Assembly: GCA_947626145.1 (NCBI GenBank) | Contig: CANQRB010000001.1 | Span: 124,001-188,000 of the forward strand | Direction: 5' to 3' | DNA: 64,000 nt | DNA from: an uncultured Clostridia bacterium | GTDB lineage: Bacteria > Bacillota > Clostridia > UMGS1883 | Shown: positions 1-64,000 of the stretch, one piece after another | Layout of the letters: each line of letters starts with the position of its first letter | Numbering within the stretch: position 1 is the stretch's first letter | Translations under genes and position numbers: made by a program | Notes under the pieces: generated by a model | Seen by the model: only the letters and a program-made list of their open reading frames with translations | Told to the model about the DNA's origin: nothing | Databases searched by the model: none

Positions 1-85
1 GCACGGCGTCGGCTATCTGGTCGCAGACCTTATCGGGATGGCCCTCGGTCACGGATTCGGAAGTAAATAATTTTTTGTTCGTCAT
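1..85 (-). CDS. metK: S-adenosylmethionine synthetase, N-terminus only (runs off left edge)
   Basis: Only the first 28 codons lie in the window. They read [20 protein letters not shown] followed by CDQIADAV, the hallmark amino end of MetK, including the conserved GHPDK segment that contributes to ATP/methionine binding. The enzyme makes S-adenosylmethionine from methionine and ATP in the cytoplasm. The start ATG (83-85) has a GGAGG ribosome site at about 92-96, which overlaps the stop codon of the upstream membrane-protein gene. The 12-bp gap and lack of a separate promoter suggest co-transcription with that gene from the promoter at 651-679. No SAM riboswitch precedes it. Confidence 0.95.
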
Positions 86-97
86 AAGTATGCCTCC

Positions 98-634
98 TCA
101 GAATAAAGCAAGTATAAGGTCAAACAGTCCAAAGGAAATCGCCGTCATTATGACCCCGGCGGTACAGACGCCGAGAAACACCGCCAAAAGGGATTTTTTG
201 AAGTCAAAATCAAGGAAGCTGGCTATCAGGCTGCCGGTCCACGCTCCCGTGCCGGGGAAGGGAATGGCCACAAAGGCGAACAAGCCCCAGAAGGCGTATT
301 TTTCCACCTTATGGCGGTTCTTTTCCACCTTGGCGTCCAGCCAGCGGGGAAACCAGGCGAAGAGCTTTGTCTTCTTCAGCAAATTGCAAAACGGCGTTAT
401 CAGCAGCAATATAAAGGGAACGGGGATCATATTGCCAATGACCGACACCAGAAAGGCCGGTGCAAAATCCAGCCCCAAAGCCCTTGCCACAGGAATTGCT
501 CCGCGCAGCTCCACAATGGGTATCATGGAAATGAGAAATATATATAAGTAGTCTGCCGCCGCCGCGCTAAAGCCGAGGGCGGTGACCACTGCCACGGCGA
601 AGCCCTGCACGGCGTCCTTTATTTTGTCAACCAT
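98..634 (-). CDS. Small multidrug-export-like membrane protein (COG2426 family)
   Basis: A 178-residue integral membrane protein with the features of the COG2426 small multi-drug export family. After a hydrophobic N-terminal helix come the motifs PIVELRGAIPVARALGL and FPGTGAWTGSLIA, which I recognise from that family. Four to five hydrophobic stretches are visible. The actual substrate is unknown and the family name rests on weak functional data. The ATG at 632-634 is chosen because the longer frame (to 679) would start upstream of the -10 at 651-656. It lies directly upstream of metK, probably in one transcript. Confidence 0.8.
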   Translation of the reverse strand: MVDKIKDAVQGFAVAVVTALGFSAAAADYLYIFLISMIPIVELRGAIPVARALGLDFAPAFLVSVIGNMIPVPFILLLITPFCNLLKKTKLFAWFPRWLDAKVEKNRHKVEKYAFWGLFAFVAIPFPGTGAWTGSLIASFLDFDFKKSLLAVFLGVCTAGVIMTAISFGLFDLILALF

Positions 635-650
635 ATTATCACCGCTATAT

Positions 651-679
651 ATTGTACATGAATTTCCCTCGTTTGTCAA
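651..679 (-). promoter_or_regulatory. Sigma-A promoter for the COG2426 gene and metK
   Basis: On the minus strand TTGACA (674-679) is followed after 17 bp by TACAAT (651-656). Transcription would begin near 645, just ahead of the ATG at 634. It is divergent from the promoter at 699-727. Confidence 0.75.
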
Positions 680-698
680 GGGCTGTGAGGGTTTTATA

Positions 699-727
699 TT
701 GACAATATTTTTATTATGTGTTATAAT
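699..727 (+). promoter_or_regulatory. Sigma-A promoter for the 810 gene and radA
   Basis: TTGACA (699-704), 17-bp spacer and TATAAT (722-727), a perfect consensus promoter upstream of the gene at 810. Confidence 0.85.
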
Positions 728-809
728 CGTGTTATATTATTGAGATGATCGGCTTTGTTATCGCCGCATTTACAGAGCCTAATTAAGCATAAGTATACGG
801 AGACGCAAA

Positions 810-1637
810 ATGAGAGAAATTTTTTGTTTTTGTTTTAATCACCGCGCCGGGGAAGAACACATTAGACTTCTTTATGATAGCGTTAAAAACGCCATAACTA
901 ATGACTATGATTCCGTTTATTCCATTGAGCTATATGCTGATACGAAGGAATGTGACTATGTGCTTGATTATGCTGAAAAACACGCTATTTCTTATCGGCT
1001 TATAAAACGTATGGAGTTTACAAAAAAGGAAATACGGGAGGCAAGGTATTTTCATCTGTATATGCTGTCAAATGTGCTGGAGCTTGAGGGAACGGACACA
1101 AAGGATTACGGAACGGCGTACAAGGGTGGCTGTGAGCTTTGCGGCCTTGGCTCCGAACAGGCCGCCGACGTGCTTGTTGACTGGAAATTTATGAAAAATA
1201 AAAAAATCGGTCAGGTCACGCCCGAATATTTCGTTTCCGGAGAAGTACGAAAATTTATCGAAGAAAGCGGATTTACCGGCGTGGAGTTCCGTCACAAAAT
1301 CGTAGATTACAAGGGAAGGGATATGGACGAGTTTTTTACGCTTGATGCGGCAAATGTCCTTTCTGCGGTAAGTTCGCCAACGCTGATTCGCCGTGACGAG
1401 TGCGACGTAAGGTTCACGCGCTGTGAACACAAAGTATTGTTTTTGGATTCAAATTTGTATTATGATAAATACGCTTTCAAAAACGCCAAAGATTTTAATC
1501 TTACCAATGAGTATTTTAACAACGATCGGATGAGGCAGTTAGTCGTCAGCGCAAAGGTTAAAAAGGCCATGTCAAAGAAAAGGCTGAACGTTCACTTTTC
1601 ACCGATACTTATAAACGGAGAGAATTATGAAAGCTAA
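810..1637 (+). CDS. Hypothetical protein, 275 aa
   Basis: I do not recognise the family with confidence. The protein is soluble, with no signal peptide or membrane segment. It has a CELCGLG knuckle near residue 108 and further Cys residues around 196-204. The carboxyl half (DFNLTNEYFNNDRMRQLVVS) loosely resembles DUF1629/Imm11-like proteins, which carry two related strand-rich halves; that is a guess. The start follows a short AGACGC context behind the promoter at 699-727. The 3' end overlaps radA by 11 bp, implying translational coupling. Base use is more A/T-rich than radA, consistent with independent acquisition. Confidence 0.7.
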   Translation: MREIFCFCFNHRAGEEHIRLLYDSVKNAITNDYDSVYSIELYADTKECDYVLDYAEKHAISYRLIKRMEFTKKEIREARYFHLYMLSNVLELEGTDTKDYGTAYKGGCELCGLGSEQAADVLVDWKFMKNKKIGQVTPEYFVSGEVRKFIEESGFTGVEFRHKIVDYKGRDMDEFFTLDAANVLSAVSSPTLIRRDECDVRFTRCEHKVLFLDSNLYYDKYAFKNAKDFNLTNEYFNNDRMRQLVVSAKVKKAMSKKRLNVHFSPILINGENYES

Positions 1638-2997
1638 AACGATATTTGTCTGCAAGGAGTGCGGCACCGAGTCCCCAAAGTGGATGGGCAAGTGTCCCGG
1701 CTGCGGACAGTGGAACACCTTTGTGGAGGAGAAAATTGAAAATACCAGTGAGTGGGCCGGAAGTCCGGGCAAAGAGGTATATAAACGGACGGCGGCCGTG
1801 CCCAAAAGTCTGTCCACGGTGTCGACCGAGGTCGAGGTGCGCAGCTCCTCCGGAAGCGACGAGCTGGATCGGGTTCTCGGCGGCGGAATGGTTGACGGCT
1901 CCCTCATACTCTGCGGCGGCGAACCGGGCATCGGAAAATCCACCCTGCTCCTTCAGGTCTGCCGTTACGCGGCTCAGAAGGAAAAGGTGCTCTATATTTC
2001 CGGCGAGGAGTCGGAGCGGCAAATAAAAATACGCGCCGACCGGCTGGGGGCTTCAAGCGACAATATCCTTGTGGCCAATGAGACCGATCTCGACAACATC
2101 CTCTCTGCGGTACGGCAGGTAAAGCCGAAATGCGCAGTCATTGACTCTATACAGACCATATTTTCCGAGGACATAAGCTCCGCTCCGGGCAGCGTATCAC
2201 AGGTGCGGGAGTGTACTCTAAGCTTTATGCGTCTGGCCAAGGAGACCGGCGTGACCTTCTTCATTGTGGGTCACGTGACCAAAGAGGGCTCTATCGCTGG
2301 GCCTCGGGTGCTGGAGCACATGGTGGACTGCGTCCTCTACTTTGAGGGCGAACGGCACCAGAGCTACCGCATTGTACGAGCGGTAAAGAACCGCTTTGGC
2401 TCCACCAACGAGATTGGCGTGTTTGAGATGTCCGATAAGGGCCTCATCGATGTGCCCAACCCCTCGCTCATGCTCCTTTCCGGCCGTCCGGTGGATGTGC
2501 CGGGCTCGGCCGTAGTCTGCTCGGTGGAGGGCACAAGGCCGATACTTGCGGAAATTCAGGCACTTGTAACCAAAAGCGTCTATCCCAATCCAAAGCGGAT
2601 GGCCACCGGCGTGGACTTTTACCGGGCGTCGCTTATAATAACCGTGCTGGACAAGCGCACAAATCTTGACCTCGCCATGCAGGACAGCTATATCAACGTT
2701 ACCGGCGGAATAAAGCTTGACGAAACGGCAGCGGACTTGGCCGTGGCGACGGCGGTGGCCAGCAGCGCCATGAACATACCGCTCCCAAAGGACATGGCCT
2801 TTTTCGGCGAGGTGGGTCTCACGGGTGAGATACGCACCGTTACTCAAGCCTCCCGCAGGGTGGCGGAGATCGCGAAAATGGGCTTCAAGCGCTGTATGCT
2901 GCCCTTTGATTCTTTGGGCGCGATCGACAAGGCAAGCATTGAGCTTGTGGCCGTAAAGAACCTTGGCGACGTTCTGGCCTACATTCAAAAGGGGTGA
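1627..2997 (+). CDS. radA: DNA repair protein RadA/Sms
   Basis: A full-length RadA of 456 residues. The N-terminal zinc finger has C9-x2-C12 and C23-x2-C26. A RecA-type ATPase core follows, with Walker A GEPGIGKS near residues 98-105 and the RadA-specific KNRFG motif near residue 252. The C-terminal third is the Lon-protease-like domain containing the FFGEVGLTGEIRTV segment. RadA drives branch migration of recombination intermediates and supports repair and transformation. It overlaps the upstream unknown gene and is followed four bases after its stop by an SDR gene, so the three probably form one operon. Confidence 0.96.
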   Translation: MKAKTIFVCKECGTESPKWMGKCPGCGQWNTFVEEKIENTSEWAGSPGKEVYKRTAAVPKSLSTVSTEVEVRSSSGSDELDRVLGGGMVDGSLILCGGEPGIGKSTLLLQVCRYAAQKEKVLYISGEESERQIKIRADRLGASSDNILVANETDLDNILSAVRQVKPKCAVIDSIQTIFSEDISSAPGSVSQVRECTLSFMRLAKETGVTFFIVGHVTKEGSIAGPRVLEHMVDCVLYFEGERHQSYRIVRAVKNRFGSTNEIGVFEMSDKGLIDVPNPSLMLLSGRPVDVPGSAVVCSVEGTRPILAEIQALVTKSVYPNPKRMATGVDFYRASLIITVLDKRTNLDLAMQDSYINVTGGIKLDETAADLAVATAVASSAMNIPLPKDMAFFGEVGLTGEIRTVTQASRRVAEIAKMGFKRCMLPFDSLGAIDKASIELVAVKNLGDVLAYIQKG

Positions 2998-3001
2998 TAT
3001 T

Positions 3002-3718
3002 GTGACAGTCTTTATTACCGGCGGCAGCGGCGGCATAGGCGGGGCCATGGTGCGGGAATTTGCCGCGCTGGGGTATAATGTGGTCTTCACCTATAAAACC
3101 GGCGAAAAAGTCGCCGAGGCCCTTAAAAACGCCGTACCGGGGTGCCTTGCGATATATTGCGACGTCACTGACGCCAACAGCGTAAACGCCGCCGTTGACG
3201 CAGCAGTGAAGCGCTTCGGCAAAATAGACGTGCTTATCAACAATGCCGGTATAGCACAGCAAAAACTGTTCACTGACATTACCGAAGCCGAGTGGGACGA
3301 AATGATGAATGTTAATCTCAAGAGCTGCTTTTTGACCTGTAAGGCCGTGCTGCCGCAGATGATTAACCGAAAGAGCGGCTCAATAATAAACGTGTCCTCC
3401 ATGTGGGGACAGGTCGGGGCCTCGTGTGAGGTGCATTACAGCGCCGCAAAGGCCGGTGTGATAGGCTTCACCAAGGCTCTCGCCAAGGAGCTTGGCCCCT
3501 CGGGCATAAGGGTAAACTGTATCGCTCCGGGCGTTATCGACACCGCTATGAATGCACATCTTTCCGCCGACGACATAGCCGGTTTGAAGGAGGAAATCCC
3601 TCTTGGCGCCGTCGGAACGCCTGAATCGGTGGCAAAAACGGCGGCCTTTCTGGCCGGGGACGGGGGAGAATATATCACCGGACAGATAATTTGTCCCAAC
3701 GGCGGCATGGTAATATAG
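3002..3718 (+). CDS. SDR-family oxidoreductase (FabG-like 3-oxoacyl-ACP reductase)
   Basis: A 238-residue classical short-chain dehydrogenase. The NAD(P)-binding TGGSGGIG motif is at residues 6-13, NNAG is near 81, the catalytic Ser lies in NVSSMWGQ and the Tyr/Lys pair in YSAAKAG. The C-terminal PGVIDTAMN segment is typical. It probably reduces a 3-oxoacyl or similar ketone, but SDR substrates cannot be read from sequence. The GTG at 3002 is chosen because AAAAGGGG precedes it and upstream in-frame codons belong to the radA tail. No acp or fab genes are nearby, so a fatty-acid role is not supported by context. Confidence 0.88.
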   Translation: MTVFITGGSGGIGGAMVREFAALGYNVVFTYKTGEKVAEALKNAVPGCLAIYCDVTDANSVNAAVDAAVKRFGKIDVLINNAGIAQQKLFTDITEAEWDEMMNVNLKSCFLTCKAVLPQMINRKSGSIINVSSMWGQVGASCEVHYSAAKAGVIGFTKALAKELGPSGIRVNCIAPGVIDTAMNAHLSADDIAGLKEEIPLGAVGTPESVAKTAAFLAGDGGEYITGQIICPNGGMVI

Positions 3719-3759
3719 GCACTTACAAAAAATATACAGACTTACTTTTAAGTCCGTAC

Positions 3760-3788
3760 TTGAAAAATTCGGCGGGACGTGATATAAT
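3760..3788 (+). promoter_or_regulatory. Sigma-A promoter of the interrupted gene
   Basis: TTGAAA (3760-3765), 17-bp spacer, TATAAT (3783-3788). It lies about 90 bp upstream of the ATG at 3880, so the 5' fragment, and the restored gene, would be driven by the vegetative polymerase. Confidence 0.8.
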
Positions 3789-3879
3789 AGGAGCGAAATG
3801 TAACAAATTTCAACAGTCCTCATAATATGTACTGTGGTTCGGCTCATGCCGGCCAAAGATGATATAGGAGGATTGTTAC

Positions 3880-4344
3880 ATGGAGGAAAAGATTTCCGGC
3901 TCCTTCGGCTGCAACGAAAAGGTCTGCATCCAGACGGATCAGATCTATGACAGCTGTCGCAGCAAGGAGTGCATTGAATGTCTGAGGGTCTTTCTCACCG
4001 AAACCGGTCAGGAAGTCATTGACCGGGCCATTGATGTGAAGTGCCGCAAGGCCGAAGTAATCTGGGTTTTCCCAAACGTCGAGCCCCTCACCTTCAATCG
4101 CGGCTACTACACCGTTGATTTGACATACTTTTTCCGTCTGACACTTGAGGTATACACAGGAGTTTCCCGCCCAGTGACCGTGGAAGGCCTGGCCTCCTTC
4201 AACAAGAAGGTCGTGCTCTTCGGTAGCGAGGGAAGCGCGAAGATTTTCACCTCAAAGTATAAGGAGGACAGCTTCGATCCTCAGCTTTGGCAGAAAACGA
4301 ACATGCCAAAGGCAGTAGTGGAGGTGAGTGTCACAAAAGTATAA
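3880..4344 (+). pseudogene. 5' part of an interrupted cysteine-rich clostridial protein gene
   Basis: It encodes 149 residues of genuine protein followed by five element-derived residues (SVTKV) and a stop. The start has a strong AGGAGG site. The sequence (CNEKVCIQTDQIYDSCRSKEC, then a beta-rich NRGYYTVDLTYFFRLTLEVY stretch) matches my memory of a conserved clostridial family of roughly 270-330 residues with no assigned function. The coding sequence breaks after PKAVVEV at the pentamer GAGGT (4321-4325). The rest of the protein resumes at 6677. Joining 3880-4325 to 6677-7064 gives 834 nt, a single 277-aa frame with VEV running into VDPICLG. As it stands the gene yields a truncated product unless the element is excised. 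Confidence 0.85.
4321..4334. other. Left junction (attL) of the intervening element
   Basis: Contains the core GAGGT (4321-4325) followed by the element-side arm GTGTCAC (4328-4334). This arm is the exact inverse complement of GTGACAC at 6660-6666 near the other end. Confidence 0.75.
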
Positions 4345-4368
4345 TTTATCATCAAACGGAGGTGCAAT

Positions 4369-5064
4369 ATGCGATATAAGGCGATATTCTTTGACCGCGA
4401 CGGAACATTGACCTACTACGACCCTGAAAAGGAAAAGTGGCGTGACGAAATGATCTCCGGCTGGAGCGGAAAGCCCTTTGAGCTGGACTATGACAAAATG
4501 ATGTCTCTTTTCAACCTGGCCGGAGATGGAAAAAGCCCTTGGTACAGAAATGTTGACGACGAACGTGAGTTCTTCCGGCGTTATTACCGGCACTTGCTCA
4601 TTGGCGAGGGAGTTACGGAAAAGGTTGAAGAACGCGCCGACCTGCTGCATTCGGAGCTGTGGTGCAATAATGACCGCAGGCTGTTTGACGAAACCGTTGA
4701 GGTTCTCGAATATTTTCACGGCAAAGGGTACAAAATGGGTGTTATCAGTGATACCTCGCCGTCGTTGAAGCTTACGCTGGACAGCTTGGGGATTTCGAAG
4801 TATTTCACATCATTTACCGCAAGCTCACTTGTGGGCGCCGGCAAGCCCAGTCCGGTCATATACAACGCCGCCCTTGACGCCCAGGGAGTTACGGCGGAGG
4901 AAAGTCTGTATGTGGATGACTGCAAGCTTGAGGCCGACGGGGCAAGGGTGTTGGGTTTTACCTCCTTCTGGCTGGACAGGAATGGCGAGGGAGAGGACGA
5001 GCCCTGGCGCATAACCGAATTAAAGGATATAATTAAATATTTAAGCAATAAAGGAGTAGATTGA
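4369..5064 (+). CDS. HAD-superfamily hydrolase
   Basis: A 231-residue haloacid-dehalogenase-type phosphatase. Motif I is DRDGT (residues 9-13, nucleophile and acid/base Asp), motif II SDTS in GVISDTSPS, motif III the Lys of GAGKPSPVIY, and motif IV VDDCKLEADGA. A helical cap of about 80 residues separates motifs I and II. It probably removes phosphate from a small cytoplasmic metabolite; the substrate is unknown. A good GGAGG site precedes the ATG. It is the first gene inside the intervening element and is followed one base after its stop by the HMA gene. Confidence 0.85.
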   Translation: MRYKAIFFDRDGTLTYYDPEKEKWRDEMISGWSGKPFELDYDKMMSLFNLAGDGKSPWYRNVDDEREFFRRYYRHLLIGEGVTEKVEERADLLHSELWCNNDRRLFDETVEVLEYFHGKGYKMGVISDTSPSLKLTLDSLGISKYFTSFTASSLVGAGKPSPVIYNAALDAQGVTAEESLYVDDCKLEADGARVLGFTSFWLDRNGEGEDEPWRITELKDIIKYLSNKGVD

Positions 5065-5065
5065 T

Positions 5066-5299
5066 ATGAAAAAGATTCTTACAGTTGAAGGAATGCACTG
5101 CGAGCACTGCAAGGCAAACGTTGAAAAGGCTCTTTCCGCCGTTGCGGGTGTAAGCTCCGCCAAGGTCGATTTGGGCAAAAAGACCGCCACAGTCAGCCTT
5201 TCCGGCGACGTAAGCGACGCCGCACTCACCGAGGCGGTAGCAGCCACCGGTTTCCAGGTAACAGGTATTGCGGAGAAAAAGGGGCTTTTTGACAAGTAA
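5066..5299 (+). CDS. Heavy-metal-associated (CopZ-like) domain protein
   Basis: A 77-residue single HMA domain. The metal-binding GMHCEHC motif lies at residues 9-15 (Cys12 and Cys15) and the ferredoxin-like beta-alpha-beta pattern fills the rest, the usual size for CopZ-type chaperones. Such proteins carry Cu(I) or another soft metal to P-type ATPases or regulators. No copper ATPase or CsoR/CopY is in the window, so the partner is unknown. It lies within the intervening element and overlaps the next gene by one base (TAATG), so the pair is probably translationally coupled. Confidence 0.88.
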   Translation: MKKILTVEGMHCEHCKANVEKALSAVAGVSSAKVDLGKKTATVSLSGDVSDAALTEAVAATGFQVTGIAEKKGLFDK

Positions 5300-5757
5300 T
5301 GTATATAGAGCTCAACAAAAAAATGAAGTCGCTGCTGTCGCCGGACGATAGTCTTGTGACAAATCTCAGCAACGCCTCGGCGCTGTTAAACGAGTATCTC
5401 GAAAACATCAACTGGGTAGGCTTCTATTACCGCAAAGGGGACAGGCTGTTGCTTGGTCCCTTTCAGGGAAAAACGGCCTGCGTTACCATTCCTTTCGGTC
5501 GAGGAGTCTGTGGAACGGCGGCCCAGAATGGCGAGACGCTTGTGGTGCCTGACGTTCACCGGTTCCCCGGGCATATAGCCTGTGATTGTGCCAGCAATAG
5601 CGAGATAGTGGTGCCAATTTTCGCTGACGGCGAGGTCGCCGGTGTACTCGACATTGACAGTCCTGTCGCCGGTCGTTTTACCGACGACGACAGGGCCGGA
5701 CTTGAGCCTGTCGCGGCAATTATAGGCGAGATCTGGGGCAAGGCCGAAAAAATGTAA
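5299..5757 (+). CDS. Free methionine-(R)-sulfoxide reductase (GAF domain, fRMsr)
   Basis: A 152-residue GAF-domain enzyme with the fRMsr cysteine pattern: Cys in RGVCGTAA and two more in HIACDCASNSEIVVPI. Family members reduce free L-methionine-(R)-sulfoxide using these cysteines and thioredoxin. The fold runs from NWVGFYY to the C-terminal VLDIDSP strand, so it appears complete. It is translationally coupled to the HMA gene and closes a HAD-HMA-fRMsr mini-operon inside the element, followed by a terminator. The combination suggests a redox or metal-stress theme, but that is inference only. Confidence 0.88.
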   Translation: MYIELNKKMKSLLSPDDSLVTNLSNASALLNEYLENINWVGFYYRKGDRLLLGPFQGKTACVTIPFGRGVCGTAAQNGETLVVPDVHRFPGHIACDCASNSEIVVPIFADGEVAGVLDIDSPVAGRFTDDDRAGLEPVAAIIGEIWGKAEKM

Positions 5758-5779
5758 AAATATAGACTGGCCATTTTAT

Positions 5780-5807
5780 GAGGGCGGCATATAAGCCGCT
5801 CTTTTTT
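5780..5807 (+). terminator. Terminator after the cargo operon
   Basis: A stem of GGGCGGC and GCCGCTC around an ATATAA loop is followed by a run of six T's. It separates the cargo genes from the recombinase, for which no clear promoter is visible in 5800-5836. Confidence 0.7.
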
Positions 5808-5836
5808 AATATATAAACTCTGGAGGTGTGTATTTT

Positions 5837-6682
5837 TTGCTGCGACTCGCCGCATATTGCAGAGTTTCCACCGATAAGGAGGAGCAAAAGCTGTCTCTTG
5901 AAAATCAGCGAAGCTACTATGCAGAGTACGCGAGAGAGAATAATTTTCGGCTTGTCCGCATATACAGTGATGAAGGCATCAGCGGCAAACAGATGAGGAA
6001 CAGAGTAGGTTTTCTGAACATGATAGAGGAAGGGGAGAGGGGAGAGTTTGATATTCTGGCGGTAAAGGACGTGAGCCGCTTTGCGCGGAACACCTGCGAT
6101 TTTCTTACAGGGATACGCAGGCTGAAGGCCGTTGGGATAGATGTCCGTTTCCTTGGTACAAACTCGTCAATTTTTACCGATTCCGAGTTTATACTTACAA
6201 TATATGCCGCTTTGGCTCAGCAGGAAAGTGAAAATCTGAGCAAACGTGTAATTTTCGGTAAAACTGAGACCGCCCGTAAAGGCAGAGTGCCAAATTTGAT
6301 TTACGGGTACGACAAGGTAAATAACTTTACAATGATTGTCAACCAAAATGAGGGTTACAATGTTCGTAAAGCGTTTATACTTTACGCAGAAAACGGTTTT
6401 TCTCTTACCAACATAGCTGATAAGTTCAACTCTGAAAATGTACAAACGAAGTTGGGCGGCAAATGGAGCGCCAAGACGGTTGGGCGAATAATACGTAACC
6501 CCATCTATATTGGGAAGCTAATCAATCATAAGACTGTAACGGCTGACTTTATCTCCGGTACACGCCGTGAAGTGCCCGAAAATGAGCGCTTTATCCACAT
6601 CCGTCCTGATTTGAGAATCGTAAGCGATGAAATTTTTGAATTGGCTAACGCCATTCTCCGTGACACCAACAGAGGTCGTTGA
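5837..6682 (+). CDS. Short serine recombinase of the intervening element
   Basis: A 281-residue serine recombinase. The resolvase domain begins AAYCRVSTD (catalytic Ser11, Arg9) and continues through SDEGISGKQ and DVSRFARN to QESENLSKR. The Recombinase domain follows, with VPNLIYGYDKV and WSAKTVGRIIRNPIYIGKL. The zinc-ribbon and coiled-coil region that normally follow in large serine integrases are missing; the protein stops just after IVSDEIFELANAILRD. TTG at 5837 is preferred because GGAGG (5822-5826) is 10 nt upstream; the GTG at 5828 is only one base from it. The last codons and the TGA stop lie across attR, so the stop comes from host-gene sequence. Confidence 0.9.
   Translation: MLRLAAYCRVSTDKEEQKLSLENQRSYYAEYARENNFRLVRIYSDEGISGKQMRNRVGFLNMIEEGERGEFDILAVKDVSRFARNTCDFLTGIRRLKAVGIDVRFLGTNSSIFTDSEFILTIYAALAQQESENLSKRVIFGKTETARKGRVPNLIYGYDKVNNFTMIVNQNEGYNVRKAFILYAENGFSLTNIADKFNSENVQTKLGGKWSAKTVGRIIRNPIYIGKLINHKTVTADFISGTRREVPENERFIHIRPDLRIVSDEIFELANAILRDTNRGR
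6660..6676. other. Right junction (attR) of the intervening element
   Basis: The arm GTGACAC (6660-6666), five bases CAACA, then the core GAGGT (6672-6676). Together with the left end it forms the proposed attP dyad. Confidence 0.75.
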
Positions 6683-7064
6683 CCCAATCTGCCTTGGCGC
6701 AAAGCTCTCCGACGTTGGCGAGTGCTGCTGCAAATACGCTGACGACGATGCCGTAGATCTAGGCAATATTCCCGACTGTGTAAGGAGAGTATTTGACGAC
6801 CGCTTTATCTGCGGCCGTGATCAGCAGAGGAGAGTTTATGTTTCCCTCGGCCTATTCACCATTATCAAGCTCGAACGTAACGTTCAGCTGCTCATCCCCG
6901 CTTACGATTTCTGTATTCCTGAAAAGGAGTGCGTCGGCGCGTCGGCTCCCGATGATCCCTGCGATCTCTTTGAGAAAATAAGCTTCCCCATCGATGAGTT
7001 TTTCCCGCCCCAGCAGGACTGCTTCAACCCAGACGATAACAACAACGGATGCTGCTGCAAATAA
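6677..7064 (+). pseudogene. 3' part of the interrupted cysteine-rich clostridial protein gene
   Basis: It encodes 128 residues, from VDPICLGAKLSDVGECCCKY to a C-terminus of GCCCK, with VYVSLGLFTIIKLERNVQ and IPAYDFCIPEKECV between them. There is no usable start: the only nearby ATG (6627) is inside the recombinase gene without a ribosome site. The frame is continuous with the 5' fragment across the GAGGT pentamer. The CCC clusters at both ends of this half suggest metal binding or disulfide chemistry. It is followed directly by a terminator, so 3760-7101 was originally a single monocistronic gene. Confidence 0.85.
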
Positions 7065-7070
7065 TTTTAC

Positions 7071-7101
7071 GAGGGACCGGCTATGCCGGTCCTCTATTTT
7101 T
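7071..7101 (+). terminator. Terminator of the interrupted gene
   Basis: GGGACCGGC-TAT-GCCGGTCCT stem followed by a T-rich tract. Confidence 0.8.
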
Positions 7102-7113
7102 GTTGAAATATAC

Positions 7114-7142
7114 TTGACAATCCCCTTTTTTTATGGTATAAT
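7114..7142 (+). promoter_or_regulatory. Sigma-A promoter for the 7183-gene
   Basis: TTGACA (7114-7119), 17-bp spacer, TATAAT (7137-7142): perfect consensus. Confidence 0.85.
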
Positions 7143-7182
7143 TTTCATTGTTGTTGAAGTTGTAAGCAAAGAAGCTGTTGCC

Positions 7183-7809
7183 ATGAAAAAGTTTTTCAGC
7201 GGAAAAAGGCTGTGTGTTATTTTAATTATTCTTACTCTTATCGGCGTTTTGGTCGCTGTGCGCAGCTGCACGGATAAGGTCGAGGCCGATTTGACTATCG
7301 CTTATATCGGCGAGGGGTTTTTCAACAGCGACGTGTTTTATCCCGCGTCGGATGAGATAGAAAAGGCTATCGACGACATAAATGGCGACGGTGAGCGGAA
7401 TATCGAGCTTGTGACGATTACCTTCAACAATAATATTACCGCATCTCAGGAGCAGTCTAATATGGCTAAAATGACCTTCGCTATGGGGCAGGGTCAAAGC
7501 AGGCTTTATCTGTTCGACAAAAACTACTGTAATTATTATGCGGATAATGAGATTTTGGCTGACCTTTCCGCCTTTGCCGGTGATAATGAGGTTCTTGTCA
7601 ACGGCGAAGGTAAAGTTTACGGCATTTCCGTCACTGACAATCCTGTGCTTAAGAGACTTGGACTGGACGGCGGCGAGGTCTATGCTTCAATTCGCGCCAT
7701 AACCGAAATGGATTATGTAAACTATAAAAATCCGGGGCCGGAGGAAATGAATAAGGCGGCCGAGGATGTTTTATTGTATATATTAGAGAACAAAAATGAG
7801 GAGATGTAA
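7183..7809 (+). CDS. Membrane-anchored extracytoplasmic protein of unknown function
   Basis: A 208-residue protein with a positively charged N-terminus (MKKFFSGKRL), one hydrophobic helix (about residues 10-26) and an outside domain. There is no lipobox (AVRSC lacks the small residue before Cys), so it is probably a signal-anchored protein. The external part starts DLTIAYIGEGFFNSDVF, somewhat like the first strand of periplasmic binding folds, but I recognise no family. The ATG at 7183 begins about 35 nt after the promoter; upstream in-frame sequence would predate the transcript. yajC follows three bases after its stop, hinting at an envelope operon. Confidence 0.75.
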   Translation: MKKFFSGKRLCVILIILTLIGVLVAVRSCTDKVEADLTIAYIGEGFFNSDVFYPASDEIEKAIDDINGDGERNIELVTITFNNNITASQEQSNMAKMTFAMGQGQSRLYLFDKNYCNYYADNEILADLSAFAGDNEVLVNGEGKVYGISVTDNPVLKRLGLDGGEVYASIRAITEMDYVNYKNPGPEEMNKAAEDVLLYILENKNEEM

Positions 7810-7812
7810 ATT

Positions 7813-8091
7813 ATGGAAAGTTACTCAACTATTGCTTACTATGCCATTATAATTCTCGTGATGGTTGGCCTGTTTTATTTCATGAGCCGCAGCAACAAAA
7901 AGCGTGAGCGCGAGCAGCTGCTTATGCTTGACTCTCTTCAGGTTGGGGACGAGGTTGTTACCATAGGCGGAATAATGGGTAAGATTGCCTCCATTAAGGA
8001 GGACAGCGTGGTTATTGAGAGCGGCGCGGACAAGAACAAGATCCGTTTTGAGAAGAGCGCCATTAAGACCGTTCTCACTGTTCATGAGTAA
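7813..8091 (+). CDS. yajC: Preprotein translocase accessory subunit YajC
   Basis: A 92-residue protein with one N-terminal transmembrane helix (about residues 6-26), then RSNKKREREQLLMLDSLQVGDEVVTIGGIMGKI. That is the classic YajC arrangement with its conserved GDEVVTIGG core. YajC associates with SecDF and the SecYEG channel. No secD or secF follows here, so the gene is detached from the usual yajC-secDF order. It sits directly behind the membrane-anchored unknown and ends before a hairpin. Confidence 0.93.
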   Translation: MESYSTIAYYAIIILVMVGLFYFMSRSNKKREREQLLMLDSLQVGDEVVTIGGIMGKIASIKEDSVVIESGADKNKIRFEKSAIKTVLTVHE

Positions 8092-8097
8092 AATCCA

Positions 8098-8117
8098 GGG
8101 GGCGCTTTGGCGCTCCC
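8098..8117 (+). terminator. Hairpin after yajC
   Basis: An 8-bp stem GGGGGCGC/GCGCTCCC with a TTTG loop, followed by a broken T-rich stretch. A weak terminator candidate. Confidence 0.5.
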
Positions 8118-8140
8118 ATTTACATTTTGGAGGGTAAGTA

Positions 8141-8416
8141 ATGAAGCATATAATTTGCATCAAGCTTTTTGACTCGGCCAAAGCTTCCGAAGTGAGGGAA
8201 AAGCTTCTCTCCATGAAGGGCAGAGTGCCGCAGCTGGATGATATTTGGGTGGGCGTGGACTTTCTTCATTCGGCTCGCTCCTTTGACGTGGTCATGATTG
8301 CCGAACTGAGCGGACGGGATGTTCTTGACGCTTATCAGAACGATCCCTATCACGTAAGCGTTAAGGAATATCTGAAAACCGTGGCCGAAAAAACCATCGC
8401 ATTGGACTGTGACTGA
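8141..8416 (+). CDS. Dabb (stress-responsive alpha/beta-barrel) domain protein
   Basis: A 91-residue protein with the ferredoxin-like Dabb pattern: MKHIICIKLFD first strand, PQLDDIWVGVDF, FDVVMIAELS, and the YQNDPYHVSVKEYL helix whose DPxHxxV signature marks this family. Dabb proteins form small dimeric barrels and are often of unknown role. TTTTGGAGGG precedes the ATG. Its stop lies one base before the proposed ATG of the M20 peptidase, so the two are likely co-translated. Confidence 0.82.
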   Translation: MKHIICIKLFDSAKASEVREKLLSMKGRVPQLDDIWVGVDFLHSARSFDVVMIAELSGRDVLDAYQNDPYHVSVKEYLKTVAEKTIALDCD

Positions 8417-8417
8417 T

Positions 8418-9482
8418 ATGAACACTGAAAAATACGCCGCCCTTCGCCATGAGCTTCATAAAAACGCCGAACTTAGCGGTCACGAGGAAAGAACAATGAA
8501 AATACTCATGGACTTTCTTCGTGAAAACACTGATTGCGAGATTTATCCCATGAACGGTTGGTTTTACGCGGTAAAAATGGGTGGAGAAAAAAAGGTAGCA
8601 TTTCGTGCCGACATGGACGCCTTGCCTATACCCGAGAGTTCATGTTGCCCTTATGCCTCTTTAAACCCGGCCGTCAGCCACCGGTGCGGCCATGACGGAC
8701 ACAGCGCGGCGCTTGCGGCCTTTGCCTGTGAGTGCCGGTCGTCGAACACTGTCTATTTTATATTTCAGCATGCCGAGGAAACCGGCGAAGGTGCCCGTGA
8801 ATGTGCCGGCCTGTTGAAAAAAGAGGGAATAGGGGAGATATACGGCTTCCACAACCTTCCTGGTTACGATCTGAACAAAATTTTGTACAAATATGGTACC
8901 TTTGCCTGTGCAAGCATGGGACTTGAATTATGCTTTAAAGGCAAGAATTCCCATGCGGCTTATCCGGAAAACGGCATAAATCCAGCCTTTGCGATAGCCG
9001 AAATACTTCTTGCCCTTGACGGACTCAGGCGGGATTTTACCGCTATGACGCTCATAACCGTTGTGGGCGTGGAGGTCGGCGGCGAAGCATACGGGACGGC
9101 CGCCGGCGACGGTGTAATACGTCTGACAATTCGTGGAGAATTGGAGGACGAGCTTTTGTCCCTGAAGGAGCGCATACTTGCCCTTTGCCATGAAAAGGCC
9201 GTTAATATGGAGTTTTCGTATGTAATACACGACCCGTTCCCGGAGACACGCAATCATGACGCCTGCGTGGACAGGCTAAAAGTGGCTTGTCCGGACGGGG
9301 AGGAGCTGTCCTCTCCCATGCGGTGGAGTGAGGACTTCGGCTATTACCTGAAAGAAGTTCCCGGCGCATTTTTTGGCATAGGGAGCGGAAAAGACTGCTC
9401 CCAACTCCACACCGGAGATTATGATTTTCCGGACAAAATGATCGAAACGGCGGTCTTGACATTACAAAAGCTTGCAAGGTGA
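8418..9482 (+). CDS. M20-family metallopeptidase / amidohydrolase
   Basis: A 354-residue zinc hydrolase of the M20D type (IAA-amino-acid or N-acetyl-amino-acid deacylase-like). Metal-binding and catalytic motifs are DMDALP, HRCGHDGHSAAL, FQHAEETGEGA and a C-terminal HTGDYDFP. The central dimerisation domain spans about residues 170-280 and begins LCFKGKNSHAAYPENG. It removes an acyl group from an N-acyl amino acid or dipeptide; the substrate is uncertain. An in-frame GTG at 8409 overlapping the Dabb stop is an alternative start. It lies in a Dabb-M20-MATE run. Confidence 0.88.
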   Translation: MNTEKYAALRHELHKNAELSGHEERTMKILMDFLRENTDCEIYPMNGWFYAVKMGGEKKVAFRADMDALPIPESSCCPYASLNPAVSHRCGHDGHSAALAAFACECRSSNTVYFIFQHAEETGEGARECAGLLKKEGIGEIYGFHNLPGYDLNKILYKYGTFACASMGLELCFKGKNSHAAYPENGINPAFAIAEILLALDGLRRDFTAMTLITVVGVEVGGEAYGTAAGDGVIRLTIRGELEDELLSLKERILALCHEKAVNMEFSYVIHDPFPETRNHDACVDRLKVACPDGEELSSPMRWSEDFGYYLKEVPGAFFGIGSGKDCSQLHTGDYDFPDKMIETAVLTLQKLAR

Positions 9483-9486
9483 TAAT

Positions 9487-10842
9487 TTGAAAGGCGATAA
9501 CTCAAATCAACTGGCTATTATGCCTATACCAAGGCTCATCGTTATGCTGGCCATACCAACCATGATTACCATGATGGTCACGGCGATTTATAACATGGCC
9601 GACACCTTTTTTGTGTCACAGCTCGGTACAAGCGCCTCAGGCGCGATCGGTGTAGTTTTTTCCCTTATGGCCATAATTCAGGCGGTGGGCTTCACCATAG
9701 GAATGGGCAGCGGAACCACGATTTCAAGGCTTTTAGGTGAGGGCAACAAAGCTTCCGCCAACGGTATTGCTTCCGGCGGCTTCTTCTTTGCCCTTATTAT
9801 GGGCATCATTCTGATGATACCCGGACTTGTGCTTGTGCGGCCGCTCATGTATCTGCTTGGCTCAACGGACACTATTTTGCCCTATGCCACGGACTACGCC
9901 AGATACATAATTCTTGCCGCACCGCTAATGATAACCACGTTTTTTATGAACAATGTTCTCCGCTTTGAGGGAAAGGCAAGGCTGGCCCTCATTGGAATGG
10001 TGAGCGGCGGGCTGCTTAATATGGGCCTTGATCCGCTGTTCATCTTCGGTTTCGGCATGGGTACTGCCGGTGCGGGACTTGCGACAGCGCTTAGCCAATG
10101 CGTAAGCTTTGGTATTTTGCTCGCCCTTTTTATGACCGGACATTCAGAATTGAAAATATCACCGAAACTTGTGGCAAAGAACGTCAAAGCGTACGTCACT
10201 ATTTTGAAAAACGGCGCGCCGTCTTTTATGCGCCAGGGCCTTGGCAGCATAGCCACCGCTATGCTCAACTCGGCAGCCCGTCCATACGGAGATCCTGCAA
10301 TTGCCGCCATGGGAATAGTGGGGAAGATATTTATGCTTATTTTTTCCTGCGTTATCGGCTTTGGCCAGGGCTTTCAGCCTGTGGCGGGCTACAATTACGG
10401 CGCCGGAAACCGTGAGCGGGTTCGACAGGCGGTACTGTTCTTTTTCAAGGTGGGCACTGTCATAATGACCGCGCTGGCGGCTCTGGGATTTATATTTGCG
10501 CCCCGAATCATTCCCGCATTTATAAAGGACGGTGACAAGGCCACGGAGCTTTTGACGGTTGAGATAGGGGTAAGGGCTTTACGCTATCAGTGTTTAGCCA
10601 TGCCGTTTATGCCTATCGGCACGGTTTGCAACATGACGTTTCAGTCCACCGGTCAGGCGGCCTCGGCGACATTTCTGGCAATGTGCAGGCAGGGAGTGTT
10701 TTTTCTGCCCTTGATATTTATATTGCCACGCATAATAGGTCTGCCGGGCGTGGAACTGTCCCAGCCGATAGCCGACTTTTGTACCGCTGTCACGGCTATA
10801 CCTTTTGGAATTGTCTTTTTAAAGAAGTACTGCGCAAAATAG
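9487..10842 (+). CDS. MATE-family efflux transporter
   Basis: A 451-residue polytopic membrane protein with 12 predicted helices and MATE signatures: an N-terminal PIPRLIVMLAIPTMITMMV, YNMADTFFVSQLG, and GFGQGFQPVAGYNYGA in the second half. MATE proteins export cationic drugs or metabolites using Na+ or H+ gradients. Start choice is uncertain: TTG at 9487 lies behind AAGGTGAT, while TTG at 9472 would overlap the M20 gene. It is the last gene of the run that begins at 7183 or 8141. Confidence 0.93.
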   Translation: MKGDNSNQLAIMPIPRLIVMLAIPTMITMMVTAIYNMADTFFVSQLGTSASGAIGVVFSLMAIIQAVGFTIGMGSGTTISRLLGEGNKASANGIASGGFFFALIMGIILMIPGLVLVRPLMYLLGSTDTILPYATDYARYIILAAPLMITTFFMNNVLRFEGKARLALIGMVSGGLLNMGLDPLFIFGFGMGTAGAGLATALSQCVSFGILLALFMTGHSELKISPKLVAKNVKAYVTILKNGAPSFMRQGLGSIATAMLNSAARPYGDPAIAAMGIVGKIFMLIFSCVIGFGQGFQPVAGYNYGAGNRERVRQAVLFFFKVGTVIMTALAALGFIFAPRIIPAFIKDGDKATELLTVEIGVRALRYQCLAMPFMPIGTVCNMTFQSTGQAASATFLAMCRQGVFFLPLIFILPRIIGLPGVELSQPIADFCTAVTAIPFGIVFLKKYCAK

Positions 10843-10851
10843 CGGTTCATT

Positions 10852-10928
10852 TATATAGCGTAAATCTATATAGCGTAAGTCGGGGAAGAAAATACAGGTA
10901 ATTCAACAAAATAAAAATTTTGTTGAAT
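10852..10928. repeat. Short direct repeat and perfect inverted repeat before the Xer-like gene
   Basis: TATATAGCGTAA occurs twice, at 10852-10863 and 10867-10878 (15-bp period). A perfect 12-bp inverted repeat, ATTCAACAAAAT with its complement, lies at 10901-10912 and 10917-10928 around AAAA. There is no T-tract, so an operator or an mRNA hairpin is as likely as a terminator. Confidence 0.6.
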
Positions 10929-10957
10929 AGAGAAGAGGAAAATAAGGGGGAAGAGCC

Positions 10958-11944
10958 ATGTCTGCGCCGTATCAGGATATGCCTCAGACCATACGGAATT
11001 TTTTCAGTTATATGTCCAATATAAAAGGAAAATCCGACAAAACCGTTCATGAGTATTATTACGACCTGCGTACTTTTTTCCGGTTTATGAAATGTTCACG
11101 CGGTCTGGCGGATTTTGAAAATTTTGATGAATTGGATTGCTCTGATATTTCAGATGACTTTATCCGCTCAATTACATTGGATGATATTTATGAGTTTCTC
11201 ACTTATGCCAACCGTGTACGCGACAACGGCCCAATAGCACGTGCCAGAAAGGTTTCCTGCCTTAAGAGCTGCTTCAACTATCTGTCCACCAAGGCCCGTG
11301 TACTTGACGTCAACATTACCAAGGAGCTTGAGGCGCCCAAGCAGCCCGAGCGTCTGCCTGCATATCTCACTCTTGACGAAAGTAAACGTCTGCTGGACGC
11401 TGTGGACGGAGAATTTAAGGTTCGGGACTACTGCATGATAACACTGTTTCTGAACTGCGGCATGAGACTTAGCGAATTGGTAGGAATTAACGTCAATGAT
11501 GTAAAGGGCGACCGATTGACAGTTGTTGGAAAGGGAAATAAGCAGCGTACCGTATATTTGAATAAATCCTGCGTTGACGCCATCAATGATTATCTTGCTG
11601 TCCGGCCAAAGGATAACCTTAAAGACCGGAGCGCCTTGTTCCTTAGTAAGCAAAAATCCAGAATTTCCGCCAATATGGTATATAAAATGGTACAAAAAAA
11701 TCTCCTTCGCGCGGGTCTGGATCCGGAAAAATACTCCCCGCACAAGCTGAGGCATACGGCGGCCACACTTATGTATAAGTACGGCAACGTGGACGTTCGG
11801 GCCTTACAGGAAATTCTGGGGCATGAGCAGCTTTCCACCACACAGATATATACCCATGTGGATGAGGAGGAACTTCGTGACGCCATTGACCGCAACCCTC
11901 TTGCGGATTTTCGCCCAAATTCAGACAAAAATGAGGATTTGTAA
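10958..11944 (+). CDS. Tyrosine recombinase, XerC/XerD-like
   Basis: A 328-residue tyrosine recombinase. The N-terminal SAM-like core-binding domain spans about residues 1-125, then the catalytic domain: Arg in CGMRLSELVGIN, HKLRHTAATLMY (His-x-x-Arg), and LGHEQLSTTQIYTHV (His and nucleophilic Tyr). Length and motifs fit chromosomal Xer recombinases that resolve dimers at dif, and no phage genes flank it. No dif site is obvious nearby. The AAGGGGGAAGAGCC leader contains the ribosome site. purA follows behind its own promoter. Confidence 0.88.
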   Translation: MSAPYQDMPQTIRNFFSYMSNIKGKSDKTVHEYYYDLRTFFRFMKCSRGLADFENFDELDCSDISDDFIRSITLDDIYEFLTYANRVRDNGPIARARKVSCLKSCFNYLSTKARVLDVNITKELEAPKQPERLPAYLTLDESKRLLDAVDGEFKVRDYCMITLFLNCGMRLSELVGINVNDVKGDRLTVVGKGNKQRTVYLNKSCVDAINDYLAVRPKDNLKDRSALFLSKQKSRISANMVYKMVQKNLLRAGLDPEKYSPHKLRHTAATLMYKYGNVDVRALQEILGHEQLSTTQIYTHVDEEELRDAIDRNPLADFRPNSDKNEDL

Positions 11945-11961
11945 AAAAATTAAATTTACTG

Positions 11962-13310
<1,349 letters not shown>

Positions 13311-13337
13311 GGGTAATATTTTAGCCGGGGTGAGAGC

Positions 13338-13889
13338 ATGAAGCTGAGATATGGCAAGGCTCTTATCGAGCCCGATACCGGGAGGAACCGTCAGGCATAC
13401 GGCCGCCGGAAGCCCCCTTTGTTAAAGTGTGCCTGCCCCGGCTGTCAAAATTTCTTCCGCAGTGTCAAGCCATATATAAACGAGCTGACGGCCATGCTTG
13501 CCCCATTGGGTATTCTTTGGTCTAAGCCGGACAAAATCGAGGTCGCCGGCACGGAAAATGACGAGTTAAATTACAGAGTGGTCTATACCTTTTGGGGTAA
13601 GGCCTCTCTGCCCCGTCCCTGGTTGACAGCCGAAAAAAACGGAACAGGAGCGATAAGGCTCAGAAATCCCGATTCGGTATATGTTTTCAGCGACAGAATA
13701 AGCTTCGTGTTTTCGCTGCTTAAGAGCGGACGCCTGCGCTTGGAGCTTTCGATCCGGCTGCCATGGGTTATGGAAACCATCAACTGCATATACTCCGAGC
13801 CGCCTGAAAAGTTGGAGAAACCTCTCCCCTCTCGGGCGGTCAGGCTATGGAGGACAGGCAAATACATATATAAACAGCTCAAACATTAG
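13338..13889 (+). CDS. Hypothetical protein, 183 aa, with a CxCPGC motif
   Basis: No family recognised. The protein is basic and soluble. It contains LKCACPGCQNFFRSVKPYI near residues 29-47, which looks like a zinc knuckle or a short redox motif, followed by an alpha/beta segment with VVYTFWGKASLPRPW. There is no signal peptide or membrane helix. The GGGGTGAG site precedes the ATG. It follows purA by 27 bp and could share its transcript. The dispersed repeat begins 15 bp after its stop and probably contains its terminator. Confidence 0.7.
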   Translation: MKLRYGKALIEPDTGRNRQAYGRRKPPLLKCACPGCQNFFRSVKPYINELTAMLAPLGILWSKPDKIEVAGTENDELNYRVVYTFWGKASLPRPWLTAEKNGTGAIRLRNPDSVYVFSDRISFVFSLLKSGRLRLELSIRLPWVMETINCIYSEPPEKLEKPLPSRAVRLWRTGKYIYKQLKH

Positions 13890-13903
13890 GTGGCTGTAAA
13901 ATT

Positions 13904-14070
13904 TGTGAATTGATGTGGAAAAACCGCCTTTTTACGAAAAAAGACGGTTTTTCTTTGTATTTTATGCCCTTGAACTTCAAACGAAAATCACCTCTCGGCG
14001 GCAGGGGCCGCCTGCGCGGTCTGATTTTCGTCCGTTCTGCACGATTTTTTGGGACAGCCCCTGTGCCGCC
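13904..14070 (+). repeat. Dispersed intergenic repeat, copy 1
   Basis: Closely matches 36449-36651 in the same orientation. It begins with a hairpin made of AAAAACCG...CGGTTTTT arms, continues with the shared stretch TTATGCCCTTGAAC, then a second dyad of CGAAAATCA and TGATTTTCG enclosing GC-rich stems, and ends GACAGCCCC(T/C)GTGCC. Copy 1 is about 36 bp shorter because of a deletion in the apical part. Both copies lie just after a plus-strand stop codon. Confidence 0.85.
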
Positions 14071-14156
14071 ATTTTTTTACAGCCCCCCATTTAACAAAAC
14101 AGCGGATAATGTCATATTATGCACTATGAACAAGTAAAAAGGATAGTGAATAAGCT

Positions 14157-14378
14157 GTGACCTTGTCAATGGCGCCTTTGGGCTCTGTATGCACTGTGAC
14201 GGGAATTGGCGGCGAGGAGTTTATGCGGCGGAGGCTGACGGATCTCGGTATGGCGGAAGGAGCCTCTGTCACTCCCCTATTCTCCGGTTTGGGCGGAGGA
14301 ATAAGGGCTTATAGCCTGCGTGGTGTGGTGATTGCCCTCCGAGACTCAGATGCCGGTCTGATAACCGTTGATCTCTGA
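14157..14378 (+). CDS. FeoA-domain protein
   Basis: A 73-residue FeoA-like SH3 domain: APLGSVCTVTGIGG, then RRRLTDLGMAEGASVTPLF with the family's LxDLG(M/I)xxG signature. FeoA binds the FeoB ferrous-iron permease, but feoB is not in the window, so this is a stand-alone copy. The GTG at 14157 follows AAAAAGGATAG; TTG at 14163 is an alternative. It lies between the dispersed repeat and tRNA-Gln. Confidence 0.82.
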   Translation: MTLSMAPLGSVCTVTGIGGEEFMRRRLTDLGMAEGASVTPLFSGLGGGIRAYSLRGVVIALRDSDAGLITVDL

Positions 14379-14439
14379 TGCGGCGGCTTTGCCGCCCTTG
14401 TATTTCCGGAAAAAAGTTGAAGTTTTTTTCAAAAAAGCC

Positions 14440-14468
14440 TTGACAAAAGCGGGAAGTTGTATTATAAT
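14440..14468 (+). promoter_or_regulatory. Promoter of tRNA-Gln
   Basis: TTGACA (14440-14445), 17 bp, TATAAT (14463-14468), 18 bp upstream of the mature tRNA. Confidence 0.88.
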
Positions 14469-14485
14469 ATTAGTGTTGTGAGTGA

Positions 14486-14559
14486 TGCCGAATTGTGTAA
14501 GGGTAGCACGACAGACTCTGACTCTGTTTGTGAGGGTTCGAATCCTTCTTCGGCAACCA
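14486..14559 (+). tRNA. tRNA-Gln (anticodon CTG)
   Basis: The acceptor stem TGCCGAA/TTCGGCA is perfect. The D-arm GTG/CAC contains AGGGTAG. The anticodon stem ACAGA/TCTGT encloses loop CTCTGAC with CTG at positions 34-36. The T-arm has GGTTCGAATCC. The discriminator is A and CCA is encoded. A 74-nt cloverleaf with a weak first pair (T-A), typical of glutamine tRNAs. Confidence 0.95.
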
Positions 14560-14568
14560 GTTGTAATG

Positions 14569-14598
14569 CGTCGAAAACCTCGTGTTTTCGGCGTTTTT
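14569..14598 (+). terminator. Terminator of tRNA-Gln
   Basis: CGTCGAAAAC/GTTTTCGGCG stem with CTCGT loop followed by TTTTT. Confidence 0.85.
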
Positions 14599-14686
14599 GC
14601 TTGATTGAAAATTTCGGCTCTATCCTGTGTAATCAATAGATTTTCTAACAAATCTGTAAAATTTTTAATTTTATTCAAAAAAGCGC

Positions 14687-14715
14687 TTGGATTTTAGGCT
14701 CACGTATGCTATAAT
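14687..14715 (+). promoter_or_regulatory. Promoter of the SWIM-WYL group
   Basis: TTGGAT (14687-14692), 17 bp, TATAAT (14710-14715). A 5' leader of about 130 nt precedes the ATG at 14851; no clear structure was seen in it. Confidence 0.65.
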
Positions 14716-14850
14716 ACAATCATAAGCCAAAAAAGCCCCGAGGCGCAGCCACTGCTTATGGTTCCATCAAAAATATTCACAGTCCGTTTTTACACCCACT
14801 GGATATGCTACAATAATTACAGTAAGGATATTCATTTCGGAGGTGTAATT

Positions 14851-15666
14851 ATGAAAAAGTTTTCTTTTGGTTTTGACAAAAAAGCAAAGGACTATTCAAC
14901 CGAGCCATTATCACCGAAAACAGAGGTCATGCCTAAGAGGTCGCTTGTGGATATATATTTCCCTGACAGGGACAGGACATGGACATATTACAACGACCGT
15001 TTTGACCTGCAAAAGGGAGACATTGTGTATGTCGAAGGCAAATTGGAGGGCAAGCAGGGTCACGTTGTAAATGTCGGCTACTCGTTTAAAATCAAACTCT
15101 CGGACTACAAGCGCGTCATATCTGTTGTGGATACCAAGGTCAGCGGCGACTTTTATATGGCCTATTCACATTTGGTAACTTTTGACCGCGGCGCCCTGCC
15201 GTACGAAAAAGTCCTCCCGTGGTTCAAAGCGCCTCGCAGCGCGGAAGGCGAAGAAGAAGAATATGTCACCGGCGGCGAGGGGGATAAGTTCCCTCTTGAC
15301 GATTTATCGAAAATGAGTATAACCAAAGAAATTGCTGAACGTGGATTTAATTATTATGACTCAAGTCGGGTTGTGTATATCTCGTTCGACAAAACTCACG
15401 GCAGGGCAATCGTCAAGGGTAGTGAGACCTACGAGATAGAGTTTGAATACCTTGACGGAGAAATATGTAATCTTATATGCTCCTGCTATTGCAGCGGCTG
15501 CTGCAAGCACGAGTATGCCGCAATGCTCCAGCTGAAAGAAACACTCAAAAAAATCAATGAAAGCTATGCATCGGAGTATCATGATTATTTTGCGGCGATT
15601 TATGAAGGCTCGTTTTTATCATACGCAGTAAACGGCCGAAGGACAGGGAAAATATCCCTCAATTAA
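14851..15666 (+). CDS. SWIM zinc-finger domain protein
   Basis: A 271-residue protein. A C-terminal SWIM-type zinc finger is visible as ICSCYCSGCCKHEYAAML (about residues 210-227; the CxC...CxH pattern with extra cysteines). The N-terminal half includes VDIYFPDRDRTWTYYNDRF and a beta-rich segment without a family I can name. SWIM domains bind DNA or protein, often near SNF2 helicases, none of which is present here. CGGAGGTG supports the ATG. A WYL regulator follows 69 bp downstream, so it may be part of a regulator-controlled unit. Confidence 0.78.
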   Translation: MKKFSFGFDKKAKDYSTEPLSPKTEVMPKRSLVDIYFPDRDRTWTYYNDRFDLQKGDIVYVEGKLEGKQGHVVNVGYSFKIKLSDYKRVISVVDTKVSGDFYMAYSHLVTFDRGALPYEKVLPWFKAPRSAEGEEEEYVTGGEGDKFPLDDLSKMSITKEIAERGFNYYDSSRVVYISFDKTHGRAIVKGSETYEIEFEYLDGEICNLICSCYCSGCCKHEYAAMLQLKETLKKINESYASEYHDYFAAIYEGSFLSYAVNGRRTGKISLN

Positions 15667-15735
15667 GATTACGCCGGCAATCCGTTCTGGAACGCTGTGC
15701 GACACTTCAATTCCGTAAAAGGCGGTGGATAGATA

Positions 15736-16737
15736 ATGAAAATGTCAAATCAGAAATTGAAGCTGCTGTATTTGCTGAAAATTCTGCTGGAACAGACCGA
15801 CGACGAACATACCATAACCGTGCCTCAAATGATACAGGAGCTTTCAAAATACGGCATATCGGCCGAGCGCAAGAGCGTTTATGACGATTTGGAATATCTT
15901 AAGCTCTTTGGAATTGACATTTGTACCCGAAAATCCAAAACAACGGATTACTTTGTCGCGAGCCGTGATTTTGAACTGCCGGAGCTGAAGCTGCTTGTGG
16001 ACAGCGTTCAATCCTCGAAGTTTATAACCCACAAAAAGAGTTTTGAGCTTATCGGAAAAATCGAGACATTGACAAGCAAACACAACGCAAAAAAGCTTCA
16101 AAGACAGGTTTTCGTTACAAACAGGGTGAAGACGTTCAACGAGCAGATATATTACAATGTGGACAAAATCCACGAGGCTATAGCCGAAAACAAACAGATC
16201 ACATTTAAGTATTTTGATATTGATATAAACAAAAAACGGATATATCGCAAGAACGGCGAATTGTATACCGAATCTCCGGTGTCACTGACATGGGACGATG
16301 AAAACTACTATCTCATTACATACAAAGAAAAATACAACAGCTGCACCCACTACCGCGTAGACAAAATGGAGCACATCGAAATAAGCGATATTGAAAGAAT
16401 ATTGCCGGAAAAGCCCTTTGATCTGTCCGAATATGCCAAGACAATGTTCCAAATGTATAACGGAAAAGAGCTTGAAGTGACTGTCAAGTTTGCAAACGAG
16501 TTGATAGGCGTAGTATATGACCGTTTCGGAATGAATGTGCCCATAGTAAAGTGCGACTCGGAACATTTTATATGCAAGGTAAAAGTCGCGGTAAGTCCGC
16601 ATTTTCTGGCGTGGATAATCACCTTTGGCAATAAGGCGCACATTCTCGGGCCGGATCAGGTCGTAGAGCAGCTGCGTGACCTGCTTGAAAAGGCGAACGC
16701 ATATTATGCGGATAATGCCCAATCAAGCGAGGCGTGA
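15736..16737 (+). CDS. WYL-domain transcriptional regulator
   Basis: A 333-residue regulator. The N-terminal winged helix spans about residues 5-65 (LLYLLKILLEQTDDEHTITV, then the recognition region SAERKSVYDDLEYL). The WYL domain follows at about 140-225 (IAENKQITFKYFDI, DDENYYLITYKEKYNSCTHY, RVDKME), with a C-terminal WCX-like extension. WYL proteins sense nucleic-acid or nucleotide ligands and often act as repressors, including in defence islands. No defence genes flank it, so the neighbouring SWIM and MBL genes are the likeliest targets. Confidence 0.9.
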   Translation: MKMSNQKLKLLYLLKILLEQTDDEHTITVPQMIQELSKYGISAERKSVYDDLEYLKLFGIDICTRKSKTTDYFVASRDFELPELKLLVDSVQSSKFITHKKSFELIGKIETLTSKHNAKKLQRQVFVTNRVKTFNEQIYYNVDKIHEAIAENKQITFKYFDIDINKKRIYRKNGELYTESPVSLTWDDENYYLITYKEKYNSCTHYRVDKMEHIEISDIERILPEKPFDLSEYAKTMFQMYNGKELEVTVKFANELIGVVYDRFGMNVPIVKCDSEHFICKVKVAVSPHFLAWIITFGNKAHILGPDQVVEQLRDLLEKANAYYADNAQSSEA

Positions 16738-16777
16738 ACGCAGGCTTAAAACCTATATATGATCGGAGGGAATCACC

Positions 16778-17656
16778 ATGTATGAACTGACACAAATAAC
16801 GGAAAACTGTCACTATATCCAGAGTCCGGCAAAAATCGGGCTAATAAAGCTGGGTGAAAACGAGGTCTGCCTGATTGACAGCGGCAGCGACAAGGACGCC
16901 GGTCGGAAGGTGCGGCAGATTTTGGACGCCAACGGCTGGAAACTCACGGCCATATACAACACCCATTCCAACGCTGATCACATCGGCGGGAACAAATACC
17001 TTCAAGCGCAGACCGGCTGCAAAATTTACGCTCCGGGTATCGAATGTGACTTCACCAGACACCCCATATTGGAACCGTCATTTTTGTACGGCGGGTATCC
17101 ATGCAAGGAGCTCAGGCACAAATTTTTGCTGGCACAGGAAAGCGACGCCAAGCCGCTGACAAAGGACGTTCTGCCGGATGGCTTTGAGATCATTGACCTA
17201 CCCGGCCACTTTTTCGACATGGTCGGCTTCCGGACGCCTGACAATGTGGTTTATCTCGCCGACTGTCTGTCCAGCCGTGCGACGCTGGATAAGTACCGAA
17301 TCAGCTTTATTTACGACATAGGGACCTATCTCGAAACTCTCGAAAAAGTAAAGACCATGACCGCGAAGATGTTTGTCCCCGCTCACGCGGACGCCACGGA
17401 TGATATTGCCCCGCTGGCACAATATAACATTGACTGTGTACTGGAGATCGCTGACAGAATTTTGAAGCTGTGCGCGGAACCGCTGTGCTTTGAGGCATTA
17501 CTGAAAAAGCTGTTCGACGAATACGCCCTGACAATGAATTTTGAACAGTACGCCCTTGTGGGCAGCACCGTGCGGTCATATCTGGCATGGCTGAAAGATA
17601 CCGGTAAGATCGACGCATCATTCGAAGATAATTTGCTTCTATGGAAGCGGATATAA
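16778..17656 (+). CDS. Metallo-beta-lactamase-fold hydrolase
   Basis: A 292-residue MBL-fold protein. The metal motif reads THSNADHIGG near residue 64-73. The usual first metal His is H65, the second position is Asn instead of His (HxNxDH), and Asp/His follow. Further ligands are in DLPGHFFDMVG, YLADCLS and VPAHAD. The substitution suggests an altered metal site or a glyoxalase/Rhodanese-less variant; activity is unknown. A C-terminal helical domain (about 210-292) resembles that of other clostridial MBL proteins. CGGAGGG precedes the ATG, and a bidirectional terminator follows. Confidence 0.88.
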   Translation: MYELTQITENCHYIQSPAKIGLIKLGENEVCLIDSGSDKDAGRKVRQILDANGWKLTAIYNTHSNADHIGGNKYLQAQTGCKIYAPGIECDFTRHPILEPSFLYGGYPCKELRHKFLLAQESDAKPLTKDVLPDGFEIIDLPGHFFDMVGFRTPDNVVYLADCLSSRATLDKYRISFIYDIGTYLETLEKVKTMTAKMFVPAHADATDDIAPLAQYNIDCVLEIADRILKLCAEPLCFEALLKKLFDEYALTMNFEQYALVGSTVRSYLAWLKDTGKIDASFEDNLLLWKRI

Positions 17657-17660
17657 AAAA

Positions 17661-17682
17661 GGCGAGCCATATGCGGCTCGCC
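17661..17682. terminator. Bidirectional terminator
   Basis: A perfect GGCGAGCC/GGCTCGCC stem with A-run before and T-rich sequence after. It serves the converging MBL and cupin genes. Confidence 0.85.
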
Positions 17683-17695
17683 ATTTTCTCATACC

Positions 17696-18052
17696 TCACT
17701 GAAGCAGTACCCCATCGGCGCCGGTGTACTGCTCAAGTGAACCGGCCTTTACCTGAATGCAGACATACTTAATCCCGCTGTCGGGAGCGGCAAAGATCTG
17801 TCTCTTTCCCTCGGGAGAAATGCGCATATAGTCGTTGGCGGCAAGTTCCGTTTCCTCCCCGTCAACGACCATACGGCCCTTACCCTCAAGGATTATATAT
17901 ATCTCCTCGTTCTGCTTGTGGGAATGTACGAAGGGAACGCATGTTCCGGCGGGCAAAACGTTCACGCTTATCTCCGCTCCGGTAAGGCCGATCCTGTCGT
18001 GGAGCTCGACCCTGTCAGTGCCGCTGACACTTATTTTTTCAAAGTTTTTCAT
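17696..18052 (-). CDS. Cupin-domain protein
   Basis: A 118-residue single-domain cupin. Motif 1 is recognisable in PFVHSHKQNEEIYIILEGKG (His, His, Glu metal ligands) and motif 2 in NDYMRISPEGKRQIFAA, where the usual His is replaced. Small cupins of this kind bind a metal or small molecule; the reaction cannot be assigned. The ATG at 18050-18052 is chosen because GGAGG lies 8 nt upstream; the ATG at 18067 overlaps that site. The 100-bp region before it holds two operator-like dyads, and the Rrf2 regulator gene lies immediately upstream. Confidence 0.85.
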   Translation of the reverse strand: MKNFEKISVSGTDRVELHDRIGLTGAEISVNVLPAGTCVPFVHSHKQNEEIYIILEGKGRMVVDGEETELAANDYMRISPEGKRQIFAAPDSGIKYVCIQVKAGSLEQYTGADGVLLQ

Positions 18053-18074
18053 AACAAAAACCTCCATAAAATTT

Positions 18075-18097
18075 ATTGTAATCGTTCCGGTTACAAT
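18075..18097. promoter_or_regulatory. Operator-like dyad 1 (proximal to cupin)
   Basis: ATTGTAA (18075-18081), 9-bp spacer, TTACAAT (18091-18097). It shares the TTGTAA-N9-TTACAA core with dyad 2. Confidence 0.78.
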
Positions 18098-18114
18098 GTC
18101 ATTATATCACTGCA

Positions 18115-18141
18115 TTGTTGTAATGTCAATAGTTACAACAA
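18115..18141. promoter_or_regulatory. Operator-like dyad 2
   Basis: TTGTTGTAA (18115-18123), 9-bp spacer, TTACAACAA (18133-18141), a perfect 9-bp dyad. Its centre is 42 bp from that of dyad 1, about four helical turns. Confidence 0.8.
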
Positions 18142-18148
18142 AATTTCT

Positions 18149-18574
18149 TTAAATTTTTTCGTTTAACTGTCTGGCAAGGTCACCGAGCGTCACGGATTTA
18201 AGCTCGTTCTCCATAGCCGTCTGAGCCGTATGGAGATGCCCGTCCAGAACGGAATGGATATTTCTGCCTACGGGACAGTCGGGATTGGGATTTTCATGGA
18301 AGTTGAAAAGGCTGCCCTCAACGCAGTCTACCGCCGTGTAAATGTCATAAAGGGTAATTTCATCTGCATCCTTCGCCATGACCGCCCCGCCGCTGCCGGG
18401 CCTTATATTCACAAACCCCGCCGCTTTGAGCTTCTGAAGCGTTCTCCTTATTACAACAGGATTGACGTTGACGCTGGAAGCGATAAAATCTGAGGTCAAC
18501 TTGTATCTGTCTTCAAAGGCGGAGACCAGCAGCAGCGTGTGTACCGCCACAGTGAGCCTTGATGTTATTTTCAT
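18149..18574 (-). CDS. Rrf2-family transcriptional regulator
   Basis: A 141-residue winged-helix regulator: MKITSRLTVAVHTLLL start, TSDFIASSVNVNPVVIRRTL recognition region, and the wing GFVNIRPGSGGAVMAK. Rrf2 proteins such as IscR and NsrR often bind iron-sulfur clusters through three cysteines. Here only two Cys are visible after the wing (VDCVEG and PDCPVG), so a classical three-Cys cluster site is absent and a thiol or small-molecule sensor is more likely. It lies directly upstream of the cupin gene with two dyads between, so it probably controls that gene. Confidence 0.92.
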   Translation of the reverse strand: MKITSRLTVAVHTLLLVSAFEDRYKLTSDFIASSVNVNPVVIRRTLQKLKAAGFVNIRPGSGGAVMAKDADEITLYDIYTAVDCVEGSLFNFHENPNPDCPVGRNIHSVLDGHLHTAQTAMENELKSVTLGDLARQLNEKI

Positions 18575-18614
18575 TTTAAGTACCTCGCTTCGTTGCTATT
18601 TATGCCACCGATTT

Positions 18615-18980
18615 TTATGCCACCGCATATCCCGCCTCCGAAAGCGCGTCCGCAGCACGGTCAAAATTTTCGGCCTTAACAAGGATATAGTCGGTATTGT
18701 ATGTTGACACGGCAAATATGCCGATGCCGTTTTTCGCAAGGACGCCGGTCAGCTCCGACAAGATTCCTACCAAGGAAAAATCCAATATTCCCTGAACACG
18801 GAAGGCCTTCCAGCCGTCTTCACGGGCGGTTGTGCTTTCGGGAGCGTCCTCCGTCCGGCAGACGAGAGATATTTCTTCGTCCGTCCTTCCGATAAAATAA
18901 AACTCCATGTTCAAGTCAACAGCTCTTATATCGGCCACCTTACACACAGTCAGGTCATAGGGCAGTTTTTTCAATTTCAT
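18615..18980 (-). CDS. ACT-domain protein
   Basis: A 121-residue protein with a C-terminal CASTOR-type ACT domain. RVQGILDFSLVGILSELTGVLAKNGIGIFAVSTYNTDYILVK carries the strand-helix pattern and the GIGIFAVSTYNTDY motif of this subfamily. These proteins bind amino acids; the role is unknown. The ATG at 18978-18980 has GGGGG eight bases upstream, making it preferable to the ATG at 18986. It follows the histidine-phosphatase gene's promoter region and reads toward rrf2. Confidence 0.85.
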   Translation of the reverse strand: MKLKKLPYDLTVCKVADIRAVDLNMEFYFIGRTDEEISLVCRTEDAPESTTAREDGWKAFRVQGILDFSLVGILSELTGVLAKNGIGIFAVSTYNTDYILVKAENFDRAADALSEAGYAVA

Positions 18981-19035
18981 ATTCATTTCCCCCGCTCATT
19001 TATGCACAATGCCGCCGCAGTCATACGCCAGTCTT

Positions 19036-19587
19036 TCATATCAACCTCTTAAGCTCGCAGTTGTCCATTCTGGCGCTCCAGAATTTTTCAATGGGTATAT
19101 TCTCCAGACGGCATATTATGCTAGAATTCATTCCCGCATGGCCGACGACGAGGACGTCTCTCCCCTTTTCCAGCAGGGGCTTTACAACTTCATCCAGAAA
19201 TTGACCGGTTCTTTTAAACAGATCGCCTAAGGTCTCCCCGCCCTCAACCGGAACGGTATACCTCTCAGGTGACTTGAAGATAACATCCACCGGATAGACC
19301 GGATTGTCAAAGCTGTATTCCATGCCCTCGTATATGCCGAAGCTCATTTCAATGAGCCTTTCGTCCGGTATTATTGGCACTTCTCTACCTTCCAACAAAA
19401 TTTCCGCGGTCATTTTTGCGCGGCTCAAAGGTGAACAGTAGCACACGTCAAAGTGGACGTCATGATATTTTTCCCTCGCCGCTTCCGCCTTGGCGATTCC
19501 GGACTCATTCAGCGGAACGTCAGTTCTTCCCTGCAATTTGTGCAGGGTGTTCCAGTCCGTCTCACCGTGCCGCATGATGTATAGCAT
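19036..19587 (-). CDS. Histidine phosphatase (phosphoglycerate-mutase-like)
   Basis: A 183-residue histidine phosphatase. The catalytic RHG is in LYIMRHGETDWN (residues 8-10), followed by GRTDVPLNESG, YCSPLSRAKMTAEI and the second catalytic His in VLVVGHAGMNSSII. It hydrolyses a phosphomonoester of unknown identity, as in CobC/GpmB-like enzymes. The start at 19585-19587 lies behind AAAGAGG. A longer frame to 19665 is excluded because the -10 of a consensus promoter lies at 19624-19629. Confidence 0.9.
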   Translation of the reverse strand: MLYIMRHGETDWNTLHKLQGRTDVPLNESGIAKAEAAREKYHDVHFDVCYCSPLSRAKMTAEILLEGREVPIIPDERLIEMSFGIYEGMEYSFDNPVYPVDVIFKSPERYTVPVEGGETLGDLFKRTGQFLDEVVKPLLEKGRDVLVVGHAGMNSSIICRLENIPIEKFWSARMDNCELKRLI

Positions 19588-19623
19588 AGCGCGCCTCTTT
19601 CCCGTATTTTTGCTTTTGATTTC

Positions 19624-19652
19624 ATTATACCCTCTTTGACGAAGGATGTCAA
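19624..19652 (-). promoter_or_regulatory. Promoter of the histidine phosphatase gene
   Basis: Minus strand TTGACA (19647-19652), 17 bp, TATAAT (19624-19629). Confidence 0.85.
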
Positions 19653-19768
19653 TACCGCAATACAAACAAAAATTTTATGACATCGCTCATTTCATCTTGC
19701 AAAATAAGCGATGTTGTGATATACTTAAAATCATCAGGGCGGACTGTTGTCCGCCCATCAGCATTTAA

Positions 19769-20299
19769 TTAAATAAAAGAAACATCCCTGTCCGCATCGT
19801 ATTCGTGAGGAGCCTTCCCCGCCGCCTTATGGCCGACGGCAACAGCGATCTCAAAGTCGTATCCCTCAGGTATTTTAAGGGCCTTGTCAAAATAGGCCTT
19901 TTTTTCACCGCAAAGAGCGTTTTTGACACAGCCGATAATAACGCTGCCAAGGCCGAGGGACTCGGCGGCAACGGCGATGTTCTCCACGCATATGCCGGCG
20001 TCAACCTTGCTCCACGAAAAGGCCGCCTCGGCGCTGATAAACAGCACTGTCGGGGCATCGTAGTAAAAATTGGCGGGCGGATTTTCGGTTCCGAAGCCCC
20101 TGTTCTTTTCCGCCTCGATTTCCGCAAGGATGGGATTTCCGCTGTGGGCCACCGTAATATGCAGCTCCTGCCGATTAGTGGCCGTAGGCGCTTGAAGCCC
20201 GGCGCGGATAAGTGCGTCAAGCTCGTCCCCTGTGAGAGGTTCGCCGGTATAGCTCCGAGTGGAGCTGCGCTTTTCAATGGCGTTTAACACTTCGTTCAT
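19769..20299 (-). CDS. Nitroreductase-family flavoprotein
   Basis: A 176-residue nitroreductase. The FMN-binding N-terminal signature is IEKRSSTRSYTGEPL, with LQAPTATNRQELHI, and GVCVENIAVAAESLGLGSVIIG (here GICVENIA) in the C-terminal half. Such enzymes use NAD(P)H to reduce nitro compounds, quinones or similar. The ATG at 20297-20299 follows AGGAGG. A TATAAT-like -10 lies at 20332-20337 with only a weak -35. It is divergent from the methyltransferase gene. Confidence 0.9.
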   Translation of the reverse strand: MNEVLNAIEKRSSTRSYTGEPLTGDELDALIRAGLQAPTATNRQELHITVAHSGNPILAEIEAEKNRGFGTENPPANFYYDAPTVLFISAEAAFSWSKVDAGICVENIAVAAESLGLGSVIIGCVKNALCGEKKAYFDKALKIPEGYDFEIAVAVGHKAAGKAPHEYDADRDVSFI

Positions 20300-20388
20300 T
20301 CTATTACCTCCTGTATTATTTCTATATAACAATTATAGCACCAATGTCGCTTTATGTATGTGAATTTTTTGTAAAATGCTATAAAGTC

Positions 20389-20417
20389 TTGACTTTTTTC
20401 AGTTTTTATGTTATTCT
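20389..20417 (+). promoter_or_regulatory. Promoter of the methyltransferase gene
   Basis: TTGACT (20389-20394), 17 bp, TATTCT (20412-20417). Confidence 0.65.
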
Positions 20418-20470
20418 ATGATTACCAAACAACAAAATTTGAAAGAAAGATCTTCAAGGAGGAAAATACA

Positions 20471-21124
20471 ATGCTTGAAGAAATGACGGCCTTCTTTAAA
20501 AACAGGCTTGAAGGATACGACGAGCATATGCTCATCGAGGTGGATCAGGCCGGAGAGTTCTACAAGTTCACGGCGTCACAGCTCCCCGCCGTGGGAAAGC
20601 AACATATACTTGATTTGGGCTGCGGAACGGGGCTTGAACTGGAGGAATATATCCGCATAAATCCCGACGCACACATCACGGGCATAGATCTGTCCCGTGA
20701 GATGCTGGCCCGCTTAAGGGCAAAATTCCCAAACAACGACAATATAAACCTTATCTGCGGCTCATATTTTGACGTTCCTCTGGGAGAAAACCGCTTCGAC
20801 GCCGCTGTTTCGGTGGAATCCCTGCACCACTTCACGGCGGAACGGAAGCTCTCCCTTTATTCCGCCCTCCATAAGGCCCTGAAGCCCGGCGGATATTTCA
20901 TTCTCACGGATTACTTTGCGGAGAGCGAGGAATTGGAACAGAAATATTTTGAAGATTTAACCGAATTGAAAAAGGAGCAGGGCATAACGGACGACAGATT
21001 TTATCACTATGACACGCCGCTCACTGTCGGGCATGAAACGAACGTCCTTACAGCCGCCGGGTTTTCAAACGTGACGGTACTCCGCAGCTGGAGTGCAACT
21101 TACTGTGTCAAGGCGTTTGTGTGA
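20471..21124 (+). CDS. Class I SAM-dependent methyltransferase
   Basis: A 217-residue methyltransferase. Motif I is ILDLGCGTGLELEEY (about residues 40-54), motif II ITGIDLSREML, motif III VSVESLHHFT and the later ALKPGGYFILTDYF. Fold and length fit small-molecule methyltransferases; the substrate is unknown. AAGGAGG precedes the ATG, and the upstream in-frame sequence overlaps the promoter. Its 3' end overlaps the converging XRE gene by 17 bp, with no terminator between them, so transcripts may collide. Confidence 0.9.
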   Translation: MLEEMTAFFKNRLEGYDEHMLIEVDQAGEFYKFTASQLPAVGKQHILDLGCGTGLELEEYIRINPDAHITGIDLSREMLARLRAKFPNNDNINLICGSYFDVPLGENRFDAAVSVESLHHFTAERKLSLYSALHKALKPGGYFILTDYFAESEELEQKYFEDLTELKKEQGITDDRFYHYDTPLTVGHETNVLTAAGFSNVTVLRSWSATYCVKAFV

Positions 21125-22334
21125 ATAAAATCGGCCGTGTAACGATCAACCTACGAACTCTGTCAACCAAGTCCTTGAATTTCTGTTCGTTTTTGATGTT
21201 GTCAAAGCCTTTGTAATATGAAGTCATATAAAAGAGAACATTCGACGGATAAACGCAGTTACAGCGAGTCACATTATCGGCCTCATTTGCTATAAATATC
21301 ATGCGGTGCTCATCCCCTATCGGATTGTTGTCCGGGTTATGCCACGATTCTTCCGCGGTCCAAATAAGTCCGGGGAGAAATTCTTCAGGCTCAAGCGTAA
21401 TCTTATCAGTTATTTTCATTACTCTTTCGAGAAGGCTGACCGCATCTTCAAGAAAAATATATGCCTCATTCCTCCTGCCCAGCTCCACAAGACATTCCGC
21501 CTGCCTCAGCCCAAGCATTATCCGAGTTTCCGCCCACATATCAATTCCCTTGCCGCAGCTCACAGGCTGAACCTCAGTAGGAGCTTCGCGGCAAAACGCA
21601 TGAAGAATTTGCAATCTTGCGGTGTTTTCTCTAAACCGCTGTTCGCAGCTTTTACTTTCATCCCTGCCCCAAAGCTTTACCGAGGCCCCGGCTGTTAGTT
21701 CGTTCACAGTTTCAAAAAGCCGGAGCCGGCGCGTCAACTCATATTTGTCGTGCTCACCTCTCACCCAATACCGCTCAAAAAGGAGCTCGTCCCGCCCCAG
21801 CCCTGCTGAAGCGGTGTAACTTTCAATAAATTCTCCGACGCGGCCATCGTCCTCGATTTTAGAAAAATACTTTATGCTCAATTCATCGCCCGGGCATTTT
21901 TTGAGCCTTGCCTCAACGGTGAGCCGCAGCTCGTTAAGTACAGGCTCAAAACTGAGCTGAGATAAATCAACGTCTGTCCATATGCGATAAAAGGCTCCGC
22001 AGTCCGCATAATCACGTCGTATTATACGGAGTAGCTCCGTCATTTTTTCAGCATTTTTGTCAGGATCACGCTCACGGCACAAACGTACAAACTCGAGAAC
22101 AAGCGCGGCTGCCCTCTTTTCCTTTTCGATCTCGGGCACACCCATCAGAGAATCAACACTGACGCCGAAAATTTCCGCAATAGCGGGCATCAGCTCCATG
22201 TCAGGATAGACCTGTCCGTTCTCCCATCGGCTCACCGATTGGAATGTGACGCCAAGACGCGCGGCAAGCTGCTCTTGTGTCATATCTTTTTCCCGACGAA
22301 GTCTTTTTATATTGCTTCCTATCGGTAAATTCAT
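21108..22334 (-). CDS. XRE-family regulator with large C-terminal domain
   Basis: A 408-residue protein. A helix-turn-helix occupies about residues 4-60 (IGSNIKRLRREKDMTQEQLAARLGV, then SVSRWENGQVYPD), followed by about 340 residues that look helical and repeat-like but match no family I can name. The large tail may sense a ligand or protein partner. The ATG at 22332-22334 has AAAGGA 8 nt upstream; an ATG at 22343 is the alternative. It is transcribed from the promoter at 22374-22402 and converges on the methyltransferase. Confidence 0.85.
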   Translation of the reverse strand: MNLPIGSNIKRLRREKDMTQEQLAARLGVTFQSVSRWENGQVYPDMELMPAIAEIFGVSVDSLMGVPEIEKEKRAAALVLEFVRLCRERDPDKNAEKMTELLRIIRRDYADCGAFYRIWTDVDLSQLSFEPVLNELRLTVEARLKKCPGDELSIKYFSKIEDDGRVGEFIESYTASAGLGRDELLFERYWVRGEHDKYELTRRLRLFETVNELTAGASVKLWGRDESKSCEQRFRENTARLQILHAFCREAPTEVQPVSCGKGIDMWAETRIMLGLRQAECLVELGRRNEAYIFLEDAVSLLERVMKITDKITLEPEEFLPGLIWTAEESWHNPDNNPIGDEHRMIFIANEADNVTRCNCVYPSNVLFYMTSYYKGFDNIKNEQKFKDLVDRVRRLIVTRPILFTQTP

Positions 22335-22373
22335 ATTATTCATTCCTTTATATCTTTTTTCGCCGGCAAACAT

Positions 22374-22402
22374 ATTATACCGCAGGCACGGCGAAAAATC
22401 AA
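22374..22402 (-). promoter_or_regulatory. Promoter of the XRE gene
   Basis: Minus strand TTGATT (22397-22402), 17 bp, TATAAT (22374-22379). Confidence 0.75.
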
Positions 22403-22439
22403 TAACGCATTTTACGAGAACATTTCAACAATGAAGTGA

Positions 22440-22470
22440 AAAATCTCCCGCTAACTACGGAAGATTTTTT
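22440..22470. terminator. Terminator after the HEPN gene
   Basis: AATCTCCCG/CGGAAGATT stem with CTAACTA loop, flanked by A and T runs, usable in both directions. Confidence 0.75.
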
Positions 22471-22519
22471 CAAATATTCATCAATCAGTTCTGCATATAG
22501 TGGCCGTTTATCAAAATTA

Positions 22520-22867
22520 TCACTGGGCGTCACCGATAATTTTTTCCAGCTGCCGTATAAAAACCGGCAATTCATCAAAAACGACATCCGCTATAATATT
22601 CCAGTTTGTCCCATCATAATCATGAACCAAACGGTGCCTTACGCCGGCTATCATCGCCCACTGTACTTCCCCGTGAGCTTTTTTATATTCATTTGATAAA
22701 TTATAAGCGTGCTCTCCAATATTATACAACGGCGTTGTAACAAGCCACTGCAAAGAAAATTCATTTAATAAATCGGCTTTCGTAACTTTACGCTCTTGAA
22801 TATACTTATATAGTTTTACAGCGTTGTCATATATTTTCTGAACGCGCATCTTATCTGAATACTTCAT
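22520..22867 (-). CDS. HEPN-domain toxin (HepT-like)
   Basis: A 115-residue helical HEPN protein. The catalytic RX4HXY motif is present as RHRLVHDY near residues 77-84. PLYNIGEHAYNLS is the typical helix before it. HepT toxins are RNases or, in MntA/HepT pairs, targets of AMPylation at the Tyr. The start overlaps the end of the MNT gene by 4 bp, the usual arrangement for this two-gene system. A terminator follows. Confidence 0.92.
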   Translation of the reverse strand: MKYSDKMRVQKIYDNAVKLYKYIQERKVTKADLLNEFSLQWLVTTPLYNIGEHAYNLSNEYKKAHGEVQWAMIAGVRHRLVHDYDGTNWNIIADVVFDELPVFIRQLEKIIGDAQ

Positions 22868-23166
22868 GCCACCAACAGCCTCTCTTTCATGATCGCACTG
22901 TAAAATTCGCTGTCCGTGTTTATTTCATGTATCTCGAACACGTCCACATCCTTTTGCAAGACTTCACGCAGTTCCTCCGCAAGGGCAAAAATCATTGTAA
23001 GCTTAAAATTCTCCCCGCCATATACAAGAAAATCCAAATCACTGTCCGCGTCAGCCTCGCCTCTGGCATAAGAACCGAACAAAAAAATTTCATCAACATG
23101 ATATTTTTCGGCAATAGGTTTGACTAAGCCGACAATTTTCTCTATTGTCAGTACCCGTTCATCCAT
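22864..23166 (-). CDS. Minimal nucleotidyltransferase antitoxin (MntA-like)
   Basis: A 100-residue MNT protein with the nucleotidyltransferase signature GSYARGEADADSDLDFLV (GSX10DXD) near residues 32-49, and a third acidic residue in VDVFEI. In characterised pairs MntA neutralises HepT by adding AMP to its RX4HXY tyrosine. It is the first gene of the operon, as expected for an antitoxin. AGAAAGTAATATT precedes the ATG, a weak ribosome site. Confidence 0.92.
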   Translation of the reverse strand: MDERVLTIEKIVGLVKPIAEKYHVDEIFLFGSYARGEADADSDLDFLVYGGENFKLTMIFALAEELREVLQKDVDVFEIHEINTDSEFYSAIMKERLLVA

Positions 23167-23198
23167 AATATTACTTTCTTTCTTATTTATTTTTTCCG

Positions 23199-24170
23199 TC
23201 AGTTCTGCATAAATATCTGCTGCTCCTCAATAAGCGGATAGCTGGCCAGCTTATCGGAGTCAAGGTTTTCCCTGTACATATCCACGCCGGTTATGCGGCT
23301 GTTCTCGTAGGTGGTGTAGTAATATATCCCCTTGTCCGTGTTGCAGCAGGAGGAATAGATAGTGTACTCGTACCCGTGCGCAACCTTACAGCAGCCCCGC
23401 TGCTGAGCCACCGAGGCGAGGATATGAAAGAACTGGCTCACGCTTTCCGCCTCGGACTCGCCGGAGAGGGAGTTCATTTTTGTGAAGGCGGCCTTGACAA
23501 ACCGTGACGCCGACGACAAATCGCCCGGCAGGCCGAGACCGCCCATGCCCCGGCTGTAAGGCTTCAGCCCAAGGCTCTCCGCAAAGCGGTTTTCCGGATC
23601 GGCCGGAGAAAGGGCCATATAGTTCCTTAAATTCGTCATGTGATAATCAAATGTGGGGTTGTTGGTCATAATCCCAACGGGATTGTCATAGACCTTGAGC
23701 CCATCATTTACTGATTCGACCACAATGCTCCCCTCCCTGTCGGAAATCATCCAGTGCAGAGGCGACAGCGGAAGCTGAGGACTGAAATCCTCATTCAGCA
23801 GGTTAATACGGGCGAGCTTTTCCCTTGCCTCGCCCACAGTGGCGCAGTCGCCCAAAATCCATGGAATAAACTCAAAGGGCGCGACGTTGTCCCTGCCCTC
23901 GGCCTCGGGTTTGTAATCGGCGTTATCCGGAAAGTTCAGCCCCGCCATGCTGAGGCCCTTCTCATTGGTGGCGTCATAATAAAGAGGGTAGTTCTCCTGA
24001 ACAAAAGCCATGCCTATCATGGCGTAGTGGGTCCGCATCTCCCCCATCCGCCGGAAAGTAAAGGGATAGTTCCTCGGCGTAACGGTGACCGTCTGATTAT
24101 ACGCAAACTCATAGTCCAAATTCCTGCCGAAATAGTGATCCTTCGTCCTGTATGTTGCAGCCGTACACAT
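23199..24170 (-). CDS. Choloylglycine hydrolase family enzyme (bile salt hydrolase-like)
   Basis: A 323-residue Ntn hydrolase. After removal of the initiator Met, the nucleophile is Cys2 (MCTAATYRTKDHYFGRNLD). Family residues follow: Arg/Asp in GRNLD, NPVGIMTNNPTFDYH and ASRFVKAAF. Bile salt hydrolases with this MTNNPTF motif deconjugate glycine or taurine bile acids; penicillin V acylases share the fold. Gut origin fits. The ATG at 24168-24170 has GGAGG eight bases upstream and gives the correct Cys2. The longer frame to 24275 would cross its own promoter. Confidence 0.92.
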   Translation of the reverse strand: MCTAATYRTKDHYFGRNLDYEFAYNQTVTVTPRNYPFTFRRMGEMRTHYAMIGMAFVQENYPLYYDATNEKGLSMAGLNFPDNADYKPEAEGRDNVAPFEFIPWILGDCATVGEAREKLARINLLNEDFSPQLPLSPLHWMISDREGSIVVESVNDGLKVYDNPVGIMTNNPTFDYHMTNLRNYMALSPADPENRFAESLGLKPYSRGMGGLGLPGDLSSASRFVKAAFTKMNSLSGESEAESVSQFFHILASVAQQRGCCKVAHGYEYTIYSSCCNTDKGIYYYTTYENSRITGVDMYRENLDSDKLASYPLIEEQQIFMQN

Positions 24171-24204
24171 TGTCATTACCTCCGTTGTATAATTTTGTAA
24201 TATC

Positions 24205-24233
24205 ATTATAGCATATATAAGCAAAAATGACAA
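24205..24233 (-). promoter_or_regulatory. Promoter of the choloylglycine hydrolase gene
   Basis: Minus strand TTGTCA (24228-24233), 17 bp, TATAAT (24205-24210). Confidence 0.8.
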
Positions 24234-24278
24234 GTGGTAACGCGCAATTATTTTCTGCAAAATCTGAAACGTCATAAC

Positions 24279-24307
24279 AAAAACGGAACCTTTCGGCTCC
24301 GTTTTTT
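24279..24307 (-). terminator. Terminator downstream of peptide A
   Basis: On the minus strand ACGGAGCC-GAAA-GGTTCCGT followed by TTTTG. It ends the transcript of the secreted protein/peptide A unit. Confidence 0.8.
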
Positions 24308-24317
24308 GTCTGGCTCG

Positions 24318-24350
24318 GGCCGCCCTGTGGTCGAAGCAGGGCGGCCTTTT
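24318..24350 (+). terminator. Strong GC hairpin, terminator-like on the plus strand
   Basis: GGCCGCCCTG/CAGGGCGGCC perfect 10-bp stem, 9-nt loop, then TTTT. It lies between the two convergent-looking hairpins after peptide A and may also act on the minus transcript. Confidence 0.55.
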
Positions 24351-24436
24351 GCCATAGTTTAGTTTTGAAATTGAACCGCGTTTTTCCTCCGGCCCGATTT
24401 ACGGGCATCGGTGCGTGGAAAAACCTTTATTCGGTC

Positions 24437-24619
24437 TTACTGTTTTGAACCCCAGTAACCAAAACTATTCTCATCCGCTTTGGACGTGGTGTCCTTTACA
24501 ACGGTAACGGTCTCTGAGGTCACGCCCACGCTGGAGGCAACGGAGAAAACTCCCATTACCTCTGTCTCGGGAGACAGAGACTTAACCTCAATGGCGGGGC
24601 TTGTAAATAACTTTTTCAT
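24437..24619 (-). CDS. 60-aa peptide A, second gene of duplicated unit
   Basis: A 60-residue peptide beginning MKKLFTSPAIEVKSLSPETEVMG, then a Val/Ser/Thr-rich stretch, and ending ENSFGYWGSKQ. It differs from peptide B (28409-28591) only at residue 7 (S for N) and residue 27 (V for L). There is no signal peptide or Cys. The N-terminal MKKL...P.IEV pattern is one I have seen on many small Firmicute peptides of unknown role, often beside large secreted proteins. GGAGG precedes the ATG, and the gene starts 19 bp after the large gene's stop, so one transcript is likely. Confidence 0.88.
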   Translation of the reverse strand: MKKLFTSPAIEVKSLSPETEVMGVFSVASSVGVTSETVTVVKDTTSKADENSFGYWGSKQ

Positions 24620-24638
24620 ATCTGTCTACCTCCTCTAA

Positions 24639-27600
24639 TTACAGCTCGGGGATGAAGTCGACAGCGGCGTCAGCATCAGCGGCGTCGGCGTCGGCCATCT
24701 CGGTAGCTACGAACTCGATCTCTACGCTGTCAAGGCTGAAGGTGTAAACTGTGCCGTCGGCGGCCTGTACGGTAACGGTGCCGTCGTCGGTAACGGTTAC
24801 GGTCTTGAATACAGTGCCCTCAACGCCCTCGGGAAGCGCGGCCGCGCCAACCTTGCCGTCAAGCTCACCGGCCTTGATGCCTACCTTGAAGCCAAAGCCG
24901 TTGGCGAACAGGCCTTCGTTCATGGTAAGGGTAACGTCGATCTTATCGCCATCCTTATTGATATTAGCTTTGATGAACTCATCACGGCCGTCAACGAACT
25001 CGGCATAAGAAATCTCGGGATTCTCTACTTCCTCGGGATTGTCGCCGAAGAACTGATAAGCAAGACCTATCTGGCCAAGAGCCTCAACAGCCTTCTCAAC
25101 ACGGGCCATCTGACCGGTTTCGGCATACTCGGCAACGTTTTTGGCGATATCATCAATAACCATGGGAGCCAGAACAACGTATCTTTCAAGAGCGGTAACA
25201 ACGCCTGCCTCGTCAACAACCGCAATCTCATAATTCATGTTAGCGTTGCTGGGAATTATAGCAGCGTAAGCTTTGGTTTCTCCAGTGTATACAACAGTGT
25301 CGGGCGTATGCCTATTAGCCTGGCCGTTGGCGTCAATAGCGGTTACAACCAGAGACTTTGTTCTAATGTCGCCGCCGATTTCAACGCTGATGGCAAGAGC
25401 GTCCTTATCATCGCCGTCCTCATCAATGAAGCAGAGGCCGGTCTTTATGCTGTTGACAGTGGGAGCGGCAGCGCCATCCTGGTATACCTGAATGTTGGAA
25501 ACAGAGATGTTATTGTCATTGGCAATCCAAGCATCGGAAGTGCCATTATTGGTCATAGAAACGAAAGAATTTACAACATACGGTCTTTCAACTTCTGAGG
25601 TTTCATTGCCCTTATCGTCCTTTACCATCTTGTTATTCTTACGGAAGCCGCGGTCAGCAGCAACGGCAACCTCACCGGCATCGTTCTTGACAGTGGCGGT
25701 GTACTTGTTGTTGGCGGCGTCAACCTCTACAAGAACGGTATAGGTCTTACCTTCCTCAAAAGTCATGACGGAAGCATCAGCGCTGTTGCGACCACCCTTG
25801 CCGTCACCGTCAACAGCTACAAAGCCGTCGTTGAAGCCAAGGCAAATCTGGCTGTCGCCGAAATAATCGGCCTCAGCGTCATTGAGGAATATCCAGTTGT
25901 CGCCCTTCTTGAACAGAGTAACCTCAAATTCAACAGCAAAGTCTCCGTCTACAGCCTTGGGCAGCTTAAGAGCGTGGGCCTTAACTCTCTCATAGTTATC
26001 CTGACCGGCATAGCTGATAGTATCAACAAGGCCATATGTCTTAGCGAGCTTGTTAGCCGCAGCATCAAGAGTCAAGCCTGTGTCAGCTACAGTGCCCTTG
26101 GTGCCATCCCAAGTTACGGGCAGAGCCTCGGCGGTCACAGTTTCCGGATGGTCAACTACAGTCTTAACAATGCCGGGAAGTATGGGCTCGTAATCGCCTA
26201 CGGCTGAAACAAAGTCGGTGCCGATTATAGAGGCTACTACGTCAGCACCTACATAATATACAGTCTTACCGGAAACAAGTTTCTCCTCGGAAGCCTTGTT
26301 GGTGTAGTAATCCTTGCCAACGCGCTTATTCTTAGCGACATCGCCGTCCTTAACTGCGACGGGCTCACCAACGGTGCCCTGAAGATTTTCCTTCTTACCA
26401 AGCTCGGTTCCCTTTTCGGTGCCGTCAGTGGTAGCAATTACGCTGTATGTAATGTCTGTGTCGAGGTCTTTCAGCTCATAAAGCTGGAAGTTGTCGACGA
26501 TAGGACTACCGTCATTAAGGAACCAGTTACCGCTGAAGCCGATCTTGGCCGTGTCAGCGGCTGTGTCGATGATGTACTGCTTGGTAACAAACTGATCTTT
26601 AACAAGTCCCTCGAGTTTTGCACCGTTGGGATTTGTGGGTGGAGTTTCGGTTTCCGCTTTAGAGTGGTCAATATAGAAACGTGCATTAGAGCTTGCGCCA
26701 CCTGCAGACATAACATCAACAGAGGCAAAGTATTTTGTTCCGGGCTTTACATCCCAAGCGGTATTGATCTCATGACCAATTTTTTCGTTATCGTTAGCAG
26801 CCTTATTTTTACCGCCGTAGAGATAAAGCGCGTTCTTACCGTCAGAAGTCTGCTTCTTAGCCTCTACGGGAGGATCGGCTTCAAGATCGGCATCGACATC
26901 ATGAACGATCTGGAACGCATTTTTACTTTCGTCGTCCAGTACGTCGCCGGCAGGTTGGCCATCGTCAGCCGTCCATCCTGTAGCCTTATCATCATCCTCA
27001 AAGCTGGGATTGTTGATGATATTTTCACCGGTGGCAAGTTCCTTGTAAAGAGTGGCTTCAAGGTTGTAGTCATTCAAGCCCTTCTCAAGTGTGAGAGCGT
27101 CCTTAGGCTTGGCTACTTCATAAAGCCTCTTGCCTTTAACATCGACAAAATAATTGTCAAAGCTGATGCCCTCGCCGTTAAATGTGTCTCCTGCATAGTA
27201 ATCAACACCGGTGCCGGCGATATCAGCGGCGAGTTCATTACCGTCCTGATCAACGATATTTACGGTAATACTGGCATCGTGCTTAATTTCCTCTACCTCA
27301 TAGATCTCAATATCATCATAATAGTATCCGCCGGCCCAGCGAGGGAAAATCTCAAGGCAGACGGTTTCGTTAGCCTTGGTCTTTACAAAAGCAGATACCC
27401 GATCCCAATCATTGTATTTGGTATACTGATCGGAATTTTGGCTGCCATCGTTGCCAAACACCCCGGTAAGATTGCAAGTGTTGTCTACGTCCTTACCATC
27501 AGCGTTGCTGGAGGCACCCATAGTAATAGTATTTTTGCTTGTGCCAGCATGGCCGTTTTCAGGAGTGGCAACAGCTTTTACCCACATGGTAATGGCATAA

Positions 27601-27998
27601 GTTTTTTCCTCGGTAACAGGCTTGCCCTCGTTCAGCATATACTGATAAACGAAATTGAATTTTGAAGTATCTGGGTTATTGTTATCTTTATTAGCGCTGC
27701 CGTTCTCCTTGATTTGCAGGGCATTGTCGCTGTCATGGCCACCTGCTACTATATCAATGGTATCATGCAAAGCAACCATTTCACTTCCGTTCCAGCTCTT
27801 AAAAGAAGCTGCCAGAGCTTCGCGTCCACTCTCGAACGTACCATCGGTGACGAGATTTTCCGACAGGACCCTAAACCTTTTTCCTGAGCCAAAGGCCTCG
27901 ATAACGTCATCGGTCTTATTGGCCGCAAAAGCAGCAGGCATTACTGTCAATACCATAGCCAAAACCACGGCCAATGACAGAATCTTTTTGACTCTCAT
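24639..27998 (-). CDS. Large secreted protein A (1,119 aa) with lectin-like domains
   Basis: The signal peptide is MRVKKILSLAVVLAMVLTVM ending at AAFA. Residues about 45-230 and 330-510 look like galactose-binding or CBM4/9-type modules (LVTDGTFESG..., NIINNPSFED...). Between and after them are beta-rich linkers with DYYAGDTFNGEG and YYVGADV. A LamG-like segment near 690-850 includes KKGDNWIFLND and a C-terminal domain is rich in Glu/Asp. It ends ADADAADADAAVDFIPEL. There is no LPXTG, SLH or dockerin, so attachment is unclear. A glycan-binding role is inferred. Strong AAGGAGG site. Confidence 0.85.
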   Translation of the reverse strand: MRVKKILSLAVVLAMVLTVMPAAFAANKTDDVIEAFGSGKRFRVLSENLVTDGTFESGREALAASFKSWNGSEMVALHDTIDIVAGGHDSDNALQIKENGSANKDNNNPDTSKFNFVYQYMLNEGKPVTEEKTYAITMWVKAVATPENGHAGTSKNTITMGASSNADGKDVDNTCNLTGVFGNDGSQNSDQYTKYNDWDRVSAFVKTKANETVCLEIFPRWAGGYYYDDIEIYEVEEIKHDASITVNIVDQDGNELAADIAGTGVDYYAGDTFNGEGISFDNYFVDVKGKRLYEVAKPKDALTLEKGLNDYNLEATLYKELATGENIINNPSFEDDDKATGWTADDGQPAGDVLDDESKNAFQIVHDVDADLEADPPVEAKKQTSDGKNALYLYGGKNKAANDNEKIGHEINTAWDVKPGTKYFASVDVMSAGGASSNARFYIDHSKAETETPPTNPNGAKLEGLVKDQFVTKQYIIDTAADTAKIGFSGNWFLNDGSPIVDNFQLYELKDLDTDITYSVIATTDGTEKGTELGKKENLQGTVGEPVAVKDGDVAKNKRVGKDYYTNKASEEKLVSGKTVYYVGADVVASIIGTDFVSAVGDYEPILPGIVKTVVDHPETVTAEALPVTWDGTKGTVADTGLTLDAAANKLAKTYGLVDTISYAGQDNYERVKAHALKLPKAVDGDFAVEFEVTLFKKGDNWIFLNDAEADYFGDSQICLGFNDGFVAVDGDGKGGRNSADASVMTFEEGKTYTVLVEVDAANNKYTATVKNDAGEVAVAADRGFRKNNKMVKDDKGNETSEVERPYVVNSFVSMTNNGTSDAWIANDNNISVSNIQVYQDGAAAPTVNSIKTGLCFIDEDGDDKDALAISVEIGGDIRTKSLVVTAIDANGQANRHTPDTVVYTGETKAYAAIIPSNANMNYEIAVVDEAGVVTALERYVVLAPMVIDDIAKNVAEYAETGQMARVEKAVEALGQIGLAYQFFGDNPEEVENPEISYAEFVDGRDEFIKANINKDGDKIDVTLTMNEGLFANGFGFKVGIKAGELDGKVGAAALPEGVEGTVFKTVTVTDDGTVTVQAADGTVYTFSLDSVEIEFVATEMADADAADADAAVDFIPEL

Positions 27999-28035
27999 TT
28001 TTGTTACCTCCTTAGAAATTTGTTAATAAATTTTA

Positions 28036-28195
28036 ATTTCGCGCGTGCTTAATATAAGAAACGCTGTCGGAAGTTAGGACGGGCGGCCATTCTTTGCTCC
28101 AAAACCGGCTTTGCAGTCGACCTCTGCGCCGACAACCGGACAAATCAGGCCCGGCACGGCCTTTTCCTCAGTTTTCTACAATTAACGCACGAAAT
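28036..28195 (-). promoter_or_regulatory. Structured leader RNA A
   Basis: On the minus strand an 11-bp closing helix pairs 28185-28195 with 28036-28046. Inside, GTGCCG pairs with CGGCGC. GTTGTCGG, part of the same region, can alternatively pair with CCGACAGC, suggesting two exclusive folds. Compared with leader B, one change in the closing helix and one in the inner stem convert Watson-Crick pairs into G-T wobbles. It matches no riboswitch class I could fit. Confidence 0.65.
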
Positions 28196-28206
28196 TCTAT
28201 AATTTT

Positions 28207-28236
28207 ATTATACTACATCTACCATGTAAAAGTCAA
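28207..28236 (-). promoter_or_regulatory. Promoter of unit A
   Basis: Minus strand TTGACT (28231-28236), 18 bp, TATAAT (28207-28212), 11 bp before the leader helix. Confidence 0.75.
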
Positions 28237-28278
28237 CAATTTTTTCCTTTCCGCATTGTAAAAAATCACTATGGGCAT

Positions 28279-28295
28279 TTGTACAATTTGTACAA
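28279..28295. promoter_or_regulatory. Tandem TTGTACAA palindrome upstream of unit A
   Basis: Two copies of the palindrome TTGTACAA separated by one base, about 43 bp upstream of the -35. Conserved at 32195-32211. Confidence 0.65.
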
Positions 28296-28408
28296 TGAAT
28301 TTATGATTTTCATAGTAATATTATACAATTTGCTGTGATATTAGTCTGTGCGCCGCGGAGGGAAAGTTTATAATCAGGAATTAGGCGGCCTTATGCCGTT
28401 ACCCGGTC

Positions 28409-28591
28409 TTACTGTTTTGAACCCCAGTAACCGAAACTATTTTCATCCGCTTTGGACGTGGTGTCCTTTACAACGGTAACAGTCTCTGAGGTCACGCCCA
28501 CGCTGGAGGCAAGGGAGAAAACTCCCATTACCTCTGTCTCGGGAGACAGAGACTTAACCTCAATGGCGGGGTTTGTAAATAACTTTTTCAT
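28409..28591 (-). CDS. 60-aa peptide B, second gene of duplicated unit
   Basis: Paralogue of peptide A with 58 of 60 residues identical. It starts MKKLFTNPAIEVKSLSPETE and ends FGYWGSKQ with no Cys and no signal peptide. It has the same GGAGG site and the same 19-bp distance from the large gene's stop. Conservation far higher than that of the large protein's middle part shows that either recent gene conversion or selection keeps the peptide fixed. The function is unknown. Possibilities include a secreted signal, a modified peptide precursor, or an assembly factor; none is supported by neighbouring enzymes. Confidence 0.88.
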   Translation of the reverse strand: MKKLFTNPAIEVKSLSPETEVMGVFSLASSVGVTSETVTVVKDTTSKADENSFGYWGSKQ

Positions 28592-28610
28592 ATCTGTCTA
28601 CCTCCTCTGA

Positions 28611-31600
28611 TTACAGCTCGGGGATGAAGTCGACAGCGGCGTCGGCATCAGCGGCGTCGGCGTCGGCCATCTCGGTAGCTACGAACTCGATCTCTACGCT
28701 GTCAAGGCTGAAGGTGTAAACGCTGCCGTCGGCGGCCTGTACGGTAACGGTGCCGTCGTCGGTAACGGTTACGGTCTGGAATACGGTGCCCTCAACGCCC
28801 TCGGGAAGAGTGGCCGCGCCAACATTGCCGTTAAGGTAACCGGCCTTGATGCCTACCTTGAAGCCTAAGCCGTTGGCGAACAGACCGTCGTCCATGGTAA
28901 GGGTAACGTTGATCTTCTCGGGAGTCTCGCCCTCGGCGGGAGTCTTATCAACTGTGGCTTTGATGAAATCGTCACGGGCGTCAATGAACCAAGCGCCGGT
29001 GATCTCGTCACTTGCCGTCTCATATTCCGCGGAGTCGCCCTTGAACTCATAAGCAAGACCCATCTGACCGAGAACATCTACAGCCTTTTCAACGCGGGTC
29101 ATCTGACCCTTCCGGGCGTACTCGCTGAGGTTGTCGGCGATGTCGGCGGCAACCAGGGAAGCAAGGGCGTCCGAATCCCAGCCTACCATGTAACCGGATT
29201 CGGTATCTACCAGACGGGCAGTGTAGCGAACGTTGGCATTGTTGGGAACAAGGATTATGTCCTTGCCTTCCTCAACAACGGCGGTCCCTACCAGGGTGTT
29301 GTGTCTGTCGTTGGCATAGATCTTAACGGTCTTGCCTACGGCGTCGGTGTTGAACCTGATAACGAGGGTGTCGGCGTCAGCGCCGTCCTTGATGTAGTCA
29401 AGGGTGACATCGATATCGGCACTGGCGGGAAGCTCCTTCGTCAGCTCGGCGGCAACGTGGCAGCTGAGTACGGTGAAACCGTAAAGGCCATAGTCTTTGT
29501 TATTTCCAACAAAGGCAACGCCGTCAACGGCGCCGGCCGTACGGGAAACAGCGCCGGTATAAATTCCGGTCTCGCCGGTATCCGTGTCGCAGGCATATAC
29601 ATCGTACTTGCCGTTGTCATAATCAACGATGATCTCATAGGCGCCACCCTCAGTAACAGGAAGTACCGTCTGGAGCTTATCGGTGCCTTCTTCGCCCTGC
29701 TTACCGTCGCGTACCTGGATGCCGTCTTGGCTTATCTTGATGTGAATATGAGAGCATTTAAACGCGTCTTTTCCGGTGCGGTCATCGGATGCGTTGTTGA
29801 ACAGAATGTGGTTGTCGCCGTCGGCGTTGTAAATCACATAGAGAGCGATGGTGAACTTGTTAAGAGGCTCGGGGAATTTGTAGGCGTCGTCCCAAGCGTC
29901 CGTCTGGCTGCCGCCGCCGACGCCCTCTTGAACAAGCTCGCTTAAAACGATCATACCGGCGGTGGGATTAAAGGCCCGGGAATAAGTAACGACAGCCGCG
30001 TCTACGGTAAGACCGGTGTCGGCAACGGCGCCCTTGGTATCTGTCCAGGTAACGGGCAGAGCCTCGGGGGCAAGTCCTTCAACGTCCTTGTCAAGAATGG
30101 GCTTAACAGTGGCGGGAAGAATGGGATCATAGCCCTCAACGGTAACAGCATTAACGGGCTCAAAGCCGATTATATTGGCTGCCACGTCAGCGCCTACATA
30201 ATATGTAGTCGTACCGGCCTCGAGTTTGATGGAAGCGGCCTTGTTGCTGTAGTATTTATCAGCGGCGCGCTTCTTGTCAACTATCGTACCGGCGGCTATC
30301 TCAACGGTAGTGTCAACGGTGCCCTCCTGAGCCTCAAGCTTGCCAAGCTCGGTTCCCTTGTCGGTACCGTCAGTGGTAACAACCACGCTGTAAGTAATGT
30401 CAGTGTCAAGGTTGGCCAGCTCGTAAAGCTGGAAGTTATCAAAAATGGGAGCGGTGTCATTGCCGAACCAGTTGCCGCGGAAGCCGATCCTGGCTGCGTC
30501 GGCGCCAGTTTTGATAATGTACTGCTTGGTGACAAACTGATTGGTTACAAGTCCGTCAATGTCGGCGCAATTATTTGCTTCGCCTTCGGCAGGAGCAGAA
30601 TAAAAGCGTGCGTAAGCAGTGTTCTTGGGGCCTTTTGTGGCCATAACGTCAACAGAGGCGAAGTATCTTGTGTTAGGCTTTGCATCCCAAACGGTATTGA
30701 TTTCAATACCGGAATCTTTATCACTTGCAACGCCTTTGAGCCAGAGAGACTTATTCTGATCGCTGACACGTTCCTCTGTATCGGACTTAGTCAAAATCTC
30801 CCACTGAGCGGCGGCGGCATCACCAAGAGCGGAGCCGTCAGCCAAAGTCCAGTTTGCGGCGTCTTCCTCAAAGCTGGGGTTGGCAATAAGGTTCTTGCCG
30901 TCAACAAGGGTCTTGTAGAGAGTACCTACAAGGTTGTAATCATTCGAACCGGACTTAAGGGTGATGGGCTCCTCGGGCCCGGCAACAGTATAAAGGCCAT
31001 TGTCAATAACATAATAAGTGTTAAAGCTCATGCCCTCGCCGTTAAATTCGTCACCCGCATAGTAATCAACACCGGTGCCGGCGATACCAGCGGCAAGCAC
31101 CTTGCCGTCCTTGTCAACGATATTTACGGTAACGCTGGCGTCGGGCCCAAGAGGGGTGGGGTCAATCTCCTGAATGGCGAAGTCTTTATAAGAAATCTTG
31201 TTAGAATAGTCAGGATTACTGCCGTTAGATTTTCCAATCTGTGCGCCGAGAGCAATAACAATTACGGGGTTTGTGGCAGTTTCAGGAATAGTGACAACAT
31301 ATTCAACCTTATTTTCACCTGCTTTAAATTTGCCATCATACCGACCGGCTTTGTTGGTGGTTCCATCCATGAAATTTAATTCAGAATTCCAGGAACTAAC
31401 GCCACCATACTGGTCTATACCGTAAACAGTCAACCCGCTCTCCTTCCACGGGCCGGAACCGTTTTTACCATCGGCAAGCTCAGCAGCAAAAATGCCCTTC
31501 ATACCGGTTCCGTTGTTGCCTGCTTTACTGTCGGGAACATCCTCGCCGGAATTGATAAGGGTAAATGTGACATAATATTTTTTGTTTTTTTCGACCTTAA

Positions 31601-31913
31601 CAACCCTGCGAACGCTCTTATCGCTGGTTGAGTCAGCATTACCTGTGCCGCTGGCTCCCATAACCGTGGGCATGGCAACGCCATCCGCTATTGTCCATAC
31701 GCCTTCTGCAAGATCTTCTCCATCTTTAGCGTTGGACCAACCCTTAAGACCTTCGGAGAAATCACCGTTGGTCATAATATTCGTGCCTGTAACCTTATAC
31801 TTTACACCGTTTACAGTTACTGTGGAACCAACTTCGGCCGCAAAAGCGGCAGGCATTACTGTCAATACCATAGCCAGAACTACGGCCAATGACAGAATCT
31901 TTTTGACTCTCAT
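28611..31913 (-). CDS. Large secreted protein B (1,100 aa) with lectin-like domains
   Basis: Paralogue of protein A. The signal peptide MRVKKILSLAVVLAMVLTVM...AAFA and the last 60 residues (EGVEGTVFQTVTVTDDGTV to DFIPEL) are nearly identical. The first CBM-like module (about 45-250) differs strongly, whereas the middle module (NLIANPSFEEDAANWTLADG) and the YYVGADV segment are related. A further jelly-roll-like segment spans about 650-800. It is probably exported by Sec and associated with the surface or medium. Different N-terminal modules suggest different ligands. Same AAGGAGG site. Confidence 0.85.
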   Translation of the reverse strand: MRVKKILSLAVVLAMVLTVMPAAFAAEVGSTVTVNGVKYKVTGTNIMTNGDFSEGLKGWSNAKDGEDLAEGVWTIADGVAMPTVMGASGTGNADSTSDKSVRRVVKVEKNKKYYVTFTLINSGEDVPDSKAGNNGTGMKGIFAAELADGKNGSGPWKESGLTVYGIDQYGGVSSWNSELNFMDGTTNKAGRYDGKFKAGENKVEYVVTIPETATNPVIVIALGAQIGKSNGSNPDYSNKISYKDFAIQEIDPTPLGPDASVTVNIVDKDGKVLAAGIAGTGVDYYAGDEFNGEGMSFNTYYVIDNGLYTVAGPEEPITLKSGSNDYNLVGTLYKTLVDGKNLIANPSFEEDAANWTLADGSALGDAAAAQWEILTKSDTEERVSDQNKSLWLKGVASDKDSGIEINTVWDAKPNTRYFASVDVMATKGPKNTAYARFYSAPAEGEANNCADIDGLVTNQFVTKQYIIKTGADAARIGFRGNWFGNDTAPIFDNFQLYELANLDTDITYSVVVTTDGTDKGTELGKLEAQEGTVDTTVEIAAGTIVDKKRAADKYYSNKAASIKLEAGTTTYYVGADVAANIIGFEPVNAVTVEGYDPILPATVKPILDKDVEGLAPEALPVTWTDTKGAVADTGLTVDAAVVTYSRAFNPTAGMIVLSELVQEGVGGGSQTDAWDDAYKFPEPLNKFTIALYVIYNADGDNHILFNNASDDRTGKDAFKCSHIHIKISQDGIQVRDGKQGEEGTDKLQTVLPVTEGGAYEIIVDYDNGKYDVYACDTDTGETGIYTGAVSRTAGAVDGVAFVGNNKDYGLYGFTVLSCHVAAELTKELPASADIDVTLDYIKDGADADTLVIRFNTDAVGKTVKIYANDRHNTLVGTAVVEEGKDIILVPNNANVRYTARLVDTESGYMVGWDSDALASLVAADIADNLSEYARKGQMTRVEKAVDVLGQMGLAYEFKGDSAEYETASDEITGAWFIDARDDFIKATVDKTPAEGETPEKINVTLTMDDGLFANGLGFKVGIKAGYLNGNVGAATLPEGVEGTVFQTVTVTDDGTVTVQAADGSVYTFSLDSVEIEFVATEMADADAADADAAVDFIPEL

Positions 31914-31951
31914 TTTTTGTTACCTCCTTAGAAATTTGTTAATAAATTTTC

Positions 31952-32111
31952 ATTTCGTGCGTGCCTAATATAAGAAACGCTGTCGGAAGAAAGGACGGGC
32001 GGCCATTCTTTGCTCCAAAACCGGCTTTGCAGTCGACCTCTGCGCCGACAACCGGACAAATCAGGCCCGGCGCGGCCTTTTCCCCAGTTTTCTACAATTA
32101 ACGCACGAAAT
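31952..32111 (-). promoter_or_regulatory. Structured leader RNA B
   Basis: Counterpart of leader A. A perfect 11-bp closing helix pairs 32101-32111 with 31952-31962 on the minus strand, with GCGCCG/CGGCGC inner stem and the alternative GTTGTCGG/CCGACAGC pairing. The leader ends about 40 nt upstream of the AAGGAGG site of the large gene. Confidence 0.65.
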
Positions 32112-32122
32112 TTTACAATTTT

Positions 32123-32152
32123 ATTATACTACATTTACCATACAATAGTCAA
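32123..32152 (-). promoter_or_regulatory. Promoter of unit B
   Basis: Minus strand TTGACT (32147-32152), 18 bp, TATAAT (32123-32128). Confidence 0.75.
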
Positions 32153-32194
32153 CAATTTTTACCTGTTCGCACTGTAAAAAATCACTACGGGCAT

Positions 32195-32211
32195 TTGTAC
32201 AATTTGTACAA
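32195..32211. promoter_or_regulatory. Tandem TTGTACAA palindrome upstream of unit B
   Basis: Same double TTGTACAA as at 28279-28295, about 43 bp upstream of the -35. Confidence 0.65.
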
Positions 32212-32312
32212 TGAATTTATGATTTTCATAGTAATATTATACAATTTGCTGTGGTGTTAGTTTGTCCGCCGAGTCGTCGCGCCCTACCGTGGAAATTGAC
32301 ATTTTTACTTCA

Positions 32313-33176
32313 TTAATATAATGCGGAAATATTGCGCATTATCTGTCCCGCGATATTGGGCTTATTCATGGTATAGATATGTATTCCGTCCACGTCGTTG
32401 GAGATAAGGTCAACTATCTGCTCGGTGGCATAGGCGATGCCGGCCTGAAGAAGGGCCGCTGAGTCGTCCTGATACTTTTCCACCATCTTGGTAAACTTTG
32501 GCGTCAGGGACGCGCCGGAAAGGGCGCACATACGCTTGATCTGGGAGGCGTTTTGGACGGGCATTATCCCCGCAAGAATCGGAACGGTGATGCCCTTGGC
32601 CGCGCACCTCTCACGGAAGCGCATGAAAGCGCCGTTGTCAAAGAAAAGCTGGGTTATCAGGAAGTCACAGCCGCAGTCCACCTTATGCTTAAGATTGTTC
32701 AAATCGGTTTCAATGTCAGGGCACTCGATATGTCCCTCGGGATAACAGGCGCCGCCGATACAAAAGCCCCCCTGCTCCCTGAGACGGTTTATCAGGTCGC
32801 AGGCGTGGAGGAAATGCCTCGGGTTCGGAAAATCGCCGTCCTCGGGAATGTCGCCCCGCATGGCGAGGATGTTTTCGATGCCCTTTTCCCGCAGGCGTGA
32901 CGAAACCACATCAACCTCGTCCATTGTGGAGGCCACGCAGGTCAGGTGGCTGAGGGCGGTCAGGCCGTGCTTATCCTGAATTTCCGCCGAAATGTCGGCG
33001 GTGTAGACGCTTGTGCCGCCGCCGGCCCCGTAGGTCACGCTTATGAAGTCGGGCCCCAGCCCGGCCAGCTCCGCCACGGCCGCCCGAACGCCCTCGAACA
33101 TTTCGGTCTTTTTGGGCGGAAAGACTTCGAAGGAAACGCTCGGCCTCTTATTTTTCAAAATTTCACTTATGTACAT
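32313..33176 (-). CDS. metF: Methylenetetrahydrofolate reductase
   Basis: A 287-residue MTHFR that reduces 5,10-methylene-THF to 5-methyl-THF. The amino end carries VSFEVFPPKKTEM with the catalytic Glu, followed by SVTYGAGGG, ALRGD-like LAMRGDIP, and the FAD-binding DFLITQLFFDN. The chain is complete but lacks the regulatory domain of eukaryotic forms, as in bacteria. The ATG at 33174-33176 has AAGGGG upstream. It reads away from the hybrid kinase and follows the palindrome of unit B with no gene in between. Confidence 0.95.
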   Translation of the reverse strand: MYISEILKNKRPSVSFEVFPPKKTEMFEGVRAAVAELAGLGPDFISVTYGAGGGTSVYTADISAEIQDKHGLTALSHLTCVASTMDEVDVVSSRLREKGIENILAMRGDIPEDGDFPNPRHFLHACDLINRLREQGGFCIGGACYPEGHIECPDIETDLNNLKHKVDCGCDFLITQLFFDNGAFMRFRERCAAKGITVPILAGIMPVQNASQIKRMCALSGASLTPKFTKMVEKYQDDSAALLQAGIAYATEQIVDLISNDVDGIHIYTMNKPNIAGQIMRNISALY

Positions 33177-33280
33177 GATTTCTGCCCCTTTTATATATAA
33201 CATTTTTCTTTATTCTACCACATTACTGGGAAAAAATCAAGTCCTTTTGAAAAATTGGCCGACAAACGGGACAATAAATA

Positions 33281-33308
33281 TTGACATTTTGATAATTTGT
33301 GTTATAAT
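33281..33308 (+). promoter_or_regulatory. Promoter of the hybrid kinase gene
   Basis: TTGACA (33281-33286), 16 bp, TATAAT (33303-33308). Confidence 0.8.
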
Positions 33309-33430
33309 GATATGTAAGGGTTGTATGACCCGCCGGCATTATTATATTTTATCGCTTGCTTTTTCTATTAAATATTGATAAAACACTGTGCGGTTCGCGG
33401 GAGCGTTCCGACCGTAAAGGAGGCATATTT

Positions 33431-36370
33431 TTGAAAAAATGGTTCACTAAATCTTTACCTTATTTTTTGATGTGCCTTGTCGCCGTTGCGGCTGTCATAA
33501 TAGGAACGGTTTATTCCGGCTTCATTTCAAAAAGAATATATGAGGACAGCGCCAACCATCTGAGGGAAATATACGGTCAGGTCAACCGTTCATTCGGCGC
33601 GTTTATCGAAAGGAACTGGGGATTGTTGGACGACTGGGGGCTATATCTCTCCCTTGAGGAAAATTCGGATATCGACACCTCCCTTGACCTCATCGCCAAG
33701 GAGCAGAGCTATTGGGGCTTTTCGGAGTTTTATTTCCTTTCCTTCGACGGCAAATGGATGTCGGCCGACGGCGCCGTGAGCGAGATAGACCTTGGACAAG
33801 GAATGGACTATATCGCCAAAAAAGGAGAAAAAATCATGGCCGGCTCCACCGTCAAAGACGGCGGAGAGATCACGGTCTTTGCCGTTCCGGTGAAGCACGG
33901 CGTATACAGGGACTTTGACTTTGATGCCATAGCGGTCAGCTATACCAACGCCGCTCTTGCCGAATCACTGAATGTGGACGCCTTTGCCGGACAGGCAAAC
34001 TGCTTTGTCATTCACAATGACGGAAATGTGTTGCTTTCCACTCAGGAGGGCGGCAGCGTGTACAGCAATTATATGGTGTACCTAAGGGCGGCATCGGACC
34101 TCGGAGCCGAAAAGCTGGATAAGATACAAAAAGACTGGGAAAACGTAACCGGCGGTCTGCTCCAGTGCAAGATCGGCGGAGTAAACTATTGCATTCTGTA
34201 CCAGCCCACGGGCTATCTGGACTACATAATGCTCAGCGCCGTTCCGCAAAACGCCCTCAGCGGCGGATTTCTGTCCGTACAAAGAACAACGATGAACGTG
34301 CTGCTGGTAATATTCCTTCTGGTGGGCGCCACGGTGGTAACCATGCTGATACTGCGGGGACGCAAGCAGTCAAAGCTGAACCGCATGGAGCTGCAATATC
34401 GGGAGCGGATGTTTGATGTGCTTTCCAGCAGCGTTGACGACATATTCATTATGCTGAACGCGGTAAATCAGCACGTGGACTACATAAGCCCCAACATTGA
34501 AAGACTGCTCGGCATACCCATACAGGATGCCCGCGCCGACATAAGGGTCATGGAAAAATGCGCCGTCAACTACAACGTCGTCATACCCAGAAACGAGCTG
34601 GAGGCCATCCCCCTCAACAGCAGCCACTACTGGGAATGTGAGTATATGCACCAGAACACCGGCGAACGCCGCTGGTACAGAATGACGGTGTACCGCATGG
34701 ATATACAGGGCACGGAAAAATACATAATCGTCCTTTCCGACCGTACGCTGGAGCGTCAGATGAATCAGAAGCTGACCGATGCGCTGAACGCCGCCAAGAG
34801 CGCCAACGAGGCCAAGAGCAACTTCCTCTCCAATATGTCCCACGACATACGCACGCCCATGAACGCCATAGTCGGCTTTTCGGTGCTTTTGGAGAAGGAC
34901 GCGGATCAGGCCGAAAAAGTACGGGAATATACCCATAAGATCATGGCGTCCAGCCATCATCTGCTTTCCCTCATCAACGACGTGCTGGACATGAGCAAAA
35001 TAGAGAGCGGCAAGACCTCGCTGAACGTGGAACGCTTCAGCCTGCCGGAGCTTCTTGAGGAGCTTAAAATCATTATCATTCCCCAGGCTAAGGCAAAGGG
35101 CCATGACTTCAGCATCCATGTGCAGGGCGTGCCTCCGGAGCAGATCGTAGGCGACAAGCTGAGGGTCAATCAGATACTTCTCAACCTTCTTTCCAACGCC
35201 ATCAAGTACACGCCCGACGGCGGCAAAATAGAATTTACCGTCAACGAGCTTCCGCAGACCTCGCGGCAGTATGTAAAGCTGCGGTTCACTGTCAAAGACA
35301 ACGGCATAGGCATGAGCAAGGAATATCTGGAGCACATATTCGCCCCCTTCAGCCGCGAGATCAATTCGACGACCAACAAGGTGCAGGGCACGGGTCTTGG
35401 AATGGCCATCACCAAAAATCTGGTCGATCTGATGGGCGGGATAATAAAGGTAGAAAGTGAGCTTGGCGTTGGCAGCACCTTCACCGTGGAGCTCAGCTTT
35501 ACCCGTCCCGAGCAGGAGGAGGCCGACTCGTGGTTCCGCCACAGGGTTACCCGTATCCTCGTGGCCGACGACGAGGAGGACATCTGCCTCAATATTAAAG
35601 AAATGATGCGTGACACCGGCGTCGATGTTTCCTATGTCACCGACGGCGCCGCGGCGGTTGACACGGCGGTCAGGGCGCACAGCAACAGGAACGACTTCCA
35701 CGTTATACTGCTGGATTGGAAGATGCCCGGCATGGACGGCGTCGAGACCGCCCGGGCCATACGTGAAAAGATTGGCGCAAACATACCCATTCTGGTGCTG
35801 ACCTCCTACGATTGGAGCGAAATTGAGGATCAGGCCCGTGAGGCGGGCATCAACGCCTTTATGCCGAAACCCTTCTTTACCTCCACCTTCTGGCAGACGA
35901 TCAAGCCTCTTTTCACCGGCCAGGATGAACGTGCGGCCGCCGTTGACGGCGAGGGCGAAAAGAGCGTGATTTCCGGAATGCGCTTCCTTGTGGCTGAGGA
36001 CAACGAGCTGAACGCCGAAATTCTCACCGAAATGATGAGCATTGAGGGCGCCGAATGTGATGTCGCGGTCAACGGCAAAGAGGCCCTCGAGGCCTTTGAA
36101 CGCTCCGAGCCGGGCCGTTATGACATGATACTCATGGACGTACAGATGCCGGTAATGAACGGCTATGACGCCACCCGGGCCATTCGGGCCTCCGGCCATC
36201 CCGAGGCAAAAACGATCCCCATCGTGGCCATGACGGCCAACACCTTTGCCGAGGATGTGCGTGACGCGCTGGACGCCGGTATGGACGGCCACCTTGCCAA
36301 GCCCATAAATATGGAGGCTGTCAGGGAGCTTATTGGCCGAATAATGAGCAAGAGAAAAATGGGACTGTAA
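33431..36370 (+). CDS. Hybrid sensor histidine kinase with two receiver domains
   Basis: A 979-residue membrane kinase. A first TM helix (about residues 9-30) is followed by an extracellular sensor of about 240 residues, then a second TM (about 275-300) and a PAS-like region near 320-450. HisKA carries SHDIRTPMN (34840-34866, His at H-box). HATPase motifs are NAIKYTPDGG, DNGIGMS and GTGLGMAITKN. Receiver 1 spans about 35551-35910 (ILVADDEED, DWKMPGMDG, LTSYDW) and receiver 2 about 35960-36350 (LVAEDNELNAE, MDVQMPVMNGYDA). TTG at 33431 is chosen because GGAGG lies 8 nt upstream. No cognate output gene is adjacent. Confidence 0.93.
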   Translation: MKKWFTKSLPYFLMCLVAVAAVIIGTVYSGFISKRIYEDSANHLREIYGQVNRSFGAFIERNWGLLDDWGLYLSLEENSDIDTSLDLIAKEQSYWGFSEFYFLSFDGKWMSADGAVSEIDLGQGMDYIAKKGEKIMAGSTVKDGGEITVFAVPVKHGVYRDFDFDAIAVSYTNAALAESLNVDAFAGQANCFVIHNDGNVLLSTQEGGSVYSNYMVYLRAASDLGAEKLDKIQKDWENVTGGLLQCKIGGVNYCILYQPTGYLDYIMLSAVPQNALSGGFLSVQRTTMNVLLVIFLLVGATVVTMLILRGRKQSKLNRMELQYRERMFDVLSSSVDDIFIMLNAVNQHVDYISPNIERLLGIPIQDARADIRVMEKCAVNYNVVIPRNELEAIPLNSSHYWECEYMHQNTGERRWYRMTVYRMDIQGTEKYIIVLSDRTLERQMNQKLTDALNAAKSANEAKSNFLSNMSHDIRTPMNAIVGFSVLLEKDADQAEKVREYTHKIMASSHHLLSLINDVLDMSKIESGKTSLNVERFSLPELLEELKIIIIPQAKAKGHDFSIHVQGVPPEQIVGDKLRVNQILLNLLSNAIKYTPDGGKIEFTVNELPQTSRQYVKLRFTVKDNGIGMSKEYLEHIFAPFSREINSTTNKVQGTGLGMAITKNLVDLMGGIIKVESELGVGSTFTVELSFTRPEQEEADSWFRHRVTRILVADDEEDICLNIKEMMRDTGVDVSYVTDGAAAVDTAVRAHSNRNDFHVILLDWKMPGMDGVETARAIREKIGANIPILVLTSYDWSEIEDQAREAGINAFMPKPFFTSTFWQTIKPLFTGQDERAAAVDGEGEKSVISGMRFLVAEDNELNAEILTEMMSIEGAECDVAVNGKEALEAFERSEPGRYDMILMDVQMPVMNGYDATRAIRASGHPEAKTIPIVAMTANTFAEDVRDALDAGMDGHLAKPINMEAVRELIGRIMSKRKMGL

Positions 36371-36448
36371 AAAAATAGCGCAGACCGTTCGAGGGCTTGA
36401 TGTCATAGCAAATTTATGTTTTGATATATTCGACAACAAAATTAAAAC

Positions 36449-36651
36449 TGTGAATTAATGTGGAAAAACCGCCTTTTTATGAGAAAAAGACGGTTTTTCT
36501 TATGATTCTATGCCCTTGAACTACGAACGAAAATCACCCTTGACGTACCCTTGTACGTCGGCGGGAGGGCCTGCTCGGCGGCTTGGGACCGCCTGCGCGG
36601 GCTGATTTTCGTCCGTTCTGCACAATTTTTTTTGACAGCCCCCGTGCCTCC
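36449..36651 (+). repeat. Dispersed intergenic repeat, copy 2
   Basis: The longer copy of the repeat at 13904-14070. Same ends, same AAAAACCG/CGGTTTTT hairpin and CGAAAATCA/TGATTTTCG dyad, with an extra internal hairpin TTGACGTAC...GTACGTCG. It fills the gap between the kinase and the converging deacetylase gene and may act as terminator for both. Confidence 0.85.
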
Positions 36652-36680
36652 AGATTACATTGCGTTTTTTATTTTACATT

Positions 36681-37340
36681 TTAAAATGTCGTATTTTCGT
36701 CCAGAGTACCGAACTCATATCCGGCGGACTCGACGACGGAAAGTATCTCGTCCAGAGCCTCCGATGTGCTTTTCCTGTCATGGAGCAGTATCACGGCCGT
36801 TGGGCCTGCCTCCTCAAGGCCGGATTGCAAATTTCTCAGCACGGCGCTTCTGTCCACCACCGCCCCGATGGAGTCTCTGGGGTCAACGTTCCAGTCAAAA
36901 ATTTTATAGCCCGCCGTTTCCAGCAGCTGCCGCTGCCGGTCGGTGAGGTTCGGCTTGCTGCCGTAAGGCGTACGCACCACCCGGCTGCGGTGTCCCACCA
37001 GCTTATAAAGGGCCTCGTTGGTCTCGTTCATTTCCGTCAGTGGGCTTGTTGGTGTGGCGTATATGTCGCCGTTATGGCTCACACCGTGAAGGCCCACGGT
37101 AAAGCCTGCGCTTTCCATCATCTTTATGTAGTCCGGATATGTCTCTATCCTGTCCTTAAGCACAAAAAAGGCCGCACCGGCATTGTGATTCCGCAGAGTT
37201 TCAATTATGTGCGGGGTGTTTAGGGTCGGGCCGTCGTCAATCGTGATGTAGGCCACCTTTTTTTCCGGGGCCGCACCGTCGACGATTACCGAAAAAACAA
37301 TTATCATTGCCGCAAGTGAAAAAAATACAAAACGCCGCAT
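36681..37340 (-). CDS. Polysaccharide deacetylase (NodB domain)
   Basis: A 219-residue secreted or membrane-anchored carbohydrate esterase 4. The signal sequence MRRFVFFSLAAMIIVFSVIV is followed by NodB motif 1 TIDDGP, motif 2 HGVSHNGD (His-x3-His metal ligands), motif 3 RTPYGSK and motif 5 VILLHD. Such enzymes remove N-acetyl groups from peptidoglycan or chitin; in spore-formers they include PdaA-like cortex enzymes. TATTGAGGTGAGCC precedes the ATG. Monocistronic. Confidence 0.92.
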   Translation of the reverse strand: MRRFVFFSLAAMIIVFSVIVDGAAPEKKVAYITIDDGPTLNTPHIIETLRNHNAGAAFFVLKDRIETYPDYIKMMESAGFTVGLHGVSHNGDIYATPTSPLTEMNETNEALYKLVGHRSRVVRTPYGSKPNLTDRQRQLLETAGYKIFDWNVDPRDSIGAVVDRSAVLRNLQSGLEEAGPTAVILLHDRKSTSEALDEILSVVESAGYEFGTLDENTTF

Positions 37341-37392
37341 AGGCTCACCTCAATACAGACTATGACGGGACACATTTTTTTATGTTTACCCC

Positions 37393-37421
37393 TTGCGGAG
37401 AAGCGATTTATGTGATATACT
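37393..37421 (+). promoter_or_regulatory. Promoter of the GH127 gene
   Basis: TTGCGG (37393-37398), 17 bp, TATACT (37416-37421). Confidence 0.6.
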
Positions 37422-37454
37422 ATGTGCAGATTTTTTTCGACAAGGAGTAAAAGT

Positions 37455-39389
37455 ATGAAATTTGCCACCAACGAGTTCGTCCCGCTCAAAAACGTAAAAA
37501 TTACCGACGGCTTCTGGAGCCGTTACACCGATCTTGCCAAGGACAGAATAATCCCCTATCAGTGGCAGGCCATAAACGATCTGGTTCCCGACACGGAGCC
37601 CAGCCATGCCATCGCCAACTTCCGCATCGCCGCCGGCCTTGAGGAGGGTGAGTTCAGCGGTTATGTCTTTCAGGACAGCGACGTGTACAAGTGGCTGGAG
37701 GCCGTGGCATACCGGCTGACCGTGGCGCCGGACAAGGAGCTTGAGGCCACCGCCGACGGGGTAATCGACCTGATGGAAAAGGCCCAGGACGAGGACGGCT
37801 ATCTCATGACATATTTCCAGATAACCCAGCCGGACAAAAAATTTACCAACCTGCTGGACTGTCACGAGCTATATTGCGCCGGCCACATGACCGAGGCGGG
37901 CGTGGCTTATTACGAGGCCACCGGCAAGGATAAGCTGCTGAACATAGTCCGCCGCTTTATCGACCTGATAGACACCAAGATCGGCCCGGAGGAGGGCAAG
38001 CTCCACGGCTATCCCGGCCATCCGGAGCTGGAGCTGGCGCTTATGCGGCTATATGACGTCACCGGCGAGGAGCGTTATCTCAACCTTTGCAAATACATGA
38101 TCGACGCCCGGGGCACGGAGCCCAACTTCTTTGAGGAGGAGCTTAAGGCCCGCGGTTATGTGAACCACTGGAACGGCCGTCAGGAACACGTGGACAAGCA
38201 CTACAACCAGTCCCACAGACCCATAAGGGAGCAGACCGAGGCCACGGGCCACAGCGTCCGTGCCGGATACCTTTACACCGGCGTGGCCGCCTTAGCGGCC
38301 GAAACCGGCGACGAGGGCCTGAAGAAGGCTGTCGAGACCCTTTGGGACAACATAACTCAAAAGCAGATGTACATAACCGGCGGCGTGGGCGCGCAGGTAT
38401 ACGGAGAGGCATACAGCTTCAATTACCATCTTCCCAACGACACGGTATACAACGAGACCTGCGCTGCCATAGCCATGGTATTCTTCGCCCGTCAGATGCT
38501 GCGCATGGACGTGGACGGCAAATATTCCGACATCATGGAGCGTCTGCTCTACAACGGCACAATATGCGGAATGTCTCTGGACGGTCGTCACTTTTTCTAC
38601 ACCAATCCTCTTGAAATGTGGGAGGAGGCCACCCAAAAGGCCGGTCCCTGCCGCCATATCCGCAGCAAGCGTCCCGGCTGGTTTGGCTGCGCCTGCTGTC
38701 CGCCCAATCTGGCCAGAATGATAACCTCACTCGGCGGCTATGTGTATTCCTCCTCCGCTGACACAGTGTACGCTCACCTGTTTATCGGCGGAGAGGCGGA
38801 AATCGATATGCCCTTTGGCCGCGTAAGGGTGGAGCAGAGCGGCAACTATCCATGGGACGGAAAGATCTCCTTCCGTCTCAGCGCCGGAGACTACACCTTT
38901 GCAGTGCGCATCCCGTCCTGGGCACGGAGCTTCGAGCTTAAGGTCAACGGTCTCAGCGCCCGGCCCGTGCTGAAAAAGGGCTACGCGTACATAAGCCGTG
39001 AATGGAAGGACGACGACACTCTCTGCCTGACCCTGCCCATGCCTGTTGAGCTTATGGAGGCCAATCCCCTTGCGCGGGAGGACAACGGCATGGCCGCCAT
39101 CATGCGCGGCCCGGTGGTCTACTGTCTGGAATCCGCCGACAACGGTGACTGTCTCAGCGCCCTTCGCCTTGGAGAGCCGAAGGACTTCTCCGCCTACGGC
39201 GACAGCACGCTCTTCGAGGGGGCCGTCAACATAAAGGGCAGGGCCTACCGCAGGCCTGTCTGGTCCGAAAGCGCCCTTTATCGCCCACTCACCTCCGATG
39301 AGGACGAGACCGAGATAACTGCTATCCCCTATGCCTTCTGGGGCAACCGTGAGGACACAAGGGAAATGACCGTCTGGGTAAGGAAATAA
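37455..39389 (+). CDS. GH127 beta-L-arabinofuranosidase
   Basis: A 644-residue glycoside hydrolase of family 127. The alpha/alpha barrel has ITDGFWSRYTDLAKD at the start, GHPELELALMRLYDVTG, YNETCAAIAMVFFARQML with the catalytic Glu/Cys neighbourhood, and FGCACCPPNLARM, whose cysteines bind zinc and supply the nucleophile. No signal peptide, so it cleaves imported beta-L-arabinofuranosides in the cytoplasm. AAGGAGTAAAAGT precedes the ATG. No transporter or regulator is adjacent. Confidence 0.93.
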   Translation: MKFATNEFVPLKNVKITDGFWSRYTDLAKDRIIPYQWQAINDLVPDTEPSHAIANFRIAAGLEEGEFSGYVFQDSDVYKWLEAVAYRLTVAPDKELEATADGVIDLMEKAQDEDGYLMTYFQITQPDKKFTNLLDCHELYCAGHMTEAGVAYYEATGKDKLLNIVRRFIDLIDTKIGPEEGKLHGYPGHPELELALMRLYDVTGEERYLNLCKYMIDARGTEPNFFEEELKARGYVNHWNGRQEHVDKHYNQSHRPIREQTEATGHSVRAGYLYTGVAALAAETGDEGLKKAVETLWDNITQKQMYITGGVGAQVYGEAYSFNYHLPNDTVYNETCAAIAMVFFARQMLRMDVDGKYSDIMERLLYNGTICGMSLDGRHFFYTNPLEMWEEATQKAGPCRHIRSKRPGWFGCACCPPNLARMITSLGGYVYSSSADTVYAHLFIGGEAEIDMPFGRVRVEQSGNYPWDGKISFRLSAGDYTFAVRIPSWARSFELKVNGLSARPVLKKGYAYISREWKDDDTLCLTLPMPVELMEANPLAREDNGMAAIMRGPVVYCLESADNGDCLSALRLGEPKDFSAYGDSTLFEGAVNIKGRAYRRPVWSESALYRPLTSDEDETEITAIPYAFWGNREDTREMTVWVRK

Positions 39390-39394
39390 TATTT

Positions 39395-39431
39395 CAACAA
39401 ATACCATCGGAAAACCCGATGGTATTTGTTG
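39395..39431. terminator. Perfect 16-bp hairpin after GH127
   Basis: CAACAAATACCATCGG pairs with its exact complement around a 5-nt loop. There is no T-tract, so it may act as an RNA 3' end stabiliser or a bidirectional terminator. Confidence 0.65.
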
Positions 39432-39508
39432 TAGAAAGGTGTTCTGTCCCCGTGTGGCACCGTTCTGAAAAATTTTTCAAATTTTTAGTAAAATTTTAAT
39501 AAAAACAT

Positions 39509-39537
39509 TTGACTATTTGGAAAAAATTTGTTAAAAT
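39509..39537 (+). promoter_or_regulatory. Promoter of the glg operon
   Basis: TTGACT (39509-39514), 17 bp, TAAAAT (39532-39537). The mRNA leader is about 220 nt. Confidence 0.65.
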
Positions 39538-39566
39538 ATAATTAGATAAATGTGTTAAATATGTAA

Positions 39567-39736
39567 GGCAATACCGCACGAAGATTGTGCCCGTATTGCG
39601 CCGCAGATTTTTTGACGGAATTACGAAAACGACGAAGGAATACTGTCGTATTTCAAGGAGTTTTCGTAAGATACGCCGGAAAAGATGCAAGCAAGACGGG
39701 TACAAAGCTCACTTGCGGTCTTTGTGCGGTATTGCC
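39567..39736 (+). promoter_or_regulatory. Structured leader RNA of glgBCDA, switch-like
   Basis: A perfect 12-bp closing helix pairs GGCAATACCGCA (39567-39578) with TGCGGTATTGCC (39725-39736). An internal perfect 10-bp stem pairs TTACGAAAAC (39621-39630) with its complement at 39660-39669. GCAATAC of the 5' strand can instead pair with the nearby GTATTGC (39593-39599), so two folds exclude each other. No ORF of note is inside. It fits no riboswitch class I know by motif. Confidence 0.65.
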
Positions 39737-39765
39737 TCAGCATCTGAGAAGGAGCTTTTGATCCC

Positions 39766-41724
39766 ATGGAAACCGAAAAGAAAAACAAGCCCCAAAACCC
39801 ATATCTTGATGATTTTACGCTCTATTTGTACAACCAGGGCAAAAATTACCGTTGCTACGAATTTCTCGGCGCCCACAAGACCGACCTGTTCGGTATACCG
39901 GGCTACAGCTTTGCTGTCTGGGCTCCCAATGCCGAGGCCGTCAGCGTGGTGGGCGACTTCAACGGCTGGGACGTGGAGGCTGCCCCCATGTTTCCGCAGG
40001 AAGACACCGGTATCTGGCACGTGTTCATCAAGGATGTGCCCGACGGGGTTAACTACAAGTACTGCATCCGCTCCAAAAGCGGAGAGCTGCTTTACAAGGC
40101 GGATCCGGTGGGCTTCCGCTGTCAGCTCAGACCCGAGACTGCCAGCATCACCTACGAGCTGGACGGTTACGGATGGAACGACGGAAAATGGCTGGAAAAC
40201 CGCCTCGTTACGCAGCCCTACGACAGGCCAATGCTAATATACGAGATGCACGCCGGCAGCTGGAAGCAGCACGAGGACGGCAGCTTCTACAATTTTCGCG
40301 AGCTGGCGGACGAGCTGGCGCCCTATCTCAAGGATATGGGTTACACTCATGTCGAGCTCATGCCCATATCGGAGTACCCCTTCGACGGCAGCTGGGGCTA
40401 TCAGGTCACCGGCTACTTTGCGGTGACTGCGCGCTACGGCGAGCCCAAGGACTTCATGTATTTTGTTGACAGACTGCATCAGGAGGGCATAGCCGTCATT
40501 CTTGACTGGGTTCCCGCCCATTTCCCGAGGGACGCCCACGGACTGCGGCTCTTTGACGGCAGTCCAGTATACGAGTACGCCGATCCCCGCCTGGGCGAAC
40601 ATAAGGAATGGGGCACCCTGGTCTTTGACTTCGGCAAGACCCAAGTGGTATCCTTCCTCATTTCCAGTGCCATGTTCTGGCTGGACAAGTTTCATGTGGA
40701 CGGCCTGAGGGTAGACGCGGTAAGCAGTATGCTGTACCTTGACTACTCCCGTACCGAGTGGGTCAGGAACAAATACGGCAAAAATGAGAACCTCGAGGCC
40801 ATAGAGTTCCTCAAAACTCTGAACAAGGCCATATTCATGCAATATCCCAACACCCTTATGATTGCGGAGGAGTCCACCGCCTGGCCCCTTGTGACCAAGC
40901 CGGCTCACGAGGGCGGACTGGGCTTCAACTACAAGTGGAATATGGGCTGGATGAACGATATGCTCCGCTATATGAGCATGGATCCGTTTTTCCGCAAGGG
41001 CAACCACTCCATTTTGACCTTCTCCATGATGTACGCCTTCAGCGAGAATTATATTCTCCCCTTCAGCCATGACGAGGTCGTCCACGGCAAGGCCAGCATA
41101 ATCGGCAAGATGTCCGGCCTCGAGGGACAGAAGTTCGATTCCCTGCGCACGCTGATGATGTACAAGATGGCCCACCCCGGCAAAAAGCTGGACTTCATGG
41201 GCAGCGAGCTGGCGCAGGTGATCGAATGGAGATTCTACGAGGGGCTGGAATGGCACCTCTTGGAGCTGCCCCTTCACGCAAAATATCACGAGTTCATCAA
41301 GCGGCTCAACCATTTTTATCTTGAGCACAAGGCGCTGTATGAGATAGAAAACAGCTGGGACGGCTTCCAGTGGATAAACGCCAACGACGCCGACCGCAGC
41401 GTTATCTCCTTCATACGCCGGGGCAGGAAGAAAGGGGACGAGCTCATCGTCATCTGCAACTTCACTCCGGTGGCCTATGACAAATACCGTGTGGGCGTGC
41501 CTCAGCGCGGAGACTATGTCGAGGTGTTCTCCTCGAACGCCGAGGAGTTCGGCGGCGACGGCAGAAGCGTCGGCACCGTTCGCTCCTACAAGAAGCCCAT
41601 CGACGGAATGGATTACTCCATCGACGTTGACCTGCCGCCAATGAGCGCGGTATATCTGAAGCGCAGGAGCATCCAGTCAAAAAATAAAGCCGAAAAAATC
41701 CAGAACAATATAAAGAAAGGATGA
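39766..41724 (+). CDS. glgB: 1,4-alpha-glucan branching enzyme
   Basis: A 652-residue GH13 branching enzyme. The N-terminal CBM48 has FAVWAPNAEAVSVVGDFNGW. Catalytic residues are visible in DGLRVDAVSSMLYLDY (nucleophile Asp), AEESTAWP (acid/base Glu) and FSHDEVVHG (third Asp). It creates alpha-1,6 branches in glycogen. GAAGGAGC precedes the ATG. It is the first gene of glgB-glgC-glgD-glgA, which follow within 6-30 bp, a complete glycogen-synthesis operon without glgP. Confidence 0.96.
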   Translation: METEKKNKPQNPYLDDFTLYLYNQGKNYRCYEFLGAHKTDLFGIPGYSFAVWAPNAEAVSVVGDFNGWDVEAAPMFPQEDTGIWHVFIKDVPDGVNYKYCIRSKSGELLYKADPVGFRCQLRPETASITYELDGYGWNDGKWLENRLVTQPYDRPMLIYEMHAGSWKQHEDGSFYNFRELADELAPYLKDMGYTHVELMPISEYPFDGSWGYQVTGYFAVTARYGEPKDFMYFVDRLHQEGIAVILDWVPAHFPRDAHGLRLFDGSPVYEYADPRLGEHKEWGTLVFDFGKTQVVSFLISSAMFWLDKFHVDGLRVDAVSSMLYLDYSRTEWVRNKYGKNENLEAIEFLKTLNKAIFMQYPNTLMIAEESTAWPLVTKPAHEGGLGFNYKWNMGWMNDMLRYMSMDPFFRKGNHSILTFSMMYAFSENYILPFSHDEVVHGKASIIGKMSGLEGQKFDSLRTLMMYKMAHPGKKLDFMGSELAQVIEWRFYEGLEWHLLELPLHAKYHEFIKRLNHFYLEHKALYEIENSWDGFQWINANDADRSVISFIRRGRKKGDELIVICNFTPVAYDKYRVGVPQRGDYVEVFSSNAEEFGGDGRSVGTVRSYKKPIDGMDYSIDVDLPPMSAVYLKRRSIQSKNKAEKIQNNIKKG

Positions 41725-41730
41725 TCATAT

Positions 41731-42942
41731 ATGATGTCAACAGATTGTGTGGCAATGATACTTGCCGGTGGCCAGGGAAGCCGTCTTGGCGTTCTCACCA
41801 CTACGGTAGCCAAGCCCGCCGTCCCCTTCGGCGGCAAGTATCGCATCATCGATTTCGCCCTGAGCAACTGCGTTCACTCGGGCATCGACACTGTGGGCGT
41901 GCTCACCCAGTATCAGCCTCTTGAGCTGAACACCTATATAGGCAGCGGCAACCCCTGGGACCTGAACCGCAACAGCGGCGGCGTCTATGTATTGCCCCCT
42001 TACCAGAAGGCGGAAAGCGGCGAATGGTACAAGGGCACGGCCAATGCCATTTACCAGAATATGGAATTTATTGACAAGTTCAATCCCAAGTACGTGCTCA
42101 TACTATCCGGCGACCACATCTACAAGATGAATTACAGCAAGATGATAAGCTTCCACGAGGAGAAGGGCGCCGACGCCACCATCGCCGTAATAGAGGTTCC
42201 CTGGGAGGAGGCCAGCCGCTTCGGCATCATGACCGCAGATGAGAACGGCAAGATAGTAGAGTTTGCCGAAAAGCCCGCCGAGCCCAAGAGCAATCTGGCT
42301 TCCATGGGCGTTTACGTGTTCAGCTGGCCGGTGCTCAAGCGTTATCTGTCCATGGACGAGGGCAACCCCAACAGCAGCAACGACTTCGGCAAGAACATTA
42401 TCCCCAATATGCTCGGCAACGACGAGGCCCTCTATGCTTACGGCTTCGAGGGCTACTGGAAGGATGTGGGAACAGTCCAGAGCCTGTGGGAGGCAAACAT
42501 GGACATAATCGCCAATCCTCCCGCCTTTGAAATAGACGACAAGGATTGGAAGATATTCTCCCGCAACCCCGTAAAGCCCCCGCACTACATGGCTAAGGGC
42601 TCCAAAGTCACCGATTCCGCTATCACCGAGGGATGTGAGATATACGGCGACATCCGCCACTCCATCCTCTTCGAGGGCGTAACCGTTGGCCGCGGCGCCG
42701 TGGTTGAGGACTCCATTCTCTTCCCAGGTGTCGTGATAGGCGACAACTGCGTGATAAACAAGGCCATTATCGGCAACGACACCGTCATTTCCAACAGCTG
42801 CACCATAGGCGACAAGTCCATTACGGACGATCCCCACAAGAACAAATACTGCTCCGCGGGAATAAGCCTTATCGGCGGCGGACTGATCATTTCGGAGGGC
42901 CACAAGTTCGGCCCCGAGGCAATGATCAAGGAATCCATATAA
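41731..42942 (+). CDS. glgC: Glucose-1-phosphate adenylyltransferase catalytic subunit
   Basis: A 403-residue ADP-glucose pyrophosphorylase. The nucleotide site is [12 protein letters not shown] near residues 12-23, followed by [15 protein letters not shown], the glucose-1-phosphate segment GTANAIYQN, and the left-handed beta-helix C-terminus (about 290-400). It forms ADP-glucose, the donor for GlgA, and is normally allosterically controlled; in clostridial and bacillar forms it pairs with GlgD. AAAGGATG precedes tandem ATGs at 41731 and 41734. It follows glgB by 6 bp. Confidence 0.96.
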
Positions 42943-42961
42943 GGGAAAGGAGTCGATCGAA

Positions 42962-44086
42962 ATGAACAACACAATGGGAATAATCCTCGCGGAAAATCAG
43001 GAGATCCGTCTTAATGAGCTCACCGACGTGCGTTCAGTGGCGGCCCTGCCCTTCGGCGGACGTTACAGACTTATAGACTTTATACTTTCAAACATGGTGA
43101 ACTCCGGCATAATTAACGTGGGCCTCACCACTATGTTCAACTACTCCTCCCTTATGGATCACGTGGGCAGCGGCACTCCATGGGATCTGAACAGAAAGAC
43201 CTACGGACTTTTCTTCCTGCCCCCTTACATCCGCAGGAGCAGCAACAACTCCGGCATTACCGGCGGCAGCGTTGACCTGCTTTACGGAGTGCTCACTCAC
43301 CTGCGCCGCAGTCCCCAGAAGCACGTACTTATCGCCGGCGGCAACCTGGTGTGCAACATGACCTTTGACGGGGCCATGGAGTTCCATCGCCAGAATGAGG
43401 CCGATGTGACCGTTATCTACACCAATCTTTCCGAAAATCCCGAACAGCTCAAGCGCACAACCGTTTATGAGCTGGACGCCGAGAATCGGGTAATAGGCAT
43501 AGAGCACAACCCCCGCAATCCCAAGACTCCCTACAGCAGCATGGATATGTACATTCTTGAGCGCACCCTCCTCATCGACATGATAGAGGAAGCTTACGCC
43601 AAGGGCAGCCACGACTTCATCAAAGACGTGCTGCTGACAAACCTTTCCAGCCTTAAGATATACGCCTATGAGCACAAGGGCTTTGTTGGCCGGGTGGACA
43701 ACATCAAGAGCTACTATGAGAACAGTATGCTCATGCTGGACGACGCCATCCGCAAGGAAATATTCTCCGGCCCCAACCCCATATACACCAAGGTAAAGGA
43801 CCAGGTGCCCACCCGTTACGGCGAGAGCGCCAGCGTGTCCGACTCCCTCATCGCCGACGGCTGCCGCATTGACGGCACAGTGGAAAATTCCATCATCTTC
43901 CGCGGCGTTAACGTGGGCAAGGGCTCAGTCGTGCGCAACAGCATCGTAATGCAGAACACCATCATCGACCAGAACTGCGACCTCGAGAGCGTGGTAATCG
44001 ATAAGGAATGCACCCTCCGTCCCCTTAAGCGTCTTATCGGACAGCCCAACTATCCGATCATTCTGCCGAAGCGGACAATGATCTAA
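42962..44086 (+). CDS. glgD: Glucose-1-phosphate adenylyltransferase regulatory-type subunit
   Basis: A 374-residue GlgC paralogue. The nucleotide-binding loop is degenerate: ILAENQEIRLNELTDVRSVA replaces the AGGxGxRL of GlgC, while ALPFGGRYRLIDF and the C-terminal beta-helix are kept. This is the GlgD subunit, inactive alone but boosting the GlgC heteromer. GGAAAGGAG precedes the ATG. It follows glgC by 19 bp and precedes glgA by 29 bp. Length and order match other Firmicute operons. Confidence 0.95.
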   Translation: MNNTMGIILAENQEIRLNELTDVRSVAALPFGGRYRLIDFILSNMVNSGIINVGLTTMFNYSSLMDHVGSGTPWDLNRKTYGLFFLPPYIRRSSNNSGITGGSVDLLYGVLTHLRRSPQKHVLIAGGNLVCNMTFDGAMEFHRQNEADVTVIYTNLSENPEQLKRTTVYELDAENRVIGIEHNPRNPKTPYSSMDMYILERTLLIDMIEEAYAKGSHDFIKDVLLTNLSSLKIYAYEHKGFVGRVDNIKSYYENSMLMLDDAIRKEIFSGPNPIYTKVKDQVPTRYGESASVSDSLIADGCRIDGTVENSIIFRGVNVGKGSVVRNSIVMQNTIIDQNCDLESVVIDKECTLRPLKRLIGQPNYPIILPKRTMI

Positions 44087-44115
44087 CAGCTTATTATATA
44101 ACAGGAGCTTATATC

Positions 44116-45552
44116 ATGAAAAAAATTTTATTTGTCACCAGCGAGTGCGTTCCCTTTGTCAAGACCGGCGGTCTGGGCGATGTTGTGGGGGCTCTGCCCA
44201 AGGTGCTGAACCAGAAGGGCTGCGACGCCCGGGTGATACTGCCCAAATACGGCGCCATCCCTCAGCAGTACAAGGATCAGATGCGTTACATCAACCACAT
44301 CTATATAAAAATGAACTGGCGAAGCCAGTACTGCGGCATCTTTGAACTGGATCACGACGGGGTGAAGTATTACTTCATCGACAACGAGTTTTACTTCGGC
44401 AGCCCGACAATTTACGGCCCCATTCACGAGGACATTGAGCGTTTTGCTTTCTTTGACAAGGCTGTGCTGGCCATGCTTCAGGTCGTTGATTTCTTCCCCG
44501 ACGTGCTCCACTGCAACGACTGGCAGACCGGTATGGTGCCGGTGCTGCTCCGCGCCCATTACAGCTACGACGGCCGCTATAACGCCATGAAGAGCATCAT
44601 GACCATTCACAATCTTAAGTTCCAGGGCATATACGACAAAAAGACCATCGCTGACGTGTGCGAGCTCAGCGCCGACTACTTCACTCCGGATAAGCTGGAA
44701 TTTTACCGTGACGCCAGCTTCCTCAAGGGCGGACTGGTGTACGCCGACTACATCACCACCGTCAGTCCCACCTATGCTCAGGAGATAAAGAGCGACTATT
44801 TCGGCGAACGGCTCAACGGTCTGCTCAACGCCCGCTCGGGCAGTCTCTGCGGCATAGTCAACGGCATAAGCTACGACGACTGGAACCCCGCCACCGACAA
44901 GTTCATCTATCACAACTATGACCTTGCCCGTCTGGACGAAAAGGCTGTGAACAAGCTCGCCCTTCAGAAGGATCTGGGCTTTGAACAGAATAATGAAAAG
45001 CTGCTGATAGGTATGGTGACCCGCCTTACCGGCCAGAAGGGTATGGATCTGGTGGAGTGCGTGATGGACAGCATACTTGCCAATCCCAATATACAGATCG
45101 TTATCCTTGGCACCGGCGAACAGCGTTACGAGAACGTGCTCCGCTTCTTCGAATGGAAGTACAGCGGCCGTGTTTCCGCCCAGATAAAATTCGACAACGC
45201 ACTGTCCCACAAGATATACGCGGGCTGCGACGCCTTTCTGATGCCATCGCTGTTCGAGCCCTGCGGCCTGAGCCAGATGATCTCCATGCGCTACGGCACA
45301 TTACCCATCGTTCGGGAAACCGGCGGCCTGAAGGATACCGTGGAGCCCTACAACCAGTACGAGAACACGGGCACCGGCTACAGCTTCGCCAACTACAACG
45401 CCCACGAGATGCTTAACCGCATAGAGAACGCCTATCTCACCTTTGCCCTCAATCACGACGCCTGGACAGATATGCAGAGGCGGGCCATGGAGAAGGATTT
45501 CTCCTGGAACGCCAGTGCGGATAAGTATATCGAGTTATATAACCGGCTTTGA
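44116..45552 (+). CDS. glgA: Glycogen synthase (ADP-glucose-dependent)
   Basis: A 478-residue GT5 enzyme. The ADP-glucose-binding KTGGLGDV motif occupies residues 16-23. The two Rossmann-like halves include DVLHCNDWQTGMVPVLL and the C-terminal FLMPSLFEPCGLSQMISMRYGTLP with the retaining-transferase Glu. It extends alpha-1,4-glucan. AGGAGC precedes the ATG. Last gene of the operon, with a terminator 14 bp beyond the stop. Confidence 0.96.
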   Translation: MKKILFVTSECVPFVKTGGLGDVVGALPKVLNQKGCDARVILPKYGAIPQQYKDQMRYINHIYIKMNWRSQYCGIFELDHDGVKYYFIDNEFYFGSPTIYGPIHEDIERFAFFDKAVLAMLQVVDFFPDVLHCNDWQTGMVPVLLRAHYSYDGRYNAMKSIMTIHNLKFQGIYDKKTIADVCELSADYFTPDKLEFYRDASFLKGGLVYADYITTVSPTYAQEIKSDYFGERLNGLLNARSGSLCGIVNGISYDDWNPATDKFIYHNYDLARLDEKAVNKLALQKDLGFEQNNEKLLIGMVTRLTGQKGMDLVECVMDSILANPNIQIVILGTGEQRYENVLRFFEWKYSGRVSAQIKFDNALSHKIYAGCDAFLMPSLFEPCGLSQMISMRYGTLPIVRETGGLKDTVEPYNQYENTGTGYSFANYNAHEMLNRIENAYLTFALNHDAWTDMQRRAMEKDFSWNASADKYIELYNRL

Positions 45553-45565
45553 TTTACACTAAGAC

Positions 45566-45596
45566 AAAAACAGACGGCAAAAAGCCGCCTGTTTTT
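45566..45596 (+). terminator. Terminator of the glg operon
   Basis: AAAAACAGACGGC/GCCGCCTGTTTTT stem with AAAAA loop and a T-tract. Confidence 0.85.
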
Positions 45597-45671
45597 GCAT
45601 AAGAAATCGCCTGTCCGAAAAAAATTTTTATAACGATTATAGGTTTTACAATTTTCATTCGAACTTATCAC

Positions 45672-45685
45672 TGAAAACGTTTTCA
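45672..45685. promoter_or_regulatory. cre-like box (CcpA site) before the ECF sigma gene
   Basis: TGAAAACGTTTTCA is a perfect 14-bp palindrome and fits the catabolite-responsive consensus TGWAANCGNTNWCA. It lies 17-30 bp upstream of the start at 45702. Confidence 0.65.
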
Positions 45686-45701
45686 AAGCAAGGTGATGCA
45701 C

Positions 45702-46223
45702 TTGTATACCGATCAGGAATTAGCGGCTCTGGTGGCTAAGGGCGACCAAAAGGCTTTCGGCCTGCTGGTGGAGCGTTACGGAGGCCTGATAAAGGCTATC
45801 GCAAACTACCATCTGCGTGCCACTCCCTACGCCGAGGAATGCGTCAACGACTGCCTTTTTGCCGTATGGCGAAACATCGGGCGCTGGGACAGCGGCAAAA
45901 ACACTCTGAAAAACTGGATAGGAGCGGTCTGCAAATACAAATGCCTGGACTATCTGCGCCGCCATTACCGCGACGGCTGCCTCTGTGAGCTGACCGAGGA
46001 TATTCCCGCGGAAGAGCCGGAGGACGTGCGCCGACTGGCGGAGGAGCTGCTGGAAGGACTAAATCCCGAGGACCGGCGGCTGTTCTACGACCACTATATA
46101 AACGGCGAGAGCGTGGTGGACATAGCCGAAAGAACCGGCGACAGGCCGGACAGACTTTACAACCGGCTTTCGCTGGGCCGCAAAAAATTGCGTAACTTAT
46201 ATAAGGAGCGTGAACAAGTGTGA
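45702..46223 (+). CDS. ECF-type RNA polymerase sigma factor
   Basis: A 173-residue two-domain sigma factor. Region 2 includes ECVNDCLFAVWRNIGRWDSG and NWIGAVCKYKCLDYLRRHYR. Region 4 is LLEGLNPEDRRLFYDHYINGESVVDIAERTG with a helix-turn-helix. TTG at 45702 is preferred because AAGGTG lies about 6 nt upstream; GTG at 45693 is too close to it. The next gene begins inside its stop region (GTG at 46220 overlaps the TGA), so sigma and anti-sigma are coupled. A cre-like palindrome precedes it. Confidence 0.93.
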   Translation: MYTDQELAALVAKGDQKAFGLLVERYGGLIKAIANYHLRATPYAEECVNDCLFAVWRNIGRWDSGKNTLKNWIGAVCKYKCLDYLRRHYRDGCLCELTEDIPAEEPEDVRRLAEELLEGLNPEDRRLFYDHYINGESVVDIAERTGDRPDRLYNRLSLGRKKLRNLYKEREQV

Positions 46224-47125
46224 AAAACGAATACGATTATCTGAACGACGTTAAGGTGGACTTCTCCGTGTACGAGGAGAAGCCCCTCAGTGAAAAGGAG
46301 TTAAACGCAATGAAAAAAATCGTCAATAAAAACAAAAAGCCCCGTTGGGGCAGGATCGCGGCCCTCGCCGCCTGCGTCGCGGTGGTGGCGGCCCTTTCGC
46401 AGACCGCCTTTGCCAAAGGGCTTGCCAAGGAGCTCTGGTTCAAGATAGTGTCAAAGGTTTCCACCGGCCACAACGAATTTTATTCCGTTGAGTTTTCAGA
46501 TAAAAATATGCCGGCGGAATACAATATCCTTTTTGACGCGGACGGCAGCCCCATCCCCCATGACGAGGACTACGACCCCGCCGCCACATACTACGACGCC
46601 AACGGCGAGGTTATAACCGACGTCCAGGCCTATCTCAACGAGAAGATCAAGGAGCTTTTCCCTGATGATTATGACCACGTTGACGTAAGTCTGTCCACAA
46701 ACACGGTCAACGACACCCTGACCCACCTTGAGGAAAACGGCTACACGGTAGACAGGGGCGAGGACGCGGCGGAAAAAGCGGCAAAGAACATGATATTCAA
46801 GCCTTTGCTGCCCGAAAAGCTGCCCGAGGGCTACTCCCTTAACGGAGCGGCTTACTTCTCCGACAGCGGCAAATACCTTACCCTCGTATATGCCAACGCC
46901 GAGGGGAAGGAACTGACGGTGTTCGAGCGCTATATAGACGACGAAACGGCTTTTGCCGCCGGCTATGACGGCACCGTTGAGGAAACAAGGGTCAACGGCC
47001 ATGTTGCGGCTTTGTCCAACGGTACGACCATTGACTGGGAGGCCGGCGACGTTTCGGTAGGACTGCACACCGGCGGCAACCTCAGCAAGGAGCAGATAAT
47101 AGAAATGGCCGAAAGCTTCAAATAA
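46220..47125 (+). CDS. Membrane anti-sigma factor-like protein with DUF4367 domain
   Basis: A 301-residue protein. A cytoplasmic N-terminal segment of about 50 residues precedes one TM helix (about 51-68, IAALAACVAVVAALSQTAFA). The outside part ends in a DUF4367 domain (LPEGYSLNGAAYFSDSGKYLTLVYAN, VNGHVAALSNGTTIDWEAGD). Such proteins hold a partner ECF sigma until a signal arrives. The GTG start overlaps the sigma stop by 4 nt and follows AAGGAG inside the sigma gene. The signal is unknown. Confidence 0.88.
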   Translation: MKNEYDYLNDVKVDFSVYEEKPLSEKELNAMKKIVNKNKKPRWGRIAALAACVAVVAALSQTAFAKGLAKELWFKIVSKVSTGHNEFYSVEFSDKNMPAEYNILFDADGSPIPHDEDYDPAATYYDANGEVITDVQAYLNEKIKELFPDDYDHVDVSLSTNTVNDTLTHLEENGYTVDRGEDAAEKAAKNMIFKPLLPEKLPEGYSLNGAAYFSDSGKYLTLVYANAEGKELTVFERYIDDETAFAAGYDGTVEETRVNGHVAALSNGTTIDWEAGDVSVGLHTGGNLSKEQIIEMAESFK

Positions 47126-47134
47126 GAGACATAA

Positions 47135-47842
47135 ATGACCGAAGAAAAGTTAATAGTGAACGAGGGCAAGGAGGAGTATATCGACGCCAACGGTGTGACC
47201 TACGGCCGCTACGCCGTAAGGACGCCGGTAGCCGTTAAGGGCGACGATCCGGCGGAGATCGCCCGGAGGTATGTGCTCCCCCACCTCCGGCCCGGGGATA
47301 CGGTGTTCTTTTCGGAAAAAATGATAGCCTGCACCCAGGGCCGGGCCATACCCGTGACGGACATAAACCCCCGCAAACTGGCGGTATGGCTGTCGTCAAA
47401 GGTGTACAAAAACCCCGGCGGCATCGGCCTCGCCATGCCCGAAACCATGGAAATGGCTCTGCGGGAGTGCGGAACGGCGCGGATACTCTTTGCCGCGGCC
47501 TGCCACTGTGTGGGGCGGCTGTTCGGTAGGCGGGGCTGGTTCTATGTCGTCGCGGGACGGAAGGCCGCCTCCATTGACGGCCCCTGCCATTACACGATCC
47601 CGCCCTACAACCGGTATGTGGTGCTGGGTCCGGCAAAGCCGAATAAGGCGGCAAGGCAAATTTCCGCCGCACTGAACGGCGCCCTTGTGCTGATAGTGGA
47701 CATCAACGACCTCGGCGGAGAGATACTGGGAAGCTCGGAAAAAATTGATAAGGCCCTTTACAAAAAAATTCTCAAAGACAACCCCCTGGGCCAATGCGAA
47801 CAGAGCACTCCCTGCGGGATTATCCGCCAAAAGCTTACGTGA
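47135..47842 (+). CDS. F420-0:gamma-glutamyl ligase-like (CofE-like) protein
   Basis: A 235-residue protein with a CofE-like fold: LRPGDTVFFSEKMIACTQGRAIP near residues 51-73 and the C-terminal IVDINDLGGEILG and NPLGQCEQSTPCGI. Such proteins are widespread in Firmicutes that do not make F420, so the true reaction is probably another gamma-glutamyl ligation. It follows the anti-sigma gene by 9 bp and may be co-transcribed. GAGACATAAATG offers only a weak ribosome site. Confidence 0.8.
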   Translation: MTEEKLIVNEGKEEYIDANGVTYGRYAVRTPVAVKGDDPAEIARRYVLPHLRPGDTVFFSEKMIACTQGRAIPVTDINPRKLAVWLSSKVYKNPGGIGLAMPETMEMALRECGTARILFAAACHCVGRLFGRRGWFYVVAGRKAASIDGPCHYTIPPYNRYVVLGPAKPNKAARQISAALNGALVLIVDINDLGGEILGSSEKIDKALYKKILKDNPLGQCEQSTPCGIIRQKLT

Positions 47843-47861
47843 CCCATAGTCAATATTCTAT

Positions 47862-47890
47862 AAAAAGTTCGGCCAGGCCGGACTTTTTTT
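47862..47890. terminator. Terminator after the CofE-like gene
   Basis: AAAAAGTTCGGCC/GGCCGGACTTTTTTT stem with a long T-run. Confidence 0.85.
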
Positions 47891-47901
47891 CTGAAATACC
47901 C

Positions 47902-47930
47902 TTGACCTGCGGCGAATAAAGGAGTATAAT
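47902..47930 (+). promoter_or_regulatory. Promoter of the MBOAT-DHHW pair
   Basis: TTGACC (47902-47907), 17 bp, TATAAT (47925-47930). Confidence 0.8.
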
Positions 47931-47982
47931 ATAAAAAGTTATTGGGTAATTAAAATGTGCAAAGCGAGGAACGGAGATAGAT

Positions 47983-49344
47983 ATGTTATTTTCCGAATTA
48001 ACGTTTTTATACATATTCCTTCCAGTATGTCTGATATTGAACATTGTTTTCAGAAAGTACACCGTTGCCAAGAACGCGGTGCTGCTTGTGATGTCACTGC
48101 TTTTTTACGCCTGGGGTGAGCCTGTTTACGTGCTGCTAATGATAGGCACCTCTCTTCTGAGCTGGTGGCTCGGCCTCTGCATAAACAGGCACCGGACAAA
48201 AAAGGTTCTGGCGCTGTCGGTGGTGCTCACCCTCGCTCCCCTGATCTTCTTTAAATACAGCGGCTTCCTCGTGGGAATTGTGGGAGTGAAATTCAACGGG
48301 CCCGTCATGCCGATCGGCATATCCTTCTACACCTTCCAGATAATCTCTTATCTGGTTGACGTATACCGAGGCATGGCCAAGGCACAGCGGAACCCCTTCT
48401 ACCTGATGCTTTACGTTTCCCTCTTTCCGCAGCTAATCGCCGGCCCCATTGTCCGGTATGTGGACGTGGAGCGTGAAATTAACGACAGACAGGTCACAGG
48501 CGAGGATTTCACCAACGGTGTGTTGCGCTTCGTCACCGGCCTTGGCAAAAAGGTCATTTTAGCCGACACGGTGGGCGGCGTAATAGCCAGCGTGCTGGCC
48601 AATCCCCTTTCCGAGCTGAGCACTTTAGGTGCCTGGGGCGTGATGCTGTGCTACACCTTCCAGATATATTTCGATTTTTCCGGTTACAGCGATATGGCCA
48701 TAGGTTTGGGAAAAATGCTGGGCTTTAAGTACAACGAAAACTTTGACCACCCCTATATATCCGCTTCGATAAAGGAATTCTGGCGCAGATGGCACATATC
48801 CATGAGCAGCTTTTTCCGGGACTACATTTATATTCCCATGGGCGGCAACCGCCGTCACCAGCTTTTAAATATGCTGGTGGTGTGGGCGGCAACCGGTCTG
48901 TGGCATGGTGCGGGATGGAACTTCATTCTCTGGGGCCTGTATTTCTTCCTGTTGCTGACGGCGGAAAAATACCTGACGAAAAAAATAAAGGTTCCGGCCC
49001 CTATCTCCATTCCTGTTACCTTTGTGCTTGTCACGCTGGGCTGGGTACTCTTCTACTTTGAGGATATGGGGCAGGCCCTTCAAATGTTCAAAATAATGTT
49101 TGGCGGCGGAACGGGCTCCGACCTGCTGGCCGGCCCTCAGCTCCTGTCGGTGATTCCCACCCTTGTAATATGCGCCGTGGGTTCTACTCCCCTGCCGGTT
49201 CGCCTTAAGGATAAGGTGATTTCGGTAATTCCCGGTTGGTCAAGGGTCATTCTCGAAACAGCTTTTGTCATTGTGATGCTGCTGGCCTGCACCGCCATGA
49301 TAGTTTCCGGCACCTACAGCCCCTTCCTATATTTCAGATTTTAA
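47983..49344 (+). CDS. MBOAT-family O-acyltransferase (AlgI-like)
   Basis: A 453-residue polytopic membrane protein. MBOAT signatures are FPQLIAGPIVRY, FYSDMAIG-like FSGYSDMAIGLGKMLGF, FWRRWHISMSSFFRDYIYIPMGG and the catalytic His in LWHGAGWNFILWG. AlgI/DltB-type proteins carry acetyl groups across the membrane for transfer to an extracellular polymer. The next gene, 12 bp downstream, is its usual DHHW partner, so the pair probably O-acetylates a cell-surface polysaccharide. Confidence 0.94.
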   Translation: MLFSELTFLYIFLPVCLILNIVFRKYTVAKNAVLLVMSLLFYAWGEPVYVLLMIGTSLLSWWLGLCINRHRTKKVLALSVVLTLAPLIFFKYSGFLVGIVGVKFNGPVMPIGISFYTFQIISYLVDVYRGMAKAQRNPFYLMLYVSLFPQLIAGPIVRYVDVEREINDRQVTGEDFTNGVLRFVTGLGKKVILADTVGGVIASVLANPLSELSTLGAWGVMLCYTFQIYFDFSGYSDMAIGLGKMLGFKYNENFDHPYISASIKEFWRRWHISMSSFFRDYIYIPMGGNRRHQLLNMLVVWAATGLWHGAGWNFILWGLYFFLLLTAEKYLTKKIKVPAPISIPVTFVLVTLGWVLFYFEDMGQALQMFKIMFGGGTGSDLLAGPQLLSVIPTLVICAVGSTPLPVRLKDKVISVIPGWSRVILETAFVIVMLLACTAMIVSGTYSPFLYFRF

Positions 49345-49356
49345 GAGGTCGCACCA

Positions 49357-50586
49357 ATGAAAAAAAAGTCAAAAAAATTTTCCGCGTCTAATATAACGCC
49401 TCTGACCTTCATTATTTTCATTGTCACCGGCGCCATCATGCTTTTCGCCTTGCCAAAGGACAAAATATCCGCCGAGGAAAACCGAACTCTGTCCAAGGCT
49501 CCCATACCCACTGCCTACACTCTTGCCAAGGGCGGCTACAGCCGTGGCGTGAACTCCTACCTCAATGACCACTTCCCGTTTCGGGATTTCTTCATCGATC
49601 TCAGCGACTGCCTGAACGGTCTCGTAACCTACCGCGGCAGCGGAGTCACCATCATTCCCGGCGGCTCCGGCAGCAGCTCCGCCGAATTTGCGGCGGTCGC
49701 CAACGATATAATGATCTATAACGGCAGAGCTATGGAAATTTTCAGATATGATGATATTTATCTGGAAAAATATGCCGCTGCATTGAACGGCCTTCAACGG
49801 AGCATAAACAGTAAATCTCCCGATACAAGGGTATTTTCCATGATAGTGCCCACGTCCTATGAATTTTACGCTCCCGCCAAATACAGCCGCGGCGTTCACT
49901 CGGAAAGCGAGGCCATAGACAAGCTTAACGGACTGTTGTCGGAGGACATTACAGCGATCGACGCCGTAACGCCTGTCAGGAACTCTATCATTGACGGCGG
50001 CTATGTTTACTTCCGCACGGATCACCATTGGACCACTGACGGAGCGTTCGCCGGTTACGGCGCCTTTTGCGGTTCGGCAGGACTTGAGCCAATGAGCTCC
50101 AAGGGTAAATACACCGTCCCGGGCGACTTTCTCGGCACAATGTACAACGCCGTGAGGGACGACTCCCTTGCAAGGAACCCTGATTATGTCGAGGTTCACT
50201 ATCCTCCGGATGTGGAAAGCTGCCACGGCTACGCCGACGCCGAAATGAACACCGAATATGAGTTTTTCCCCCTTATGGATCCGGAAGGCCACGACAACAA
50301 ATATCTGACCTTTCTCGGCGGCGACAAGCCTTTGATAAAAATGACGGGCGCCAATCACAACGGCAAGACCCTGCTGATTGTCAAGGACTCATACGCCAAT
50401 GCCATGTCGCTGCTCTTTCTGGAGAACTATGAGACCGTATATCTCATTGATCCCAGACTCACGGTCACAGATTTAGCGGATTTTTGCGTAGAACACGATG
50501 TGGACGACGTTTTACTTGAAAATTATGCGCTGGTGCTGACCAACTCTGGCATGGCGGATATATTAAGCCAGCTTTATAACGAATAA
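49357..50586 (+). CDS. DHHW-motif (AlgJ/AlgX-like) acetyltransferase partner
   Basis: A 409-residue protein. One N-terminal TM helix (about residues 16-34) is followed by an SGNH-like extracellular domain. The signature Asp-His pair is in YFRTDHHWTTDGAFAGY, and the catalytic Ser is probably in LLIVKDSYANAM. In alginate-type systems these proteins accept acetyl groups from the MBOAT protein and transfer them to the glycan. AAGAGGTC precedes the ATG. No polysaccharide synthesis genes are nearby, so the polymer is unknown. Confidence 0.9.
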   Translation: MKKKSKKFSASNITPLTFIIFIVTGAIMLFALPKDKISAEENRTLSKAPIPTAYTLAKGGYSRGVNSYLNDHFPFRDFFIDLSDCLNGLVTYRGSGVTIIPGGSGSSSAEFAAVANDIMIYNGRAMEIFRYDDIYLEKYAAALNGLQRSINSKSPDTRVFSMIVPTSYEFYAPAKYSRGVHSESEAIDKLNGLLSEDITAIDAVTPVRNSIIDGGYVYFRTDHHWTTDGAFAGYGAFCGSAGLEPMSSKGKYTVPGDFLGTMYNAVRDDSLARNPDYVEVHYPPDVESCHGYADAEMNTEYEFFPLMDPEGHDNKYLTFLGGDKPLIKMTGANHNGKTLLIVKDSYANAMSLLFLENYETVYLIDPRLTVTDLADFCVEHDVDDVLLENYALVLTNSGMADILSQLYNE

Positions 50587-50620
50587 AACTGATTAATAAA
50601 TATATAGGAAATTAGTTAGT

Positions 50621-50658
50621 ATGGAGTCTCGGTGCGACAGCACCAAGGCTCCATTTTT
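50621..50658 (+). terminator. Terminator of the MBOAT-DHHW operon
   Basis: ATGGAG...GGTGC-GACA-GCACC...CTCCAT stem followed by TTTTG. Confidence 0.8.
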
Positions 50659-50683
50659 GTTACTTACAACGCTGAGAAAGGCA

Positions 50684-50905
50684 TTATTCGGCGTACTTCG
50701 ACAGATTATCCCAGTCTATATTCTCGTCCAATATATATCCGCTTTTTTCGGCGGCATCGATCTGAGCCGCTTCTTCCGGAGTTGCCCTTGTGAAATCCGG
50801 ATCCCATGCAAGGACAAGGCGCTTGATAAACTCCTCTGCGAAACGCTGCTCACTTTCCGGAAGCATATCAACCATTTTAATGATGTTTAATGTTATGGCA
50901 GACAT
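50684..50905 (-). CDS. Antitoxin-like small protein, orphan
   Basis: A 73-residue protein: an N-terminal helix pair ITLNIIKMVDMLPESEQRFAEEFIKRLVL, then DFTRATPEEAAQIDAAEKSG and a C-terminus of NIDWDNLSKYAE. This outline resembles antitoxins of small TA modules, and the tail could be a toxin-binding segment, but no toxin gene is adjacent. AAGGAGG lies ahead of the ATG. A near-palindrome at 50939-50958, about 35 bp upstream, could be its operator. Confidence 0.7.
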   Translation of the reverse strand: MSAITLNIIKMVDMLPESEQRFAEEFIKRLVLAWDPDFTRATPEEAAQIDAAEKSGYILDENIDWDNLSKYAE

Positions 50906-50938
50906 AAAAACAAACCTCCTTATTTATATGGTATACAA

Positions 50939-50958
50939 ATCGTGCAAATTTACACGAT
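50939..50958. promoter_or_regulatory. Near-palindromic operator candidate
   Basis: ATCGTG-C-AAATTT-A-CACGAT, 18 of 20 positions symmetric, just upstream of the antitoxin-like gene. Confidence 0.45.
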
Positions 50959-51005
50959 AGAAATACTCAACAAATGAGCACGCATAACGTACAGCAACAA
51001 AGGCA

Positions 51006-52025
51006 TTATATCAGCAGCTCGGCGACAGTGTCCGCCAGCAGCTTCCGTGTGTCGGGATCCAGCTCCGTTAAGGCCTCCAATATCCTGCGGCTGTCCTTGA
51101 CCCAGTTGTTTTTGAACTCCACAAGATCGTCTACCTTGGCCTTCTCCATTATGCCGAACAGGCCCTCCACAAAGGCGCTGAGCTGGGCTTCGGACAGGGC
51201 GGAGGCCCTTTCGGTAAATCTTATTCCCATTACCGTCGAAGGGTTTTCACCCTTCAGCTTGAAGTCGCCAAATTCATCAACATCCCAGTTGAACAGCATA
51301 TGCTGGAGTATGCCGGGGCCACGGCTGTCCACGATCAGACGAGTGGTGGAGTCCTTAAGGAGCATCCCCACAAAGGAGCGCTCCGGCACAAGCTTGGTGA
51401 GATTTAACTCTTTGAATTCCGGCCGCTCGGTAATATCCTCCATAAAGCCCGGCCCGTCCAGATTGTAAACCATCTTTATGTTTTTCCGAACCACGTCGGG
51501 GCAGAATATGGCGCTGTAAACGGCCAGATTGCCGCCCTTGCTGTGGCCGCAGACATAGAAGGGCTCGGCCATGTCCTTTATATATTCCACTGCAAGAGTT
51601 TGAGACGGAATGGGCATTTCCACAGCCAGCTTAAAGTCTTCCTTCCAGCCGACAATATGCTCGTCGGTGCCTCGGAACACCACCGCCGGGGCCCCTCCCT
51701 CGGGACGGAAGGTGAGGGCACAGTAGGAGATCTCCTCATCCTCCGACAGCACGGACTGTACATTTTCTATGACCATATTCTGATAGCGGCGGCTGAACAC
51801 CGCCTCAAAATACACATCCCGCTGGGCGTGGCCGAAGCGGTCATCCTCAAAGAGCCTGTTCCTGTCCGGGGCGGTCATTGTCTCAATGAGTGTCCTTGCC
51901 TCGGGCGTAAACTCGAACTTAAGATAACTGAGCTGGCACAGCACCGCCGCGTCCACCGGGGTGAAGGGCAGCTCGTCCATTGTTTTTCCGCCCTGAATTT
52001 TAATAAAATCAATAATATTGCTCAT
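51006..52025 (-). CDS. DUF2974 (Mbeg1-like) lipase-fold protein
   Basis: A 339-residue alpha/beta-hydrolase-like protein. The nucleophile elbow reads VCGHSKGGNLAVYSA (Ser in GHSKG), followed by NLDGPGF, as in DUF2974 proteins. ALTFRPEGGAPAVVFRGTDEHIVGWKEDF precedes it. No signal peptide, so it acts in the cytoplasm; the substrate is unknown. GAGGAG seven bases before the first ATG supports the full frame. It is separated from the upstream lipoprotein gene by a hairpin. Confidence 0.88.
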   Translation of the reverse strand: MSNIIDFIKIQGGKTMDELPFTPVDAAVLCQLSYLKFEFTPEARTLIETMTAPDRNRLFEDDRFGHAQRDVYFEAVFSRRYQNMVIENVQSVLSEDEEISYCALTFRPEGGAPAVVFRGTDEHIVGWKEDFKLAVEMPIPSQTLAVEYIKDMAEPFYVCGHSKGGNLAVYSAIFCPDVVRKNIKMVYNLDGPGFMEDITERPEFKELNLTKLVPERSFVGMLLKDSTTRLIVDSRGPGILQHMLFNWDVDEFGDFKLKGENPSTVMGIRFTERASALSEAQLSAFVEGLFGIMEKAKVDDLVEFKNNWVKDSRRILEALTELDPDTRKLLADTVAELLI

Positions 52026-52047
52026 TTGACTGCTCCTCTATCCCAAA

Positions 52048-52072
52048 GCAGGGGCCCGAAGGCCCCCGCTGT
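52048..52072. terminator. Hairpin between lipoprotein and DUF2974 genes
   Basis: GCAGGGGCC-CGAA-GGCCCCCGC stem; T-rich only on the plus side, so termination for the minus genes would be partial. Confidence 0.5.
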
Positions 52073-52086
52073 TGTTTTACCGTTTA

Positions 52087-53964
52087 TCATACGCCGAACA
52101 AATCCGCAAAGGCGGCAAACAGATTATCGCTCATATCCATGTCAGAGGTGAACTGCGCCTTTGCCTCCGGAGTGTAGCAATATCTGCCGTCCTCGAAACG
52201 GCTCCTATATTTCATGCTGTGGTTGAAAAAGCCATATTCAACATAAAATTTATTATCATAGAACATGCCGTAGGTGTCAACATAGGTGTACTTGCTGTAT
52301 ACGGTGTCGGTGTTATAGCTGTTGCCATCCTCGCCGTAAACGGCGTTGAGGTACATCTCCTCACCGGCAGAGGAAGGATAAAGCTCGTAAACCTCGCTGC
52401 CGTCCCTTTCGGTGTACTTAAGCTCCACGCCCATGAGCTCGTCATTCCAGCTATAGCTGATGCCGGGGATTATCTTTGCCACATCGGTAATTTTGAAATA
52501 CAGGGATGAGAAACCGTCGTCCTCGTCGGGATACACATCGGCGGTAGTGATGGGCACCGTAACGACCTCGGCTCCGGTATCAGTATTGCGTAAGATCAGG
52601 GGATCGCCGGGCTGATGTGCCTCGGCATAGGCCCATATTTCGCCAAAATTGTCCCAACTGCTGTCCCAGTTATTCTTCTGAATGCTATACATAGAATAGT
52701 CCGCAAGCTCGTTCATATAGTCAATATTGTTGGCCTTGGTGAGCTCGGGATATTTCACGCTTACGGGACGGTTTATATCGGTGACCTGAGAGGCGGTTTT
52801 AACCGCGATCTTAAACTTCCCGCTGAGGGTCATGGAGGCCTTGACGGCGGCTATATCCTCAGGGGTGACGTTCTGACCGTGGGCAATAACGTTGACGGCG
52901 GCGTCCCAGATTCTGGCGGCGTCAAGCATAAGCTCGAAGCTTTCGTCAACGGCGGCGACATATCCGTCGGAATTTACGGTGACAACGGCCTGATAGCCGT
53001 TTTCGAGTATGCCGGAGTCGGCGATAAAGGCACAAATCTGGTTAACGGTCTCGTCCACCTCGTCAGGAAGCTCCAAGGCCTCATTCCCGTCCACGGAGTC
53101 CAACGGCATACCGGTGAACAGGGCCATAACGGCGGCAAGCTCGGGCTTTTCAAGAGTTCCGATAACGCCGCGGATGAGCTTTTGTACATTGGCGCTGTCC
53201 AGCTTTACGGTGTAGGCTGTACCGTCGGGCACACGCCGAGCCTCGGTAACGATGCTGACATCCAAAATCGAGGCGAGCTGGTCAACGACGGCATCATTTT
53301 TAAGAAGAGTGTTCAGCATATTGGACGTCGCCTGAATGCTTTCGAGGGGGTTGGCCGCTTCGCCGGGGTCGGGCATTTCGCCGGTGACGAAAACAGAGGT
53401 GGGGCCGTCAGCGCCGCCGATAACGCCCAGGTCTCCGCTGGGATCAAGGCTCATCATCTGAGCCGCAAAGAGCTGGCCGTAAAGACTGCCGGTGTCTATC
53501 GTGATGTACTCCTTGCCGGAAACGCTCGGAGGCAGGAAAGGCTTAAGGTACGATGGAAGAGCCGCTGTAGTTTGGGCCGTGCCGTCCTCGTTGGTCTTTA
53601 CCCATGAGGTAGATGTGGCGACGAGGTCGGGCATGGTGCTTACGGTCTTGACCTCCTGCACGTCGCCGGACTTTGTGGTGGTGGTCTCGGTGCTGACAAT
53701 GGAAAGAAGGCCGCCGTAAAGGTTCATCAGGTAGTTGGCGAGCTTGATGCCGGTGTCATAAGTCGAATCGTCGCCGGTGTAGTTGTCGGTGACCTTAAGA
53801 GGCTCGATGAGGGACACGTCAAAGGTGGCGGTCTCTTTGGTCACGCTGGTCTCGGGCTCGTTCTGGAGGGCCTTGAACAAGGCCACATCGTCAGCCGTAC
53901 AGCCGGAAAAGACCGTCACGACCATGGCCGCGATCACGGCGAGAGACAGGATTTTTTTCTTCAT
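52087..53964 (-). CDS. Large lipoprotein, unknown function, with an IGGADGPTS motif
   Basis: A 625-residue lipoprotein. The signal peptide has lipobox VFSGC (Cys22). Around residues 180-200 sits DLGVIGGADGPTSVFVTGE, which resembles the conserved segment of sodium-pump decarboxylase beta subunits (OadB), although the rest of the protein does not. The remainder is acidic and beta-rich with no named family; the C-terminal half has a copper-amine-oxidase-like repeat flavour (MGVELKYTERDGSEVYELYPS). It probably sits on the outer membrane face. The start has AAGGAGTGATATAC upstream. Confidence 0.82.
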   Translation of the reverse strand: MKKKILSLAVIAAMVVTVFSGCTADDVALFKALQNEPETSVTKETATFDVSLIEPLKVTDNYTGDDSTYDTGIKLANYLMNLYGGLLSIVSTETTTTKSGDVQEVKTVSTMPDLVATSTSWVKTNEDGTAQTTAALPSYLKPFLPPSVSGKEYITIDTGSLYGQLFAAQMMSLDPSGDLGVIGGADGPTSVFVTGEMPDPGEAANPLESIQATSNMLNTLLKNDAVVDQLASILDVSIVTEARRVPDGTAYTVKLDSANVQKLIRGVIGTLEKPELAAVMALFTGMPLDSVDGNEALELPDEVDETVNQICAFIADSGILENGYQAVVTVNSDGYVAAVDESFELMLDAARIWDAAVNVIAHGQNVTPEDIAAVKASMTLSGKFKIAVKTASQVTDINRPVSVKYPELTKANNIDYMNELADYSMYSIQKNNWDSSWDNFGEIWAYAEAHQPGDPLILRNTDTGAEVVTVPITTADVYPDEDDGFSSLYFKITDVAKIIPGISYSWNDELMGVELKYTERDGSEVYELYPSSAGEEMYLNAVYGEDGNSYNTDTVYSKYTYVDTYGMFYDNKFYVEYGFFNHSMKYRSRFEDGRYCYTPEAKAQFTSDMDMSDNLFAAFADLFGV

Positions 53965-54020
53965 TGTATATCACTCCTTAAAATTAGTAAGCAAAATATA
54001 ATGCTCTGTACCATATTTTT

Positions 54021-54049
54021 ATTTTAACACACAACGGTTTTTTTGTCAA
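54021..54049 (-). promoter_or_regulatory. Promoter of the lipoprotein gene
   Basis: Minus strand TTGACA (54044-54049), 17 bp, TAAAAT (54021-54026). Confidence 0.75.
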
Positions 54050-54071
54050 TAATTAATTCATATTATTTATA

Positions 54072-54099
54072 AAAAGCGAACCCCGAAGGGCCCGCTTTT
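54072..54099 (-). terminator. Terminator after dnaJ
   Basis: Minus strand AAAAGCGGGCCC-TTC-GGGGTTCGC followed by TTTTT. Confidence 0.75.
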
Positions 54100-54109
54100 C
54101 AATCATTTA

Positions 54110-55255
54110 CTATTTATTGAAGTAATCCTTGATTATGTCCTTGAACTTCCGGCCCTTGTTGTAGTTCTTCTCGTTGCTCTCCTCGGCGAACTGGGCCAAA
54201 ATCTCCCGCTGGCGGGAGGTGAGGTTTTTGGGCACCTCAACATTGACCTTGACGTACTGGTCGCCCCGGACGCCCGTGCGGACGGAGGCGATGCCCTTGC
54301 CCCGGAAACGGAACTGATCGCCGTTCTGGGTGCCCTCGGGTATCTTATACTTCACCGGCCCGTCGAGGGTGGGAATTTCAAGCTCACAGCCCAGCGCCGC
54401 CTGAACAAAGGTGATAGGCACCTCAAGGTGAACGTTATTCCCGTCACGGCGGAATATCTTGTGGGGCTTTATGTTGACCGTCACGAACAGATCGCCGTTG
54501 GGGCCGCCGCGGCTGCCGGCCTCACCCTGCCCACGGGCGGAAATGGTCTGGCCGTCGTCTATGCCGGCGGGAACTTTTATGTCGATGCTCTTCTGAACCC
54601 TGACGCGGCCGCTGCCGTTACACTTCTGGCAGGGTTCCTTGATCACCTTGCCGCTGCCGCCGCAGGTGCGGCAGGTGCTGGTGGTCTGGAACTGGCCGAG
54701 GGGTGTCTGCTGAACCTGACGGACCTGACCGCTGCCGTGGCAGGTTGGACAGGTCTCGGGACTGGTGCCGGCCTTGGCTCCGGTGCCGCCGCAGGCGTCG
54801 CAGTTTTCGGACTTGTTGACGGTGATCTTTTTGGTACAGCCAAAGGCCGCCTCCTCAAAGGAAAGGGTGATGTACTGCTGGATATCCTGACCCTTGCGGG
54901 GGCCGTTGCGCCGCTGGCCGCCGCCGAAGCCGCCGCCAAAGAAGCTGCCGAATATGTCGCCCAAGTCGCCCATATCGAAGTCGCCGAAGCCGCCATAGCC
55001 TCCGCCTCCTCCGGCCCCGTAGTTGGGGTCAACGCCGGCGTGGCCGAACTGGTCATAACGGGCACGCTTCTCGCTGTCGCTGAGGACGCCGTAGGCCTCC
55101 CCTATCTCCTTAAACTTTTCGGCCGCGTCGGGATTGTCCTTGTTCAAGTCGGGGTGGTACTGCTTGGCCAGCTTGCGGTAGGCCTTTTTTATTTCATCGT
55201 CGGAAGCGCCCTTCTGCACTCCCAGAACCTCATAATAATCTCTTTTTTCTGCCAC
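54110..55255 (-). CDS. dnaJ: Chaperone DnaJ
   Basis: A 381-residue type I J-protein. The J-domain (residues 5-70) has HPD in YHPDLN. A Gly/Phe-rich linker ([15 protein letters not shown] and on) follows, then four zinc-finger repeats ([32 protein letters not shown]) and the C-terminal substrate domains. It delivers unfolded proteins to DnaK and stimulates its ATPase. AGGAGAG precedes the ATG. It is the last gene of hrcA-grpE-dnaK-dnaJ, separated from dnaK by a hairpin-containing 61-bp gap. Confidence 0.97.
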
Positions 55256-55278
55256 TGCTATCTCTCCTGATATTGCGG

Positions 55279-55302
55279 TATAAGGGGCATGAAATGCCCC
55301 TT
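55279..55302. other. Intercistronic hairpin dnaK-dnaJ
   Basis: AAGGGGCAT/ATGCCCCTT perfect stem with GAA loop. It could stabilise the dnaK message or attenuate dnaJ. Confidence 0.6.
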
Positions 55303-55316
55303 ATATCCCTATTGAA

Positions 55317-57164
<1,848 letters not shown>

Positions 57165-57200
57165 TTATCTTCCTTTCTTTATTTCGCTTATATAATAAAT

Positions 57201-57773
57201 TTAATTTGCAACCTTAACCATGCTGTGCCTTATTATCCTGTCACCCATTCTGTAGCCCTTTTGCAGCTCCTGAGCTATGACGTTTTCGCCAAGGCTCTCG
57301 TCCTCAACGTGCATGACAGCCTCGTGAAGCTCGGGATCGAAAGCCGTTCCCTCGCCTGCGTCGATAGGCTCGACGCCCAGCTTGGCGAAAACCTCGTCCA
57401 ACTGCTTCTTCACAAGGACAACGCCGTCATAGAATGGAGTTTTTTCCGTTTCTATGCTCAGGGCCCGTTCAAGATTGTCCATTACCGGCAGGAATTTCAC
57501 CGCCACACCGGCCCTTGCCTCGGGATAAATGCTCTCCTTCTCCCTTATGCTGCGCTTGCGGTAATTGTCGTATTCGGCCAGTGTGCGGAGGTATTTTTCG
57601 TTGAGGCTTTTATACTTTTCCTCAGCCTCATTCTCCGCCGTTTCCGGCTTTTCTGCCTCAGGCTGTTCCTGTGCGGCCTGAGGCTGTTCGGTCTGAGGCT
57701 CCTCCTGAGTCTGCGGAGTTTCCTGCCGCTCCTCGGTCTGATTTTCCGTTTCTTTTGTCTTTTTTTTGCTCAT
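57201..57773 (-). CDS. grpE: Nucleotide exchange factor GrpE
   Basis: A 190-residue GrpE. A long charged Gln/Glu/Pro-rich N-terminus (about residues 1-50) and a coiled-coil (EEKYKSLNEKYLRTLAEYDNYRKRS) precede the four-helix and beta domains with VMDNLERAL, ELHEAVMHVE and GYRMGDRIIRHSMVKVAN. It releases ADP from DnaK. The N-terminal tail is longer than usual, with repeated EEPQTEQPQ-like units. AGGAATG overlaps the start region. It lies between hrcA and dnaK. Confidence 0.96.
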   Translation of the reverse strand: MSKKKTKETENQTEERQETPQTQEEPQTEQPQAAQEQPEAEKPETAENEAEEKYKSLNEKYLRTLAEYDNYRKRSIREKESIYPEARAGVAVKFLPVMDNLERALSIETEKTPFYDGVVLVKKQLDEVFAKLGVEPIDAGEGTAFDPELHEAVMHVEDESLGENVIAQELQKGYRMGDRIIRHSMVKVAN

Positions 57774-57789
57774 GCTATCATTCCTCTCA

Positions 57790-58830
57790 TTATTCCTGTC
57801 CCATCATGCGGCCCAATATTTCGACCAACCTGTCATTTATCATTTCCAGTGAGGACACCACTCTGGCATAGTCCATTCTCGTGGGGCCGATTATGCCGAT
57901 TTTGCCCCGCAGCTTGTCGCCCACGTGATAATTCGCCACCACGATGCTGGTATCCTTCATGCTCTCAACGCCGCTTTCGCTGCCTATCTTAATGCTTATG
58001 TTGTCGCTGTCGTCACCCATAAGGGAAAGCATTTTGCCCACGTTTTCCCGACTGTCCATGAAGGAGAAAAACTCCCTGGCCTTGTCTATGTCCGAGAACT
58101 CCGGATTATTCAATATATTCGAGGCGCCGCCGATGTATACTCTGGCGTAATCCTCCTTCAGACATTCCAAGACGAAGGAAACAACGATTTTAAGCAGCTC
58201 GCCGTACTCGCCCATGGCCTCGTACATGAGCATCACACGGGCGGGGGTTATGTCCGCGGCGGAAAGACCGGCCAGATTTTTGGAAATAAAGCTGCTGACT
58301 GCGTCGATGGCGGAATAGTCGATGTCCGAGCTGAAACGGATGCGCCTGTTCTTGACCACACCGGCGTCGGTCACGACGACCACAAGGGCCATGCGTTCCT
58401 CGATAAGAATTAGGCGGACGCTGCGTACCCGTCCCTTTTTCTCCTTTGGGAAGGCCACCACGGCCGGATACTTTGTGACCTTAGAGATAACGTCCGATAT
58501 TTCGGAAATTACTCCCTCAAGCTGGTCATACTTTCGATCCATTGTCCTTTGCAGGCCGGAAATCTCATCCACTGTCAGGCTGTAGCGCTGCATAAGGGAG
58601 TCCACATAAAATCTGTAGCCCAGCTCCGAAGGAATGCGGCCGGCGGAGGTGTGAGGCTTTTCAAGATAGCCCATTTCCTCAAGATCCGCCATTTCGTTGC
58701 GGATTGTGGCGGCCGAAAGCCCCAAATCGTGATTTTTGGCGATATTTCTGGAGCCCACAGGCTCCGCCGTGGCGATGTAATCCTCAACTATCGCCTGAAG
58801 TATCATGCGCTTACGCTGGCTCAGCTCCAT
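57790..58830 (-). CDS. hrcA: Heat-shock repressor HrcA
   Basis: A 346-residue HrcA. The N-terminal winged helix (residues 1-75) has LSQRKRMILQAIVEDYIATAEPVGS and SAATIRNEMADLEEMGYL. The GAF-like middle and C-terminal domains include IGPTRMDYARVVSSLEMI. HrcA represses this operon through the CIRCE element just upstream, with GroEL as cofactor. AAAAGAGGTGG precedes the ATG. First gene of the operon. Confidence 0.97.
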   Translation of the reverse strand: MELSQRKRMILQAIVEDYIATAEPVGSRNIAKNHDLGLSAATIRNEMADLEEMGYLEKPHTSAGRIPSELGYRFYVDSLMQRYSLTVDEISGLQRTMDRKYDQLEGVISEISDVISKVTKYPAVVAFPKEKKGRVRSVRLILIEERMALVVVVTDAGVVKNRRIRFSSDIDYSAIDAVSSFISKNLAGLSAADITPARVMLMYEAMGEYGELLKIVVSFVLECLKEDYARVYIGGASNILNNPEFSDIDKAREFFSFMDSRENVGKMLSLMGDDSDNISIKIGSESGVESMKDTSIVVANYHVGDKLRGKIGIIGPTRMDYARVVSSLEMINDRLVEILGRMMGQE

Positions 58831-58889
58831 GGTTCCACCTCTTTTCGGGGTAAACTCCGGTCAGATCCGGGTCTACTCAGAGCCTCGCT

Positions 58890-58930
58890 CTTATTGTTAG
58901 CACTCACCATCTCTGAGTGCTAACAATAAG
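58890..58930. promoter_or_regulatory. CIRCE operator of the hrcA operon
   Basis: TTAGCACTC-N9-GAGTGCTAA at 58897-58923. Here the dyad extends to 16 bp per arm (CTTATTG added on each side) without mismatch. Its right end covers the -10. Confidence 0.97.
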
Positions 58931-58956
58931 ATACCACTATATGAAGGATTTGTCAA
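58928..58956 (-). promoter_or_regulatory. Promoter of the hrcA operon
   Basis: Minus strand TTGACA (58951-58956), 17 bp, TATCTT (58928-58933), whose -10 abuts CIRCE. Confidence 0.85.
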
Positions 58957-59075
58957 GTGTTTTTTTGAAAAAATTTATTTATTTTTATTTTGTTCATTTT
59001 TGGCCACACTACTTACATAAGCACCAAACAAATAACAACTACGGCTACGGATTAAATTAAAGAGAGGTGAACGCT

Positions 59076-59246
59076 GTGGAGGATAAAAAGAGGCCGGTGG
59101 TCAGCCGGCACGGATTTACGGAAATGACGGACGCCGAGTTTGCCAGAGAATTTTTCATTCCCGAGGAAAGCGACGACAACGACGCCCTGCCCCGAGACGA
59201 CGAGGACTACCCCACCGAGGAAGAAAACAGGTGGACGGGTCAGTAA
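59076..59246 (+). CDS. Small acidic protein, 56 aa
   Basis: GTG start (59076) with AGAGGTG 5-6 nt upstream. It encodes MEDKKRPVVSRHGFTEMTDA, then EFAREFFIPEESDDNDAL, then PRDDEDYPTEEENRWTGQ. The second half is strongly acidic and probably disordered. No family recognised; no signal peptide or Cys. It is followed by a bidirectional terminator and stands alone between the divergent hrcA operon and the converging phosphohexomutase. No clear promoter was found in 58957-59070. Confidence 0.7.
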   Translation: MEDKKRPVVSRHGFTEMTDAEFAREFFIPEESDDNDALPRDDEDYPTEEENRWTGQ

Positions 59247-59274
59247 CTCCGGTCTGATAATACAGAGACGAACC

Positions 59275-59300
59275 AAAAGTCCGGCGTATGCCGGACTTTT
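59275..59300. terminator. Bidirectional terminator
   Basis: AAAAGTCCGGC/GCCGGACTTTT perfect stem with GTAT loop, between the small protein and the phosphohexomutase. Confidence 0.88.
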
Positions 59301-59332
59301 GACTGTTATTTAGGCTTCAGATTTTACGTTTC

Positions 59333-61069
59333 TTATTCCGCGCCGGCCATTTTCACAACGGCGTCGATTATCTCCTCAAGCTTGGCCTTTGCCGCCGCGC
59401 TGTCGGGGTCTCTGTATCCAAAGTAGAACTTTATCTTGGGCTCGGTTCCGCTGGGACGGACGGCCACCCAGCCGCCGCGCTCGCTGTCGCCAAGCTCGTA
59501 ATAAACCATGTTGTTCAGAAGCTGATTGGTGGGAGCCTCCGTACCGTCGGCGTACTTGATTATGCCGGTACTGTAATCCCTAACCGCACTGACGCTGACA
59601 CCGGCAAAGCTGTCGGGCGCCTGTGTCCTGAGCCGCTCTATCATACCGGCGATGCGTGCCGGGCCGTCAATGCCCATATAATAGAAGTTGCGCACACCCT
59701 CACAATAAGTGCCGTACTTGACATAGAGGGCCTGAAGCGCCTCGTAAAGGGTCATGCCTTTTTCAATAAAGTGGGCGGCCATCTCCGTTATGAGCATGGA
59801 AGCCACAACGGCGTCCTTGTCCCGGACATAGGTGCCGCTGAGGTAGCCGTAGCTCTCCTCAAAGCCGAACACATAGTTTTTGTCGCCGCTCTCCTCAAAC
59901 TCCTTTATCTTCTCGCCGATGAACTTAAAGCCGGTGAGCACCTCCATGAGCTCGACGCCATAGGCCTCGGCCACGGGGCGGAGCATATCGGTGGTGACAA
60001 CAGTCTTGATAAGCACGGGATTTTCCGGCATGGAGCCCATCTGACGGCGCATATAAAGGATATACTCGCTGAGGAGAACGCCGGTCTGGTTGCCGGTGAG
60101 GGTGATATAATTGCCCTCGTTGTCCCGAACGACTATGCCCACCCGGTCGGAATCGGGGTCGGTTCCTATAATGAGGTCGGAATTATGCTCCTTTGCCAGC
60201 TCTATGGCGCGGGTAAAGACCTCGCGGTTTTCGGGGTTGGGCGCCTGAACCGTGGGGAAATCCCCGTCAGGCTGCTCCTGCTCCTTGACGACAATGACGT
60301 TTTTCATACCGCAGCGATCCAGTATGCGGCGGACAAGCTTGTTGCCGCTGCCATGGATGGGTGTATAAACCACGCTGAACTTATCTGCCATGCGGGAGAT
60401 GACTCCCTTGTCGATGGACTGTTCATAAACCTTGTCAAGATACGGAGCGTCGATGTCCTCGCCTATGTAAGTGAGCAAGCCCTGTTTTTCGGCCTCTCCG
60501 GCGTCCATCAGCTTAACGCCGTCAAAAATATCAATCGCCTTTATCTCGTCGGCCACAACATCGGCGGCGTCGGGAGGAAGCTGTCCTCCGTCCTCACCGT
60601 AGACCTTGTAACCGTTGTACTCCTTGGAGTTATGGCTGGCGGTGATTACTATTCCGGAAACGCAGCCAAGGTGCCGCACCGCAAAGCTCAGCTCAGGAGT
60701 GGGACGCAGAGCGTCAAAGAGGTATGTTTTAATGCCGTTGGCGCAGAGTACCCGCGCGCTCTCAAGAGCGAACTCCGGACTGAAATGGCGGCTGTCATAG
60801 GCGATGGCAACGCCCCTGTCCTGTCCCCCGACGCTCATTATCCACCGGGCAAGGCCCTGTGTGGCCTGCCGCACGGTGTATATGTTCATTCTGCCGCAGC
60901 CCGCGCCCAGCTGATCTCTCAGACCGGCAGTTCCGAAGGAGAGCTGCCTTTCAAATCTGGCACGGATGGCGGTGTCGTCACCCTTTATGCTTTCCAGCTC
61001 CCGTCTAAGGTCAGGATCAAGATTTTCCTGCGCAAGCCAGCGCTCATATATTTTCATGTAATCAGTCAT
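59333..61069 (-). CDS. Alpha-phosphohexomutase (phosphoglucomutase type)
   Basis: A 578-residue mutase of the PgcA/PGM2 type. The phosphoserine loop is TASHNSKEYNGYKVYG, the metal loop is DPDSDRVG, and the sugar and phosphate loops are FGFEESYGYLSG and VRPSGTEPKIK. The protein probably interconverts glucose-1-P and glucose-6-P, feeding GlgC of the glycogen cluster. GAGGTATCGGCCA precedes the ATG. It follows tyrA by 13 bp and may be co-transcribed. Confidence 0.94.
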   Translation of the reverse strand: MTDYMKIYERWLAQENLDPDLRRELESIKGDDTAIRARFERQLSFGTAGLRDQLGAGCGRMNIYTVRQATQGLARWIMSVGGQDRGVAIAYDSRHFSPEFALESARVLCANGIKTYLFDALRPTPELSFAVRHLGCVSGIVITASHNSKEYNGYKVYGEDGGQLPPDAADVVADEIKAIDIFDGVKLMDAGEAEKQGLLTYIGEDIDAPYLDKVYEQSIDKGVISRMADKFSVVYTPIHGSGNKLVRRILDRCGMKNVIVVKEQEQPDGDFPTVQAPNPENREVFTRAIELAKEHNSDLIIGTDPDSDRVGIVVRDNEGNYITLTGNQTGVLLSEYILYMRRQMGSMPENPVLIKTVVTTDMLRPVAEAYGVELMEVLTGFKFIGEKIKEFEESGDKNYVFGFEESYGYLSGTYVRDKDAVVASMLITEMAAHFIEKGMTLYEALQALYVKYGTYCEGVRNFYYMGIDGPARIAGMIERLRTQAPDSFAGVSVSAVRDYSTGIIKYADGTEAPTNQLLNNMVYYELGDSERGGWVAVRPSGTEPKIKFYFGYRDPDSAAAKAKLEEIIDAVVKMAGAE

Positions 61070-61082
61070 TGGCCGATACCTC

Positions 61083-61925
61083 CTAATTGTTCAAGAATCT
61101 GCGCTTCGCCGCGGTGGCGCCGCGCATTATTTTTTTAAGACGCTCCTTGTCCTCGCCGTCCACGGCCTCCCGTATACGCTGAAGACTGGCGCACATTTCA
61201 TCTATAAGCTTTGTGAGGGACTTTCTGTTCAGAGTGAACAGCTCGCTCCACAGCTCCTCGTTAAGTATGGCGACCCTCGTGCAGTCTCTCAGGCTTCCGG
61301 CGCTGTACATGGCGCTCTTTTCGATATGCTCATTGTCACACAGGGCCACGGCCACCACATGCATGAGCTGGGAAGTGTAAGCTATCATTTCATCGTGATC
61401 CTCGGGAGTGGTGTTGATAATGTTCGCCGCGCCGATGTGGCGGGCAAACTCCTCCATGGTCTCCACCCCGGGACGCTTGGTTTTCGGAGTAGCGGCGATT
61501 ATGAAGTTGCAGCGCTTAAACATATCCCCGAGAGAATTGGCATAGCCGCTCAGCTCCCGGCCCGCCATCGGATGGCAGCCCACAAAGTACAGGTCGCCGC
61601 GCAGCTCCGCTTCCACAGGATAGACCACGGGGCTCTTTACGCCGCAGACATCAGCAATGACGGCGCCGCTTTTCATATACTTTTGATTATCCAGAATAAA
61701 ATCCACGGTAGCCTGAGCATACAGGGCAACAATAATGAGGTCGCTTTTGGCTATAATCTCTCTTTCGCTCGCCGCCGTGCTGACTATGACGCCGTCCTCG
61801 GCGGCCTTTGCCGTCACCGAAGCGTCGGCGTCTATGCCATAGACCCGGCAGTCGCGGAAGCCCTTGGCGGCCTTGGCCATGGAGCCTCCGATCAGACCCA
61901 GACCCACCACAGTGACGTTATACAT
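61083..61925 (-). CDS. tyrA: Prephenate dehydrogenase
   Basis: A 280-residue TyrA. The NAD-binding fold starts NVTVVGLGLIGGSMAKA. ICGVKSP (here DVCGVKSPV) and VGCHPMAGRELSG carry the catalytic His and ligands, and TPEDHDEMIAYTSQLMH is in the helical C-terminal domain. It oxidises prephenate to 4-hydroxyphenylpyruvate for tyrosine. It lacks a fused chorismate mutase and an ACT domain. The ATG at 61923-61925 is chosen because GGGAG lies 9 nt upstream; the ATG at 61934 touches that site. Confidence 0.93.
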   Translation of the reverse strand: MYNVTVVGLGLIGGSMAKAAKGFRDCRVYGIDADASVTAKAAEDGVIVSTAASEREIIAKSDLIIVALYAQATVDFILDNQKYMKSGAVIADVCGVKSPVVYPVEAELRGDLYFVGCHPMAGRELSGYANSLGDMFKRCNFIIAATPKTKRPGVETMEEFARHIGAANIINTTPEDHDEMIAYTSQLMHVVAVALCDNEHIEKSAMYSAGSLRDCTRVAILNEELWSELFTLNRKSLTKLIDEMCASLQRIREAVDGEDKERLKKIMRGATAAKRRFLNN

Positions 61926-62040
61926 TCCGGACATCTCCCATCAAAGATTGTTAAAAAATTATCAAACTACCGTCTTTTATATTATACACTATATTATACA
62001 CTATATTGGAAAAAAATCATAGTCTAATTTTGCACAAACT

Positions 62041-62529
62041 TTACACTACCCCGCCATGCAGTTTCCGCAGTTTTTGCCAAATCACGGCGAAAAGCAGTGC
62101 CACAAGGGCTCCGGTCAGGGCACCGAGGGTGTCGATGCACACGTCGCGAAGCTGACAGGTCCGCCCGGGAACAAAGTATTGATGGATCTCATCGGTAACG
62201 GCATAGGCCATTGAAAAGACCACGGTCATTAGCAGGGCGCGTTCCTTACGGTACTGGCGGACAAGGTGCATCAGCCAAAAGCCCAAAAAGGCGTAAATGC
62301 AGAAATGAGCGCATTTCCGCACAATAAACATCACCGATTCAACCAGCCCGTCCTGAGCGGCCAAGCTCATGCGTCTGAAACCCGGAAACAGACCGAAAAC
62401 AAAGCGTATAAATGAGCCGCTGGTGTCATTGGAGGCCGTGGCATCCTGAGCGGAAAACATGAAGATCATCACGGCCGAAGCAAGCACAAATACCCAAAGT
62501 ACGGTTTTTAAAGCTGTCCTTTTACTCAT
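62041..62529 (-). CDS. VanZ-family membrane protein
   Basis: A 162-residue protein with four predicted TM helices. VanZ features are FSAQDATASNDTSGS after helix 1, KCAHFCIYAFLGFWL, and the loop DEIHQYFVPGRTCQLRDVCIDTLGALTG. VanZ relatives affect teicoplanin resistance; most genomic members have no known role. The ATG overlaps the SGNH gene's stop (TGATG), indicating translational coupling. A palindrome-free 100-bp gap separates it from tyrA. Confidence 0.9.
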   Translation of the reverse strand: MSKRTALKTVLWVFVLASAVMIFMFSAQDATASNDTSGSFIRFVFGLFPGFRRMSLAAQDGLVESVMFIVRKCAHFCIYAFLGFWLMHLVRQYRKERALLMTVVFSMAYAVTDEIHQYFVPGRTCQLRDVCIDTLGALTGALVALLFAVIWQKLRKLHGGVV

Positions 62530-63593
62530 CACAATTCGCCTTTCAACAGCAGTCCGCCGAGAACCTTTGCCACCGCTTCGCCGGCAAGGCCGTTGGGATG
62601 GGCGTCCCCGGGATCACTCATATACTCGGGCCGCACACGGCCCGGCGTCTCAGCCTCCAGGATAGAGGCTATATCAAATACCTTCGGTGATATTTCTCCG
62701 GCCAGCACGGCGCGGTTCACCTTCTGCCGCTGTTCCTCCTGCCAGGGATCCATATTGAAGGGCGGTATGGTGCATTGTATTATGTCAACCGCCGGTTTAT
62801 TCCCACGAAGGAGCCGAGCCGTTGTCCTGAGACTTTCAATTATGTTCTCTCCGGTGCGTCCGCCGCTCTTTATGTCGTTGACGCCGAAGCATATTATTAC
62901 CTTATCTCCGCTTTTCGCCAAATTGAGGAACAGTCCGTTTGCCGCGGCGTCGTAGGCTCTCGACCAGCCCATGCCCAGATTTATGACATTTACGGAAAGA
63001 GGCAGAGCAAGGGCGGTACGGTGAGCCCAGGCCTCATATTTATCCGTGGCCGTGCGGGTACCCTGCGTTATGCTGTCGCCGAAAAACACCAGCGTCCGGT
63101 CAAATCCGGCGTCACAGCCGATAAAGTTGGGCCGCAGCACGTTAAGTGTACGCAGACCGTTTTTGTAACCCGAGGAGGCGCTTTCGTCAGTGGATGGCAG
63201 CTCAAGCTCCTCCTCCGCCCTCACGCGGAGCCTCACGGACAGCCATGCGTTATCGGGTATGTTTACATAGATCCAGTCCGAGCTATATCCGTCGGTAACC
63301 GTCACCGACGGATCACCGCCAAAGGTCAGCGGTATTTCGACCTCCGGATTGCGGCTCACCATGGCGCCATAACCCACAGAAGCGGAAAGCACGGTAAATT
63401 TTCCGCCGGGCTTTTCCCTGACGGAGCAGCCGGTGGAGTATATTTTGTTGAAATACCGTATCATCACCTTCATCGGCCCACGCCGCCGAGGCAGGTACCA
63501 GCTCAGGAAGTCGGCCTCCTCCCCCGCCCTCATGGGTATAAAGTTGTTGTTGCCGGTGCCTGAAACGGTCAATGAGTACACGCCTTCAAGCAT
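62529..63593 (-). CDS. SGNH/GDSL-family hydrolase
   Basis: A 354-residue esterase-like protein. Block I GDSITQGT (catalytic Ser), block III GVNDIKSGGR and block V DPGDAHPNGLAG (Asp and His) are present. A beta-rich N-terminal domain of about 170 residues precedes the hydrolase domain, as in carbohydrate esterases. No signal peptide. The ATG at 63591-63593 has AAAGGAGG upstream; the longer frame runs into tRNA-Leu and is not real. Co-translated with the VanZ gene. Confidence 0.92.
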   Translation of the reverse strand: MLEGVYSLTVSGTGNNNFIPMRAGEEADFLSWYLPRRRGPMKVMIRYFNKIYSTGCSVREKPGGKFTVLSASVGYGAMVSRNPEVEIPLTFGGDPSVTVTDGYSSDWIYVNIPDNAWLSVRLRVRAEEELELPSTDESASSGYKNGLRTLNVLRPNFIGCDAGFDRTLVFFGDSITQGTRTATDKYEAWAHRTALALPLSVNVINLGMGWSRAYDAAANGLFLNLAKSGDKVIICFGVNDIKSGGRTGENIIESLRTTARLLRGNKPAVDIIQCTIPPFNMDPWQEEQRQKVNRAVLAGEISPKVFDIASILEAETPGRVRPEYMSDPGDAHPNGLAGEAVAKVLGGLLLKGEL

Positions 63594-63620
63594 AAAGACG
63601 CCTCCTTTACGCTGCCTTAT

Positions 63621-63661
63621 CTTCAAAATATGGGAACCGTAAAGGTTCCCATATTTTGAAG
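63621..63661. terminator. Perfect 18-bp hairpin between tRNA-Leu and the SGNH gene
   Basis: Two 18-nt arms (63621-63638 and 63644-63661) pair without mismatch around GTAAA. The 3' arm on the minus strand contains ATATTTT, suiting termination of the tRNA transcript. Confidence 0.75.
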
Positions 63662-63666
63662 CAGTA

Positions 63667-63754
63667 TGGTGCTCGGGACCGGGATCGAACCGGTACGGCT
63701 TTATGGGCCGGGGGATTTTAAGTCCCCTGCGTCTACCTGTTCCGCCACTCGAGC
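63667..63754 (-). tRNA. tRNA-Leu (anticodon TAA)
   Basis: An 88-nt class II tRNA. The anticodon stem GGGGA/TCCCC encloses CTTAAAA with TAA. There is a long variable arm (GGCCCATAAAGCC-like), a T-arm with GGTTCGATCC, and an encoded CCA. The acceptor stem GCTCGAG/CCCGAGC has one A-C mismatch at position 6-67. The D-arm has AACAGGTAGAC. Confidence 0.93.
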
Positions 63755-63771
63755 ATACCCAGCCTGTTTCT

Positions 63772-63800
63772 ATTATAATAAAAAAAGCCTGTTTTGTCAA
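63772..63800 (-). promoter_or_regulatory. Promoter of tRNA-Leu
   Basis: Minus strand TTGACA (63795-63800), 17 bp, TATAAT (63772-63777). Confidence 0.88.
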
Positions 63801-63920
63801 TACCCGCGAGGAAATTTCTTGCATAATTTAAGAACAGGCTTAATATACTTAGACAGAAGCGGACTGAAGAGAAAACCATTGAGCTTTGTTTATCATATTC
63901 GCGAAGGAGGGTGAAGCCTC

Positions 63921-64000
63921 ATGGCTTCTGCAAACAGTATTTACGCCGACATCGCCGAGCGCACCGGCGGCGACATCTACATCGGCGTGGTGGGCCCGGT
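63921..64000 (+). CDS. spoIVA: Stage IV sporulation protein A, N-terminus only (runs off right edge)
   Basis: The first 26 codons read MASANSIYADIAERTGGDIY then IGVVGP, matching the conserved start of SpoIVA (YKDIAERTGGDIYIGVVGP) just before its Walker A loop. SpoIVA is the ATPase that forms the basement layer of the spore coat, so this organism very likely sporulates. GAAGGAGG precedes the ATG. The 120 bp upstream hold no promoter I can assign; a sigma-E site would be expected. Confidence 0.93.
   Translation, partial: MASANSIYADIAERTGGDIYIGVVGP

Follow-up and report, generated by a model that had tools for sequence, protein, structure and literature searches.

In large serine integrases, the coiled coil favours recombination between attP and attB and blocks recombination between attL and attR. 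Two elements that are excised in sporulation by enzymes of this kind lie closest to the element analysed here. One is skinCd, which splits the sigK gene of C. difficile, and whose excision restores that gene in sporulation; its serine recombinase gene (CD1231) directly adjoins the 3' part of sigK on the upstream side (PMC5025042). The other is gin, which interrupts gerE of B. cereus and is likewise excised in sporulation (PMC5595907). Both depend on more than a recombinase: skinCd holds 19 genes, its CD1231 protein has a zinc ribbon and a coiled coil, and CD1234 is needed for excision (PMC5025042), while gin measures 28.6 kb, its GirC recombinase is about 58 kDa with its tag, and GirX is needed for excision (PMC5595907).

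The present element resembles skinCd in that a serine recombinase element splits a Clostridia gene and in that the recombinase gene directly precedes the 3' part of its host, and it is like gin in that it interrupts a gene without being a prophage, encodes a serine recombinase and has a short shared core. In contrast to skinCd, however, its enzyme has only 281 amino acids, elements of its kind span about 1.4-2.9 kb without an evident factor, and they split another host gene. In the window (the whole stretch of 64,000 nucleotides that was analysed), the element occupies 2351 bp and interrupts, at codon 148, a Clostridia gene of 277 codons (Table 1). The sequence GAGGT is common to positions 4321 and 6672, the C-terminal half of the host gene is in frame from 6672, and joining the two halves at GAGGT yields an uninterrupted 277-aa protein. 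Precise excision would thus restore the host frame, as expected of a gene-intervening element, and uninterrupted orthologues are found in eight relatives from other genera of the same family (G008, G009, G010, G013, G014, G015, G018 and G019), seven of which have the same SDR gene upstream. The host protein matched no known family in profile searches, and a model of its fold was set aside for its low confidence (pLDDT 29).

Table 1. Positions of the element, its host gene and its predicted sites in the window
Feature	Position	Strand	Remarks
-10-like box of host gene, CATA type	3821..3831	+	CATAATATGTA; largely conserved upstream
Host gene, N-terminal half	3880..4344	+	codons 1-148, then a short element-encoded tail; joined protein 277 aa
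attL crossover dinucleotide GA	4321..4322	+	sole dinucleotide common to attL and attR there, in every genus copy
attP right arm	4323..4334	+	GGTGAGTGTCAC; symmetric with left arm, 9/12 over 12 bp
HAD-family hydrolase cargo gene	4369..5064	+	Pfam Hydrolase, 6.3e-21; not in every genus element
HMA-domain (CopZ-like) metallochaperone cargo gene	5066..5299	+	Pfam HMA, 4.6e-18; variable presence
GAF-domain protein cargo gene	5299..5757	+	Pfam GAF, 4.3e-14
Terminator-like hairpin with T6, between GAF and recombinase genes	5780..5812 (approximate)	+	predicted fold
Short serine recombinase gene, 281 aa	5837..6682	+	no zinc ribbon or coiled coil (Pfam)
attP left arm	6660..6671	+	GTGACACCAACA; inside recombinase coding sequence
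attR crossover dinucleotide GA	6672..6673	+	same basis as attL GA
Host gene, C-terminal half	6674..7064	+	first bases give recombinase stop TGA 6680-6682

The recombinase starts at a TTG shortly behind the sequence tGGAGGTg, in a frame that is open from 5810. Pfam places a Resolvase domain at residues 5-150 (3.8e-31) and an essentially complete Recombinase domain (PF07508) at 172-276 (3.7e-20, profile positions 3-101 of 102); the protein terminates five residues further on. The Zn_ribbon_recom domain (PF13408) was absent from the short forms in the same Pfam search and present in a full-length cousin at the same site in G011. The enzyme therefore has the catalytic domain of the large serine recombinases, with its active-site serine motif, and their Recombinase domain, but neither the zinc ribbon with its embedded coiled coil nor the half-sites of about 25 bp with an outer motif: it is a large serine recombinase derivative that is missing a defining part. 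A structure model built from 11 short relatives (mean pLDDT 72.6) ends in a helix at 264-280, and its best matches in the PDB are serine integrases, including 4bqq, which comprises only N-terminal and recombinase domains. The first-pass annotation was thus correct in describing an enzyme that stops just past its Recombinase domain, and also in reading its frame across attR to a borrowed stop, since the TGA at 6680-6682 lies past the crossover, in host DNA. That the stop is borrowed is a consequence of where the recombinase gene ends, inside its own attP; the full-length genes of L074 and G061 end likewise.

The genus of the window's own genome (G000) was sampled with eight species, and the host gene is split at the same codon in all of them. 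Seven, the window copy included, have a complete recombinase, which is always short and is 66-95% identical to the window copy; the contig of the eighth (G001) breaks off within the GAF gene, before the recombinase. Values of dN/dS (NG86) for the recombinase fall between 0.04 and 0.10 in six of seven pairs, with dS saturated in the seventh, and mostly do not exceed those of the neighbouring SDR gene (0.09-0.135); the host halves gave 0-0.03 (N-terminal) and 0.006-0.087 (C-terminal). The catalytic motifs YCRVST and SRFARN are invariant across all copies. Given the conserved short form, the purifying selection and the invariant catalytic motifs, the shortening of the recombinase is not decay.

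The GAF gene is the only cargo gene present in all eight elements of the genus. The cargo consists of HAD, HMA and GAF genes in G000, G002 and G007, of HMA and GAF in G003, which like G004 and G006 is missing the HAD gene, and of GAF alone in G004 and G006, whose elements of about 1.37 kb stand at the lower end of the genus range of about 1.4-2.9 kb. The GAF gene is under purifying selection, whereas the HAD and HMA genes come and go. Its product resembles free methionine-R-sulfoxide reductases, whose motifs GVCGTAA and HIACD are conserved in all copies.

A second line of evidence comes from the attachment sites. The GA crossover can be read from pairs such as GATGT/GAGGT (attL/attR) in G004 and GAGAT/GAGGT in G002, and rejoining the arms around it gives the window attP, the near-palindrome GTGACACCAACA-GA-GGTGAGTGTCAC. 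Nine short-form sites, taken together, show symmetry at 85 of the 108 positions within the inner 12 bp (the maximum of 5000 shuffles was 45) and at 36 of 117 in positions 13-25, which is the level of chance (732 of 5000 shuffles as high), while four full-length sites are symmetric at 38 of 52 outer positions (0 of 5000), the sites being related by descent and the shuffles overstating their independence. Full-length sites of G011 and G073 also have a CATTTT-like motif in their outer part. In the structure of the Listeria integrase, the recombinase and zinc domains together contact a 25-bp half-site (PMC3783163), and we take positions 13-25 as the zone of the zinc domain. The sites have shrunk with the protein, the outer symmetry being missing exactly where the zinc domain is missing, which supports the short protein as the working enzyme and argues against a partner that carries the missing domain. 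The two arms also changed together within the genus, though 1.4-2.9 kb separate them when integrated: G000-like sites have GTGACAC/GTGTCAC, versus GTGTCA/GTGACAC in the G004-like sites of G004, G005 and G006 (core GTGTCA on the left, TGACA on the right).

The host gene is common in Clostridia, with strong matches in 113 of 291 sampled genomes by hand count. In 14 of the 113 it is split, or a single half was found, broken near the same codon 148, and the gene is thus a recurrent insertion site in the class. The recombinases found adjoining the host gene belong to one subfamily. Full-length members, with frames of 486-509 aa for the clearest, occupy the same codon in G011, G060, G061 and Anaerotruncus sp. 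G3(2012) (L074), among others, and those of L074 and G061 borrow a host TGA in the same way as the short forms. Unlike the short forms, these cousins have a zinc ribbon and an attP whose symmetry, in those with both arms known, extends to about 25 bp, and they occur in a scattered way, not fixed in a genus. Short forms were also found in six species of a second family. Five of them (G237, G292, G274, G306 and G309) use the same codon and host-derived stops, TAG in two and TGA in three; in the sixth, G043, the element is inverted and the recombinase gene has its own stop and does not reach the attachment site. The short form and the borrowed stop are not a matter of chance, since both recur in each of the seven complete copies of the genus and in five species of the second family. 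The recombinases of G043 (L187) and G197 (L191) point away from the host C-terminal half, inverted relative to other elements at this site, and at L076 the host C-terminal half is also on the opposite strand.

Among strong matches in a class sample of 391 genomes, the short forms are confined to these two families. Every match to the short recombinase in phage and plasmid sets was below 60% identity, the best phage match being full-length, and the best match in a viral set reached 49%. In a tree the short forms group together, with one longer form nested among them, G197 (a 451-aa frame open to the contig end), and a topology constrained to keep them in a single clade receives a weak rejection (p-AU 0.034). 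Two or three losses of the zinc ribbon and coiled coil are thus probable, although the tree does not firmly exclude that they were lost once.

Taken together, these comparisons make it probable that the element is domesticated and skin-like, that it is fixed at one codon, and that its minimal recombinase excises it unaided so that the host gene is restored, likely in sporulation. The evidence is comparative throughout, and most of the genomes are metagenomic assemblies. In the pathway that we propose, the Recombinase domain of the 281-aa enzyme would bind short sites, about 12 bp per half around the GA, and the enzyme would recombine attL with attR on one chromosome. We infer that in this way, most likely in the mother cell during sporulation, the 281-aa protein excises a circle of 2.35 kb and makes the 277-codon gene whole again. 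Loss of the coiled coil would lift the known block on the reaction between attL and attR, and neither a directionality factor nor a C-terminal switch need then be invoked. An element inherited by descent would need excision only, between two sites of one chromosome; loss of the zinc ribbon and coiled coil would allow excision without a factor and discourage integration elsewhere, so that domestication would have stripped exactly the domains used for integration and for the block on excision. No directionality factor is evident, since the smallest elements (G004 and G006) contain nothing beyond the GAF and recombinase genes, and the enzyme would presumably be free of any such requirement. That a recombinase made of the catalytic and Recombinase domains works alone on sites of about 26 bp, with no factor, and has been kept in two families as an excision enzyme seems to us somewhat better than an even proposition.

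Studies of other integrases bear on this pathway in both directions. The Listeria integrase without its coiled coil recombines attL with attR intramolecularly and factor-free, and loses intermolecular recombination (PMC3783163). Its delta-ZD derivative (residues 1-264) has nearly the same domain content as the natural short enzyme, but delta-ZD and delta-CC are laboratory constructs placed on full-length att sites, where delta-ZD bound poorly (PMC3783163), whereas the natural enzyme has altered, shorter sites of its own. Two results count against our reading: binding of the Listeria integrase without its zinc domain is about 25-fold weaker (PMC3783163), and phiC31 integrase does not recombine without its coiled coil (PMC10754689). 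So does a search of the genus assemblies for an excised junction, where the only match was the integrated attL of G004.

If it acts alone, the short enzyme would be a naturally occurring minimal form of large serine recombinase, compact and with sites of 26 bp. What the zinc ribbon and coiled coil do could then be read from it directly, since they have apparently been lost more than once where only excision must persist. Few programmed gene reconstructions are known from spore formers. To these the element would bring a further gene, target codon and family of elements, which go down to 1.4 kb in size and are fixed across a sampled genus.

Perhaps the element never leaves, the host halves act together as separate proteins, and the recombinase is kept for another reason. 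The assemblies show the integrated state only, and all seven complete genus copies have a GTG five codons before the C-terminal half, which overlaps the recombinase end and makes coupled re-initiation conceivable. That GTG, however, forms part of the att arm and lacks a clear ribosome-binding site, and the frame of the C-terminal half offers no start codon that combines a good ribosome-binding site with conservation across the genus. A permanently split gene, moreover, would leave unexplained both the strong selection on the recombinase and the joint change of the att arms, and we regard it as unlikely.

A second alternative, also unlikely, is that the missing zinc ribbon and coiled coil come from another protein of the genome, or that such a protein serves as directionality factor. 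For the latter role the GAF protein is conceivable, its gene being the one invariant cargo; described systems of this kind do use a factor (CD1234, GirX), and the genome has other full-length recombinases. On the other hand, the outer part of the att sites, which would be that of the zinc domain, has lost its symmetry. The partner that had been suggested as the source of the missing domain was sought in the genome, where no free-standing zinc-ribbon protein was found; the one odd match, on contig C7 of G000 (L227, 1537-2986), was rejected as the relic of a large serine recombinase, frameshifted and broken.

The C-terminus might instead set the direction of recombination through its two tails, as the first-pass annotation had proposed. 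In the window species the tail does change: the integrated protein ends in ...NRGR, and in the predicted excised circle its last residue, R, gives way to 17 residues, ECHKSIIYHQTEVQYAI, with a stop at about 4377-4379 (C-terminus ...NRGECHKSIIYHQTEVQYAI), within two residues of the earlier estimate of about 15 ending near 4380. Comparing predicted excised tails across related copies, however, led us to reject the switch. The proteins of G007 and G002 would end in ...DRGECHKSIIYR and ...NRDVCHKSIIYR, with about 9-10 residues changed in each, that of G003 in ...SRGRCHK (3 changed), that of G006 in ...SGRCQ (2) and that of G004 in ...SGRCR (1), while G005 has the identical tail VTGRGR in both states (0 changed). 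The difference between states thus holds for the window species and fails as a general feature; with a change that ranges from 17 residues to none within the genus, a conserved switch is not supported, and in G043 the gene misses the attachment site altogether. We consider such a switch very improbable. Hardly credible at all is the case that the first-pass annotation named as its refutation, a simple 3' deletion that left an inactive remnant, which would fit the loss of two domains and the lack of observed excision but is contradicted by dN/dS below 0.11 in every computable recombinase pair, by recurrence in two families with frames that are open in every copy, the seven complete ones of the genus and the six of the other family, and by shrunken att sites whose architecture tracks the protein.

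If the minimal recombinase does excise the element unaided, its timing would fall to control of expression. In 18 genomes of the family, the host gene is preceded by a largely conserved -10-like box, which mostly reads CATACTATGTA. Boxes of the CATA type are used by sporulation sigma factors, and on this resemblance the box may be assigned to one of them; the spacing is similar to that of the spoIVA promoter, but the -35 parts differ, and the sigma factor was left unassigned for that reason. A sigma-A promoter (TTGAAA-N17-TATAAT, near 3760-3795) was considered and rejected, as it occurs in G000 and close relatives and is not conserved elsewhere. SpoIVA is present in all eight genus genomes, and in 104 of the 113 genomes with the host gene versus 105 of the 178 without it (a hand count uncorrected for kinship), a correlation that may link the host gene to sporulation.

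Control may also act on the recombinase itself, whose start would be guarded by hairpins in several species. The predicted fold of 5755-5845 has an energy of -27.2 kcal/mol (z -3.24). In five genus species (G002-G006) the ribosome-binding site of the recombinase lies within a strong hairpin, whereas G000 and G007 have instead a terminator-like hairpin with a T run upstream of the gene; at the same position, G274 and G237 have hairpins whose sequences are unrelated (z -7.5 and -4.9). The hairpin is not found in the short copies of G292, G306, G309 and G043, and most of the full-length relatives examined have no equivalent. This arrangement suggests that the recombinase is controlled at its synthesis, and not at its C-terminus. 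We also considered that read-through from the host promoter might trigger self-excision, but the hairpins over the recombinase start in several species argue against read-through translation. They may protect against it, and the arrangement resembles the protection of transposase genes from read-through. The start-region hairpins lie at 5780-5828 in the window and upstream of the recombinase start at L053, L054, L056, L057, L058, L185 and L195.
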